A stretch of 48,706 nt of DNA. It comes from a bacterium (GTDB lineage: Bacteria; Actinomycetota; Acidimicrobiia; Spongiisociales; Spongiisociaceae). This document shows positions 1 to 48,706 of this stretch, piece by piece. Within the stretch, counting starts at the first letter, position 1; each line of letters begins with the position of its first letter. The notes beneath the pieces are model-generated. The model was not told the DNA's origin. It saw only the letters and a program-made list of their open reading frames with translations, and searched no databases. The translations under genes and the position numbers were made by a program. The stretch covers positions 1-48,706 of the forward strand of contig JAPPHZ010000039.1 in the NCBI GenBank assembly GCA_028820935.1. Direction: 5' to 3'.

Positions 1-1678
1 AGATGTAGTTGGCCAGGGCCTGCTGGTAGCTGACGCCCAGCTTGGTGAACTCGATATCGGTGAGCGGGTAGCAGTCGCCGCCACCGGCCAGGAAGTCGAT
101 GGTGGCGAGCGCCACGGGAGCACCGGGCACGACCTGGCCGCCGGTGACGATGACCGTGCCGTCGTCCAGCACCACCTCGCGCACCCGGCCACCGGGGTTG
201 CCGACCAGGGAGCAGTCGCCGTCCCTGGCGATCTCCCTGGCGGAGGCCGAGGGGTCGTAGGTGAGGGTGAATCCCGCGACCTGGGCGAACTGGCCCCCGG
301 CGCCCGGCAGGCGGTCCAGGGCCTGCTCGAGCAGGATATGGAAGGTCTCGCGGGGTACCTCGCCGACCACCACGAAGTTGCGGAACGGGGCGATGTCCCA
401 GGTGGTCCCGACCGTGATGTCACCCGGCGGGATAACCGAGTCGTTGCGGATGCCGCCGCCGTTCTGGATAGCGACATCGGGCACGCGGCTACCGAACCCT
501 TCGGCCAGGTTGGTAGCCGTGGCCCGCAGGGCGTCGGCCAACAGGTTGCCCTCGTTGGTGGCCACCGTCCGCACCATGGGCTTGCGACCGTCCAGCTCAA
601 CCTCGCTGGCGCCGATGACCTCGGAGCTGATCAGGGCGACTGCCGCGGTGAGCGGTTCGATCACGCCTGCCTGCACTCCGGGATCGGGCTCCAGGTCGAA
701 GCCGACCCCTACGGAACGGCCCTCGGCGGCGGTGACGTTGCCGCCCGCGTCGAACGTCACGTTGAGTTCCCCGATGCAGCGGTACCCACCTGGGGCAGTC
801 ACTACGGGAACCATCGTTCCGGAAGCGTCCTCCACCATGATCGGGTAGGGCGCCACCGCCTCCTCGTCGGCCAGGCAGGTGTCACCTTCGTTTCGCAGCA
901 GGTCGTCTCCGCCTCCCGCTATGACGACGTCCACGCCGGACAGGCTCGCCACGAGTTCGATCTCCTCCGCCACGTCCTGGAGGTGGCTGACCAGGACGAT
1001 CTTGTCGACTCCGTCAGCCGCCAGGGCTGCGACCTCGGCTTGGACGGCGGGCAGCACAGGCGAGACCACCACGTTGCGGGGACTCGAGATGTTCGGCAGC
1101 ATCGGCGTCACCGCGCCGACTACCCCGACCCGCTCGCCACCGGTGACGATCACGGTGCTGGGGGCGATCAGGCCCTCGTCGACCAGCGCCTGCAACTCCG
1201 GCTCGGCGGAGAAGTCCAGGTTGGCCGACAGGAACGGGATGGCGGGATCGAAACCCTTGATGAACCGGGCGGTCACCTCCGGGCCCATGTCGAAGTCATG
1301 GTTGCCCAGGGCCATGGCGTCGTACACGCCGCTCAGGGCGACCGAGTCGTACAGCGGACCTTCCCGGGCCAGCGAGACGCCGAACTCCTGGGAGGCGAGG
1401 AAGTTGTCGCCCGAGGTGAGCGTCACGACACCGCTACCGGCGGCCCCGGCCTGCAGCTGCTTCATGAGCGCCACGAAGCGGGCCACGCCCGGATCCGAAC
1501 CGTCGTCGGGCAGGAGCTTCGACTCACCGTCGTTGTTGTGCAGGATGGTGAGGACGAAGGTGTCGCCCCCCTCCGAATCCTGGGCGCCGGCCGAGACGGG
1601 AACCGAGGCCAGGATCCCGACCAGCAGCGACAGCACTGCAAAGAACGCCAATGGGCTCCTGGGCCGCCAACTCGTCAT
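1..1678 (-). CDS. Secreted 5'-nucleotidase / bifunctional metallophosphatase, 3' end cut by window edge
   Basis: The reading frame is open from an ATG at 1678 to the left window edge (559 codons), so the C-terminus is missing. Residues 1-32 form a signal peptide (basic start, hydrophobic stretch, Ala-rich cleavage region ending near AGA). The mature part starts with LTILHNNDGES, the first metal-binding motif of the calcineurin-like phosphoesterase domain. It continues with SGDNF (about 89-93), GNHDFD (125-130), and further on NGGGIRND and a C-terminal TIDFLAGGGDCYP, both typical of the 5'-nucleotidase C-terminal domain. An AAGGAG ribosome site (1685-1690) precedes the start. The family removes phosphate from extracellular nucleotides. 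Nucleoside hydrolase, phosphorylase and transporters nearby fit a scavenging role. The exact substrate cannot be read from sequence. Confidence 0.9.
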   Translation of the reverse strand, partial: MTSWRPRSPLAFFAVLSLLVGILASVPVSAGAQDSEGGDTFVLTILHNNDGESKLLPDDGSDPGVARFVALMKQLQAGAAGSGVVTLTSGDNFLASQEFGVSLAREGPLYDSVALSGVYDAMALGNHDFDMGPEVTARFIKGFDPAIPFLSANLDFSAEPELQALVDEGLIAPSTVIVTGGERVGVVGAVTPMLPNISSPRNVVVSPVLPAVQAEVAALAADGVDKIVLVSHLQDVAEEIELVASLSGVDVVIAGGGDDLLRNEGDTCLADEEAVAPYPIMVEDASGTMVPVVTAPGGYRCIGELNVTFDAGGNVTAAEGRSVGVGFDLEPDPGVQAGVIEPLTAAVALISSEVIGASEVELDGRKPMVRTVATNEGNLLADALRATATNLAEGFGSRVPDVAIQNGGGIRNDSVIPPGDITVGTTWDIAPFRNFVVVGEVPRETFHILLEQALDRLPGAGGQFAQVAGFTLTYDPSASAREIARDGDCSLVGNPGGRVREVVLDDGTVIVTGGQVVPGAPVALATIDFLAGGGDCYPLTDIEFTKLGVSYQQALANYI

Positions 1679-1972
1679 GCTCACTCCTTTGCTCTCCTCA
1701 CCCGGCAGTTTTTCGGGGTCACCGGGCATGGCATCCGAAATCGTTCAAGGGAACATCGAAATCGTGGCCCACCCACCTGCGAGCACGCTGAGCGAGTCGA
1801 AGATCCTGGGAGGAATCCCACCAAACGAGAGCCGTCGTTTCGTGACCCAAAGCAGCTCAGCAGCCCGGAGATCAAGCGGCCTTCGCTGCCCCCATGATGT
1901 TACCGCCTGTTGGTGACAAGGCTATAAACCGGCTCCGGACGCATCGGCCGGAGTTGGGCGGCTACTTCGAGG
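1679..1972. other. Intergenic region, 294 bp
   Basis: This gap separates the 3' end of the amidohydrolase from the nucleotidase start, both on the minus strand. Apart from the nucleotidase ribosome site and a weak hairpin close to the amidohydrolase stop, no convincing gene, RNA or repeat was seen. Small open frames here have no recognisable content. Confidence 0.5.
1931..1955 (-). terminator. Possible terminator hairpin after amidohydrolase gene
   Basis: CTCCGG (1933-1938) and CCGGAG (1948-1953) can pair around a 9-nt loop and can be extended by two G-T pairs. The hairpin lies about 18 nt beyond the amidohydrolase stop on the minus strand. It is followed by a GGTTTATAG stretch rather than a clean T run, so this is a weak call. 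Confidence 0.25.
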
Positions 1973-3388
1973 CTACCGGGTCTCGTAGTCGGGGTACTTC
2001 CGCACGGTTACCGGTTCTCCGGCCGCTTTGCGGGCCCGGTACCACGACTCGAACCTGGCCATCCACTCGTCGGAGCGGGCGACGATGGCCTCCTCGTCCA
2101 GGAACGTGAACTCTCCGCCTCGCAGCAGGAACCTCCCGTCGACCATCGTGTCCTCCACCAGGGTTCCCGCGCACTTGGTGACGATCCAGTAGAGGAGGTT
2201 CCCCGCGTTCAGGGGGTAGAGGGTGGTGTTCCGGTGGAGGTCCACCGTGATGATGTCGGCTCGCTTGCCGGCCTCGATCGTCCCGATCCGGTCCCCGAGT
2301 CGCTGGGCCCTTGCGCTCCCGATCGTGGCCAGCTCGATCGGGACCCAGGGTTCGAACTGCCCTTCGTGGTCCGGCGGGATGATGGCATTGACGAGATACG
2401 CCGTGTAGATGTTGTCGAACAGATTGCCGGCCGGCATGTCCGTGCCGAGGCCGAGCGTGACGCCGGCCGCCCGGAGGGCAGGGACGTCGGCCACCGAGCC
2501 GTGGTACGTCGCGTTCGACTGCGGGTTGTGCGAGATGGCAACCCCCGCCTCGGCGAATATCTCCGCTTCTGCCCGGTTCACCTGGTCGCAATGGAAGAAC
2601 AGGGTGCGTTCCTGGAGCAGGCCCCTGGCCTGGAGGTAGCCAACTATCCCACCCCATGAGGCGAACTGGGCGTCGGACAGGCGGCGATCCGCGGCGCTCT
2701 CGAGCAGGTGGGTGGCGAACCCCACGTCATAGCGCTCGGCCAGCTCCATGCTTTGGAGCAGCAACCTTTCCGAGCATGAATACGTGGTGTGGGGGTGGAC
2801 GGCGACCTGGATCCTCCCGTCCTCGGCGTTGTGGTAGTCCTGGATCACCTGCTCGGTCAGGGCGAGGTATCCGTCATCGTCGAGCCCATCCCCGAGGATG
2901 ACGTTGCTGACGGACTGGGGATGCATGATGAGCCTCATCCCGGAGGCGACGCCGGCGCGGAAAGACCCGTGCGGGAACGGGAAGGCGCTGGTGATGGTGG
3001 TGGTGCCGTGCTTGATGGCGTTGCACATGGCCACCAGGGTCATGTCGTAGGTGCTCTCGTCCGAAGCCCACGTGTAGGCGGGCCAGATGAACTTCTCCAG
3101 GCATTCGGAAATGCCGCTGAACTCGAGCGAGGAAGGGTCGATGCCCGGAAGCAGGTTGAAGGCATAGTTGGCCAGGTGGTTGTGGCTGTCGATCAGCCCC
3201 GGCATCACCAGCCTGTCGCCGCAGTCCACCACCTCGCCGCCCCGCTTGACGACCTCGTCCTTCGGCGAATCCTCAGGCCCGCCCACCGAGTGGATGAGCG
3301 GTCCGTCGACGAGCACCCAGCCGTCCTCGATGATGCCGTCAGGGTCGGGCGTGGCGATCAGGAACCGGCAATTGTCGAACAGGATCAT
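1973..3388 (-). CDS. ATZ/TRZ-family amidohydrolase (cytosine deaminase / chlorohydrolase superfamily)
   Basis: 471 residues from the ATG at 3388, chosen because GGAGG (3396-3400) sits 7 nt upstream; a longer frame exists but adds non-conserved residues. The metal-site pattern of the superfamily is complete: H69-N-H71, H200 in VHPH, H227 with E230 in THLLE, H266 in FHCD and D317 in LGTDMP. The HPHTTYSCS stretch resembles the substrate-loop region of the SsnA/MtaD/TrzN group, which hydrolytically deaminates or dechlorinates N-heterocycles and nucleosides. It lies 151 bp downstream of an MFS carrier on the same strand and is probably co-transcribed with it. A purine or pyrimidine (or nucleoside) deaminase role fits the neighbourhood but is inference; the exact ring substrate is unknown. 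Confidence 0.88.
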   Translation of the reverse strand: MILFDNCRFLIATPDPDGIIEDGWVLVDGPLIHSVGGPEDSPKDEVVKRGGEVVDCGDRLVMPGLIDSHNHLANYAFNLLPGIDPSSLEFSGISECLEKFIWPAYTWASDESTYDMTLVAMCNAIKHGTTTITSAFPFPHGSFRAGVASGMRLIMHPQSVSNVILGDGLDDDGYLALTEQVIQDYHNAEDGRIQVAVHPHTTYSCSERLLLQSMELAERYDVGFATHLLESAADRRLSDAQFASWGGIVGYLQARGLLQERTLFFHCDQVNRAEAEIFAEAGVAISHNPQSNATYHGSVADVPALRAAGVTLGLGTDMPAGNLFDNIYTAYLVNAIIPPDHEGQFEPWVPIELATIGSARAQRLGDRIGTIEAGKRADIITVDLHRNTTLYPLNAGNLLYWIVTKCAGTLVEDTMVDGRFLLRGGEFTFLDEEAIVARSDEWMARFESWYRARKAAGEPVTVRKYPDYETR

Positions 3389-3448
3389 CACACAACCTCC
3401 GAAGAGAACCGGGATGGCAGCCCGGACCACGCCCCGGCCGAGCATCCG

Positions 3449-3476
3449 GCACTCCGGTCGCTCCGGCTCGGAGTGT
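3449..3476. promoter_or_regulatory. Hairpin between MFS and amidohydrolase genes
   Basis: CACTCCG (3450-3456) is the exact reverse complement of CGGAGTG (3469-3475), with a 12-nt loop and a possible extra G-T pair. It sits inside the 151-bp gap between two co-directional minus-strand genes, where it could act as an attenuator or mRNA-stability element. There is no T run, so a strong terminator is unlikely. Confidence 0.3.
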
Positions 3477-3539
3477 ACCCATGAGTGGCCCGGCGGCTCC
3501 GCTCCGGGGAACGGCGACCGCCTGCGGGTTTCGCGGTGT

Positions 3540-4793
3540 CTACGCCGGCTCGGTGATCCAGAGAGCGCCCAGACCGGTGGCCAGCGGGATGGCGGTGAGC
3601 CACCAGGCCGCCGCTCCGTATCCCCCGGTGCCGGCGGCCAGCAGCGCTACGGTGACGGGTCCGGCGGCTGATGCCGCCACCATGATCAGCATGGAGACGC
3701 CCTGGATGCCCCCGATGTTGGCGAGGCCGAACCAGCGGGGCAACAGCGTGGGGACGAGCGGGAAATGTGCTCCGCCCCCGGCGCCGAGGAGGACCGTGTA
3801 GGCGAACGCCTGCCAGCCCTGCTCGAGGCGCCCGACCATCGCCAGGGCGCATATAAGGAAGAGCATCGAACCCGCCAGCAGCACCCGGGCGGGGATCCGG
3901 TCGGCCAGAGCCCCGACGGCCAGGCCGGCGGTGATCATGCCCGTGACCAGGGGCACGAACATGGCCGCGGCCTGGGTGGCGGACAGGCCGGCTCCGGTCA
4001 GGATCGAGATCTGGTGGAAGTTGAGCCCGGTGGCCACCATGGAAGACGTGGCGATGACGCACGCCATCAGAACGAACCGGGGTTGGGTGATGGCCTGGCC
4101 GCGCGTGGCGGGAGTGCGGGCGGTCGCGGCGGCCGCGACGACGGTGGGGGGCGGCCGCTTGTAGCCGTCGGGACGTTGACCGACATCGGAGGGGCGGTCG
4201 ATGATCCCGAAGTGCCCGATTGGTATGACCACCATCCAGACGGCGGCGGCGGCCAGCAGCCAGGCGACGCGGACGCCGTAGGCCGCCACGGCCAGCCCCA
4301 GAATCAGCGGGGTGAGGCTCATCAGGCCGCTGATGGTGGGTGAGGTGACCCCGAACACCCGGCCGCGCCGGCGCTCGAACCAGTGGGTTATGGCCAGCGA
4401 ACTCACCAGCGTCAGGGCCCCCTGGCCGAGCCAGCGGATGAGGGTGAACCCGATCGCCAGGGTCACGAAGCCCTGGACGCCCGCCATGACGACCAGGCCT
4501 AGACCGAACGCCGCCCCGATCCATCTCATGGCGCGGCGGGTCCCGACCCGGTCGATCCAGCTACCCACTGGCAGCAGGGCGGCGCCGCCCGCCAGCGTGC
4601 CGACCAGGTAGGCGGCCGATACCTGGGGCCGGCTCAGGCCCAGCTCGGCGATCAGGGGGTCGATCGAAACGGACACGCCGATGGTCTGGCCGGGGCCGGT
4701 CATGGCGCCCGTGATGACAGCCAGCCCGGCGATCCGCCAGCCGAGGAAGGGCCGGGCAGGCTTGACGGCGTCGGATAGGGGATCGGCGGTCAT
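3540..4793 (-). CDS. MFS transporter
   Basis: 417 residues with about twelve hydrophobic segments. The loop between TM2 and TM3 reads GSWIDRVGTRRAM, a form of the MFS signature G-x3-D-R-x-G-x-R-R. The general look (long-chain carboxylate / OxlT / MCT-like subgroup) is only a rough placement. It is transcribed towards the amidohydrolase gene and is divergent from the nucleoside hydrolase, so it may import that enzyme's substrate or export its product. The substrate cannot be deduced. The start ATG at 4793 has no strong Shine-Dalgarno sequence. Confidence 0.85.
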   Translation of the reverse strand: MTADPLSDAVKPARPFLGWRIAGLAVITGAMTGPGQTIGVSVSIDPLIAELGLSRPQVSAAYLVGTLAGGAALLPVGSWIDRVGTRRAMRWIGAAFGLGLVVMAGVQGFVTLAIGFTLIRWLGQGALTLVSSLAITHWFERRRGRVFGVTSPTISGLMSLTPLILGLAVAAYGVRVAWLLAAAAVWMVVIPIGHFGIIDRPSDVGQRPDGYKRPPPTVVAAAATARTPATRGQAITQPRFVLMACVIATSSMVATGLNFHQISILTGAGLSATQAAAMFVPLVTGMITAGLAVGALADRIPARVLLAGSMLFLICALAMVGRLEQGWQAFAYTVLLGAGGGAHFPLVPTLLPRWFGLANIGGIQGVSMLIMVAASAAGPVTVALLAAGTGGYGAAAWWLTAIPLATGLGALWITEPA

Positions 4794-4950
4794 TCGGTTC
4801 CGGACCTTCGCTCGGGATGCGTGACCGGTTTAGTGGATCGAATGCCCATCCCCAATTCGAAGCCCGTGCCGTGGCCGGCCCGCGCCGATCGGCCGGTCTA
4901 CGGGACCGTGGTTTGCCGAGACAGTCTGGCGTCCGTGTCGAGGACGAGGG

Positions 4951-5109
4951 TCATTCGCCGTACATGCGGGCTCGGGCTCGGGCGAGCTCCTCCTCGGCGA
5001 AGGCGCCGTTCTCGGCCTCCCACCACCGTCGGATGACGGATCGTCCCCGGGGCCGTCGGTCCGGAATCGGGGTCCTCGCGCCGGGTGTAAATTGTGGGTA
5101 ATCCAGCCT
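4951..5109 (-). pseudogene. Possible orphan C-terminal coding remnant
   Basis: One minus-strand frame stays open for 52 codons between a TAG (5110-5112) and a TGA (4951-4953) but contains no ATG, GTG or TTG that could serve as a start near its 5' end. Its last part reads RRWWEAENGAF followed by AEEELARARARMYGE. That composition looks like a genuine soluble protein C-terminus, not a random GC-rich frame. I do not recognise the parent family. It may be all that is left of a deleted gene, or a coincidence. Confidence 0.25.
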
Positions 5110-5119
5110 CTAGGGCTGG
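5088..5119 (+). promoter_or_regulatory. Candidate promoter -10 and operator palindrome of the catabolic operon
   Basis: TAAATT (5088-5093) fits the actinobacterial TANNNT -10 consensus; no good -35 was seen. About ten bases further, CCAGCC (5103-5108) and GGCTGG (5114-5119) form a perfect 6-bp dyad around TCTAG. A dyad over the expected transcription start is a common place for a repressor operator. The role is inferred from position only, and no regulator gene lies in the window next to it. Confidence 0.35.
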
Positions 5120-5140
5120 TACGCCCGTGGAAGGTGCCTG

Positions 5141-6235
5141 ATGACTTTCTTCCCTACCGTCAGCGACGAGCGGCGGCTGGAGATGTTCGCCGACCGTCCC
5201 GGGCCGGCCCGGGTTCTCATCGATACCGACACCGCCAACGAGATCGATGACCAGTTCGCCCTGGCCTGGGCGTTGCTGTCGCCCGAGCGTATCGAGGTGG
5301 AGGCGATCGTCGCCGAGCCGTTCGGGCACCTCCACATGCGGGAGGAGTTGGTGGCCGAACTGGAGGCTCTCCGGGCCGGCACCACCACCGGCGCGGTGGA
5401 GAACAAGTACGAAGGATGGGTTCGCCACCTGGTGGCCCAGGGAATCGAGCCCGAGGACCTGCAACTGGTGGGTCCGGCCGAGGGTATGGAGAAGTCGTAC
5501 GAAGAGATCCACCGCGTGCTCGGCAAGCTGGGGATCGCGGGCGACGGCCTGGTGTTCCGCGGGTCGGACCGCTACATGCCGGCGCCTGATGTCCCGGTCG
5601 AGAGCGAGGGCGCCCACCGCATCATCGAGGCGGCGCTGGCCGATGACGAGCGGGTGCTGCATGTGGTGGCCATCGGATGCGTCACCAACGTCACCTCGGC
5701 GCTGCTCATGGCGCCCGAGATCGCCTCCCGTATGGTGGTCAACTGGACCTCCGGGTATCCCACCTGGGTCGACCTCGACAACACCCCCTCCCTGAACCTG
5801 GTGCAGGACCGCCATGCCTCCCGGCTGCTCTTCTCGTCGGGCGTGCCGCTGGTCTACCTGCCCGGATACCACATCGGCGCCCAGCTGAACTTCTCGCATC
5901 CCGAGGCGGAGGCCTGGATCAAGGGCAAGGGCGAGATCGGCGACTACCTCTACCACCTCTACGTCCACAATCCCATCTGGATCCAGCGCGGCGTCAAGCC
6001 ATTCCCCGGGCAGTCCTGGGTGGTCTGGGACCTGATCAACATCGCCTGGCTGATCGACCGCAGCTGGGTGCCGACGCGGACCACGAGGACCCCTCACCTC
6101 GGCGACGACCTGGTCTGGCAGGCCCGACCCGACGGGCCGCTGATGCTGGAGGCGGTGGGCATCGACCGGGACGCCGTCTACCACGATCTGATCGTCAAGC
6201 TCGACGACCAGGACCGCATCCTGGCGTCGCGGTGA
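5141..6235 (+). CDS. Inosine-uridine preferring nucleoside hydrolase family protein
   Basis: 364 residues. The N-terminal motif LIDTDTANEIDD (about 26-37) is the calcium-binding D-x-D...DD signature of IunH-type N-ribohydrolases, with the variant form DTDTANEIDDQFAL. A second conserved stretch, VAIGCVTNVTSAL (about 180-190), matches the family's GPLTN-type loop. These enzymes hydrolyse ribonucleosides to free base and ribose using Ca2+. An AAGGTG sequence precedes the ATG at 5141. It leads a co-directional run of genes (dehydrogenase, KARI-like protein, ABC importer). The variant active-site loop means the substrate could be an unusual nucleoside. Confidence 0.88.
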   Translation: MTFFPTVSDERRLEMFADRPGPARVLIDTDTANEIDDQFALAWALLSPERIEVEAIVAEPFGHLHMREELVAELEALRAGTTTGAVENKYEGWVRHLVAQGIEPEDLQLVGPAEGMEKSYEEIHRVLGKLGIAGDGLVFRGSDRYMPAPDVPVESEGAHRIIEAALADDERVLHVVAIGCVTNVTSALLMAPEIASRMVVNWTSGYPTWVDLDNTPSLNLVQDRHASRLLFSSGVPLVYLPGYHIGAQLNFSHPEAEAWIKGKGEIGDYLYHLYVHNPIWIQRGVKPFPGQSWVVWDLINIAWLIDRSWVPTRTTRTPHLGDDLVWQARPDGPLMLEAVGIDRDAVYHDLIVKLDDQDRILASR

Positions 6236-6266
6236 CCGGGCGAGCGGAGCGAGGAGGAGAGGACGT

Positions 6267-7319
6267 ATGAGAGCAGCCTGCCTGCTTCCCGAAGGTGGTA
6301 TCGAGATCCGGGAGCGGCCGGCGCCGTCCCCCGGTCCGGGTCAGGTGCTGGTGGCGCCCCGGCTGGTGGGCATCTGCGGCTCCGATCTCCATTACTACAA
6401 GGACGGGAGGATCGGTACCTGGCGGGTCCGGCGCCCGCACGTTCTGGGTCACGAGTTCGCCGGCGTCGTTACGGAGCTCGGTGAGGGAGTGGGCGGCACC
6501 CGGGTCGGCGATCACATCGCGGTGGAGCCCATCGTGCCCTGCGAGGCCTGCGACCCGTGCCGGCGAGGCGTCTACAACCTCTGTCCCGGCATGCGATTCA
6601 CCGGGTCGCCCCACACCGACGGTGCTCTCCAGGACCTGGTCGCGGTGCCGGCGCGCGGCGCCCACTCGCTCCCGGAGGGGATGGACTTCGCCCTCGGCGC
6701 CCTGGTGGAGCCGACCTCCATAGCGGTCCACTCGGTACGGCGCGGCGAGGTGCGGCCGGGAGAGACGGTGCTGATCATCGGCGCCGGCCCGATCGGCCTT
6801 CTGATCCTGGCGGTCGCCCTGGCCTACGGGGCCGGCGCGGTGCATTCCACCGACTTGGACGAGGGACGGCTGGCATTGGCGACGGAGATGGGCGCAACGA
6901 CATCGGTGAACGTCGGAGGCTTGCAACCGGAGGAGATTCTCGAGGTGACTGAGCCGCTCGGAGCCGACGTGGTGTTCGAGGCGGTCGGTAGCCCGCGCAC
7001 CCTCGAGACAGCCATGCGCCTGGTACGGCCCGGCGGTCGGGTGGTGGCGGTGGGGGTGAACACCGAAGAGCGGATCCCGTTCAACCTGCTGCTGGCCCAG
7101 TCCATGGAGGCGACCGTCATCCCCGTCTACCTCGGTCGGGACGCCTTCCCGGAGGCCATATCCCTCCTGGCATCGGGCCGGATCGACGGGACGAGGCTCG
7201 TCAGCCATCGTTTCCCCCTGGAGCGGGCCTCCGAAGCGATGGACACCGCCCTCAGCGTGTCCTCCGGCGCCGTCAAGGTGATGATCGACGTAGCCGGCGC
7301 GGGGAGAGGGAACGGCTGA
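6267..7319 (+). CDS. Zinc-dependent medium-chain dehydrogenase (sorbitol / threonine dehydrogenase-like)
   Basis: 350 residues, preceded by GAGGAGG. The catalytic-zinc residues are visible: C37 in GICGSDLH, H62-E63 in GHE. The structural-zinc cysteines C92, C95, C98 and C106 are present in the C-x2-C-x2-C-x7-C pattern. The NAD(P)-binding Rossmann motif GAGPIG follows in the middle of the chain. The family oxidises polyols, sugars or beta-hydroxy amino acids. Its stop overlaps the next gene's start by one base (TGATG), indicating translational coupling. In this context it may oxidise a sugar moiety released from a nucleoside, but that is inference. Confidence 0.88.
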   Translation: MRAACLLPEGGIEIRERPAPSPGPGQVLVAPRLVGICGSDLHYYKDGRIGTWRVRRPHVLGHEFAGVVTELGEGVGGTRVGDHIAVEPIVPCEACDPCRRGVYNLCPGMRFTGSPHTDGALQDLVAVPARGAHSLPEGMDFALGALVEPTSIAVHSVRRGEVRPGETVLIIGAGPIGLLILAVALAYGAGAVHSTDLDEGRLALATEMGATTSVNVGGLQPEEILEVTEPLGADVVFEAVGSPRTLETAMRLVRPGGRVVAVGVNTEERIPFNLLLAQSMEATVIPVYLGRDAFPEAISLLASGRIDGTRLVSHRFPLERASEAMDTALSVSSGAVKVMIDVAGAGRGNG

Positions 7320-8311
7320 TGGCCCGGATGTACTTCGAGGAGGACTCCGACGTGCGCCATGTGGCCGGCCAGTCCGTGTGCATAGTCGGGTACGGCAACC
7401 AGGGCCGCTCCCAGGCCCTCAACATGCGGGACAGCGGCCTGAGCGTCACCGTGGGGAGCCGCCGGGACGAGTCCTACGAGGCTGCCCTCCGGGACGGCTT
7501 CGAGGTGCTTCCGGTCGGCGAGGCGGTGGCGCGGTCCGATATCACTTTTCTCTTGGTGCCCGATGAGGTCATGCCCAAGGTATTCGAGCGGGACATCGGT
7601 CCGAACCTCGCCGCGGGCGACATGGTGGTCTTCGCCAGCGGCTACAACATCGCCTTCGACCTGATCGAGCCCCCTGCCGACGTGGACGTGGTGCTGATCG
7701 CGCCCCGCATGATCGGAGCGGGGGTCAGGGACACCTACCTGAGCGGTGAAGGGTTCCCGAGCCTCATCGCCGTACATCAAGCCGCAACCGGCACGGCCTT
7801 CGAGCGGATGCTGGCCCTATGCGAAGGGATCGGATCCACCCGGATGGGCGTGATCGAATCCAGTTTTCTCGAGGAGGCGACCGTGGACCTGTTCGCCGAG
7901 CAGGTGGGATACCTCTACGCGGTGCGCCGCTACTGCGAAGTGCTGGTGGAGGCCGGGTGCAGCCCCGAAGTGGCCATGCTGGAGTTCTACGCCTCGGGGG
8001 AGGGGATCGAGACCGCCAAGGCCTATCGCGACATTGGCCTCTGGGACCAGATCACGCTACATTCCCGTACGAGCCAGTACGGGCAGGAAGTTACCGCGCG
8101 GCTCGCTCCCGAGCGGGAGGAAGCCGAGAGGTCTCGCCTCAAATCGATCATCTCCCACATCCAGGACGGTTCGTTCGCTCGTGAGTGGGCGGCGGAGCAG
8201 CGAGCGGGGTTTCCCGAGTTCGACCGGATCCGGGAGTTGAACATGGCCCACGAGATGCGGACGGCGGAACGCAGGCTGTACGAGGTGTTGGGGCGCCTTC
8301 CCTCGGGTTGA
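7319..8311 (+). CDS. Ketol-acid reductoisomerase-like protein, catalytic residues altered
   Basis: 330 residues, about the length of class I IlvC. The NADPH site is of IlvC type (VGYGNQGRSQALNMRDSG, about 23-40), and landmarks such as SGYNI, IAPR and ATVDLFAEQ line up with IlvC. Comparing with Pseudomonas aeruginosa KARI from memory, the metal ligands D190 and E194 are kept, and glutamates of the second metal site are present with altered spacing (E222, E228). The catalytic His (here S107) and Lys (here R130, APR instead of APK) are replaced. It also lies in a catabolic operon, not with ilvB/ilvN. I therefore regard it as a KARI-derived oxidoreductase of unknown substrate, not as ilvC. Confidence 0.8.
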   Translation: MARMYFEEDSDVRHVAGQSVCIVGYGNQGRSQALNMRDSGLSVTVGSRRDESYEAALRDGFEVLPVGEAVARSDITFLLVPDEVMPKVFERDIGPNLAAGDMVVFASGYNIAFDLIEPPADVDVVLIAPRMIGAGVRDTYLSGEGFPSLIAVHQAATGTAFERMLALCEGIGSTRMGVIESSFLEEATVDLFAEQVGYLYAVRRYCEVLVEAGCSPEVAMLEFYASGEGIETAKAYRDIGLWDQITLHSRTSQYGQEVTARLAPEREEAERSRLKSIISHIQDGSFAREWAAEQRAGFPEFDRIRELNMAHEMRTAERRLYEVLGRLPSG

Positions 8312-8487
8312 CCCGGAGTCGAGCGGGGGAATGGTCGAGGCGAATTGTTTGACGGTGAGAGGGAGCACCTAGCGGCGAGGAGCCGTAGAGTAGAACGCCG
8401 GGCCGACCAGCCGGTCGCTCTCGAGTACGAATGATCGGTGGGTCATCGGTTCGGCCGAAAATGAGCAAGCAAGGAGGAATGCCGCGT
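8312..8487. other. Short leader before ABC importer operon
   Basis: A 176-bp gap in front of the substrate-binding protein. It holds an AAGGAGG ribosome site (8471-8477) ten bases before the ATG at 8488. Two in-frame upstream ATGs (8461, 8479) are worse placed, the latter being almost on top of that site. No clear -35/-10 pair was found. Confidence 0.4.
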
Positions 8488-9960
8488 ATGCGCGGGACAA
8501 ACAGAAACAAAGGACTGCTGCGCCTGGCGGCGTTGCTCTCGGTGATCGCCTTGGTGGCCGCGGCCTGCGGCGCCGAGGACGCCACTCCGGAGACCGTGGT
8601 GGTCACGTCGATCGTGACCGAGCAGGTGGAAGTAGTGGTGACCGAAGTGGTGACCGAGGAAGTGGTCGTCACCGAGGAAGTCGTGGTCACCGAGGAAGTC
8701 GTGGTCACGTCGATCGTGACCGAGACGGTCGAGGTCGAGGTCGAGGTCGAGGTACCGGTCGAGGCCGAGCCGATGGGACCCTCCGGGCCGGGCCTCCTGG
8801 ACCTGAGTGATTCCGAGCTGGCCGGAATGTCGTGGGACGAGATCGTGGCAGCTGCCAACGGCACCAGGCTCAACTGGTTCATGTGGGGCGGTAGCGCGGT
8901 CATCAACGGCTACATCAACGGTTGGGTCAAGGAACAGGCTATGGAGCGCTACGGGATCGACCTGAACCAGGTGCGCATCACCGACACCGTCAACGCGGTG
9001 GACACGGTGATCAGCGAGACCGAGGCCGGCGAGTTCGCCAGCGGTTCAGTGGACATGATCTGGATCAACGGCGAGAACTTCAAGACCATGAAGAACGCCG
9101 GTCTGCTTTTCTGCGGCTACTGGGACATCATGCCCAGCATGGCCAACGTGGACCAGCAAGCCGGACCGATCGCATTCGACTTCGGCACCCCGGTGGACGA
9201 GTGCGAGGTTCCGTGGAACCAGGCCCAGTCGGCGGTGTTCTACAACAGCGCCCTCGTGCCCAATCCTCCGGCCGACATGGACGCCCTGCTGGCCCAGGCC
9301 TGCGAGAACCCGGGGACCTTCACGTACCCGGCCCCGCCGGACTTCACCGGTAGCGTGTTCGTGCGCCACGTGTTCTACAACGAGGCCGACAAGATCCTGC
9401 CCGGCGGGCACACCGACATGGTCGGGATCCCCTTCGACCAGGCGCTCTACGACCAGGTGGCGCCTGCCACGTGGGCGACCCTGAACGCGGTCGAGCCCTG
9501 CCTGTGGCGCGGTGGGGAGACCTACCCGGTGGATCAGCCCGCCCTCGAGCAGCTGTACGCCAACCAGGAGGTCAGCCACTTCCTGGCCTACGGCCCGGCA
9601 GCGGCCGGTTCCAAGGTGGACAGCGGCCTGTTCCCCGAGTCGACTCGCACGTACGGCTTGGACAGCGGCCAGATCGGTAACACCAACTTCGTGACCATCC
9701 CCTACAACTCGCCCAACAAGGCGGCGGCGTTGGTGGTGGCCGACCTGTTGCTGAGCATCGACGGCCAGTTGGAGAAGGCCTATCCCGACGTCTGGGGCCA
9801 GATCAACGTGCTCAACGCGGCCTCGCAGTCGCACTTCGCCGACGTGCCCCGGCACCCGTCGGTGGTTGATCCGGGACTGATCAGGTCCTTGGGTGAACTG
9901 CTCGGTGACTGGGTACCGATCATCGAGGAAGGCTGGGTCCAGAACGTAGCCCAGAACTAG
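8488..9960 (+). CDS. YnjB-family ABC transporter substrate-binding lipoprotein
   Basis: 490 residues from the ATG at 8488, chosen for its AAGGAGG site ten bases upstream. A lipoprotein signal runs to C27 (LVAAAC). Residues about 30-95 are a low-complexity Val/Thr/Glu linker made of VVVTEE and VEVEVE units. The binding domain begins with LNWFMWGGSAVINGYI and contains WINGENFKTMK, YPAPPDFTG, CLWRGGETYP and IGNTNFVTIP. All of these resemble E. coli YnjB, as far as I recall that sequence. The two permease genes and the ATPase follow. The YnjBCD substrate is not firmly established; the neighbourhood suggests nucleosides or related compounds. The lipid anchor would hold it on the outer face of the membrane. 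Confidence 0.88.
   Translation: MRGTNRNKGLLRLAALLSVIALVAAACGAEDATPETVVVTSIVTEQVEVVVTEVVTEEVVVTEEVVVTEEVVVTSIVTETVEVEVEVEVPVEAEPMGPSGPGLLDLSDSELAGMSWDEIVAAANGTRLNWFMWGGSAVINGYINGWVKEQAMERYGIDLNQVRITDTVNAVDTVISETEAGEFASGSVDMIWINGENFKTMKNAGLLFCGYWDIMPSMANVDQQAGPIAFDFGTPVDECEVPWNQAQSAVFYNSALVPNPPADMDALLAQACENPGTFTYPAPPDFTGSVFVRHVFYNEADKILPGGHTDMVGIPFDQALYDQVAPATWATLNAVEPCLWRGGETYPVDQPALEQLYANQEVSHFLAYGPAAAGSKVDSGLFPESTRTYGLDSGQIGNTNFVTIPYNSPNKAAALVVADLLLSIDGQLEKAYPDVWGQINVLNAASQSHFADVPRHPSVVDPGLIRSLGELLGDWVPIIEEGWVQNVAQN
8599..8760 (+). repeat. Low-complexity coding repeat in the YnjB-like linker
   Basis: The linker DNA consists of irregular short repeats: GAGGAAGT(G/C)GT units in the centre, a CACGTCGATCGTGACCGAG block at each side, and a run of GAGGTC hexamers at the end. 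The encoded Val/Thr/Glu pattern resembles stalk regions of other surface lipoproteins. Such arrays are prone to length change. Confidence 0.6.
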
Positions 9961-9975
9961 ACAGCCGGATCGTGG

Positions 9976-10023
9976 GAAGGGCCGGGGGCAAGGTCTTCAT
10001 CGGGCCTATGACCCCGGCCCTTC
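9976..10023 (+). promoter_or_regulatory. Strong hairpin between binding-protein and permease genes
   Basis: GAAGGGCCGGGG (9976-9987) and CCCCGGCCCTTC (10012-10023) are perfect reverse complements (12 bp) with a 24-nt loop. The hairpin begins 16 bases after the substrate-binding-protein stop. In many ABC importer operons such a structure protects the binding-protein mRNA and reduces read-through, so that the binding protein is made in excess over the membrane parts. That function is inferred from position. No T run follows, so full termination is unlikely. Confidence 0.6.
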
Positions 10024-10107
10024 ACACGCCGGTCTGCGTTTCCCACGACTTGTCGTCGAGGGGGTGGCCCGGCGATCTGGTTCATCTGACACACAGAAGG
10101 ATGGAAC

Positions 10108-11013
10108 GTGGCGGTTAGGACACCTCGGCTGACGGGGAGGGTGCTCTCGGAGAAGGCCGCGCAGCGCCTCACCATCGCGCTGCTCCTCGCACCGGCCATC
10201 CTGGTGATCCTGCTCCTGTTCATGGGCGGGCTGATCACCGGTTTTCTGCGCAGCCTGGGCTATTTCCCGCTGATCGGGCTCAACGACTTCAACTTCGATG
10301 CCTACACCATCATCTTCACCGACACCGGGTTCATCCGGAGTTTCATCCTCACTTTCCACATCGCCTTCACCTCCACGCTCATTGCCAGCATCCTGGCGGT
10401 GGCTTCGGCGATGCTCCTCCGGCCCGCCTTCCGGGGGAAGCGCTTCGTCCAGTTCATCTTCTCCCTCAACCTCACCATCCCGCATCTGGTGGGGGCGGTG
10501 GGCGTTCTCTACCTGTTCTCGGGTAGCGGCCTCGTCTCCCGCCTGGCCACGGGGGCAGGCCTGATCGACAGCCCGGCGGGTTTCCCGGCCATGGTCAACG
10601 ATCCCTGGGCGATCGGCATCATCATCCAGTACGTGTGGAAGGAGATCCCGTTCATCGGGGTGATCGTCCTGGCGATCCTTCTATCGGTGGGGGAGGACTA
10701 CGAGTCGGTGGCCCGTTCGCTGGGCGCCAACCGATGGCAGGCCTTCCGCAACGTGACCCTGCCGCTGATAATGCCCGGAGTGGTGTCCGCCTCGGTGATC
10801 GTCTTCGCCTTCACGTTCGGCGCTTTCGAGATCCCGTGGCTGCTCGGGTCCACCTTCCCCAAGGCCCTCCCGGTGCTGGCCTTCGAGAGCTACACCGATG
10901 TCGATCTGGCGGCCCGGCCGCAGGCCATGGCGATGGCGATGGTCATCGCGGTGATGAGCAGCCTGATGATCCTGGCGTACATGAAGGTGTCTCGCCGGTA
11001 CGTGAGGAGCTAG
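10108..11013 (+). CDS. ABC importer permease 1 (YnjC N-terminal half-like)
   Basis: 301 residues from a GTG at 10108, preceded by AGAAGG. About six membrane segments are visible. The BPD_transp_1 / EAA loop reads ESVARSLGANRWQAF (about 197-211), ending in LPLIMPG; it docks with the ATPase. E. coli YnjC carries both permease halves in one chain, whereas here they are two genes, this one and the next. It lies between the binding protein and permease 2 in one operon. Confidence 0.87.
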   Translation: MAVRTPRLTGRVLSEKAAQRLTIALLLAPAILVILLLFMGGLITGFLRSLGYFPLIGLNDFNFDAYTIIFTDTGFIRSFILTFHIAFTSTLIASILAVASAMLLRPAFRGKRFVQFIFSLNLTIPHLVGAVGVLYLFSGSGLVSRLATGAGLIDSPAGFPAMVNDPWAIGIIIQYVWKEIPFIGVIVLAILLSVGEDYESVARSLGANRWQAFRNVTLPLIMPGVVSASVIVFAFTFGAFEIPWLLGSTFPKALPVLAFESYTDVDLAARPQAMAMAMVIAVMSSLMILAYMKVSRRYVRS

Positions 11014-11076
11014 CTGCATGCCGACCACCGCCCACCTGCACCCGTCGACCGGCCACTGCCCACGGGCGGCTACCGG

Positions 11077-11922
11077 ATGACCGCCGTCACCGCCGACACG
11101 CGGGAGGGACGCCGTTTCCCCTGGCGGGTTACCGGGCGCTGGGTGGGAATCACCGGCCTGCTGGCCTTCCTCGTTGCGCCGATAGTCCCCCTGTTCATCT
11201 GGTCGATCAGCTTCCGGTGGTTCTACCCTGCCATCCTCCCCACCGAGTACAGCGCCCGCGCCTGGACCGAGGTGATCACGCCCCACAACGATGTGCTGGG
11301 CGTGGCGTGGAACACCGCGCTCATCGCCCTGGTTGTCACGGCCATGTCCATCTTGCTGGGGGTTCCGGCCGGCCGGGCGCTGGGACTGTACGAGTTCAGG
11401 GGCAAGCGGCTGGTGGAGTGGATGATCCTGGCCCCGATAATCGTCCCGGGACTAGCCGTGGTGCTCGGTATCCACGTGCTGTTCATCCGGGCCGGCCTGT
11501 CCAACAGCATCCCTGGTGTCATCCTCGTCCACCTGGTGCCCACCCTCCCGTATATGACGCTGGTCATGTCGGGGGTGTTCGCCAACTACGACACCGACTT
11601 CGAGCTGCAGGCCCGCTCGCTGGGAGCGAGTCGCCTGGCCACCCAGCTCCACATCACCCTGCCGGCCATCTTCCCCGGCGTGGTGGTGGGAGCCCTGTTC
11701 GCATTCATAATCTCGTGGAGCCAGTACGTGCTGACGCTGCTCATCGGGGGCGGGCAGGTACAGACCCTGCCGCTACTGCTGTTCGGATTCGTTCGCTCGG
11801 ACCCGGCTATCGCCGGCGCCCTGAGCGTGGTCTTCATCCTGCCGGCGGTGATCGTCCTGCTGCTGAGTTCGCGCTACCTGTCCGGAGACAACGCCGCCGT
11901 AGGAGGTATCGGAAACATATGA
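11077..11922 (+). CDS. ABC importer permease 2 (YnjC C-terminal half-like)
   Basis: 281 residues with about six membrane segments. The EAA loop is ELQARSLGASRLAT followed by LPAIFPG. The ATG at 11077 has no strong ribosome site. The stop overlaps the ATPase start by four bases (ATGA at 11919-11922). It forms the second half of the heterodimeric channel with permease 1. The substrate is as uncertain as for the binding protein. Confidence 0.87.
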   Translation: MTAVTADTREGRRFPWRVTGRWVGITGLLAFLVAPIVPLFIWSISFRWFYPAILPTEYSARAWTEVITPHNDVLGVAWNTALIALVVTAMSILLGVPAGRALGLYEFRGKRLVEWMILAPIIVPGLAVVLGIHVLFIRAGLSNSIPGVILVHLVPTLPYMTLVMSGVFANYDTDFELQARSLGASRLATQLHITLPAIFPGVVVGALFAFIISWSQYVLTLLIGGGQVQTLPLLLFGFVRSDPAIAGALSVVFILPAVIVLLLSSRYLSGDNAAVGGIGNI

Positions 11923-12977
11923 CCCAGGTAACCCTCAGCGCGCTGACCAAGCAGTTCGACGAGAAGTCGCCTCCGGCGGTCGACCAACTCGATCTGGAGA
12001 TCGAGTCCGGCAAGCTCACCGCTCTCCTCGGGCCGTCCGGGTGCGGCAAGACCACCACCATGAAGATGATCGCCGGCCTGCTCCGGCCCACCTCGGGCGA
12101 CATCAGCTTCGACGGCAGCTCGATCCTGAGCATCCCTCCCGAGGACCGGGGAGCGGTGATGGTGTTCCAGAACTACCTGCTGTTCCCGTACATGACCATC
12201 GCCGAGAACATCGGCTTCGGTCTCAAGATGCGCAAGGTGGACCGCAAGGAGATCCGCACGCGGGTGACCGACATGCTGGACCTGGTGCAGCTGCCCGGTT
12301 TCGAGGATCGCAAGCCGCGGCAGCTTTCCGGCGGCCAGCAGCAGCGGATCGCCCTGGCCAGGGCGCTGATCGTCCAACCGAACGTCCTGTTGCTGGACGA
12401 GCCCCTCAGTAACCTCGATGCCCATCTGCGGGACGAGATGCGGGAGCTGATCCGCCGCATACAGACCGAGATGGGGATCACCACCGTCTTCGTCACCCAC
12501 GACCAGGAGGAAGCGGTGGTGCTGGCCGACCGGATCGCCCTGCTGTTCGACGGGCGGCTACAGCAGTTCGACGTTCCGGACGCCTTCTTCGAGTCGCCCC
12601 AGACCATCGAGATAGCCAAGTTCTTCGGTGGCACCAACTTCATTCCGGGCCACTACGAGGGGGGAGAGATAGCCACCGCGATCGGCCGGTTCCGGGCGCC
12701 GCGGTCGGCGGTGGCCGGCGGTGATGCGGTGCTCAGCATCCGCCCCGAGGCGGTGACGCTGGGCGCCGACGGAGGCAACTCGGTGATGGGACGGATCAGA
12801 TCGCACGTGTACGTCGGGCGGTATGCCCGGTTCCGGGTCACGCTGGGCGACATAGAGGTGGAGGCGATCACGGATCCGGGGCAGGTGAAGCTGTTCAATG
12901 ACGGGGACGAGGTGCCGGTCACTTTCGATTCCAACAAGATCTGGGTGATCGGGCCGGCCTCCTCCTCCCAGGAATAG
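11919..12977 (+). CDS. ABC importer ATPase with C-terminal TOBE-type extension
   Basis: 352 residues from the ATG at 11919, which overlaps the permease stop; AGGAGG (11901-11906) lies 12 bases upstream. All nucleotide-binding motifs are present: Walker A GPSGCGKT (38-45), Q-loop VFQNYLLFPYM, signature LSGGQQQR, Walker B LLLDEP and switch His in VTHDQEEA. The part beyond residue 240 contains SIRPEAV and a beta-rich tail typical of TOBE domains in MalK/PotA-type ATPases. E. coli YnjD, as I recall, is much shorter and lacks this, so the transporter combines a YnjB-type receptor with a longer, possibly regulated ATPase. Confidence 0.9.
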   Translation: MTQVTLSALTKQFDEKSPPAVDQLDLEIESGKLTALLGPSGCGKTTTMKMIAGLLRPTSGDISFDGSSILSIPPEDRGAVMVFQNYLLFPYMTIAENIGFGLKMRKVDRKEIRTRVTDMLDLVQLPGFEDRKPRQLSGGQQQRIALARALIVQPNVLLLDEPLSNLDAHLRDEMRELIRRIQTEMGITTVFVTHDQEEAVVLADRIALLFDGRLQQFDVPDAFFESPQTIEIAKFFGGTNFIPGHYEGGEIATAIGRFRAPRSAVAGGDAVLSIRPEAVTLGADGGNSVMGRIRSHVYVGRYARFRVTLGDIEVEAITDPGQVKLFNDGDEVPVTFDSNKIWVIGPASSSQE

Positions 12978-12985
12978 GCGGTCGG

Positions 12986-14194
12986 TTGCCCCCCACCCCG
13001 GCGGCGACCCGTTGGGCGCTGGTCGCCTCGGGATGGTCTGTCTATGCCCTCTACTACCTGGGGAGGGTCAACTTCTCGGTGGCCGTGCCCCGGCTCGAGG
13101 AAGAGGCGGGCCTGTCCGCCACCGAGATCGGGGCCCTGGCGGCCGGATTCTTCTGGGTCTACTCGCTGTCCGCGGTTCCGGTCGGCCGCCTGGCGGATCG
13201 CTTCGGGGCCCGGGCGCTGGTGGGTCTCGGGCTGGTAGGCAGCGGGCTCCTCAACGCGGCCTTCGTCCTGGGATCCGGGGACTTCCGGCTGGCGCTGGTG
13301 ATCTGGTCGGCCAACGGCGTGTTCCAGGCCATGGGTTGGACTCCTCTGGCAGGCGCGCTGGGCCGGTGGGTGGAGGAGGGCCGGTCGGCTCGGGTGATCG
13401 CCTCGTTCGGATCGTGCTTCGTGGCCGGCACCGCTCTTACCTTCGCGGTGGGCGGGCTCATCATCGAACGGGGCGGAGCGGACGCGGTATTCCTGGCCGC
13501 CTCCCTGGTACTCGTCCCGGTCGGGGTGGTCTGGTGGATCGGGGTGCGGGACCCTGTCCCCGCAGCTTCTCCGGCCGATCGGGCCTCCCGGTCCGTCTCG
13601 GCGGCGATCCGGCTGCTCCCGCCGTCGGCGGCCCTGGGGGTGGCTTACGTGGCGCTCATCGTCTGGACCCCGACCTACTTCGTCGAGGTACACGGCCTGT
13701 CGGTGGGCCGGGCGGGTCTCCTATCGTCGGCCATGCCCGCCGTGTCCATCGTCGTGACGATCGCGGTGGGCCGTTGGTTCCTCCGGATCTCCCACGGGCC
13801 CGGGGCGGTCTTGAGGGGCGGGACGGTGATCCTGTTGACCGCCGCGGCGCTGGCCACGATCTCCGGGGTCGGCGGTCTCGCGAGCGGCTTCGCGGCCGTG
13901 GCGGCCGCCACCGCCCTGGTGGGAGCCTCGTCATCCGTGGTGCTGGGACTGTATCCCCGGGTCGGCGCCGCGGGGCAGATGAGCCTGACCTCAGGAGTGT
14001 TCGCCCTGGCATTTAACCTCGGTGGTGGAGCCGGGTCGCCGGTGATGGGCAGGTTGGTCGGCCAGGACGATTGGGACGCCGCCTTCCTGTTCCTGGCCGG
14101 ATCGGTGCTCATGGGCGCCCTGTGGTCCTACGGCTGGTACGCCTGGGCGCGACCTCGGCAGGTGCGGGAAGGAGCTTCCGGTGGCCCGGCATAG
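12986..14194 (+). CDS. MFS transporter
   Basis: About 402 residues with roughly twelve membrane segments. The TM2-3 loop VGRLADRFGARALV is the MFS signature, and the N-terminal part LYYLGRVNFSVAVPRLEEE resembles the NarK/sugar-phosphate-type start of the superfamily. The start is uncertain: the best candidate is a TTG at 12986, eight bases after the ATPase stop. It overlaps the following phosphorylase gene by 14 bases, so the two are probably translated together. An import or export role for a nucleoside-derived compound is plausible; the substrate is unknown. Confidence 0.82.
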   Translation: MPPTPAATRWALVASGWSVYALYYLGRVNFSVAVPRLEEEAGLSATEIGALAAGFFWVYSLSAVPVGRLADRFGARALVGLGLVGSGLLNAAFVLGSGDFRLALVIWSANGVFQAMGWTPLAGALGRWVEEGRSARVIASFGSCFVAGTALTFAVGGLIIERGGADAVFLAASLVLVPVGVVWWIGVRDPVPAASPADRASRSVSAAIRLLPPSAALGVAYVALIVWTPTYFVEVHGLSVGRAGLLSSAMPAVSIVVTIAVGRWFLRISHGPGAVLRGGTVILLTAAALATISGVGGLASGFAAVAAATALVGASSSVVLGLYPRVGAAGQMSLTSGVFALAFNLGGGAGSPVMGRLVGQDDWDAAFLFLAGSVLMGALWSYGWYAWARPRQVREGASGGPA

Positions 14195-14957
14195 GGCGGT
14201 CATGGACCTGGGTCGTGACGAGTGGATGGCGGCGCTCGGTATCACGGACGACGATATCCCCCATGCCGTGATCCTGGAGGGCTCCTGGTGGAGAGAGCAG
14301 CGCACCGCCTGGCGGCTCAGCCGGCTGGAGGACGTGCGCGAGCTGGCCTTCCCCGACATGTTCCTCGGTTACCGGCGGGGGAGACCGGTGGTCTACTCCT
14401 GCGTGTACGGGGCACCCCGCGCGGTGGAGCCGGCCCATCTGTTCGGGGTGCTGGGGACGCCGCGCATGGTGATGATCGGAACCTGCGGGGCTCTTCACGC
14501 CGGGCTGTCCACCGGCGATGTGGTGGTGCCGTCAGTTGCGGTGGCCAGGGAGGGGGTGGCGCATCTGTACGGGGCATCCGACACCGTCGAGGCCGATCCG
14601 GACCTCACCGCGCTGGGCCGTCGCCGGCTCATGGAACGGGATGTCAGGGCGGCCGACTCCTTGCACCTGTCCTGGGTGTCGATCTTCGCCCAGAGCGGGG
14701 CGATGGTGGCCGATTGGCGGGACCGAGGCTACGGATCGGTGGACATGGAGGCGGCGACCCTCTACGCGGTGGCGCGGTATTCGGGCTTCGCCGCCACCGC
14801 TCTGCTGGTGGTATGGGATCAGCTGGACCAGGACCGGAGCTTCCTCGATCCGCTCACCGAGGCGCAGCAGGCGCGGCTGGACGCTGCCAACGAGGCCGTC
14901 TTCGACGTGGCCCTGTCGATCACGTTGGACGAAGATACTGGGGGGAGGATCCGGTGA
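14181..14957 (+). CDS. Nucleoside phosphorylase family protein (PNP/UDP-type)
   Basis: 258 residues from a GTG at 14181, with GGAAGGAG seven bases upstream. Recognisable elements are [19 protein letters not shown] (phosphate/nucleoside-site loop, about 95-113) and [13 protein letters not shown] (about 188-200), whose M-E pair contacts the ribose in uridine and purine nucleoside phosphorylases. The reaction would be phosphorolysis of a nucleoside to base and ribose-1-phosphate. It overlaps the MFS gene upstream and the dtd gene downstream (GTGA), so it sits in a tight operon. Base specificity cannot be told from sequence. A related nucleosidase activity is the alternative. Confidence 0.87.
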
Positions 14958-15409
14958 AGGCGCTCATCCAGCGGGTGGATCATGCCTCGGTATCGGTCGG
15001 CGGCGAGGTGATCGGGCAGATCGGGGTGGGGCTCCTGGCCCTGGTGGGCGCCGGCCGGGCCGACACCGGCGCCGACGCGGTGGCGCTGGCCCGCAAGGTG
15101 GTGGGGCTGCGCATCTTCCCCGATGAGGACGGCCGGTTCAACCGGTCGCTCATCGACGTGGGAGGCGCCATGCTGGTGGTGAGCCAGTTCACGCTGTATG
15201 CCGATGTGAGGCGCGGCAGGCGCCCCAGCTTCACCGAGGCGGCCCGGCCCGAGCAGGCCGAACAGCTCGTTGACGAGTTCGTGGAGGCGGTGAGAGCCCT
15301 GGACGTGGAGGTGGCGACCGGACGGTTCGGAGCGATGATGGAGGTGGACCTCCGCAACAACGGACCGTTCACCCTGATGGTCGAAACCGCCGCCGGCCGG
15401 GTCGTGTAG
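14954..15409 (+). CDS. dtd: D-aminoacyl-tRNA deacylase
   Basis: 151 residues from a GTG at 14954, overlapping the previous stop by four bases and preceded by GGGGGAGG (14941-14948). Family motifs are complete: the N-terminus MKALIQRV, the SQFTLYAD motif (about 77-84) and the cross-subunit Gly-Pro motif in NNGPFT (about 135-140, usually NGPVT). The dimeric enzyme frees tRNAs that carry D-amino acids, a proofreading job in the cytoplasm. The length is normal. The Val-to-Phe variant in the Gly-Pro motif is minor. Confidence 0.93.
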
Positions 15410-15529
15410 CAGCGAGCGTTTGGGGGAATTAACCGGTAGGGCGCTGAGGAAACCACTACAGGCCGTATAGTACGCTACACATCAACCACACATCACTTCA
15501 GTTGTCAACCATCTCCGTAGGACCGACAA
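15410..15529. other. Convergent intergenic region, 120 bp
   Basis: The region lies between dtd (plus) and the acyl-CoA carboxylase alpha gene (minus). It is less GC-rich than its surroundings. GTTGTC (15501-15506) and GACAAC (15525-15530) could pair around an 18-nt loop, but no clear terminator is evident for either side. Confidence 0.35.
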
Positions 15530-17272
15530 CTAGCGGATGATGGCTACGACCTCGTTGGTGCGGACGGTGTCGCCGGGTCGGACCTTCAACTCCACCAGTT
15601 CCCCGTCCATGGGGCTCTTGATCTCGTTCTCCATCTTCATGGCCTCGAGGACGCAGATCTGCTGATCGGCCGTCACCCGGTCTCCTGCCTTGACCGACAC
15701 CTTGACGATGGTTCCCTGCATGGGGGACAGCACCATGCCGCGCTCGGTGGAGGCCGGCCCTCCGGCGGCCCGCCGCTGCGGCGGGCGCCGCATCGGGCGA
15801 TCTCCGCCGGCCGGGTCCGGCGCCGCCGGGGGCCAGAAGGTCACGTCGAACTTGCGCCCGCCCACCTCCACCGTCATCTCGCGGCCCGGCCCCCGATCCT
15901 CGGTGGGTCGGGCCTCGCCCCGGTCGAACGGCTCGGGGTCGAGCAACAGCTCCTCTTCCACGAACCGGGTGTGGGCTTCCCCGCTGATGAAGACCGGGTG
16001 GGACAGCACCGCTCGGTGGGCCGGCAGGGTGGTGGCCACGCCCGCCACGCGGTACTCGTCCAGAGCGCGTTCGGCCCGGGCTATCGCAGCCTCCCGGGTC
16101 CGGCCCCACACGACCAGCTTGGCCAGCAGGTTGTCGTAGTACTGGCTGACCGTGGTACCCGGGGTGATCCACGAGTCCACCCGCACGCCGGGACCGCCGG
16201 GTTCCTGGTATTCGGTCACGGTCCCCGGCGAGGGGCGGAACCGGTTGGCGGGGTCCTCGGCGTTGATGCGTAGTTCGATGGCGTGGCCGACCACCGGGGT
16301 CTCGTCGAAGGAGAGCGGATGGCCGTCGGCGATCGCCAGTTGCTCGGCCACGAGGTCGACTCCGGTGACCATCTCGGTCACCGTGTGCTCCACTTGGAGG
16401 CGGGTGTTCATCTCGAGGAAGTAGAACGTCCCGTCGGGCCGCACCAGGAACTCGACGGTGCCGGCGTTGGTGTAGTCGCAGGCGTCGGCGATGGCGAGTG
16501 CAGCCTCGCCGAGTTCCCTCCGGCCTTCAGGGGTAAGCAGCGTGGAGGGCGCCTCCTCGATGAGCTTCTGGTGACGGCGCTGTACCGAGCAGTCCCGTTC
16601 ACCGAGGAAGCGGGCGTTGCCGTGCCCGTCCACGATGATCTGGGCCTCGATGTGGCGGGCCCTGTCGAGGTAGGCCTCCAGGTAGACGGCCGGGTTGCCG
16701 AAGTACGCCTCCGCCTCCCTCCGGGCCCCCTCGATAGCGTTGCCGAGTTCCTTGCGGTTGGCAGCCACCCGCAGACCCTTGCCCCCGCCGCCGTGGGAGG
16801 CCTTCACCGCGATCGGGTAGCCGATTCGCGAGGCGGTCGGGGCGGCCTCCTTCAGGCTGCGGACAGCCTCGGTGGTCCCGGGCACCGGAGCCACCCCGGC
16901 CCGCTCCGCGGTCTGACGGGACCGGATCTTGTCGCCCATCAACTCGATGGCGCGGGCCGGCGGCCCCACCCAGGTGATGCCCGCATCCTCCACCATGCGG
17001 GCGAATCCGGCGTTCTCGGAAAGGAACCCGTATCCGGGATGGATGGCGTCGGCGTCGGAGCGTCGGGCGACATCGATGATGCGCCGGGCGTTCAGGTAGG
17101 ACTCCGAGGCGGGAGGACCGCCGATGTTCCAGGCCTCGTCGGCCAGCTCCACATGCAGGGCGTCCCGGTCGAGTTCCGAATACACCGCGATCGTCCGCAA
17201 GCCCAGCTCGGCCGCGGTCCGGATCACCCGTACCGCGATCTCCCCCCGGTTGGCCACCAGGAGGGAGTTCAT
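15530..17272 (-). CDS. Acyl-CoA carboxylase alpha subunit (biotin carboxylase + biotin carrier)
   Basis: 580 residues from the ATG at 17272, where homology begins (MNSLLVANRGEIAVRVIRTA). The frame is open further upstream but that part looks non-coding. The biotin carboxylase domain (about 1-445) shows the ATP-binding glycine loop KASHGGGGKG, the HQKLIEEAPS stretch and FLEMNTRLQVEHTVTE with the catalytic region. The C-terminal biotinyl domain (about 505-580) has the biotin lysine K546 in EAMKMEN. It makes carboxybiotin from bicarbonate and ATP for the beta subunit encoded just upstream on the same strand. Acetyl- or propionyl-CoA may be the acceptor. It lies next to birA, whose product would load the biotin. 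Confidence 0.93.
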   Translation of the reverse strand: MNSLLVANRGEIAVRVIRTAAELGLRTIAVYSELDRDALHVELADEAWNIGGPPASESYLNARRIIDVARRSDADAIHPGYGFLSENAGFARMVEDAGITWVGPPARAIELMGDKIRSRQTAERAGVAPVPGTTEAVRSLKEAAPTASRIGYPIAVKASHGGGGKGLRVAANRKELGNAIEGARREAEAYFGNPAVYLEAYLDRARHIEAQIIVDGHGNARFLGERDCSVQRRHQKLIEEAPSTLLTPEGRRELGEAALAIADACDYTNAGTVEFLVRPDGTFYFLEMNTRLQVEHTVTEMVTGVDLVAEQLAIADGHPLSFDETPVVGHAIELRINAEDPANRFRPSPGTVTEYQEPGGPGVRVDSWITPGTTVSQYYDNLLAKLVVWGRTREAAIARAERALDEYRVAGVATTLPAHRAVLSHPVFISGEAHTRFVEEELLLDPEPFDRGEARPTEDRGPGREMTVEVGGRKFDVTFWPPAAPDPAGGDRPMRRPPQRRAAGGPASTERGMVLSPMQGTIVKVSVKAGDRVTADQQICVLEAMKMENEIKSPMDGELVELKVRPGDTVRTNEVVAIIR

Positions 17273-17401
17273 GCTCAGGCTCCGGTTCGGCATGGGGGTC
17301 TCAGGAGGGTCCGAAATCGACGGGGATAGCTTGGCCTGCGACCCTGTGACCAGGGGTTCTATTGCCGGACATCGGGCCAACGGCACATATTGCGTACCCT
17401 C

Positions 17402-19024
17402 CTAGAGCGGGATGTTGCCGTGCTTCTTGGGCGGTAGCGAGTCACGCTTGTCGCGCAGCATGTCGAACGCCCTGATGAGAAGCACCCTGGTCTCTCGCGG
17501 CTCGATGACGCTGTCCACCAGGCCCAGTTCGGAAGCCACGTAGGGGTTGGCGAAGCGGTCCTCGTACTCCTCGACCAGATCGTCCCGCTTGGCATCGGGG
17601 TCGGCGGCGGTGGCGATCTCCTTGCGATGGATGATGTTGACCGCGCCCTGGGCGCCCATCACCGCGATCTCGGCCGACGGCCAGGCGTAGACCAGGTCGG
17701 CGCCCACACCGCGCGCGTTCATGACCAGGTAGGCGCCTCCATAGGACTTGCGGGTGATCACCGTCACCCGGGGCACGGTCGCCTCGCAATACGCGTAGAG
17801 CAGCTTGGCGCCGTGGCGGATGATGCCGCCGTGCTCCTGCTCCACACCCGGCAGGAATCCGGGCACGTCCACGAAGGTGACAATGGGAATGTTGAAGGCA
17901 TCGCACATCCGGACGAACCGGGCGGCTTTCTGTGATGCTCCGATGTCGAGCGTCCCGGCCAGATGGCTCGGCTGGTTGGCCACGATGCCCGTGGAATGAC
18001 CGTTCAGCCGGGCCAACCCCACCACGATGTTCTGCGCCCAATGCTCGTGGACCTGGTAGAACTCGCCCTCGTCCACTACGGACTCGATGATCTCCACCAT
18101 GTCGTAGGGTTGGTTGGGCGAGTCGGGAATGATCGAGTCCAGCCGGTCGTCCGCCCGGTCCGGTGAGTCGTCGGGCGGGAAATAGGGGGGCGGCGTCATG
18201 TTGTTCTGGGGGAGGAACGACAGCAGGTAGCGGACGTCATCCAGGGCATCGGCGCCGGTCTCGGAGACGAAATGGGTGACTCCCGAGATTGAGGCGTGGG
18301 TGTTGGCGCCGCCCAGGTCCTCGAAGGTGACCTCCTCGCCGGTGACCGCCTTGATCACGTCGGGACCGGTGATGAACAGGTGGCTGGTGCCGCCCACCTG
18401 GTATACGAAGTCGGTGATGGCGGGGGAGTAGACCGCTCCTCCCGCGCACGGGCCCATGATGACCGACACCTGGGGGATCACCCCGGAGGCCATCACGTTG
18501 CGGTAGAAGATCCTCCCGTATCCGTCCAGCGACTGCACGCCTTCCTGGATGCGGGCGCCGCCGGAGTCCTTCAGCCCGACCACCGGCGCCCCGACCTTCA
18601 TGGCCATGTCCATCACCTTGGTGATCTTGTCGGCTACCGCCTTGCCGAGGCTCCCGCCGAAAACTGTGAAGTCCTCGGCGAAGACGAAGACGGTCCGGCC
18701 GTTGACGGTTCCGTAGCCGGTCACCACGGCATCCCCGAGCGGGCGCCGGTCCTCGAGGCCGAAGCCGCGCGACTGGTGCCGGACGAACGTGTCGATCTCC
18801 TGGAAACTCCCCTGGTCGAGCAGGAGCGCGATCCGCTCCCGGGCGGTCAGCTTGCCCTTCTCGCGCTGGCGGTCCACGGCGCGCCGGGATCCTCCGCCCT
18901 CGGCCTGGCGGCGGAGTTCTCGGAGCTGTTCGATGCGCTGTTCGGTTCCCAAAGTCGTCCGGCTTTCCGTGTTTGTCCTGCCTATGGGGCGGCGTTCAAG
19001 GTTAGGCGTTGCGCCCGCCCGCAA
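17402..19024 (-). CDS. Acyl-CoA carboxylase beta subunit (carboxyltransferase)
   Basis: Up to 540 residues. An ATG at 19024 gives the longest form; a TTG at 18952 ([10 protein letters not shown]) would remove a poorly conserved leader and may be the true start. Characteristic motifs are [19 protein letters not shown] near the N-terminus, [23 protein letters not shown] (the first oxyanion hole) and [11 protein letters not shown] (the second). It transfers carboxyl from biotin to acyl-CoA, as in PccB/AccD5. The alpha gene follows 129 bases downstream, and the biotin ligase gene is divergent. The actual acyl-CoA specificity is not visible. Confidence 0.93.
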
Positions 19025-19127
19025 CGATTCTCCGCGTGCGGAGTCGGGCGCGTCACCACCCGGCCCGGCGCCTGGCGCTCGGGCGCGTATCCTTCGAACT
19101 CGACCCTTAGACCCTTACCGGCTGCCG

Positions 19128-19811
19128 ATGGCTACACCCTACGAGACGCTGATACTCGACCGGACCACCTCCACCCAGGACGAGGTGTGGTCCCGGCGCG
19201 GATCGATGCCCCTGCTGGTGGTGGCGCGGTCGCAGACCCGGGGGAGAGGACGCTCGGGTGCGCGCTGGTCGAACGCCCCGCGAGCGCTGGCGGCTTCCCT
19301 CGGAGTCCGGCCGCACTGGCCTCCGTCCTCATGGCCGCTCCTGACGCTGGTGGCGGGCGTGGCGGGCCTGCGAGCGCTGGGGGATCCGGGACGGGACCTC
19401 ATGCTCAAATGGCCCAACGATCTGATGCGCGGGCCGCTCAAGCTGGGCGGCCTGCTCACCGAGGCCTCGGGCGACACGGTGGTGGCGGGATGGGGCGCCA
19501 ACCTGTTCTGGCCGGACGCTCCGGAGGGTACGGGCGCCGTGTTCGACTCCGATCCCGGCCCGGAAGCAGGGGTTGAGATCTCCCACCGGTGGGTCGAGGA
19601 GTTCCTTCCCCTGCTGGCGGGCGAGCCGGGCGATTGGCCGCATGACGAATACCGCCGTCGATGCTCCACACTCGGGCGATCGGTCACCTGGGTCCCGGAC
19701 GGTGCCGGGACGGCGGTCGACATCTCGCCGGACGGGGGTCTGGTGGTAGAGACGGCTACCGGCCGGCGGACGCTGACCTCGGCGGCAGTCTCGGAGTTGC
19801 GGGACAACTGA
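19128..19811 (+). CDS. birA: Biotin--[acetyl-CoA-carboxylase] ligase
   Basis: 227 residues from the ATG at 19128. Catalytic signatures are present: TTSTQDEVW, RGRGRSGARW (the biotinoyl-AMP loop), LKWPNDLM and KLGGLLTE. There is no N-terminal helix-turn-helix, so this is the monofunctional group I type without repressor activity. It is divergent from the acyl-CoA carboxylase genes, an arrangement that couples the enzyme to its substrate protein. A second copy of the last 16 codons of this gene occurs about 0.95 kb downstream (see the remnant entry). Confidence 0.92.
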   Translation: MATPYETLILDRTTSTQDEVWSRRGSMPLLVVARSQTRGRGRSGARWSNAPRALAASLGVRPHWPPSSWPLLTLVAGVAGLRALGDPGRDLMLKWPNDLMRGPLKLGGLLTEASGDTVVAGWGANLFWPDAPEGTGAVFDSDPGPEAGVEISHRWVEEFLPLLAGEPGDWPHDEYRRRCSTLGRSVTWVPDGAGTAVDISPDGGLVVETATGRRTLTSAAVSELRDN

Positions 19812-19855
19812 TCCCGCTTCCGGCGGTGCGATCCGTCAGGAGTGTCCTGAGCCGG

Positions 19856-20623
19856 CTAACAGGCGGTTCTGCCGCCGTCCACCGGGAGGGTGGCGCCGGT
19901 GACGAAGGCGGCGTCGTCCGATGCCAGGAACAGCGCGGCGCCGGCAATCTCCCTCGTTGTCCCTAGGCGCCCGATTGGGTGCTTGGCGGCCGTGATCTCC
20001 AGTCCCCGCTCGAGGCTGCCACCCCCGTGATTGCGCATGAGCGGCTCCATGACCGGTGTGTGGACGGCGCCGGGGCAGAGGGCGTTCACCCTGATCCCGA
20101 AGGGAGCGAGGTCGATCGCCATGGCGCGGGTGAGAGAGACCACGGCACCCTTGGCGGCGCTGTAGGCGGAGAAGTTTGCCATCCCGATCAGGGCGGCTAC
20201 GGATGCCTGGTTGATGATCGATCCACCGCCGGCGGCCTGCAGGTGGGGGATGGCGGCCCGAGAGGTGAGGTAGACGCCCTTGACGTTGACCGCGAAGCAC
20301 CGATCCCACTCGTCCTCGTCCGCATCCAGAACCGACCCGGATGGTGCGACGCCGGCGTTGTTGAAGACGATGTCGAGGCGTCCGAGGAGTTGGGCGGAGC
20401 TGGCAATGGCTCGGGAGACATCGTCCGGCGACGACACGTCGGCGACCACCGGATGGGCCTCCCCGCCGGTGGCCGAGATGGCTGCAGCGGCGGCTTCGGC
20501 GGCCGGCGCGTCGCTATCGAGTATCGCAACCCCGGCGCCCTCGCTCGCGAACAGTTCGGCGGTGGCCCGGCCGATGCCCGACCCGGCGCCGGTTATGAGA
20601 GCGGCGCGTCCTCGGAGTCTCAC
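19856..20623 (-). CDS. Short-chain dehydrogenase/reductase, copy 1
   Basis: 255 residues from a GTG at 20623; this start is supported by the same GTGAGACTCC context in the second copy. Motifs of classical SDRs are intact: TGAGSGIGRA (11-20), D62 in ADVSS, NNAG (88-91), S141, Y154-x3-K158. The C-terminal ATLPVDGG is also typical. It would reduce or oxidise a hydroxy/keto group with NAD(P). It runs opposite to birA and the hydrolase gene. A paralogue in the same orientation lies 1 kb away; sequence between them suggests a duplication. The substrate is unknown. Confidence 0.88.
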   Translation of the reverse strand: MRLRGRAALITGAGSGIGRATAELFASEGAGVAILDSDAPAAEAAAAAISATGGEAHPVVADVSSPDDVSRAIASSAQLLGRLDIVFNNAGVAPSGSVLDADEDEWDRCFAVNVKGVYLTSRAAIPHLQAAGGGSIINQASVAALIGMANFSAYSAAKGAVVSLTRAMAIDLAPFGIRVNALCPGAVHTPVMEPLMRNHGGGSLERGLEITAAKHPIGRLGTTREIAGAALFLASDDAAFVTGATLPVDGGRTAC

Positions 20624-20704
20624 GGCGGTGATGATACGCTCCTTCCGGCGGCGGCTTCGGCGTCCTGAGCGAGCCGGAAGTCGATCCCGGAACCGGATCC
20701 GTCC

Positions 20705-20755
20705 ACCGGCCGGCGGACGCTGACCTCGGCGGCGGTCTCGGAGCTCCGAGACGAC
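20705..20755 (+). pseudogene. Stray copy of the birA 3' end
   Basis: These 51 bases match the end of birA (19758-19808) at 46 positions. In the birA frame, four of the five differences are silent (Ala, Leu and Arg codons) and one changes Asn to Asp; the birA stop codon is absent here. No birA homology was seen on either side. The silent-biased divergence suggests that the copy was coding for some time before being cut down, for example as part of a duplicated birA. Confidence 0.55.
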
Positions 20756-20758
20756 GGG

Positions 20759-20788
20759 TTCAGCCGTACCCGGTTCGCTGGCTACGAT
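20759..20788 (+). promoter_or_regulatory. Candidate promoter of the hydrolase gene
   Basis: TTCAGC (20759-20764) and TACGAT (20783-20788) are 18 bases apart. The -10 fits TANNNT; the -35 is weak. The predicted start would be about 40 bases before the ATG at 20835. Confidence 0.3.
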
Positions 20789-20834
20789 TGAGAGCCGTTC
20801 GCAGCTTCTGCCCGGGACCCGTACAGGAGGTGGC

Positions 20835-21578
20835 ATGGCGGTTCTCCAGCATGAGGGAACGATCGAGATTCTCTATCGTGACTTCGCCATGCCGTCCGGG
20901 TCCGGGTTCTCCAACGGGTACCTGTCCCGTCCGGACCGGATCGGCGATTACCCGCTGGTGGTGCTGCTGCCCCCGCTCCAGGGGATCACGCCCTTCGTCA
21001 AGGATCTCGCGCGCAGGCTGGCGCGCAACGGGTACGCCGTCCTGGTCCCGGACCTGACCCGGGGCGCTCATCCCGGACCGAAGGCGCCGTTCGAAGACCT
21101 GGTCGCCACCTACCACGCGATCCGGGATCGCCGCGCCCTGGCGGACATCGACGATGCGGTGGCCTTCGCGTTCGCCGACCCGGCCGGCTGGGCCCGTACC
21201 GGCAGGATCGGCGTGGTGGGGATCGACGTGGGGGGTCGGTTCGCCATCATCTATGCCGCACACCGGCAGCGAGCGGTGGGGGCGCTCTGCGTGGCGTATG
21301 CCCCTCTGGCCGGTGATGAGGAAAGGCGCCTGCCGGTGGTGGAGGCCCTGGAGATGCTTCCGATGCCGGTCCTGGGCCTCTACGGGGCGGATGACCACCT
21401 GGTACCCCCCGCCGGGGTCGACGAGGCGCAGCGGCTCAACCCTCACGGCAGATGGATCCTCTACGACGGTGTCGGACACGACTACTTGGATGACGATGCC
21501 GACTCCTACCATCACGCCGCCACCGGCGACACGCTGGCCCGTTTGCTCGGCCTGCTGTCCGCCACCCTGAACCGGTAG
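20835..21578 (+). CDS. Dienelactone hydrolase-like alpha/beta hydrolase with Asp at the nucleophile position
   Basis: 247 residues; AGGAGG (20825-20830) sits four bases before the ATG. The overall pattern is that of the dienelactone hydrolase family: GYAVLVPDL (about 66-74), nucleophile elbow VVGIDVGGRF (127-136), acid residue in YGADDHLVP (183-191) and H215 in GVGHDY. The elbow normally reads G-x-C-x-G-G or G-x-S-x-G-G; here D131 takes the nucleophile place. Asp nucleophiles occur in haloalkane dehalogenases and epoxide hydrolases, so either the chemistry changed or the protein is inactive. It lies between two SDR paralogues pointing the other way. Confidence 0.82.
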   Translation: MAVLQHEGTIEILYRDFAMPSGSGFSNGYLSRPDRIGDYPLVVLLPPLQGITPFVKDLARRLARNGYAVLVPDLTRGAHPGPKAPFEDLVATYHAIRDRRALADIDDAVAFAFADPAGWARTGRIGVVGIDVGGRFAIIYAAHRQRAVGALCVAYAPLAGDEERRLPVVEALEMLPMPVLGLYGADDHLVPPAGVDEAQRLNPHGRWILYDGVGHDYLDDDADSYHHAATGDTLARLLGLLSATLNR

Positions 21579-21662
21579 CAGCTCACCTGCCGGTAGGCGC
21601 CCTGACCGAAGCCGGTGACCCGTCCGGGGACTTGAGATGTGCGGCCATCCGTCCGGATCCGG

Positions 21663-22430
21663 CTACCGGGCGGTCATGCCGCCGTCCACGGTGAGGGTGG
21701 CGCCGGTGACGAAGGCGGCGTCGTCCGATGCCAGGAGTAGCGCGGCGCCGGCGATGTCCATCGGTGTTGCTACGCGCTCGATCGGGTGCTTGGCGGCCGT
21801 GGTCTCGAGCCCGCGCTCGAGGCTGCCACCCCCGCGCTGCCACATCAGTCGTTCCATGATCGGGGTGTGCTCGACGCCCGGACAGATGGCGTTCACACGT
21901 ATCCTCAGCGGAGCGAGGTCCATCGCCGAGGCGCGGGTCATCGAGACCACCGCACCCTTGGCGGCGCTGTAGGCGGCGAGGCCCTCCGTCCCGACGAGGG
22001 CGGCTACGGATGCCTGGTTGATGATCGATCCGCCGCCGGCGGCCTGCAGGTGGGGGATGGCGGTTCGAGAGGTGAGGTGCTTGCCTTTGACGTTGACTGC
22101 GTAGCACCGATCCCAATCATCCTCGTTCGCATCCAGGACCGAACCGGACGGTGCGATGCCGGCGTTGTTGAAAGACGATGTCGAGGCGTGCGAGAAGCCG
22201 GGCGGTGCGGGCGACTGCACGTGAAACCGCCTCCGGTGAGGACACGTTGGCGACCACCGGATGGGCTTGCGCGCCATGGTCGAGATGGATGAGGCGGTGG
22301 CTCCTGCGGCCGGCGCGTCGCGATCGAGTATCGCAACCCCGGCGCCCTCGCTAGAGAACAACTCGGTGGCGGCCCGGCCGATTCCCGACCCTGCCCCGGT
22401 TATGAGAGCAGCCCGTCCTTGGAGTCTCAC
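21663..22430 (-). CDS. Short-chain dehydrogenase/reductase, copy 2, with a compensated double frameshift
   Basis: 255 residues, GTG start at 22430, closely similar to copy 1 over its whole length except residues about 55-86. There copy 2 has lost one base (near 22265-22269) and gained one (an extra A within 22171-22173). The reading stays open but about 31 codons are read out of frame, turning the segment that holds D62 and the strand before NNAG into an unrelated sequence. TGAGSGIGRA, NNAG, S141, Y154 and K158 remain. The protein is probably damaged in cofactor binding. Either the gene is decaying or two sequencing or assembly errors occurred. Confidence 0.75.
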   Translation of the reverse strand: MRLQGRAALITGAGSGIGRAATELFSSEGAGVAILDRDAPAAGATASSISTMARKPIRWSPTCPHRRRFHVQSPAPPGFSHASTSSFNNAGIAPSGSVLDANEDDWDRCYAVNVKGKHLTSRTAIPHLQAAGGGSIINQASVAALVGTEGLAAYSAAKGAVVSMTRASAMDLAPLRIRVNAICPGVEHTPIMERLMWQRGGGSLERGLETTAAKHPIERVATPMDIAGAALLLASDDAAFVTGATLTVDGGMTAR

Positions 22431-22488
22431 GGAGTGAGACTACGCATCCTGCTCCGCCCGGCGCCTCGGGAGGTTCCTCGACTTTCGT

Positions 22489-23976
22489 CTATCGATCCTG
22501 CGTCTTGGCTCCAGCCACCAGCCGGTAGTGACCCTTGTCGACAAGGGATTCGTCGGGAAGTATGAGCCAGTCTCGGTTCCTGTCGATGCGCGCCAGCACG
22601 AGGTCGTCCGAGCCGACTTGATCCGCGTGGCGCTCCTCGATCGTCCATACCGGGACGTCGAGGTGATAGGAGATCCAGCGTGGCGTCGGGATGCCGGGTG
22701 CGACCCACATGAGGCCCTCCGGTGCTGGCACCCGGGCGACGATGGCGCCTGCCGCGGCGGGGGTACGCAAGTACGTGTCACGGGTCGGGCCGAAGAAGAG
22801 GCCGTGGAACGTGACGACCACCACGATCGATCCCAGCGCGGCCAGGATCGCGGCCCGGCGGCCGCGGATGGTCCGCCGCACCATGTCGGCGAGGGCCATG
22901 GTCCCGATAGTGATCGGGGCCAGCCATGGGAAGTTCCAGAGGCGGTGAACCCAGGCGCCCTGGCTCGTCCCGAAGGTTAGGGCCGCCGCCACCGACAGCG
23001 TGATTGCCACGGGCACCCGAGTGCGGCGATCGACAAGGCCGGCGACGAGAGCGAAGGGGGCCAGAGCGCGCCACCACACGGGGGTAAGTTCTCCCGCGAA
23101 GCGCCACTGGCGGGCGAGGAACTCTCCCATCGTGTAGCCGGTGGTGTCGACCCGAGTGGTCACCTGCCCAGCCAGCTCGGCGGTCGGGGTGTTGGCCAGG
23201 AGCCATAATCCGGTGACGGCCAGGCCTGCGAGGGCCCCGAACGCCACGTACCGGGTGGCCTCCGAAGTGCGCTTGGCGGCGGCCAGCCATATCACCCCCA
23301 GACCCAGCGCGGCGATGGCAATCCAGGACTGCATGGCGGTGAGGCACGACAGGATTGCGGCGCCCGCCAGCATCCACTTGGGCGGATCGTCCGCCTCCCG
23401 CAGATGCACTACCATGGCGAGCGAGGCCGCGATCAGGGAGAAGCCTCCGCCCATCCTTCCGTAGACGAAGAAGAATCCGGTGGCTGCCATGGCTCCCGTG
23501 GCGAGGAGGATCGGAGTCCACGCCATGCCGAGGTTCCGACCCACCGCTGCCATGAACAGCACTGTCGCCGCGCCCACCAGGAAACCGAGGATGCGCAGCG
23601 AGGCCGGACTGTCTCCCAGCATCCCGACAGCGAGGATAGCGAAGAAGACTTGGAGCGGAGGATGGTGGGCGTAGGTCACGGCCTCCATCGGAGGCGCCGC
23701 TCCCGGTTCAACCCCGTACTCGCCGCGGATGTACGGATCTACGCGGGCGCCGAAGCCGGACTCCAAGGGTCCGAGCTCCCAGAAGTTGCGGGCCGCCAAC
23801 CCGAAGCGGGCGAGAAGACGCCCGTCGTCGCTGTCACCGAGAGGGAGATTCAGGTCGGGTAGCCAGGCCACGAGCACCGCCATGGCAATGAGCGAAGCCA
23901 CGGTCCAGCCGAGATGGGGAAGGATGCGGGCGTGCAGGGAAGCGGCTGATAGAGGCGAGGCCATGTGGGCGGCCAT
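22489..23976 (-). CDS. Polytopic membrane glycosyltransferase-like protein (GT39/ArnT-like fold)
   Basis: About 495 residues from the ATG at 23976; a TTG at 24054 would add 26 residues and cannot be excluded. At least ten hydrophobic segments follow a first extracytoplasmic loop that carries GDSDDGR, an acidic motif in the place where GT-C enzymes have their catalytic D/E residues. AHHPPLQVFFA, a typical GT39 stretch, follows. GT-C proteins transfer sugars from polyprenyl-phosphate donors outside the membrane. It is divergent from an LCP ligase gene, which suggests a role in wall or surface glycans. The donor and acceptor are unknown. Confidence 0.75.
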   Translation of the reverse strand: MAAHMASPLSAASLHARILPHLGWTVASLIAMAVLVAWLPDLNLPLGDSDDGRLLARFGLAARNFWELGPLESGFGARVDPYIRGEYGVEPGAAPPMEAVTYAHHPPLQVFFAILAVGMLGDSPASLRILGFLVGAATVLFMAAVGRNLGMAWTPILLATGAMAATGFFFVYGRMGGGFSLIAASLAMVVHLREADDPPKWMLAGAAILSCLTAMQSWIAIAALGLGVIWLAAAKRTSEATRYVAFGALAGLAVTGLWLLANTPTAELAGQVTTRVDTTGYTMGEFLARQWRFAGELTPVWWRALAPFALVAGLVDRRTRVPVAITLSVAAALTFGTSQGAWVHRLWNFPWLAPITIGTMALADMVRRTIRGRRAAILAALGSIVVVVTFHGLFFGPTRDTYLRTPAAAGAIVARVPAPEGLMWVAPGIPTPRWISYHLDVPVWTIEERHADQVGSDDLVLARIDRNRDWLILPDESLVDKGHYRLVAGAKTQDR

Positions 23977-24192
23977 GGTAATTCGGCGAAGGGAGGGAGA
24001 CCGGTGGATCCGGCTCCGGATGGAGGCATGACGGCCATCCTGGCCAGAGGACAACCGGTGGGGGGTTGTGGTACAGCCGGGTGCCGACGGGGTGGGAGCA
24101 CGGGTACTGCGAGGGACGGAAGCGGGTAGGTGTTCGGTGGGGGGCGCGTCGGATCATCCCCGTCTTGGGCATCCACGGATACTGCTGTGGAT

Positions 24193-24226
24193 GACAGCCG
24201 GCAGGAGTAACATCGGCTGTCCTCCT
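24193..24226 (+). promoter_or_regulatory. Dyad / hairpin at the LCP gene start
   Basis: GACAGCCG (24193-24200) and CGGCTGTC (24214-24221) are perfect complements with a 13-nt loop, ending five bases before the ATG at 24227. The loop contains AGGAG (24203-24207), the only Shine-Dalgarno-like sequence here. It is about 20 bases from the start and is itself complementary to CTCCT (24222-24226). It may be an operator or an RNA element controlling translation. Confidence 0.35.
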
Positions 24227-25663
24227 ATGACCACTCAAGATCCCACCAACGAGAGCACTGACGCGTCCGGACCGTCGCCAACCCGACGGCGGTGGATGCG
24301 GCTCATCATCGGCCTGATCGTCATCAACGTGGTGGTGTTCGGCGGAATCTTCTATTACCTGGTGAGTGCGCGGGAGGCCATCGAGGCCATTCCGACCACT
24401 TCTATCCCGAGCCTGGCCCGGGAGCCTGAGCCGGTGGCGCCGGTGGCGCCGGCGGCGCCGGTGGCGACCAACGCGCCGGGTTCCACCATCCCTGCCGATG
24501 CCGGTACCCCCGGCGTGGAAGAGGCTCCGCCCGAACTCCTGGCGCCGGTTACCTTTCTCATCGTCGGGGGCGACACGCGCGAAGGTCTCCCCGACGAGCT
24601 GGAGATCAACGACCGGCTGGACGGCAACCGGGCCGATGTCATCATGCTCGCCACCCTCGACGGCGACGAAGCCAGGGTTCTCAGCCTGCCCCGTGACCTG
24701 CAGGTCGATCTCGGCGGGTACGGGGTCGTCAAGCTGAACGCCGCCCTCGCGCTGGGTGGGGGCGACCTGATGGTCTCGACGGTGGAGGAGTTGACCGGCG
24801 TCCAGATCGATCACTACGTGGAAATGGACTTCTACGGGTTCGCCAGCATCGTCGATGCCCTGGGCGGGGTCGAGATCACCTTCGCTTACCCGGCCCGCGA
24901 CCTCAAGTCCGGCCTCGACGTGGACGCCGGAGTTCAACTCCTGGACGGTAAGGAGGCGCTGGCCTACGCCCGGTCCCGGGGCTACCAGGAGCGCCGGGGC
25001 AACGCCTGGGTCAGCATCGACGCCAACGATCTCGGCAGGATCCGCCGCCAGCAGAGCCTGCTGTTCGCCATGCTGGAGTCTGCCAAGCGCTGGACGATCG
25101 TGTTCGATATCCCGGCCGTGCTCCGAGCCGCCGGGGAGCATCTGGTCATCGATGCCGGTCTGGACACCCAGCGTCTCCTGGAACTGGGCTGGGCAGCGCG
25201 CAACCTGAACGGGGGCAACATCCAGGTCTACTCGCTCCCGGTCTGGGAGAGCACGGAGAACGGTGTCTACTACCTGCATCCGAGAGAGCCCGAGGCTACC
25301 GAGGTCCTGGCCGCCTTCATCGGTGCGGCCGCGCCCACCGGCGCGCCGGAACCCGTACAGGACCAGGAACTTCGCCTCAAGGTGCTGAACGGCAACGGTG
25401 GCGATGAGCAGGCCAGCCAGTGGGCGGCCTGGTTCGAGGATCATGAAGGGGTGTCCAGGTCGGTCGGGGTAGGGGACGCAGCCTCCTTCGACTTCGATAG
25501 CACGGTGGTGAGGGTGCGTCCCCAGGACCACGACATCGGCCGGCAGGTGGTGGACATGCTGGGCTTCGGGCTGGTGGAGGCGGGTTCGGTGGACGACAGT
25601 CTCGATGCGGTGGTGATCCTGGGCGCTGATGCTCTGGCCGCGGACGCGGTTCTCGGAGGTTGA
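24227..25663 (+). CDS. LytR-CpsA-Psr (LCP) family glycopolymer ligase with LytR_C domain
   Basis: 478 residues. A short cytoplasmic start is followed by one membrane segment (about 24-44), a Pro/Ala-rich linker, and the LCP domain (about 105-340). The domain shows LIVGGDTREG, NRADVIML, SLPRDLQVD, VKLNAAL and the arginine-rich YARSRGYQERR and GRIRRQQ, which bind the polyprenyl pyrophosphate. A C-terminal LytR_C-type part begins near LRLKVLNGNG (about 385). These enzymes attach glycopolymers to peptidoglycan outside the membrane. Its frame ends two bases before the start of the UDP-glucose dehydrogenase gene, consistent with an operon for wall-glycan synthesis. Confidence 0.9.
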   Translation: MTTQDPTNESTDASGPSPTRRRWMRLIIGLIVINVVVFGGIFYYLVSAREAIEAIPTTSIPSLAREPEPVAPVAPAAPVATNAPGSTIPADAGTPGVEEAPPELLAPVTFLIVGGDTREGLPDELEINDRLDGNRADVIMLATLDGDEARVLSLPRDLQVDLGGYGVVKLNAALALGGGDLMVSTVEELTGVQIDHYVEMDFYGFASIVDALGGVEITFAYPARDLKSGLDVDAGVQLLDGKEALAYARSRGYQERRGNAWVSIDANDLGRIRRQQSLLFAMLESAKRWTIVFDIPAVLRAAGEHLVIDAGLDTQRLLELGWAARNLNGGNIQVYSLPVWESTENGVYYLHPREPEATEVLAAFIGAAAPTGAPEPVQDQELRLKVLNGNGGDEQASQWAAWFEDHEGVSRSVGVGDAASFDFDSTVVRVRPQDHDIGRQVVDMLGFGLVEAGSVDDSLDAVVILGADALAADAVLGG

Positions 25664-25664
25664 T

Positions 25665-27008
25665 GTGAGCCGTCCGGGTCTGGACGACGGGGAGGCGCCG
25701 GCACGGGCGACTAACCCGTACGGGATGCGGATAGGGGTGATCGGGGCCGGCTACGTCGGTCTGGTACAGGCCGGAGGACTGGTTCGGCTTGGCCATGAAG
25801 TTCGGCTGGGGGAGCGCGATGAGGCCCGACTCGATGCCCTCCGGGCCGGATGGGTTCCCGTCTACGAGCCGGGCCTGGCCGCCCTCCTGTCCGAGGGCCG
25901 GGCTACGGGGCGGCTCAGCTTCCACGCCTCCAACCGGGAGGCGGCGAAGGGCGCGTCGGTGGTTTTCATCGCCCTGCCCACTCCCTCGGACGAGGGCGGA
26001 GCGGTCGACACTTCCATCCTGGACCGCGCCATCGCCGATGTGGCAGCCTCGTTGCGGGCCGGCTCGGTCCTGGTCATCAAGTCCACGGTTCCGGTGGGTA
26101 CGGTCCGGCGGATCTCGCAGATGCCTGCCATCGCGGAACGGGATGTCAGGGTGGTGTCCAATCCCGAGTTCCTCCGGGAAGGCTCGGCGGTCGACGACTT
26201 TCTGGACCCGGACCGGATCGTCATCGGCTCGGCCGACCCCCAGGCAGCGGAAATACTCGCATCAGGTGTGTACGGCGACCTTCCGGGAGAGCGGGTCGTG
26301 GTCGATCCCGCCTCGGCGGAGATGATCAAGTACGCCGCCAACGCCTATCTGGCGACCCGGGTCAGCTTCGTGAACTCGATCGCCAACCTGTGCGAGGAGG
26401 TAGGCGCCGACGCGGCTGCCGTGCTCCGGGGAATGGGCCGCGACCACCGGATCGGCCCCCACTACCTCGCCCCGGGACCCGGTTACGGAGGATCCTGCCT
26501 GCCGAAGGACACGCGGGCGCTGGGGGCGATGGCAGCACGGCACGGGTACGACTTCCGGTTGCTCCGGGCTGTGATGGAGGTCAACGACGAGCAGAGGCGG
26601 CGGATCGTAGGCAAGGTGGCGTCCGCCGTGGGTGGGACGTTGTCCGGCGCCACGGTGGGTCTGTGGGGTCTGGCGTTCAAGGCGGGGACGGACGACGTCA
26701 GGGAGTCGCCGGCTGCCGATCTCGCCCTGAGGCTGACCGCGGCAGGCGCCGCCGTCCGTGCCTACGACCCGCGTGCCTCTCTGTCGATGACGGGGATGGA
26801 ACTGGTGGCGGATCCCCTGGCGGCGGCGAAGGGGGCCGATGTCTTGCTGGTGGCGACCGAGTGGCCCCAGTTCCTGGAGGTCGACCCGGTAGCCGTCAAG
26901 GAGGTGATGCGGGGTTCGGTGGTCGTGGATGCCCGCAACCTTCTGGATGCGGAGGCGGTCAGAGCCGCGGGGCTCTCTTATCGGGGCGTGGGTGCGGGCC
27001 GGTCATGA
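25665..27008 (+). CDS. UDP-glucose 6-dehydrogenase family protein
   Basis: 447 residues from a GTG at 25665, chosen because GGAGG (25655-25659) is five bases upstream; an ATG at 25725 lacks a ribosome site. GVIGAGYVGL (about 24-33) binds NAD, VYEPGL and STVPVGT are family landmarks, and the catalytic cysteine is C278 in GYGGSCLPKD. The enzyme oxidises UDP-glucose to UDP-glucuronate in two steps; UDP-ManNAc dehydrogenase is the close alternative. The stop overlaps the epimerase start (ATGA), so the product is likely passed to that enzyme. Confidence 0.92.
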   Translation: MSRPGLDDGEAPARATNPYGMRIGVIGAGYVGLVQAGGLVRLGHEVRLGERDEARLDALRAGWVPVYEPGLAALLSEGRATGRLSFHASNREAAKGASVVFIALPTPSDEGGAVDTSILDRAIADVAASLRAGSVLVIKSTVPVGTVRRISQMPAIAERDVRVVSNPEFLREGSAVDDFLDPDRIVIGSADPQAAEILASGVYGDLPGERVVVDPASAEMIKYAANAYLATRVSFVNSIANLCEEVGADAAAVLRGMGRDHRIGPHYLAPGPGYGGSCLPKDTRALGAMAARHGYDFRLLRAVMEVNDEQRRRIVGKVASAVGGTLSGATVGLWGLAFKAGTDDVRESPAADLALRLTAAGAAVRAYDPRASLSMTGMELVADPLAAAKGADVLLVATEWPQFLEVDPVAVKEVMRGSVVVDARNLLDAEAVRAAGLSYRGVGAGRS

Positions 27009-27964
27009 TCTGGACCCGGGATCCCACCCGAGGGCGAGCCCTCGTAACCGGGGGTGCGGGCTTTCTTGGATCGAGCCTGGTCTACCGCCTGATCTCCGAT
27101 GGCTGGTCGATCCTGGTGGTGGATGACCTTTCGTCAGGCCGCCTGTCCCGCCTGGCCGACGCCCGCCGGTTCGGAAAGGTGAGCATCCACCAGATGGACA
27201 TCCGCTCCGAGCACCTGGCGGCCGCGGTCGCCAAGTTCGCTCCCGACCGGATCTTCCATCTGGCCGCCCAGACGTCGGTGGCGGTGTCCGTGGCCGATCC
27301 CGGCCTGGATGCGGACATCAATATCTCCGGTACCCTCAACCTGCTGGAGGCGGCTCGGTTGGCCGGCATGCCGCGCCTGGTGTTCGTCTCCACCGGGGGC
27401 GCCATCTACGGCCCGGAGGCCCCGCTTCCCACACCCGAGGACACGCCCAAGTTTCCGGCGTCGCCCTACGGCCTCTCCAAGCTGGTGGCCGAGCAATACC
27501 TGGACCTGTGGAAGCGGATTCGAGGGCTGGACCACGCGGTCGTCCGTCCGGCCAACGTCTACGGGCCGCGGCAGGACTCCTCGGGTGAGGGTGGGGTAGT
27601 GGCGATCTTCGCCAGGGCCTGCATGGACAGGACCCGCCCGACCATCTTCGGAACCGGCGATGACACCAGGGACTACGTGTTTGTCGAGGACGTGGTGGAT
27701 GCGCTGGTGCTGGCAGGGGACAAGGGAGGGGGAGGTGTCTACAACATCGGAACCGGCGTGGAGACCAGCACCCTGGAGGTATTCAGGGCGGTGGCTCGAC
27801 AAGCCCGCTTCGGTGGCGGAGCGAACCACGGACCCCCGCGGGCCGGAGACGTTCCCCGTTCCGCCCTCGAGTGCAGCCGGGCACGCAGAGAGCTGGACTG
27901 GAGACCCCGAACCTCCTTCGAGGAGGGCATCGAGGCCACCGTCTCCTGGTTTGCCACGAATTAG
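27005..27964 (+). CDS. NAD-dependent sugar-nucleotide epimerase/dehydratase
   Basis: 319 residues, an extended SDR. It has TGGAGFLG (about 15-22) for NAD binding, FHLAAQTSV, the catalytic Ser/Thr in VSTGGAIYG, and YGLSK (Y-x3-K). RPANVYGPRQ is typical of UDP-glucose or UDP-glucuronate 4-epimerases. Being coupled to UDP-glucose dehydrogenase, it probably acts on UDP-glucuronate (4-epimerase or decarboxylase). Its TAG stop codon lies inside the first unit of a 7-bp repeat array, which is unusual. Confidence 0.88.
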   Translation: MIWTRDPTRGRALVTGGAGFLGSSLVYRLISDGWSILVVDDLSSGRLSRLADARRFGKVSIHQMDIRSEHLAAAVAKFAPDRIFHLAAQTSVAVSVADPGLDADINISGTLNLLEAARLAGMPRLVFVSTGGAIYGPEAPLPTPEDTPKFPASPYGLSKLVAEQYLDLWKRIRGLDHAVVRPANVYGPRQDSSGEGGVVAIFARACMDRTRPTIFGTGDDTRDYVFVEDVVDALVLAGDKGGGGVYNIGTGVETSTLEVFRAVARQARFGGGANHGPPRAGDVPRSALECSRARRELDWRPRTSFEEGIEATVSWFATN

Positions 27965-27987
27965 TTGTTAGGTACTAGTTGCTAGTT
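27960..27987 (+). repeat. Heptad array A (4 x NNTAGTT), overlapping the epimerase stop
   Basis: Four consecutive 7-bp units: ATTAGTT, GTTAGGT, ACTAGTT, GCTAGTT. The TAG of the first unit is the stop codon of the epimerase gene. The tract is AT-rich in a GC-rich chromosome and continues into a further AT-rich 40 bases before the cofE stop. The units match those of the two arrays near 36.7-37.0 kb. Confidence 0.75.
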
Positions 27988-28031
27988 GCCAAATAATGTT
28001 ATACGACACTGACCACTGACCGGAGCGTGTG

Positions 28032-28733
28032 CTAGCGGAACATGTCCTGGCCGGGGTCCCGCACCAGGTCGGCGCTCGATCCCTCACCCGCCGGGTAATC
28101 CGCTCCCCGGATGATGGCGGCGGGGATGCCCTTGGCCTTGCCCATCACCAGGTCGGCTGCCGCGGCCAACTCGTCCGCCAGCGCCACTTCAGTCACTTCG
28201 AGGGTGTTGCCGTAGGTGTCGGTCGTTCCCCGGTAGTCCACCACGGCGGGAATGCCGGCGACGCCGATCGCCACATCGGTGAGGCCGTGACGCCACGCCC
28301 TTCCGAACGTGTCGGTGATGATCACCCCGACCGTCACCCCGAGGGCCTGCCGGAGACGGGCACGGATCCGCCGGGCTGACCTGTCCGGAGCGATGGGGAG
28401 GAGTACCGCCGAGCCGGGGCGCACGTTGGACTTGTCGACCCCGGCGTTGGCGCACACGAACCCGTGATGCGTCTCGGTGATCACCAGTTCGTCGCGGCGC
28501 CGGAGGATGGCCGACGCCTCCCGTTCGATCAGCCGGAGGCGGGCCTCCGGGTCGTCGCCGATGTCCTCGATACGACCCTCGGCCTTCGAGACCAGCTTGT
28601 GCGTGACCACCAGCACGTCCCCGTCCGCAGGTTCCAGCCGGGACGCCGCCAGTCCTCCGATGAGCAGCCCGGCTACGTCATCACCGGGCTCGGCCTCGGG
28701 AATGCCCTCCACGGGGATGATCGAGATGCTCAT
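28032..28733 (-). CDS. cofE: Coenzyme F420-0:L-glutamate ligase
   Basis: 233 residues, single-domain form like archaeal CofE and the N-terminal part of mycobacterial FbiB. Motifs include the early DVLVVTHKLVSKAEGR, ETHHGFVCANAGVDKSN and ITDTFGRAWRHGLTDVAIG, all characteristic of the family. The enzyme adds gamma-linked glutamates to F420-0 with GTP. Its start overlaps the cofD stop by four bases, so the two form an operon. No nitroreductase-like second domain is present, so FMN-dependent reduction of dehydro-F420 must be encoded elsewhere. Confidence 0.93.
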   Translation of the reverse strand: MSISIIPVEGIPEAEPGDDVAGLLIGGLAASRLEPADGDVLVVTHKLVSKAEGRIEDIGDDPEARLRLIEREASAILRRRDELVITETHHGFVCANAGVDKSNVRPGSAVLLPIAPDRSARRIRARLRQALGVTVGVIITDTFGRAWRHGLTDVAIGVAGIPAVVDYRGTTDTYGNTLEVTEVALADELAAAADLVMGKAKGIPAAIIRGADYPAGEGSSADLVRDPGQDMFR

Positions 28734-29665
28734 GTATCGAGTCCCAGCAGGCCGATCATCCGCCGGGCCAACCCGATCGCCTGTTCCACCCCCGCGATGC
28801 GGGTGGGTCCGGCATGGACCGACAACCCCGAGCGGGAGAGGGCGGGCACGTCGGCCTGGTCGGCACTGTCGATGAAGAAGTCCTGTATCAGGCCCGGATA
28901 GGCCGCCGCCACCCCGGCGTTCCCCGGCGGGAATCCCAGCGAGGTCAACACGCGGTCGGCCGGTCCCTTGAGCGCCCGGCCTCCGAACAGCGGGCTGACC
29001 GCCATCACCCGGCGGGCTCCTCTTACCGCGGCCGCGATCTCCCGGACCGCCAGGATGGGCCAGACGGACAGGGGAGGGTTGGAGGGTGCGATGACCACCG
29101 CGTCGGCGCCTGCGATCGCCTCGACGACGCCGGGGGCGGGCCGGGCCGTGGACTCGCCGACGAACCTCACCTCGGTGACCTCGTCGCGGTGGCCGCGCAG
29201 CACGAAGTACTCCTGGAACGCCATCCAGTGGCCCGGGCCGGTCAGCACCTCGGTCCGGAGCCGGTCGTCAGTGGCGGGGATGACCGTCGAGCGCACTCCC
29301 ATCATTCCCGCCAGGTCGGCCGTGATGGCGTGGAGCGGATCGCCGTCCCGAAGCCGCAGCGTCCGGTAGAGGTTGAGGGCGGCGTCGGCGTCCCCGATCC
29401 GGAAACGGGTGTCGACCCCGAAACGCGCCAGATGGTCCATCAGCACCATGGTGTCACCGGCTCGACCCCAACCGGCGGGTCCTTCCTGCCCGGTCAGCGT
29501 GTAGAGCACCGTGTCTACGTCAGGGGACACCGACCACCCGTAGAACGTGTCGTCATCACCCACATTCACCACCACCGTGGACTCGACATCCTCGAGGTGC
29601 TCGAAGCCCCGGGCCAGCCGGGCGCCCCCGACTCCACCGGACAGGAGCGCGACACGACGGGTCAC
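28730..29665 (-). CDS. cofD: 2-phospho-L-lactate (or phosphoenolpyruvate) transferase
   Basis: 311 residues from a GTG at 29665, where homology starts (VTRRVALLSGGVGGARLARG). The open frame extends 24 codons upstream into the promoter region of the divergent gene and was not used. LSGGVGGARL, NVGDDDTFYGW and APSNPPLSVWPIL are hallmarks of CofD/FbiA, which joins the phospho-acid from its guanosine-diphosphate-activated form to Fo. It is followed directly by cofE. In actinobacteria the donor is often derived from phosphoenolpyruvate; the sequence does not settle this. Confidence 0.93.
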   Translation of the reverse strand: MTRRVALLSGGVGGARLARGFEHLEDVESTVVVNVGDDDTFYGWSVSPDVDTVLYTLTGQEGPAGWGRAGDTMVLMDHLARFGVDTRFRIGDADAALNLYRTLRLRDGDPLHAITADLAGMMGVRSTVIPATDDRLRTEVLTGPGHWMAFQEYFVLRGHRDEVTEVRFVGESTARPAPGVVEAIAGADAVVIAPSNPPLSVWPILAVREIAAAVRGARRVMAVSPLFGGRALKGPADRVLTSLGFPPGNAGVAAAYPGLIQDFFIDSADQADVPALSRSGLSVHAGPTRIAGVEQAIGLARRMIGLLGLDT

Positions 29666-29690
29666 AGGCCCGGGGTCGGGGTGGCGGTTA

Positions 29691-29719
29691 TTGTCTTGTG
29701 GCTCGTTCCGTAACACAAT
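29691..29719 (+). promoter_or_regulatory. Candidate promoter of the membrane-glycan operon
   Basis: TTGTCT (29691-29696) and CACAAT (29714-29719) are 17 bases apart, each matching the consensus at four of six positions. The predicted start would fall very close to the ATG at 29729, implying a short or absent leader. Confidence 0.3.
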
Positions 29720-29728
29720 GGGGTTTCC

Positions 29729-32515
29729 ATGACCCAACCCTCTACTCCGTCACCGAAGCCGCGCGTCCTAGCGCTGGTGGTGGCCCGCAGGGGGGACGAG
29801 ATCACCGACGTGCTGGAAAGCATCGAGTCCCAAGTCTACGAGGTCGAGGAGGTGGTGGTCATCGCCGAGCGGCGGCCGGATGTCGCACGAGAGACGGCCG
29901 GGCCCAGGACGGCCCGGCGGCTGTCGGAGGCTCTCGACGCAGTTGACGGTCCGGTGGACTACCTGTGGATGTTGGACTCCCGTACCACCGCCCGACCCGA
30001 CGCCCTGGCCGCGCTGATCGACGCCGCCGAGAGCCTGGAGGCCTCCGTGGTGGGCTCGAAGGTCCTCGACACCGACTATCCCGACCGGCTGCTCTCCGTG
30101 GGCGGGCCCACCGATGTGTTCGGGTTCCCGTCCACGGGCCTGGAGACCGGGGAGATCGATCAGGAGCAGTTCGACGTCATCCGGGACGTGGCCTTCCTGG
30201 AGCCGGCTTCGCTACTCGTCAGGAGGGACCTGGCCGAAGGTCTGGGAGGGTTGGATCACTCCCTGCCGTACCTCTCCTTCGGCCTGGACATCTGCCAGAG
30301 GGCACGGGTGGTGGGCGGACGGGTAGTGGTGACCCCGGGCTCGGAGGTCTTCAGCCGGGCCAGTGGCGCCCAGCGGCCCACAACCTGGCGGGAGCAGGCC
30401 GGGCGGCTTCGGATCATGCTCAAGACGTACTCCGCGGTGACCCTCGCTTGGGCCCTACCCGCCCTGTTCCTGGTGGGTCTGGCTACCTGGCTCTTCCGGC
30501 TCGGGAAAGGCTTCATCACCGGACCGGTGGACTGGGTTCGCACCTGGGCCTGGAACCTGCTCTACCTGCCCTCGACCCTGGCGGCGCGGCAGCGCGCCCC
30601 GACCACTTCCATGGAGTCCGACGCCGAGCTGTTCCGCTTCCAGGTCCGCGGCTCGCTGGAGTTGCGCGAGATCGCGGCCGAACTGGGCGCCCTGCTCGGC
30701 GCCGGCGCCGAGGAGGAGGAGCCGGACGATCGCGCCCCGCCGGCCTTCTGGCAGAGACCGGATGTGATAACGACAGTGCTGGGGGTGGCGCTGGTACTGG
30801 TGTTCACCCGCTCCATCATCGCAGAGGGACTGCCGGCGACCGGATACCTGCTGCCGCTGGCCGAATCGGCCTGGGAAACCCTCCGCGCCTATGCCGGGGG
30901 ATGGCATCCGGGCGGGTTGGGCAGTCCCGAGCCCATGCATCCTTCGATCGGCGCCACCGCCGCCATCCAGCTACTTCTGGGCGGCCGCGGCGGGGCCGCC
31001 GGCATTCTCACGGTGGTCGCGGTCGCGTCGGGTGTGGCCGGCATGGTGGCTCTGATCCGCAGGCTCGGCCTCAGCCGCGGGGCGCGCCTGGTGGCCGGGG
31101 CGGTGTTCGTAGCCGGGTTCCCGGTGCTGTGGCTGGCCGGGGATGGCTACTGGCCCGGCCTCCTGGCGCTCGGCGGGCTCCCCTGGTCGTTGCTCGGGGT
31201 GGTCGGGCCGGACCCGGAGACCGTTCCGGGCTGGACGGGGCGTCTCGCCAGGGTGGGTCTCGCCACCGCCGCCTCGGCCGTCTTCGTCCCGCTTTCGATA
31301 GTGATAACCATGCTGTTCGGGCTGGTTTGGGCGTCAATGGCGCGGCTCATCCGTCCCCTGGTCATCGGCGCGGCCGGGTCGGTGCTCGCTCTCCCCGTGC
31401 TGCTGCCGTGGTTGAGCGGGCGCGGGATAGCGGGGGTGCTGGAGACGGGCGCGCCCTTCCACCCCGATCCATCCTGGTGGGTGGCTGTTCCGGTGCTGGT
31501 GGCGGGCGCTGCGGCCATGGTGGTTGCCCGCGGCCGGCCGCTGTCGGTGGCCGCTACGGGTGCGGTGATCGGATCGGTCGGCTTTCTCGTGGCGCGGGCC
31601 GGCTCTGCGGGCGCGGGCCAGGAAGTCACGGTCGCGGGCCTGATCGCCACGGCTGCCGGAACGGCGCTGGTCGTGGCCGGTGCCCTGGACGCGCCGGCCT
31701 CGCTCGGTATCGACGTCTCGCTGCCGCGGACCGCGACCGCTTACGCGGCCATGGTGGCCGCCATCGTGGTCGGACTGACCTCGCTGGTCGCGGCGCCGGC
31801 CGGCCGCATGGGGCTGCCCGACGACCGGTTCGGCACTCTCGCGTTCGCCTCCAGCCGGGCGGAGGCCCACGGTCCCGACCGGGTGCTGTTGACCGGGCCG
31901 CCGGAAACCCTTCCGGGACAGCATCGGGTGCTTCCGGATGGCACGCCCTACCGCCTTATCGGCGGCGTCCTGGACTATCCACAGGCCTGGCTCCCCGAAG
32001 CCCGCCTGGGAGATGCTGCCCTCGAGGAAACCCTGGTCGGGTTGGTGGCCGGGGAGGAGCTTCGCCCCGGAGAGCTGCTGGCGCGGTTCGGCATCCGCTG
32101 GGTGGCGGTCACAGGTCCCAGCCCGATAGCTGACGCCATGAGCGCGCAGCTGGATATGCGGCCGCTCGCCGGCCTCTTCGTGGGGGACTCCGGCGGGGTG
32201 TGGGAGAACGATGTGCCCGCCTACCGGGCGGTGACCGATGGTGGGGAGGCGTGGTCGTGGACGGCGCCCGACTACGAGGGCCGCCAGGCCGGAGGCTCGG
32301 TCCGGATCGCGGAGAACGCCGACCACCGATGGGGCCCGGGCGCCTGGCAACAGGACGGCTGGGCCAACCGCGTGCCGGCGGAGGCGGGGGTCGCCGCCTT
32401 CGGAGGGGTGGGTTCGTTCCGGTTCCAGGCACGGGCGGCAGGCGTCGTGGTGATCGTGCTGGCGGGCCTGTCGCTGGTGCGGACCAGGCGTGAGGCCGGG
32501 GACCGACCGGTATGA
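29729..32515 (+). CDS. GT2-like domain fused to a large membrane region
   Basis: 928 residues. The first about 230 resemble a family 2 glycosyltransferase (RVLALVVARRGDEITDVLESI at the start, LPYLSFGLDICQRARV near 190). The rest holds many membrane segments with two loops, and an outside-facing part near 700-880. The GT2 nucleotide-binding D-x-D position reads LDSRTTARPDAL, so the second Asp is missing. Similar fusion proteins sit beside cofD in other actinobacteria. It begins a four-gene operon with ATGA-type overlaps. A role in cell-envelope glycan assembly is likely but catalysis is uncertain. Confidence 0.75.
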   Translation: MTQPSTPSPKPRVLALVVARRGDEITDVLESIESQVYEVEEVVVIAERRPDVARETAGPRTARRLSEALDAVDGPVDYLWMLDSRTTARPDALAALIDAAESLEASVVGSKVLDTDYPDRLLSVGGPTDVFGFPSTGLETGEIDQEQFDVIRDVAFLEPASLLVRRDLAEGLGGLDHSLPYLSFGLDICQRARVVGGRVVVTPGSEVFSRASGAQRPTTWREQAGRLRIMLKTYSAVTLAWALPALFLVGLATWLFRLGKGFITGPVDWVRTWAWNLLYLPSTLAARQRAPTTSMESDAELFRFQVRGSLELREIAAELGALLGAGAEEEEPDDRAPPAFWQRPDVITTVLGVALVLVFTRSIIAEGLPATGYLLPLAESAWETLRAYAGGWHPGGLGSPEPMHPSIGATAAIQLLLGGRGGAAGILTVVAVASGVAGMVALIRRLGLSRGARLVAGAVFVAGFPVLWLAGDGYWPGLLALGGLPWSLLGVVGPDPETVPGWTGRLARVGLATAASAVFVPLSIVITMLFGLVWASMARLIRPLVIGAAGSVLALPVLLPWLSGRGIAGVLETGAPFHPDPSWWVAVPVLVAGAAAMVVARGRPLSVAATGAVIGSVGFLVARAGSAGAGQEVTVAGLIATAAGTALVVAGALDAPASLGIDVSLPRTATAYAAMVAAIVVGLTSLVAAPAGRMGLPDDRFGTLAFASSRAEAHGPDRVLLTGPPETLPGQHRVLPDGTPYRLIGGVLDYPQAWLPEARLGDAALEETLVGLVAGEELRPGELLARFGIRWVAVTGPSPIADAMSAQLDMRPLAGLFVGDSGGVWENDVPAYRAVTDGGEAWSWTAPDYEGRQAGGSVRIAENADHRWGPGAWQQDGWANRVPAEAGVAAFGGVGSFRFQARAAGVVVIVLAGLSLVRTRREAGDRPV

Positions 32516-33819
32516 CCCGCATAATCGGCTTGGCCGTGGCCGCCCTCGCCGTCGTGGTGGCGACCATGCAACCGGCCCCCGGGCCGCCGGTACCGGCCGT
32601 GGAGACGACCAACCGTGCAGAGGCGCCGACCGGCAGGGCATCCCACTTCGCCCACTGTCCCTGGTCGCGTTCCGACAGCCTCCGGAGTTCGGCCTACAGC
32701 GTGCTGGGGGAGGGACCGGCGGGCTTCGACCTCTCCTTCCTCGAGGGCGGTTCGGTGGACGACAGGTTGTCGGGCCGGACCGACGCGAACGCGGCGGCCA
32801 GGGTCGAGAACCCGCGTCCGGTCGGCGCCAGCTCCGCGATGGTCGAGTTCTCCGGGAACGTGGGCTCGGTCGGCGTGGTGACCACAGGTGAGAGTCTGCT
32901 GGCGGGTGACCTGTGCTCGGGGAGGATTCCGGACTCCTGGCACTTGCCGGGAGGCTCCACGCTGGAGGGTGAGAGCCTGGTCCTCCGCCTCTTCAACCCC
33001 TTCACCGCCGACGCCCGGGTCGATCTCTGGGCATTCAGCGAGTTGGGCATCGAGGCCGGAGAAGCTCTGGAGGGATTGGCGGTTCCGGCCCGGCGCACGC
33101 GGGTAGTGGCCTTCGAGGAGTTGCTGCCCGGCCGGGAGTCGCTGTCGGTGATAGTCCGCCCGGTCGTGGGTTCGGTCATCCCGGCGATGGTGCTCGACAC
33201 CGGCACGGACGTAGCGGTCTGGCCCGGCTCGGACGCAGGCGACGGATGGGAGTTCCCGGTAGCGGGCGCGGTCGGGCTCCGGAGTGACCTGGTCCTGACC
33301 AACGAGGCCTCCATCCCGGTCAACTTCCTGCTCGAGGCATTCGACGAGTCCGGGGCGCGGTTACCCACCCAGGTGGGCCGTATCGAGGGGCCCGGGCAGG
33401 CGCGGGTGTCTTTGGACGGGTTGAGTTCCTCCGGGTTCGGGGTGCGGGTGACCGGCGACGGACCCTTCGGCGCGGTCATCGTGGCTCGCTCGGAGACCGG
33501 CGTGGCCGCAACCGTCGGGGCTCGGACCACGGCAACCGGATGGCTGGTGCCGGGCCCGGGGGTGGTCGCATCCGGGAGCCGGCTCAGGTTCCTCAACGCC
33601 GGGGTTACCGAGTTGACCGCCACCTACCGCACGCTCACTCCCGAGGGAAGGACCCGTGCCAATGTGATCGGGATTCCCCCCAACTCGGTCCGCACCGTCC
33701 ACATTGCCGCCCCGGAGGTCGCGGGTGTCCGGGTCACCGCCGACGGCCCGCTGACGGTGGGGTGGCTGGCGACCGTGTCCGGCCGGGCGATGTTCTCGGG
33801 GGCGATCCCGAGTGGCTGA
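32512..33819 (+). CDS. DUF5719-like secreted or membrane-anchored protein
   Basis: 435 residues. A hydrophobic segment at 4-20 looks like a signal peptide or anchor. The rest is soluble, rich in Val, Gly and Ser, with beta-strand-like repeats such as LRLFNPFTADARVDLW, DLVLTNEASIPVNFLLEAF and RLRFLNAGVTELTATYR, which suggest tandem immunoglobulin-like folds. Size, neighbours and pattern resemble the DUF5719 proteins that follow the GT2-membrane fusion in actinobacteria; this match is from memory. It overlaps both neighbours, so it is co-translated. The function is unknown. Confidence 0.65.
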   Translation: MTRIIGLAVAALAVVVATMQPAPGPPVPAVETTNRAEAPTGRASHFAHCPWSRSDSLRSSAYSVLGEGPAGFDLSFLEGGSVDDRLSGRTDANAAARVENPRPVGASSAMVEFSGNVGSVGVVTTGESLLAGDLCSGRIPDSWHLPGGSTLEGESLVLRLFNPFTADARVDLWAFSELGIEAGEALEGLAVPARRTRVVAFEELLPGRESLSVIVRPVVGSVIPAMVLDTGTDVAVWPGSDAGDGWEFPVAGAVGLRSDLVLTNEASIPVNFLLEAFDESGARLPTQVGRIEGPGQARVSLDGLSSSGFGVRVTGDGPFGAVIVARSETGVAATVGARTTATGWLVPGPGVVASGSRLRFLNAGVTELTATYRTLTPEGRTRANVIGIPPNSVRTVHIAAPEVAGVRVTADGPLTVGWLATVSGRAMFSGAIPSG

Positions 33820-34192
33820 GGGCTTCGTGGTTCGACTACTGGTGGTCCTGGCGGCGGTGGGAGCGGTGGCAGCGGTGGCCGCTTTCCGTCCGAGACGGCC
33901 CCGGACTCCGCTCTCAGTGGAAGGGAACCTCGACGGCCCCGGCGTCTACCTGTTCACCGCCGCCGGGTGTGATGCATGCGATGAGGCCCGGCTGGTCTAC
34001 AGCAAGGTGCTGGGTGAGTCGGGTTTCATCGAGCGGAGCTGGGAGGAGCATTCCGACCTGCTGGCCCGGGTCGGGGTGGCCGACCTACCGTCGGGCGCGG
34101 TGGTGGGCGCCGACGGTAGGCAAGTGGCCTCGTTCGCACAGGTACCGAAGCCGCCGGCACTCCGGTGGGCGGTCCGGAAGATGAGGGCATGA
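33812..34192 (+). CDS. Membrane-anchored thioredoxin-like protein
   Basis: 126 residues from a GTG at 33812 that overlaps the previous stop by eight bases. One N-terminal membrane segment (about 6-25) is followed by a short basic stretch and a small thioredoxin-like domain with VYLFTAAGCDACDEAR. The C-D-A-C pair stands where thioredoxins have their redox-active CxxC. A conserved cis-proline region (VADLPSGAVV) follows. It may face the outside and serve envelope proteins of the operon. Which side it faces was not resolved. Confidence 0.65.
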   Translation: MAEGFVVRLLVVLAAVGAVAAVAAFRPRRPRTPLSVEGNLDGPGVYLFTAAGCDACDEARLVYSKVLGESGFIERSWEEHSDLLARVGVADLPSGAVVGADGRQVASFAQVPKPPALRWAVRKMRA

Positions 34193-36729
34193 CCGGGATC
34201 GCCGATCCGGCCGGGCCGATCGAAGACGAGGTCGGATCGCAGGGATGGTCCACCCGGACCTCGGCCATCCTGGTGGCCATGGTCTCGCTGGCGACCCTCG
34301 TGGCGGTGGCCCCCCACCTGCTGCTGGTCGCCAACACTCCTACGGGCGGCGACATGGGTGCTCACGTACTCGGCCCCGCCTACCTGCGGGACGTCCTGCT
34401 CCCGTCGGGCCGGATCATGGGCTGGTCGAACCACTGGTTCGCCGGGTTCCCGATCTTCTACTTCTACTTTCCCCTTCCGTCGCTGGTGATCGTGGTCCTC
34501 GACCTGGCGCTCCCCTACGGGGTGGCGTTCAAGACGGTGACGGTCGTGGGGCTGGTGGCGCTTGCACCGGCCACGTATTTCTTCGTCCGGTCGATGGGTT
34601 TCGCCCGTCCGGTTGCCGCGGTCGCCGCGGCGGCGGGAGGCGTCTACGCCTTCATGGAGACCCCCACCCCCAACATCTTCGGCGGCACCATCGCCTCCAG
34701 CCTGGCCGGGGAGTTCTCCTATTCATGGTCGTTCGCCTTCTCCCTGGTCTACCTGGGCTGCCTGCTCAGGGCAGTGCACGACGATCGCAAGTACTTCATG
34801 GGAGCGGCCGCCGCGCTGGCCGGAACGGCTCTCTGCCACGTGATCCCGACCATGGGCGTGGTGTTCGCATCGCTGTTCGTGCTGGTGGGTTCGCTGTTCG
34901 TGGTGGTGGGTCGCTCAGGATGGTGGGAGCGTCTCAGGACCGCCGCCGGCCGGCAGCGAGCGGAGGGGGGTCTGTCCTCGCTGGTCGTGCCGGGAACCTG
35001 GGCGGTGGGTTTCATGCTGGCTGCGTTCTGGGCGTTGCCGCTGGTGATCCGGCTGCGGTACACGACGGAGATGGACTGGCAGCCCTTGGCGGGATTCGAC
35101 GAACTGGTTCCGGTGGAACTGTGGCCGGTGGCCATTCTGGGCGTGATCGGGTTGGTGGTCGCGTTGCGGAGGACCGGGCGGGCCCTGGCGCCGGCTGCCC
35201 TGACGCTGGTGCCGATCCCGGCTTTCTTCCTGCTCGGCCAGGGAGCCAAGCTGTGGAACGGCCGTGCCCTTCCGCACTGGTTCTACGGTCTGCACCTATT
35301 CGCCGGCATCGCAGTCGGTCTGCTGGCGGTGGCGGCCTGCCGCCGGCTCCCGGAGCGAACGCCCACCTGGTGGATACAGACCGGGATCGTGGCCGCCGTC
35401 CTGGTGCTGGTGTTCGGGGCCGCCATCGGGCAACCTGTCTGGGACCTCGAGAACCCGGCCGGTTGGGTCGGGACGTTGCGACTGGAGCCGCTGGTCGAGC
35501 GGATCTCTGGTCCCGACATGCTGGTGGGGGCCGCGGGGGTCCTCCTGCTGTGGCTGGTGGGACGGCGGGCGCCGCCCGCCACCCGGACGGTCCTTCCGGT
35601 CCTGGCGTCCGTGGCGATCACGGGAGTCATCTTCGTGGGCGTGGTCACCGAGGAGAACTACGTGGGCGCCTGGGCGCGCTGGAACTACCTCGGCTACGAG
35701 GGTAAGGCGACCTGGCCCGAGTACGAGGGTGTGATGTCGGCAGTCGGCGACCTGCCGCCTGGCCGGGTCCAATGGGAGGCCAACAGCGAGCTCAACAAGT
35801 ACGGGACGCCCATGGCGCCGATGCTGTTCCCCTACTGGACCGAGGGCACCCACCCCTCGATGGAAGGCCTCTACTTCGAGTCCTCGGTCACTACCCCCTT
35901 CCATTTCCTGAACGCGTCCGAGTTGAGCAGTTCCCCCTCCAACCCGATTCCCGGGCTGGCCTACCACAACCGGGACATCGACCGGGGCGCCGTGCACATG
36001 GGCCTCTTCAACGTGTCCTACTACGTGGCGTACACCGACACGGCCAAGGACAGGGCCGACCGGCATCAGGACTTCACCTTCGTGGCGGACTCGCCCCCGT
36101 TCCGAATCTACTCGCTTCCCGAAAGCTCGCTGGTGGAAGCGGCGGTCAACCAGCCCTGGGTGTTCGAGGAGTCCGGCTCGGGGCTCCTCAACTCCCTCGT
36201 GACCACCTTCACCGACGACACCGATCCGCACTTCGTGGACGTGGCCCTCGATTGGTACGAGGACATATCCCTCGTGGACCAGTGGATCGTGGCGGACGGT
36301 CCCGGGCACTGGGAGCGGATCACTCCCGAGCTGGAGGGCGCCACCGTCCCGATCGTCACCGACTCGGGGGTCGAGGTCTCCGATGTGGTGCTGGAGGACC
36401 ACCGCGTGGCGTTCACGACCACCGGCGTGGGGACTCCCCACCTGATCAAGGTCTCCTACTTCCCCAACTGGACGGCCTACGGTGCGGAGGGCCCGTGGCG
36501 GGCCACCCCGGCCTTCATGGTGGTGGTGCCGACCGATCGCGAGGTCGAACTGCGCTTCGAGAACACCTGGGTGGAGATAGTGGGGCTGGGTTTGACCCTC
36601 GCCGGTGCGGTCATGCTGGCCATCTGGCTGGTCGCTCTCGTACGCCGGCGGATGGTTCCCGCCTCGCCTACGCCCGAAGGACTCCGCGACCCCGCCCTGC
36701 GGGGCACCGGCCGATCCGGATACGGCTGA
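34189..36729 (+). CDS. Large polytopic membrane protein, GT-C / PTPS-related membrane-domain type
   Basis: 846 residues from the ATG at 34189, which overlaps the upstream stop (ATGA). About a dozen membrane segments are followed by an outside domain (about 500-800) and a last membrane segment. The first loop reads NTPTGGDMGAHV, then NHWFAGFPIFYFYFPLPSL. This D...WFAGFP pattern occurs in the membrane proteins annotated as 6-pyruvoyl-tetrahydropterin synthase-related or YfhO-like, thought to be GT-C glycosyltransferases. It completes the four-gene glycan operon. Donor and acceptor are unknown. Confidence 0.7.
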   Translation: MTGIADPAGPIEDEVGSQGWSTRTSAILVAMVSLATLVAVAPHLLLVANTPTGGDMGAHVLGPAYLRDVLLPSGRIMGWSNHWFAGFPIFYFYFPLPSLVIVVLDLALPYGVAFKTVTVVGLVALAPATYFFVRSMGFARPVAAVAAAAGGVYAFMETPTPNIFGGTIASSLAGEFSYSWSFAFSLVYLGCLLRAVHDDRKYFMGAAAALAGTALCHVIPTMGVVFASLFVLVGSLFVVVGRSGWWERLRTAAGRQRAEGGLSSLVVPGTWAVGFMLAAFWALPLVIRLRYTTEMDWQPLAGFDELVPVELWPVAILGVIGLVVALRRTGRALAPAALTLVPIPAFFLLGQGAKLWNGRALPHWFYGLHLFAGIAVGLLAVAACRRLPERTPTWWIQTGIVAAVLVLVFGAAIGQPVWDLENPAGWVGTLRLEPLVERISGPDMLVGAAGVLLLWLVGRRAPPATRTVLPVLASVAITGVIFVGVVTEENYVGAWARWNYLGYEGKATWPEYEGVMSAVGDLPPGRVQWEANSELNKYGTPMAPMLFPYWTEGTHPSMEGLYFESSVTTPFHFLNASELSSSPSNPIPGLAYHNRDIDRGAVHMGLFNVSYYVAYTDTAKDRADRHQDFTFVADSPPFRIYSLPESSLVEAAVNQPWVFEESGSGLLNSLVTTFTDDTDPHFVDVALDWYEDISLVDQWIVADGPGHWERITPELEGATVPIVTDSGVEVSDVVLEDHRVAFTTTGVGTPHLIKVSYFPNWTAYGAEGPWRATPAFMVVVPTDREVELRFENTWVEIVGLGLTLAGAVMLAIWLVALVRRRMVPASPTPEGLRDPALRGTGRSGYG

Positions 36730-36965
36730 TGACTGGTTCCTAGTCCCTAGTTGGTAGTTGCTAGTTTAATTGTTAGTTATTAGTTCCTAGCTGTTAGTCA
36801 TTGTGTGCGTATCAGTCGAGGTTGCCGCTGTTACCCCCCGCTTGCTCGTTTCGAGTGTCTCGCCTCAGCGCGATATGAAGCGCCGGCAGCTCAGGAACAC
36901 TGGAACGGTCTAATCTAAGACAAACTATCGGAAATAACTAGTGACTAGCAACTATCGACTAGGAA
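36730..36965. other. Convergent intergenic element framed by inverted heptad arrays
   Basis: The gap between the membrane protein (plus) and the GT2 gene (minus). Two arrays of TAGTT-type heptads lie at its ends in opposite orientation and enclose about 136 bp (36800-36935) without a recognisable gene. The centre has ordinary composition on its left side and becomes AT-rich towards the right array. Confidence 0.6.
36739..36799 (+). repeat. Heptad array B (8 x NNTAGTY)
   Basis: Units in order: CCTAGTC, CCTAGTT, GGTAGTT, GCTAGTT, then TAATT as a 5-base interruption, GTTAGTT, ATTAGTT, CCTAGCT, GTTAGTC. It starts ten bases after the TGA of the membrane-protein gene and runs in the sense direction of that gene. 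Confidence 0.78.
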
Positions 36966-36970
36966 CTAAT
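36936..36970 (-). repeat. Heptad array C (5 x NNTAGTY), overlapping the GT2 stop
   Basis: Read on the minus strand the units are ATTAGTT, CCTAGTC, GATAGTT, GCTAGTC, ACTAGTT. The TAG of the first unit is the stop codon of the GT2 gene, exactly as in array A. The run CC-GA-GC of the leading dinucleotides parallels CC-GG-GC in array B, and 18 of 21 bases agree there. Confidence 0.78.
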
Positions 36971-37667
36971 CATCCAGGCTGCGGCGCAGCGCGATCAGTC
37001 CCCGGAGGGTGCGCGGGACCCGGCGGAGTAGCGAGGAGCGGGCTTCCCTCATCTCCTCCACGGTGATCGGAACCTCGATGATGCGGTGCCCGGCTCGCTC
37101 GGCCCGTAGCACCAGCTCGGTGTCGAACAGATCCTTGGTCAGGCGCACTCGCGGGAGGAGCGCCTGGACCACCGGCGCGTGGAGCGCCTTGATGCCGTGG
37201 GTGTCGCTCAGCCCGGATCCGACCACGGCCCGCAGCGCCAGGTTGAACACCCGGGTGGCCAGGCGGCGTATCCACGGTCGCCGGTCCCGGGAACCGGGGT
37301 CGCGCTTCGAGGCGATCACCACATCGGCCGAACCGTCGAGCTCCGCGACCCTTCTCAGGAATTCTTCGGAGTGGTAGTCGATGTCGAACACCACCAGCCA
37401 TCCCAGGTCCCCGGCCGATTCCATCCCGGTGCGGATGGCGAGCCCGTAGTCGGCGCCGTCGATCTGTATCACGTCCAGGCGGGGATCGGAGGCCGCTTCG
37501 GACAACGCTTCGGCATGGGTGGCGTCGGTCGATCCGTTCTCGACCAGGATGATCCGGTACCGGGGCGTCACTGCCTCCACCTGGCGTCGGATCCGGGCCA
37601 GGGCGGGCCCCATGAAGCCGGCCTCGTTGTGGACCGGGATGATGATGGTGATCTGCGGTGCGGTCAT
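36966..37667 (-). CDS. Family 2 glycosyltransferase (polyprenyl/dolichyl-phosphate mannose synthase-like)
   Basis: 233 residues from the ATG at 37667 (a GTG at 37676 is possible). TIIIPVHNEAGF starts the GT-A fold, VENGSTDAT binds the nucleotide, and FDIDYH carries the D-x-D metal site (about 114-119). There is no C-terminal membrane domain, as in short DPM1-type enzymes that charge a polyprenyl phosphate with a sugar for GT-C enzymes. Several GT-C-like proteins are encoded close by, so this could supply their donor. The stop codon is part of heptad array C. Confidence 0.85.
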   Translation of the reverse strand: MTAPQITIIIPVHNEAGFMGPALARIRRQVEAVTPRYRIILVENGSTDATHAEALSEAASDPRLDVIQIDGADYGLAIRTGMESAGDLGWLVVFDIDYHSEEFLRRVAELDGSADVVIASKRDPGSRDRRPWIRRLATRVFNLALRAVVGSGLSDTHGIKALHAPVVQALLPRVRLTKDLFDTELVLRAERAGHRIIEVPITVEEMREARSSLLRRVPRTLRGLIALRRSLDD

Positions 37668-37810
37668 GTTCGTTACCGGGGGCGAGTGTAGGATCGGACT
37701 CGGCGACCGCCGCAAATGCCTCACTCCACGCCGACCGGAGGAGGCTGCGTGGTATGGCCGCCCGAGCACGCCAGGCTGGCACGCGGACAGACCAGTAGTC
37801 GGGATATCTC

Positions 37811-39175
37811 GTGGGAAGCCCTGACCCAGACCCTTTCGACCGTATCTTTCTGGCCTACGACGTCCGGGGTCGGGTGGATAGGGGGGATCTCGACGAGGAG
37901 ATCGTCGAACGCATCGGGGTGGGCTTCGCTCGGGTCACCGGCGCGTCGACCGTAGCCCTGGGACGCGACTGCCGGCCTTCATCGGAGTCGTTGGCGGCGG
38001 CGTTCGCGGAGGGCGTCCTGTCGCAGGGGTGCAATGTGACCGACCTGGGCCTGGTCCCCACCGAGGTGGTCTACTACCACTCGGGCCTGCACGGGGTTCC
38101 CGCCGCCGTCGTCACCGCGTCCCACAACCCGGCCGGTTACAACGGTCTCAAGTTCTGCCATCGCGGGGCGGCGCCGATCGGGTCGGGCTCGGGATTGGAA
38201 CGGATCCGGGATGTGGCCCGCTCGTGGACCGGGGACTACCGGCGGCAGGCCAGAGGCGGGCTGACCCGGCAGGACGCCCTGCCCGGTTACCTGGAGCACG
38301 TGTTCGGAATCGTCGATCCAGGGGGCGTCGGGGCGCTCCGGGTGGCCGTGGACGGCGGGAACGGGATGGCCGGGCTCGTGGTCGACCCGCTCTTCCGGCG
38401 ATTGCCCTCGGCCACCTTGATGGGGCACTACCTGGAGCCGGACGGCTCATTTCCGCACCATCCGGCCGACCCCCTGAACCCCGACAACCTCACCGACCTG
38501 GTCCGCCTCGTGCGCGAGCAGGAGGCCGACGTGGGAGTGGCCTTCGACGGGGACGGTGATCGGGCGGTGTTCGTGGACGAGCAGGGCGTTCCTCTTCCCG
38601 GGAGCACCGCCACCGCCATCATCGCAGGCTGGTTCCTGGCCCGGCGACCGGGCGCCCGGATCGTCCACAACCTGATCTGCTCGAGGAGCGTGGCCGAGGC
38701 CATCCGGTCCGCCGGGGGAGTGCCGGTCCGGACCCGGGTGGGTCATTCGTTCATCAAGGCGGTCATGGCGGAGCAGGATGCGGCCTTCGGGGGTGAGCAC
38801 TCGGGCCACTACTACTTCGGTGACAACTACGGGGCGGACAGCGCGACCCTGGCCATGCTGGTGTTGCTGACCGTCCTGACCGAGGCCGGCGTCCCGCTGT
38901 CGGAGTTGAGGCGCGGCTACGAGCCGTACGCCTTGTCGGGGGAGATCAATACCGCGGTGAGCGACCCGGCGGCAGCCATCCGGGCGGTGGCGGCCGCCTT
39001 CGCCGGCGCCTCTGTGGACCATCTCGACGGGCTGACGGTCGATCTGGGCGACAGTTGGTTCAACGTCCGTCCCTCCAACACCGAACCGCTGCTCCGTCTC
39101 AACGCCGAAGCACCCGATCCGGGGTCGCTGAGCGAACTCGTGGAAAGGGTGCAACGGGTGATCGACTCTGCCTGA
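37811..39175 (+). CDS. manB: Phosphomannomutase / phosphoglucomutase
   Basis: 454 residues from a GTG at 37811 (no strong ribosome site). All four active-site elements of the alpha-D-phosphohexomutase family are visible: the phosphoserine loop TASHNP (S104), the Mg2+ loop DGDGDR (246-251), the sugar-selecting GGEHSGHYYF and the phosphate-binding RPSNTEPLLR near the C-terminus. GEHSG with RPSNTEP favours a mannose/glucose mutase over a glucosamine mutase. It would make mannose-1-phosphate or glucose-1-phosphate for the nucleotide sugars used by the surrounding glycan genes. Gene symbol by similarity only. Confidence 0.9.
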   Translation: MGSPDPDPFDRIFLAYDVRGRVDRGDLDEEIVERIGVGFARVTGASTVALGRDCRPSSESLAAAFAEGVLSQGCNVTDLGLVPTEVVYYHSGLHGVPAAVVTASHNPAGYNGLKFCHRGAAPIGSGSGLERIRDVARSWTGDYRRQARGGLTRQDALPGYLEHVFGIVDPGGVGALRVAVDGGNGMAGLVVDPLFRRLPSATLMGHYLEPDGSFPHHPADPLNPDNLTDLVRLVREQEADVGVAFDGDGDRAVFVDEQGVPLPGSTATAIIAGWFLARRPGARIVHNLICSRSVAEAIRSAGGVPVRTRVGHSFIKAVMAEQDAAFGGEHSGHYYFGDNYGADSATLAMLVLLTVLTEAGVPLSELRRGYEPYALSGEINTAVSDPAAAIRAVAAAFAGASVDHLDGLTVDLGDSWFNVRPSNTEPLLRLNAEAPDPGSLSELVERVQRVIDSA

Positions 39176-39234
39176 CATCCGCGCTCGGTCGTCGACGGGG
39201 CAGATTGTCACACGGTCCGGATACAACACAAGGC

Positions 39235-39849
39235 ATGGTGTGTGTGGTGTGCGGGTGGTGGAACCCACCGGCAGGAACTCCCTGGAGGGATCCGGCGGGG
39301 CGGTCGGCGGTGTGCCCCGCCTGCCAGGCGTCCCTGCAGCCCGGCGGCGAGGTAAGGCTCCCGTCAGGCGTGCTGGTGCGCTCGCTGCTGGTTCACGAAG
39401 GCCCGATCCGCAAGGCCGTCCACGCCATGAAGTACCGCGGAGCCGACCGGGTCGCCTCGGGCCTCGCTCCTCTCATGGCCGATCTCCTTCCTACCGGCGC
39501 GACCGCCGTGGTGCCGGTACCCAGGTCGCTGCCCCGCCGGGCCAGGTTCGGTACCGACCCCGGAAGGGCGCTCGCCACGGCCCTTGCCCGGACAGCCGTG
39601 CTACCCGTGGCCGACGTGCTGCGCGCCCCCCTGCTCCACAGGAGCCAGATCCGGTCCAGGCGCCGCGGTGGCCTGCGGTTTCGGTCGGTGGCGCGGCCGC
39701 CCGGGGGAGCGGTGCTGGTGGACGATGTGCTAACCACCGGCGCCACCCTCAGCGCCGCGGCCGCAGCCTGCCGGGGCGCCGTCACCGCGGCGATCACCCT
39801 CACCCGCTCCCGATCGGGTGGAGGCGGTAGACCGCGCATGAGTCACTAA
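39235..39849 (+). CDS. comF: ComF-family phosphoribosyltransferase-like protein
   Basis: 204 residues from the ATG at 39235. Two cysteine pairs (CVVCGWW and CPAC, within the first 35 residues) form the small zinc-binding part of ComF. The PRTase domain ends in the PRPP motif VLVDDVLTTGAT (about 160-171). VVPVPRSLPRRARFGTDPG resembles the family's VPVPLSxxRxxxRGFN stretch but with FGTDPG in place of RGFNQ. In competent bacteria ComF helps DNA uptake; in actinobacteria its role is unclear. The TAA stop overlaps the predicted -10 box of hpf. Confidence 0.85.
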   Translation: MVCVVCGWWNPPAGTPWRDPAGRSAVCPACQASLQPGGEVRLPSGVLVRSLLVHEGPIRKAVHAMKYRGADRVASGLAPLMADLLPTGATAVVPVPRSLPRRARFGTDPGRALATALARTAVLPVADVLRAPLLHRSQIRSRRRGGLRFRSVARPPGGAVLVDDVLTTGATLSAAAAACRGAVTAAITLTRSRSGGGGRPRMSH

Positions 39850-39852
39850 TAT
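39847..39852 (+). promoter_or_regulatory. -10 box of a likely leaderless hpf transcript
   Basis: TAATAT matches the TANNNT consensus and lies six bases before the hpf ATG (39859), so the transcript would start at or next to the A of the start codon. No Shine-Dalgarno sequence is present between it and the gene. The first three bases are also the comF stop codon. Confidence 0.45.
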
Positions 39853-39858
39853 CAGCTC

Positions 39859-40410
39859 ATGGAGGTCCGGATACGCGGGCGGGGAATCCGGTTGACGGAT
39901 GAGACCCGTGCCCATGCAGCAGGGCGGGTCAGCCGGGCGGCCAAGTTCTTCGACCGGCTGCGCGATGTCGATGTGAACGTCACCAGGGTCAACAGCCACG
40001 ACAGCGACCACCGCTTCCGGGCCGAGCTGTCCGCTCGTGCGGCCGGCCAGGTGGTCAGGGCGACGGGCGAGGGCGACACCGTAAGCCGTTCCATCGACAC
40101 CGCATCCGAGCACTTCGAACGCCGGTTGCGCCGGCTCTCGCAGAAGCTCAGCGACCGCCGCCGCCACCGGCCGAGGCCCGAAGTTCACGCGGTCGGTCGG
40201 CGCGGGCGGTCCGAGCGACCCGATGACCGGCAGACCTCCATCTCCCGGGTGCGGCGGTCGGTCGGCAAGCCGATGACTCCCGAGGAGGCGGTCATCGTCA
40301 TGGAGGAAACGGGCGAGACTGTGGTCCTCTTCTCCAACGTCGAGACGGGGGAACTCAACGTCATCCACCGGTCAAGGGGCGGGTGGCTGGAGTTGATCGA
40401 GCCCGCCTAG
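39859..40410 (+). CDS. hpf: Ribosome hibernation-promoting factor, long form
   Basis: 183 residues. The N-terminal S30AE domain (about 1-100) starts MEVRIRGRGIRLTDETR, and a basic linker (about 105-130) leads to the C-terminal dimerisation domain with KPMTPEEAVIVMEETGETVVLFSNVETGELNVIHR split across 136-170. Long HPF binds the 30S decoding site and pairs 70S ribosomes into 100S dimers in stationary phase. It has no recognisable ribosome site and may be translated from a leaderless mRNA. The next gene is secA, a frequent arrangement in Gram-positive bacteria. Confidence 0.93.
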   Translation: MEVRIRGRGIRLTDETRAHAAGRVSRAAKFFDRLRDVDVNVTRVNSHDSDHRFRAELSARAAGQVVRATGEGDTVSRSIDTASEHFERRLRRLSQKLSDRRRHRPRPEVHAVGRRGRSERPDDRQTSISRVRRSVGKPMTPEEAVIVMEETGETVVLFSNVETGELNVIHRSRGGWLELIEPA

Positions 40411-40466
40411 CCGGACCGCACCAACCTCGTGCACAGGGCCGGTGGCGCTATGGCCCGGGGTAGGGG

Positions 40467-40495
40467 TTCACAGACGCTCCGGCGGCGGATAGCAT
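40467..40495 (+). promoter_or_regulatory. secA promoter
   Basis: TTCACA (40467-40472) and TAGCAT (40490-40495) are separated by exactly 17 bases and match the sigma-70-type consensus at 5 of 6 and 3 of 6 positions (fully fitting TANNNT). The predicted start near 40502 leaves a leader of about 55 bases before the ATG at 40557. Confidence 0.5.
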
Positions 40496-40556
40496 GACCC
40501 CGGCGGGTCGTGACTGACGTGTCCTGCTGCCCGATACACACGAGAAACGGTGAATC

Positions 40557-43208
40557 ATGTCGCTACTCGGCAAGGTGCTGCGTGCCGGCGAGTCCAAGAA
40601 CCTGAAGACCCTCGAGGCCCTGGCGGCGCGGGTCAACCAGATGGAGCCCCTGCTGGAGGAGCTCGACGATTCCGCGCTCACCGGCAAGACTGCCGAGTTC
40701 CGGAGGCGTCTCGACTCCGGAGAAGCGCTGGACGACCTGGAGGTCGAGGCCTTCGCCACGGTCAGGGAGGCCGCCAAGCGGACGCTCGGCCAGCGGCATT
40801 ACGACGTGCAGGTGGTGGGCGCAGGCGCTCTCCACCGGGGCATGATCGCCGAGATGCGGACCGGGGAGGGCAAGACGCTCGTCTCCACCATGCCGGTCTA
40901 CTTGAACGCCCTCGGCGGGGCCGGCGTGCATGTCGTCACCGTCAACGACTACCTGGCCGCCCGCGATGCCGAGTGGATGGGGGGCATCTACCGGATGCTG
41001 GGCCTCACCGTGGGTCTCATCCAGGCAGGCGACGATCCCGCCTCGCGCAAGCCCGCCTACGAGGCCGACGTCACCTACGGCACCAACAACGAGTTCGGAT
41101 TCGATTACCTGCGCGACAACATGGCCATGTCCATGCAGCTGCGCGTGCAGCGCGGCCATCGTTTCGGCATCGTCGACGAGGTGGACTCGATCCTGGTCGA
41201 CGAGGCGCGGACCCCGCTCATCATCTCCGGGAAGGTCGGCGACAACGCCCGCTGGTACCGGGAGTTCGCCCGGCTCGTGCGGGGTCTCCGCGAAGGCGCC
41301 CACTACGAAGTCGACTACGGCAAGCGGCAGGTGCTGACTACGGAGGAAGGCGTGGCCCAGGTCGAGCGCATGCTGGGCGTGGAGAACATGTACGACCATG
41401 CCGCGGTCGACTTCGTTCACCATCTCGAGCAGGCTCTGCGGGCCAAGGCGCTCTACCACCGCGATGTCGAGTATCTGGTGTCGCATGGCCAGGTGCTGAT
41501 CGTCGACGAGTTCACCGGCCGCGTTCTCGAGGGCCGGCGCTATTCGGAAGGGCTCCACCAGGCCATCGAGGCCAAGGAGGGGGTGCGGATCAAGGAGGAG
41601 AACCAGACCCTGGCGGCGATCACCCTCCAGAACTACTTCCGCCTCTACGACAAGCTCGCCGGGATGACCGGTACTGCCATGACCGAGGCTTCCGAGTTCT
41701 CGCAGATCTACGGGTTGGAGGTCATGGAGGTCCCCACCCATGTCTCGGTGGCGAGGGTCGACCAGCCCGACGTGATCTACAAGACCGAGGACGCCAAGTA
41801 CCAGGCGCTGGCTCAGGACATCGAGGAGCGTCACCGGGAGGGCCAACCGGTGCTGGTGGGCACAGTCTCGATCGAGAAGTCCGAACGGGTGGCGAGGTTG
41901 CTGGCCAGACGGGGAATATCCCATGAGGTCCTCAACGCCAAGCACCACGCCCGGGAGGCCGAGATAATCGCCCAGGCCGGTCGTCCCGGGGCGGTCACGG
42001 TGGCCACCAACATGGCCGGCCGCGGCGTGGACATCCAACTGGGCGGCAACCCGGAGGGTCTGGCCCGGGCCGCCATGCGGAAGCGACCGGACCTGACGCC
42101 GGGTACTCCACCGTGGGAGAAGGAGTACCGCCAACTTCTCGATACTCATCAGGCCGCGACGGACGGGACCCGGCGACAGGTACTGGAGGCCGGTGGGCTC
42201 TACGTGCTCGGGACGGAGCGCCACGAGAGCCGCCGGATCGACAACCAGCTCCGGGGACGGTCGGGCCGCCAGGGCGATCCGGGGGAGTCCCGCTTCTACC
42301 TGTCCCTCGGCGATGACCTGATGAGGAGGTTCGCCAGCGAGCGGGTCAGCACCATCATGGAGCGCCTCAGGATGCCCGACGAGGTCCCGATCGAGGCGAA
42401 GATGGTCAGCAAGGCCGTGGAGCGGGCCCAGTCACAGGTCGAATCGCAGAACTTCGAGATCCGGAAGAACGTCCTCAAGTACGACGAGGTCATGAACCGC
42501 CAGCGTGAGGTGATCTACGAGTGGCGGGACGGCATCCTTCGCACCCGGCAGAGCCGGGACCTGGTGGTGGGATGGGTGGAGGAGTCGATCGAGGCCACAG
42601 TGCGGGCCGGTCTGCCGGAGGACGTGCCGCCGTCCGAGTGGGACTGGGACGGACTGTTCAGGGAGCTCCAGGTCATGTACTCGTCCGAGCTATCACCCCG
42701 TGACCTGGCGGGGGCAGCCAGATCGGTCGACGAGGTGGTCGAGGCGGTTGCCGATGACGCCGTCCGCCGGTTCGAGGAGCGGGAGACCGAACTGACGCCC
42801 GAGGTGATGCGCCGCATCGAGCAGGGCCTCGCCCTGTCGATCATCGACAACAAGTGGCGGGACCACCTGTCGGAGATGGACTACCTGCGGGCCGGGATCG
42901 GCCTGAGGGCGATGGGCCAGCGGGATCCCCTGACCGAGTACCGCCGAGAGGGTTACGAGATGTTCAGCTACCTGGTCGACTCCGTGAAGCGGGACACCGC
43001 CCGCTATCTCTACCGGGTCGAGGTGGCGGAGGCTCGGCGCCGGGCGCAACCGCGAGCCGGCGTCACCACGGGTCCGGGGCCGCGGCGACCCCGCCGGGCC
43101 AAGTCGGCCAAGGTGGGACGCAACGCCCCGTGTCCGTGCGGGTCGGGAGTCAAGGCCAAGCGGTGCTCCAAGACGCCCGACTGCATGGCGGCCGCCCGCG
43201 CTCGATAG
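40557..43208 (+). CDS. secA: Preprotein translocase ATPase SecA
   Basis: 883 residues, normal for the main SecA. Walker A is MRTGEGKT (100-107), DEVDSILVDEARTPL includes the DEAD-type Walker B (about 207-220), and IVDEFTGR, GRRYSEGLHQAIEAKEGV, TNMAGRGVDIQLG and LRGRSGRQGDPG cover the preprotein-binding and second helicase domains. The C-terminus has the zinc motif NAPCPCGSGVKAKRC, but the usual fourth ligand next to the third Cys is Ser; a later Cys (SKTPDC) might replace it. It drives export through SecYEG. Probably the housekeeping SecA1. Confidence 0.96.
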   Translation: MSLLGKVLRAGESKNLKTLEALAARVNQMEPLLEELDDSALTGKTAEFRRRLDSGEALDDLEVEAFATVREAAKRTLGQRHYDVQVVGAGALHRGMIAEMRTGEGKTLVSTMPVYLNALGGAGVHVVTVNDYLAARDAEWMGGIYRMLGLTVGLIQAGDDPASRKPAYEADVTYGTNNEFGFDYLRDNMAMSMQLRVQRGHRFGIVDEVDSILVDEARTPLIISGKVGDNARWYREFARLVRGLREGAHYEVDYGKRQVLTTEEGVAQVERMLGVENMYDHAAVDFVHHLEQALRAKALYHRDVEYLVSHGQVLIVDEFTGRVLEGRRYSEGLHQAIEAKEGVRIKEENQTLAAITLQNYFRLYDKLAGMTGTAMTEASEFSQIYGLEVMEVPTHVSVARVDQPDVIYKTEDAKYQALAQDIEERHREGQPVLVGTVSIEKSERVARLLARRGISHEVLNAKHHAREAEIIAQAGRPGAVTVATNMAGRGVDIQLGGNPEGLARAAMRKRPDLTPGTPPWEKEYRQLLDTHQAATDGTRRQVLEAGGLYVLGTERHESRRIDNQLRGRSGRQGDPGESRFYLSLGDDLMRRFASERVSTIMERLRMPDEVPIEAKMVSKAVERAQSQVESQNFEIRKNVLKYDEVMNRQREVIYEWRDGILRTRQSRDLVVGWVEESIEATVRAGLPEDVPPSEWDWDGLFRELQVMYSSELSPRDLAGAARSVDEVVEAVADDAVRRFEERETELTPEVMRRIEQGLALSIIDNKWRDHLSEMDYLRAGIGLRAMGQRDPLTEYRREGYEMFSYLVDSVKRDTARYLYRVEVAEARRRAQPRAGVTTGPGPRRPRRAKSAKVGRNAPCPCGSGVKAKRCSKTPDCMAAARAR

Positions 43209-43246
43209 GAATCAGCGCGTGACGCGCCGCTGATGGCGTCCGAGAA

Positions 43247-43573
43247 TCACGAAGTCGGATCCGGAGGCGCCGGTTCCGGCCAATCCTCGATGCAGCGTTC
43301 TGCCAGGGGTACCGGGTGGACGGCCCTGGTCAGGTCGCTGGGGGATAGGAACACGCTGGCTGGGATCTTCGGATCGAAGGATCGTAGGTAGTCTGCGCCG
43401 CCCTCGTCGAGCCGCTGCCAGGCGCCGGACCAGGCGTACCCGGTGGGACCCACTATGTGGCGGGTCGCCGTGAAGATGTCGCGGGGGAGATGGCGGGCCC
43501 CCTCGCGCCGGGCCGCCCACTCGGCCATGGCGGCTCTGCACTTCCTGGTGATCGCGGCAAGGAGTCGGCCCAT
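43247..43573 (-). CDS. Small hypothetical protein
   Basis: 108 residues from an ATG at 43573, between secA and prfB on the opposite strand. The composition is balanced (MGRLLAAITRKCRAAMAEW at the start, later ATRHIVGPTGYAWSGAWQRL and YLRSFDPKIPASVFLSPSDL), more protein-like than the overlapping alternative frames. I do not recognise a family and no ribosome site is obvious. It could be a lineage-specific gene or a false frame. Confidence 0.4.
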   Translation of the reverse strand: MGRLLAAITRKCRAAMAEWAARREGARHLPRDIFTATRHIVGPTGYAWSGAWQRLDEGGADYLRSFDPKIPASVFLSPSDLTRAVHPVPLAERCIEDWPEPAPPDPTS

Positions 43574-43755
43574 ACGGGGATTCTATCCGGACAGCGTCTC
43601 CTAATACGGACGCACGTCGCGCCTCGACCGGTTCCGGAGTCGGCCGGCTCGCCCGGATTCTCGATGTCCCCGCACGCCGGTCGAGAAGCCGGCTCCCGAC
43701 ATTCACAACACGAATCCCAAGTCCGGGAAGAATTAGGGCTAACCTCTCGACCGTC

Positions 43756-44902
43756 ATGGACCGCACCGACCCCCGCCCTCTCATCGACGACCTGCGCGCC
43801 CGCCTCTCGGACGCCCGGAGGTTCCTTTGATGTCGATTCCAAGCTCGCCGACCTGGTCGAGCTGAGGGCGCAGGTCTCCCTTCCCGACCTCTGGGACGAC
43901 CCTGACCGAGCCACCCGCCTGACCCGCCGGCTGGGCCGGTTCGAGCGCCTGGTGAACAGGGTGGAGGCCATGGAGAACGACCTGGACGACGCGGACATCC
44001 TCGTCGACCTGGCCCGCGAGGAGGGCGACGCCGCCACCCTCGACGAGGTGGCTCGCGACCTTGACGCCACCGAACGGCGGATCGCGGTTCTCGAGGAGGA
44101 GTCGCTCTACTTCGGCGAGTACGACGACCATGCCGCCATCCTCAGCGTGCACGCCGGCGCCGGAGGCGTGGACGCCCAGGACTGGGCGGAGATGATGGTC
44201 CGCATGTACGTCCGCTACCTGACCGAACTCGGCTTCGAACACGAGATCGACGACCTCCAGTCGGGCGAGGAGGCGGGTATCAAGTCGGCCACCCTCACTG
44301 CCGAGGGAGAGCATGCCTATGCCGTGCTGGAAGCCGAGCGCGGTGTTCATCGCCTGGTGCGCATATCACCCTTCGACTCCAACTCCCGCCGCCACACCTC
44401 CTTCGCCGGGGTGGATGTGGTGCCGCTGGTGGAGGACGCCGCCGTCGAGATCAGTCCGGATGACCTGCGGATCGACACCTACCGCTCGCAGGGCGCCGGT
44501 GGCCAGCACGTGAACACCACCGACTCGGCGGTCCGGCTCACCCATCTGCCGACAGGCATCGTGGTGGCCTGCCAGGCGGAGCGTTCCCAGCTCCAGAACC
44601 GGGCCAGGGCCATGGCCCTGCTCAGGGCGAAGCTGGCCGAGTTGGCCCGTGTCCGCCAGCAAGAGGAACTGGACCAGATTCGCGGGGAGCAGACCGAGGC
44701 TGCCTGGGGGCGCCAGATCCGTTCCTACGTCCTCCAGCCCTACCAGCAGGTGAAGGACCTCCGCACAGGGCTGGAGGTGGGCAACGTCCAGGGCGTACTG
44801 GACGGCGGTCTCGGACGGCTCACCGAGTCCTACCTGCACTGGCGCCGGGCCAACCGGGAGCGGCAGGATCGGAGGGAGGCCGGGGTTCGCGCCTCCTCCT
44901 AA
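43756..44902 (+). CDS. prfB: Peptide chain release factor 2, with programmed +1 frameshift
   Basis: 381 residues when the frameshift is read. Translation starts at the ATG 43756 and meets an in-frame TGA at 43828-43830 after 24 codons; shifting +1 at CTT continues with DVDSKLADL. RF2 features follow: the stop-codon-recognition motif SPF (204-206) in RISPFDSNSRRHTSFAG and the GGQ loop (248-250) in GAGGQHVNTTDSAVRLTH. It releases peptides at UGA and UAA. Because UGA is its own substrate, low RF2 raises frameshifting, an autoregulation known from E. coli. No Shine-Dalgarno is visible before the ATG; a TAACCT (43740-43745) could be the -10 of a short-leader transcript. Confidence 0.95.
43816..43830 (+). 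promoter_or_regulatory. prfB recoding site
   Basis: The codons read CGG AGG TTC CTT TGA, followed by T. The internal Shine-Dalgarno CGGAGG ends three bases before the CTT slippery codon, the same spacing as in E. coli (AGGGGG TAT CTT TGA). Base 43828 (T) is skipped and GAT becomes the next codon. Confidence 0.93.
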
Positions 44903-44907
44903 ACCCT

Positions 44908-44935
44908 TTGAGTAGTGGGGGCCCGTTGGTAGTCT
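44908..44935 (+). promoter_or_regulatory. Candidate promoter of the ftsE operon
   Basis: TTGAGT (44908-44913) and TAGTCT (44930-44935) are 16 bases apart; the -35 matches four of six positions and the -10 fits TANNNT. The start would lie about 37 bases before the ftsE ATG, just after the prfB stop. Confidence 0.42.
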
Positions 44936-44978
44936 CAGCATCCCGTACGCTTCCGGACTCGGTGGGACAGGGACGTTC

Positions 44979-45671
44979 ATGATCCGACTGCAAAATGTTG
45001 CCAAGGTCTACGACGGTGGGGTGGTGGCAGTCCAGGAAGTGAGCATGGACGTTCGCAAGGGGGAGTTCGTCTTTCTGGTGGGTCCGTCCGGCTCGGGCAA
45101 GTCCACGCTGATCCGGATGTGCCTGCGCGAGGAGAAGGTGACCCGGGGCAAGATCTGGGTGGCCGGCAAGGACATCACCAAGCTCCCCACCTGGCGGGTT
45201 CCGTACCTCCGCCGCACAGTCGGAACCATCTTCCAGGACTTCAAGCTGCTTCCCAACAAGACCGTGGCGGAGAACGTGGCCTTCGCTCTCAAGGTCACCG
45301 GCTGCCCGCGCTCCATCGTGCGCCGGCAGGTGAACACGGTGCTGGAACTCGTGGGCCTGTCGGCCAAGACCGACCGATACCCGCGGCAGCTGTCCGGAGG
45401 GGAGCAGCAACGGGTGTCCATCGCCCGGGCCTTCGTCAACCGGCCGCCGATCCTGCTGGCCGATGAGCCGACCGGCAACCTCGACCCGGCCACCTCGGTG
45501 GGCATCATGAGGCTGCTCGACCGGATCAACCGCACCGGGACGACAGTGATGATGGCCACCCACGACTTCGCCATCGTGGACGCGATGCGCCGCCGGGTGG
45601 TCCAGCTCGACCGGGGACGGGTGGTCCGGGACCAGGGCGAATCGGGCTACGAGTCGTCCGAAGAGACGTGA
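44979..45671 (+). CDS. ftsE: Cell-division ATP-binding protein FtsE
   Basis: 230 residues. Complete ABC ATPase motifs: Walker A GPSGSGKS (35-42), Q-loop FQDFKLLPNKTVAENV (FtsE-typical wording), signature LSGGEQQRVSIARA, Walker B ILLADEPTGNLD and His switch ATHDFAIVD. With FtsX it forms a complex that does not transport but controls peptidoglycan hydrolases at the septum. A short basic and acidic tail follows. Its stop overlaps the ftsX start (GTGA). Confidence 0.95.
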   Translation: MIRLQNVAKVYDGGVVAVQEVSMDVRKGEFVFLVGPSGSGKSTLIRMCLREEKVTRGKIWVAGKDITKLPTWRVPYLRRTVGTIFQDFKLLPNKTVAENVAFALKVTGCPRSIVRRQVNTVLELVGLSAKTDRYPRQLSGGEQQRVSIARAFVNRPPILLADEPTGNLDPATSVGIMRLLDRINRTGTTVMMATHDFAIVDAMRRRVVQLDRGRVVRDQGESGYESSEET

Positions 45672-46540
45672 GCACTTTTCTCTTTCTGATCGGCGAGGCC
45701 TTCGTCAATCTGCGCCGCAATGCCCTGGTGGCGACCGGTGCCGTCGTGGCCGTGTTCGTGTCCCTGGCCTTGGCGTTCGGCGCGCTGGTGTTCAACGAAC
45801 TGGTGCGGGTCAACACGCTGCAATGGCAGGAGGGAGACCACCTGATCATCTTCCTCAAGGACGAGGGCGGTCCGGTGGCCCACAGCGAGCTCCTGGCTCA
45901 GATCAACGACTACCCGGAGGTTAAGAACGCCTGGTACATGGACAAGGCAGGCGCCTACCAGGAGTTCCTCGAGATATACAGCGACCAGCCGGCGCTGGCC
46001 GCGACGGTGACGGCGGCCGATCTTCCCGCCTCGATCCGGGTGGAGCTCGAGGACATCTCGACCTACCAGGAGGTCCAGTTCCGGTTGGTGGGTCACCCGC
46101 TCCTCAGGCGCCTTTCGGTGTTCAGCGAGGGGATTGAGCGGCTGCTCAGCCTCACCGGAGTGCTCAACTCCATCGGCTTCGGCCTGGTGGTGCTCATGGG
46201 TGCGTCAGCCGTGGTCCTGATCGCCAACACCATCCGCATGGCCATCTACGCCCGCCGGGAGGAGATCGCCATCATGAAGCTGGTCGGCGCCGGCAACTGG
46301 TTCATACGCGTCCCGTTCATCATCGAAGGCGCCACGGTCGGCCTGCTGGGAGGTGGGCTGGCGGCGGCGGCGGTGTTCGCGAGTCACAACCTGCTGGAGC
46401 GGATCCCGACCGACATTCTGATCCGCTTCCAGGTTGACCAGGGGTTCCTGCTGAGCCGGGCCATCCTGATCCTTGCCTTCGGCGGTCTGGCGGGATTCAT
46501 CGGGAGCAGCCTCGGGCTGAGACGCTTCCTGAGGGTATGA
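45668..46540 (+). CDS. ftsX: Cell-division protein FtsX
   Basis: 290 residues from a GTG at 45668 overlapping ftsE. The topology is the FtsX one: TM1 at about 20-42, a large extracellular loop (about 50-155, with NDYPEVKNAWYMDKAGAY and LPASIRVELED), then three C-terminal membrane segments beginning with LNSIGFGLVVLMGASAVVL. The conserved NTIRMAIYARREEIAIMKLVGA lies in the cytoplasmic loop. The extracellular loop would bind and activate the hydrolase encoded by the next gene, whose start overlaps this stop by four bases. Confidence 0.94.
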   Translation: MSTFLFLIGEAFVNLRRNALVATGAVVAVFVSLALAFGALVFNELVRVNTLQWQEGDHLIIFLKDEGGPVAHSELLAQINDYPEVKNAWYMDKAGAYQEFLEIYSDQPALAATVTAADLPASIRVELEDISTYQEVQFRLVGHPLLRRLSVFSEGIERLLSLTGVLNSIGFGLVVLMGASAVVLIANTIRMAIYARREEIAIMKLVGAGNWFIRVPFIIEGATVGLLGGGLAAAAVFASHNLLERIPTDILIRFQVDQGFLLSRAILILAFGGLAGFIGSSLGLRRFLRV

Positions 46541-47748
46541 CCGTGCGCCGGCTGGGGCTGGTCGGGGGAATGGTGGTGGCCGTGCTGGGGGTCTTTGCGG
46601 CCGCGCCGACGCTGGTCGAGGCCCAGAACGAGGAGCAGCGTCTCGACCAGGTCGAGCGACAGATGGCCGAACTGGAGCGCTTGATCGAGAGCGCGGAGGT
46701 GGAGCGCACGGCTTACGTGGAGCAGATCGAGGAAACGGAAGCCCGCATGGAGGAGTTGAGGGTTCGGCTCTGGGCGGCGGAGGACCAGTTGACCTCGGCG
46801 GACGCGGCGGTGGCGGTAAGCCGGGATGCCTTCACGGGCCTCAGCCGCCGGGTCAGGCTCATGGACGCCGAACTGGCCAAGACCAGGCTGGATCAGCGGG
46901 TCACCGGGGAGTCCCTCCGGGAGCGAACGGTCGAGATGTACATGAGCAGCGCGACCGGGATCAACTCCCTGTTCGCGGGCGCCTGGGATCCGGAGTCCAA
47001 TTCGATCAGGCTCGAGTATTCGCGCCGCCTGCTGGAGGACACGGAGTTGCTGCTGCATTCGCTCGAGATCCTGGAGCGTCAGGAGGTGACCCGCCAGGAG
47101 GAACTGGTCCGGGAACAGGAGCGCGAGGCGGAACTGCTCACCCGGCTGGAGGCGGAGCAGGCCCTGGCCGAGCAGTATCGAGCGGAGGTGGCGTCGGCGC
47201 GGGAGCAACTCGGCGAGGAGTTGATTAGGCAGGAGGAGCTGCTCGCCGAGGTGATCGGCGAGATCGAGGACCATGAGGATCACGTGGCTGCCCTCGAGGC
47301 CGAGTCCAAGAGGATCGAGCTCGAGATCCTCCGGCGCCAGGTCCGGGAGGGGCGGGCGCCGGGCGTGCTGGCCTGGCCGGTGGGCGGCGCGCTCACCTCA
47401 CCCTACGGGTGGCGCATCCATCCCATATTCGGCGATCGCCGCCTGCACACCGGTATCGACCTGCGAGGCAGCACCGGGGAGCCCATCCACGCCGCCGCCA
47501 ACGGCACGGTGATCCTGGCGGGGACTTGGGGAGGTTACGGGCGGACCGTGGTGGTGGACCACGGCGGGGGCCTGTCGACGCTCTATGCCCATGCGTCCCG
47601 GATTGCGGCGAGCGAGGGCGAGGAGGTGCTGGCGGGCGAGGTGGTGGCGTATGTCGGATGCACCGGTTTTTGCACCGGCCCCCACCTGCACTTCGAGGTG
47701 CGGGAAGTGGGTAGCCCGGTGGATCCGATGCTCTACCTCCCACGCTGA
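46537..47748 (+). CDS. Coiled-coil M23 (LytM) peptidase, EnvC-like partner of FtsEX
   Basis: 403 residues: signal peptide (about 1-29), a long charged coiled coil (about 30-265) rich in Glu, Arg and Leu, and a C-terminal LytM domain (about 280-403). The domain keeps the zinc residues H304 and D308 (HTGID) and H385 in HLHFEVR, with H352 in YAHASR, so it should be an active endopeptidase. E. coli EnvC has the same coiled-coil/LytM layout but a degenerate active site. Gene order and overlap with ftsX imply control by FtsEX at the septum. Confidence 0.9.
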   Translation: MTVRRLGLVGGMVVAVLGVFAAAPTLVEAQNEEQRLDQVERQMAELERLIESAEVERTAYVEQIEETEARMEELRVRLWAAEDQLTSADAAVAVSRDAFTGLSRRVRLMDAELAKTRLDQRVTGESLRERTVEMYMSSATGINSLFAGAWDPESNSIRLEYSRRLLEDTELLLHSLEILERQEVTRQEELVREQEREAELLTRLEAEQALAEQYRAEVASAREQLGEELIRQEELLAEVIGEIEDHEDHVAALEAESKRIELEILRRQVREGRAPGVLAWPVGGALTSPYGWRIHPIFGDRRLHTGIDLRGSTGEPIHAAANGTVILAGTWGGYGRTVVVDHGGGLSTLYAHASRIAASEGEEVLAGEVVAYVGCTGFCTGPHLHFEVREVGSPVDPMLYLPR

Positions 47749-47779
47749 TGGCCTGCCTGAAGCAACTCGGAGAGAGGTC

Positions 47780-48259
47780 GTGAAGCAGGAGAAGAAGAAC
47801 CGGGGTTCGGTTATCGCCGCCAACCGCCGAGCGCGGTTCGACTACGTGTTCGACGAGGAGTACGAGGCGGGCATCGTGCTGACCGGCTCCGAAGTCAAGA
47901 GCCTGCGAGCGGGCCAGGTCCAGTTGCGAGAGGCCTACGGCCTGGTACGGCGGGGCGAGGTGTGGCTGGTTGGGATGCATATCGCTCCCTACGAGATGGC
48001 CCGGCACGGCGGCCACGAGGCCAAGCGGGAGCGCAAGCTGCTCCTCCACAGCCGGGAGATCGACCGGATCAACAGTCGCGTCCAGGAGCGGGGTCTCACC
48101 ATCGTGCCGATCAGGATGTACTGGAAGAACGGGCGGGTCAAGGTGCTGATCGGCATCGGCCGGGGGTCCCGCCGATACGACAAGCGGCAGAAACTGAAGG
48201 CTCGTGAGATGGAGAGGGAGGCCCGCCGGGCCATGTCGGATCGGGGCCGGTCGAGGTGA
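47780..48259 (+). CDS. smpB: SsrA-binding protein SmpB
   Basis: 159 residues from a GTG at 47780, preceded by GAGAGAGG. Family features: N-terminal NRRARFDYVFDEEYEAGIVL, TGSEVKSLRAGQVQLREAY, the central HGGHEAKRERKLLLH, YWKNGRVKVLIGIGRG and a basic C-terminal tail (KRQKLKAREMERE) that enters the empty mRNA channel. SmpB carries tmRNA to stalled ribosomes. The ssrA gene follows 51 bases downstream, the usual pairing. Confidence 0.96.
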   Translation: MKQEKKNRGSVIAANRRARFDYVFDEEYEAGIVLTGSEVKSLRAGQVQLREAYGLVRRGEVWLVGMHIAPYEMARHGGHEAKRERKLLLHSREIDRINSRVQERGLTIVPIRMYWKNGRVKVLIGIGRGSRRYDKRQKLKAREMEREARRAMSDRGRSR

Positions 48260-48310
48260 GCAAGGCCGCTTGTCACGGGACGGGTGTAGACTGATCGAAC
48301 AATCTCCATT

Positions 48311-48666
48311 GGGGGTGAACAGGTTTCGACGTCGGTAGTAGAGGTGCCGGAAGCGAGCCGAGGTCACCGGAGTCCTCGTTAAACAGCCGGTAACAACCAT
48401 AAGTGCCAAGCCAAACCTTGCACTGGCTGCCTAGAGAAAGGTAGCCCGTCCCCCGGAGGGGTTCCTGCCCCCTTCGGAGTGGGCGTCGCTTAGCAGGATG
48501 GACTCTCCGGGATGCCCGGACCGGAGGGTCGAGATCAATCCGGGTGTAGGGCGGACGGTCACTCGCCGATGGAGTCCGACCGCCTGAAGGCTCGCCATCG
48601 GCTGCGCTCGGAGAGGCCGCCACCGAAGTACCGACGGACCGGGGTTCGATTCCCCGCACCTCCACC
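48311..48666 (+). ncRNA. ssrA: Transfer-messenger RNA
   Basis: The 5' end GGGGGTG (48311-48317) pairs with CACCTCC (48657-48663), one pair being G-T. The T-arm GGGGTTCGATTCCCC and the discriminator A lie just before the 3' end, and the tRNA-like start GGGGGTGAACAGGTTTCGAC is typical. The tag frame reads GCC AAG CCA AAC CTT GCA CTG GCT GCC TAG, giving AKPNLALAA (48404-48434 region). The genome encodes only CC of the terminal CCA, followed by T. The RNA rescues stalled ribosomes with SmpB and marks the protein for degradation. A TAGACT at 48287-48292 may be its -10 box. The last 40 bases of the window hold nothing recognisable. Confidence 0.93.
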
Positions 48667-48706
48667 TTTATTTGCTATTTATTCCCTGGTCAGAGCCATG
48701 TTTGGA

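Follow-up and report, generated by a model that had tools for sequence, protein, structure and literature searches.

What are tandem 7-bp units built around TAG doing at the 3' ends of bacterial genes, and how did they come to be there? The window, meaning the whole stretch of 48,706 nucleotides that was analysed, raises this question with three such arrays. The draft genome to which it belongs as contig C39 (G000) has 3.30 Mb in 51 contigs. The public matches closest to one window gene are mostly Acidimicrobiia MAGs, and sponges are the usual source of such bins.

Arrays and flanking genes in the window

A first-pass annotation had described three NNTAGT[TC] arrays of four, eight and five heptads, each in the sense orientation of the gene it follows, and had recognised the gene's own stop codon in the first unit of two of them. 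When the sequence was re-read, all three arrays proved to be real and in sense, and arrays 1 and 3 are the two that begin on a stop; the heptad description has to be amended for array 2, which contains a register slip and one TAGC unit.

Array 1 (27962-27989, forward strand; TAGTTGT, TAGGTAC, TAGTTGC, TAGTTGC) follows gene A (27005-27964, forward), presumably sugar epimerase-like, whose TAG stop at 27962-27964 is unit 1 of the array. The ORF of gene A spans 25850-27964, and our gene caller puts its start at 27005. Array 1 is the 5' arm of what we call a type I element: it continues (27990-28021, forward) into a linker, AATGTTATACGA at 27995-28006, and a second arm of two CACTGAC units at 28007-28021, a continuation overlooked before. 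The right border of this element is the TAG stop (28032-28034, within CTAG) of the convergent gene D (28032-28733, reverse).

Gene B (34189-36729, forward) ends with TGA at 36727-36729, and array 2 (36741-36801, forward) starts 11 nt behind it. Its 4 + 4 heptads are TAGTCCC, TAGTTGG, TAGTTGC and TAGTTTA before the slip and TAGTTAT, TAGTTCC, TAGCTGT and TAGTCAT after it; the period is broken once, with 12 nt between the TAG at 36762 and that at 36774, and TAGC occurs in one of the eight units. Array 3 (36934-36968, reverse; five heptads, TAGTTCC, TAGTCGA, TAGTTGC, TAGTCAC, TAGTTAT) follows gene C (36966-37667, reverse), which we take to be glycosyltransferase-like and whose TAG stop at 36966-36968 is the first TAG of the array. 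Likewise overlooked was that arrays 2 and 3 are the inverted left and right arms of one insertion of ~243 bp (36730-36972). The outer 16-mer TGAYTRGTTCCTAGTC lies at both sides (36730-36745, forward, and 36957-36972, reverse), GATGA beyond the heptads is also common to both sides, and a loop (36802-36933, forward) separates the arms. With terminal inverted repeats, no ORF and dispersed copies, the element has the hallmarks of a MITE. Relatives of 178-229 bp and 69-79% identity occur at other sites in the same genome and in G002, G003, G006, G007 and G008, and the loop has four matches in its own genome (itself included), five in G006, three in G003, one in G004 and none in six other genomes.

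At the site between genes B and C the element is present in G000 only and missing in all eight informative congeners (G009 is not informative). Seven of these have 14-19 bp instead and G005 has another sequence of 171 bp; the element replaces 10-14 bp of the empty site. The stop codon of gene B is TAG in seven of the eight congeners and TGA in G001. With arrays 2 and 3 forming opposite ends of a single small insertion, a tolerated passenger at stop signals is likelier than a backup stop device.

Abundance, period 7 and stop codons

That the arrays belong to a genome-wide family was borne out by a scan of the own 3.3-Mb genome, in which TAGTNNNTAGTNNNTAGT has 274 matches and the reversed-pattern control none. 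Among the 59 genomes searched (own included), 18 contain the pattern. Eight of nine congeners carry 3 (G005) to 221 matches and the ninth, G009, has none; outside the genus it occurs in two of five others of the family (both g2) and in seven of the order's 44 remaining genomes. Matches to the reversed pattern number 2 in G002, 1 in G004, 30 versus 111 forward in G010, and 185 versus 15 forward in G027. Several congeners look identical to the public loci L031-L039, and each was counted once.

Finer counts come from an 800-kb sample of G000, window included, with 699 genes from our own caller rather than from annotation (87% coding; stops 416 TGA, 219 TAG and 50 TAA). Densities in this sample and in the stretches from G006, G010 and G027 are biased high because they come from contigs with listed matches. 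Arrays with three or more TAGT units number 39 in the sample, none of them wholly within a called gene. At lag 7 there are 30 repeat regions, all intergenic, versus 0-6 regions at lags 4-6 and 8-11, 12 at lag 12 (two intergenic), 2 at lag 13 and 24 at lag 14, which is twice 7. Tandem 7-bp intergenic units with a period-7 excess characterise the heptameric SSR/STRR class and are seen here as well; TAGTTGC makes up 16 of the 21 exact intergenic period-7 arrays. Apart from its own seeds and weak matches, a seed HMM from 13 array tails detected a single new site, C15:16675. Contigs C15, C21 and C25 of G000 end inside TAGTTGC arrays, so the true array number is probably underestimated. Chance or base composition as the origin is ruled out by the forward and reversed scans (274 versus 0) and by the dominance of lag 7. 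The arrays also recur in independent assemblies, at the array-1 site of G001 (L227) and of G003 (L236, apparently the same sequence as public L039), which rules out an assembly artefact.

Period 7 extends beyond the genus. In stretches selected around TAGT matches, lag 7 gives 46 regions in G010 (another genus) versus at most 7 for lags 5, 6, 8, 9 and 10, and 27 in G027 (another family) versus at most 2 for the same lags. TAGTTGA, TAGTGGA, CTTGTGG, TGAATGG and TAGTCGT are some of the many units there. Each of the two genomes has numerous distinct heptad units (L166-L185 in G010, L186-L191 in G027), and one TGAATGG array of G010 (L173:12444) begins on a TGA stop.

The bias to gene 3' ends and to sense orientation, which the first-pass annotation had read from three arrays, is found throughout the sample. 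Sense orientation applies to 31 of the 38 arrays that have an upstream gene, and the stop codon lies inside the array in 25 of 39; the upstream distance of 1112 for the array at C11:28370 is false, as the caller missed a gene, and arrays at contig ends are bordered by a gene on one side only. An array merely running into a gene would place the stop in units 1, 2 and 3 a third of the time each. The observed numbers are 20, 4 and 1 (P 2.3e-6 for unit 1 versus the expected 1/3), and elsewhere 12/1/1 (G006), 7/1/1 (G010) and 3/0/0 (G027). Conversely, an array of at least three units starts at 17 of 226 TAG stops versus 12 of 1703 other intergenic TAGs (odds ratio 11.5, P 1e-9), which makes a TAG stop ~11 times likelier to be an array start. 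The corresponding counts are 8/39 versus 7/502 in G006 and, with a weaker preference, 4/100 versus 15/1185 in G010 (P 0.054). The stop triplet is repeated at +7 in 38 of 699 genes, versus 2-8 at other offsets from 3 to 13, and further out 30 times at +14, 12 at +15 and 10 at +18. Whenever the recurrence at 7 is double (22 cases), the triplet is TAG, although TGA is the commoner stop. Anchored arrays show no preference for CTAG (13/81 CTAG stops versus 11/89 other TAG stops, P 0.52), and heptads give no sign of requiring CTAG, a C before TAG being without effect. As to the stops themselves, TAG accounts for 93 of 186 convergent and 127 of 500 codirectional ends in the sample.

Could such anchoring serve translation? 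A period of 7 puts TAG in every frame and might catch read-through, as the first-pass annotation proposed. Sense orientation, the start on a stop and the TAG retained in the units (the last partly by construction) are consistent with an all-frame stop device. However, array-less genes almost lack all-frame backup stops (within 21 nt, 1% of 130 TAG, 0% of 191 TGA and 0% of 29 TAA genes), heptad arms and units without sense stops exist (CAGTGGY-type second arms and sister arrays, and some G010 units, e.g. CTTGTGG), and the elements are dispersed. Stops in frame +1 follow 14% of TAG genes versus 4% of TGA genes, at a GC content of 0.63 versus 0.70. The function is not supported, given that period 7 persists in another genus and family with other, partly stop-free units, and we consider it very improbable. 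Tandem TAGs behind genes need not be translation signals.

Composite elements, RNA folding and orthologous sites

Read by eye, many of the 31 array-bearing intergenic regions have a second arm, joined by a linker and made either of inverted TAGT units or of the CACTGAC type. Linkers are shared by unrelated loci. Seven of the eight sample matches to TATGTTRGAT + CACTGACCAC directly follow a TAGT array and the eighth lies in a gene, the chance level being 1-3 matches in simulated sequence. With up to three mismatches, the linker TATGTTRGATNNCACTGACCAC has 38 matches in nine of the ten genus genomes and none in the reversed controls or in G009, the genome without arrays; the window matches the genus linker pattern at 27995-28016 with 3 mismatches. 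The end motif TGAYTRGTTNCTAGTY has 35 exact matches in eight of the ten genomes and 0 in controls. Two inward-facing ends lie close together only in the window among these 35, no inward-facing pair surrounds a gene, and an autonomous parent element was not found among them. Type I elements are dispersed, yet their arms are mostly no more complementary than shuffles.

The last point touches on the possibility that the arms are selected as a 3'-end RNA hairpin, either a bidirectional terminator or an mRNA-stabilising stem between convergent genes. Array-bearing 3' ends have a mean fold z of -1.64 (n 27), versus -0.40 for convergent (60 of 109) and -0.62 for codirectional (60 of 244) control ends. 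As RNA, 36727-36975 of the window folds with -93.7 kcal/mol (z -6.2), and an element on C15 reaches z -2.75. Pairing with downstream DNA exceeds that of shuffles at P<0.05 in 11 of 28 arms, a count in which both sides of one pair are not independent and to which true inverted TAGT pairs contribute most. Where a TAG stop has at least 30 bp behind it, anchored arrays occur at 16 of 76 convergent versus 8 of 94 codirectional stops (P 0.026). A cross-species duplex test on inserts of at least 30 nt, unrelated long inserts included, gave own-arm duplexes that are on average stronger at six of six sites, and at one site a GC hairpin plus T-run is found in G009, which is array-free. On the other hand, 17 of 28 arms lack excess pairing relative to shuffles, and window array 1 with its downstream part folds no better than shuffles (z +0.10). 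The own-partner ranks in the duplex test are mixed and arm lengths differ, which leaves compensatory pairing across species weak. There is no U-run, canonical terminators (GC hairpin plus T-run) occur at none of the 27 array 3' ends, and the corresponding site is empty in some relatives (G006 at A/D and s17517, G005 at s13973). Canonical terminators are rare everywhere sampled (8/380 in G000, 2/22 in G009), too few for a trade-off between arrays and terminators to be seen. A lack of Rho as the reason for hairpins was rejected, Rho scoring above the cut-off in eight of ten genomes and as a fragment in two. Folding thus lends weak support to a hairpin or mRNA 3'-end function, and selection for such a structure seems a doubtful explanation of the arrays.

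At orthologous sites (those with a missing flank were omitted) copies come, change and vanish quickly, and stop codons mostly stay. The site between genes A and D has heptad elements in G000, G001 and G003, only AATTAGCCGCTAGCGG in G006, CAGTGGY-type arms between TGA stops in G002, and other sequences in G005 and G008; the G004 and G007 contigs end nearby. C30 site 2 has heptad inverted repeats of differing units and lengths in G001, G004, G006 and G008, other inverted repeats in G002 and G005, a short remnant in G003 and G007, and the aforementioned GC hairpin and T-run in G009. At s17517, several kinds of insert lie between a TAG stop and TAGTAAC in G000 and seven congeners, one of them common to G000 and G007 with a 14-bp length difference; G006 has no insert and G009 differs. 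One element at s13973 is common to G000 and six congeners, again with 14-bp differences; G005 lacks it, and G008 and G009 differ. The perfect eight-unit array at c22558 occurs in G000 only, the left flanks in G003 and G007 being 95% identical yet without an array.

Some of these observations fit growth in place, in which a TAG stop would seed a 7-bp duplication, slippage would lengthen it and template switching at the quasi-palindrome would copy it to the other side; arrays would persist at gene ends, since inside coding DNA they are destructive. The constant period with changing units, the 14-bp steps at orthologous sites and the eight-unit array at c22558 agree with this, as do the missing target duplication and the GATGA outside the heptads on both sides of the window element, which an inverted duplication predicts. 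Against it stand the linkers and ends common to unrelated loci, the relatives of the window element at other sites, and the prevalence of TAGTTGC alone among the exact arrays in place of many stop-context units. Growth in place is possible, and we hold it as a tentative alternative.

Origin of the elements and comparison with known heptads

The reading that we favour, giving it about an even chance, is a genus-wide set of small, non-autonomous, MITE- or REP-like dispersed elements that have heptad arms, are anchored on TAG stops and change in length by slippage. Each would consist of a 5' arm [TAGTYNY]n, mostly TAGTTGC, a short linker or a loop of ~130 bp, and a second arm that is either the inverted 5'-arm unit or [CACTGAC]m. 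Its first TAG is often the very TAG that ends the preceding gene; the reading frame is then closed unchanged, and we propose that the copy is tolerated for this reason. Two convergent genes could each keep TAG at the two ends of one element, and the arms, once placed, would change fast, with slippage adding or removing 7-bp units. A trans-acting recombinase or transposase preferring TA or TAG probably spreads the elements, which presumably have no host function. The earlier suggestion of a repeat spreading by slippage therefore survives in part: the 14-bp steps between relatives fit it, but the shared linkers and ends and the lineage-specific insertion need dispersal or copying as well.

This dispersal reading draws mainly on the analogy with a separate MITE with ends GTGGTCTGTCTGCG, which is 161-165 bp long with some copies of 68-69 bp. 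TA precedes 23 of its 35 near-exact ends, and CTA 18. Seven near-exact ends, or eight when looser ends are included, sit exactly on a TAG stop (G000 sample: C29 94913 and 282956-283118; C18 18516, 44984 and 72495; C10 29775; C3 13920); away from such places the copies are tandem or nested. As this MITE indicates, insertion targeting TA can yield the geometry seen at TAG stops: an element starting with G that inserts into the TA of TAG would rebuild the stop, and the heptad elements show this geometry too. Another dispersed intergenic repeat of ~100 bp, with ends GAGGGTRCTGAAAA...TTTTCAGTACCCTC, lies at C29 12838, 26931, 62599, 87508, 219485 and 318340 of G000.

Searches for two transposase families as movers found neither: PF13358 (IS630-type) and PF01797 (Y1/RAYT) were each found in none of the ten draft genomes, the Y1 search being positive in five of 14 named control genomes. 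By eye, filled and empty sites at B/C, A/D, s17517 and s13973 show no clean target-site duplication. An unlikely variant goes further and supposes mobile elements for which TAG stops are safe places to land and whose arms an enzyme copies in fixed 7-nt steps. The elements would begin with bases that rebuild TAG, leaving the protein unchanged. If so, the 7-nt step would be an enzymatic constant rather than a property of the sequence, the period staying the same and the letters differing across two or more families of one order.

How do these elements compare with known systems? REP/BIME, RUP and Correia elements are small dispersed inverted repeats, non-coding and located in 3' intergenic DNA. 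The elements described here differ from REP/BIME and other MITEs in that their arms are heptad arrays, in the lack of Y1/RAYT in all ten genomes and in that no target duplication was seen. STRR heptamers of cyanobacteria, reportedly described by Mazel in 1990, are also heptad arrays, and TAGTCAT units occur in both; the likeness noticed in the first-pass annotation is real. The annotated feoB stop of plasmid A of Trichormus variabilis is a TAG of a TAGTCAT array (L223 40692-40694; NC_007410 190692-190694). Over 300 kb of the plasmid, period 7 ranks first with 12 regions, followed by lag 11 with 5. The stop recurs at +7 in six of 196 genes of this stretch, like other offsets, and stop anchoring across phyla was not found there.

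Heptads at stop codons are already known from Xanthomonas and Nostoc, and stop-rich heptads from Beggiatoaceae. According to Rehm et al. (2015; PMC4692102), Xanthomonas and Nostoc PCC 7120 have intergenic GGGAATC and GGGGAYT heptameric repeats close to stops; some overlap the stop, and some form inverted pairs (70 and 75 in two Xanthomonas genomes). The same study places transcript starts and stops more often at quadruplex-forming heptad repeats and mentions three Calothrix heptanucleotides. The arrays described here share the 7-bp units, the intergenic position and the sense placement near or over a stop. The Xanthomonas and Nostoc units are G-rich and quadruplex-forming, whereas TAGTYNY has no G-runs, none of our TAGT units containing the three or more consecutive Gs of GGGAATC; here, the first unit lies exactly on the TAG stop, linkers are shared, and empty and filled sites are found across species. 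MacGregor (2015; PMC4679880) treats direct repeats of the heptad TAACTGA in Beggiatoaceae, cyanobacteria and Bacteroidetes, notes that they have stops in all three frames, and relays an earlier suggestion that DNA polymerase is in contact with 7 nt. A Thiomargarita genome paper (PMC4853749) appears to be related. The TAACTGA repeats are likewise stop-rich heptads, but they mostly lie immediately before start codons, one case being inverted, whereas ours lie downstream of stops and have second arms.

Heptameric repeats beside stops have thus been seen in unrelated bacteria, and why 7 and why there have no settled explanation. Literature searches found nothing on intergenic tandem repeats in sponge Acidimicrobiia, and as far as they show, the exact TAG anchoring, the composite dispersed element and the multi-species series of empty and filled sites in Acidimicrobiia are new. 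In this genus, up to ten species can be compared for presence or absence at matching gene ends, with exact anchoring on TAG, so that insertion can be weighed against growth as the origin, and step size and cost can be tested too.
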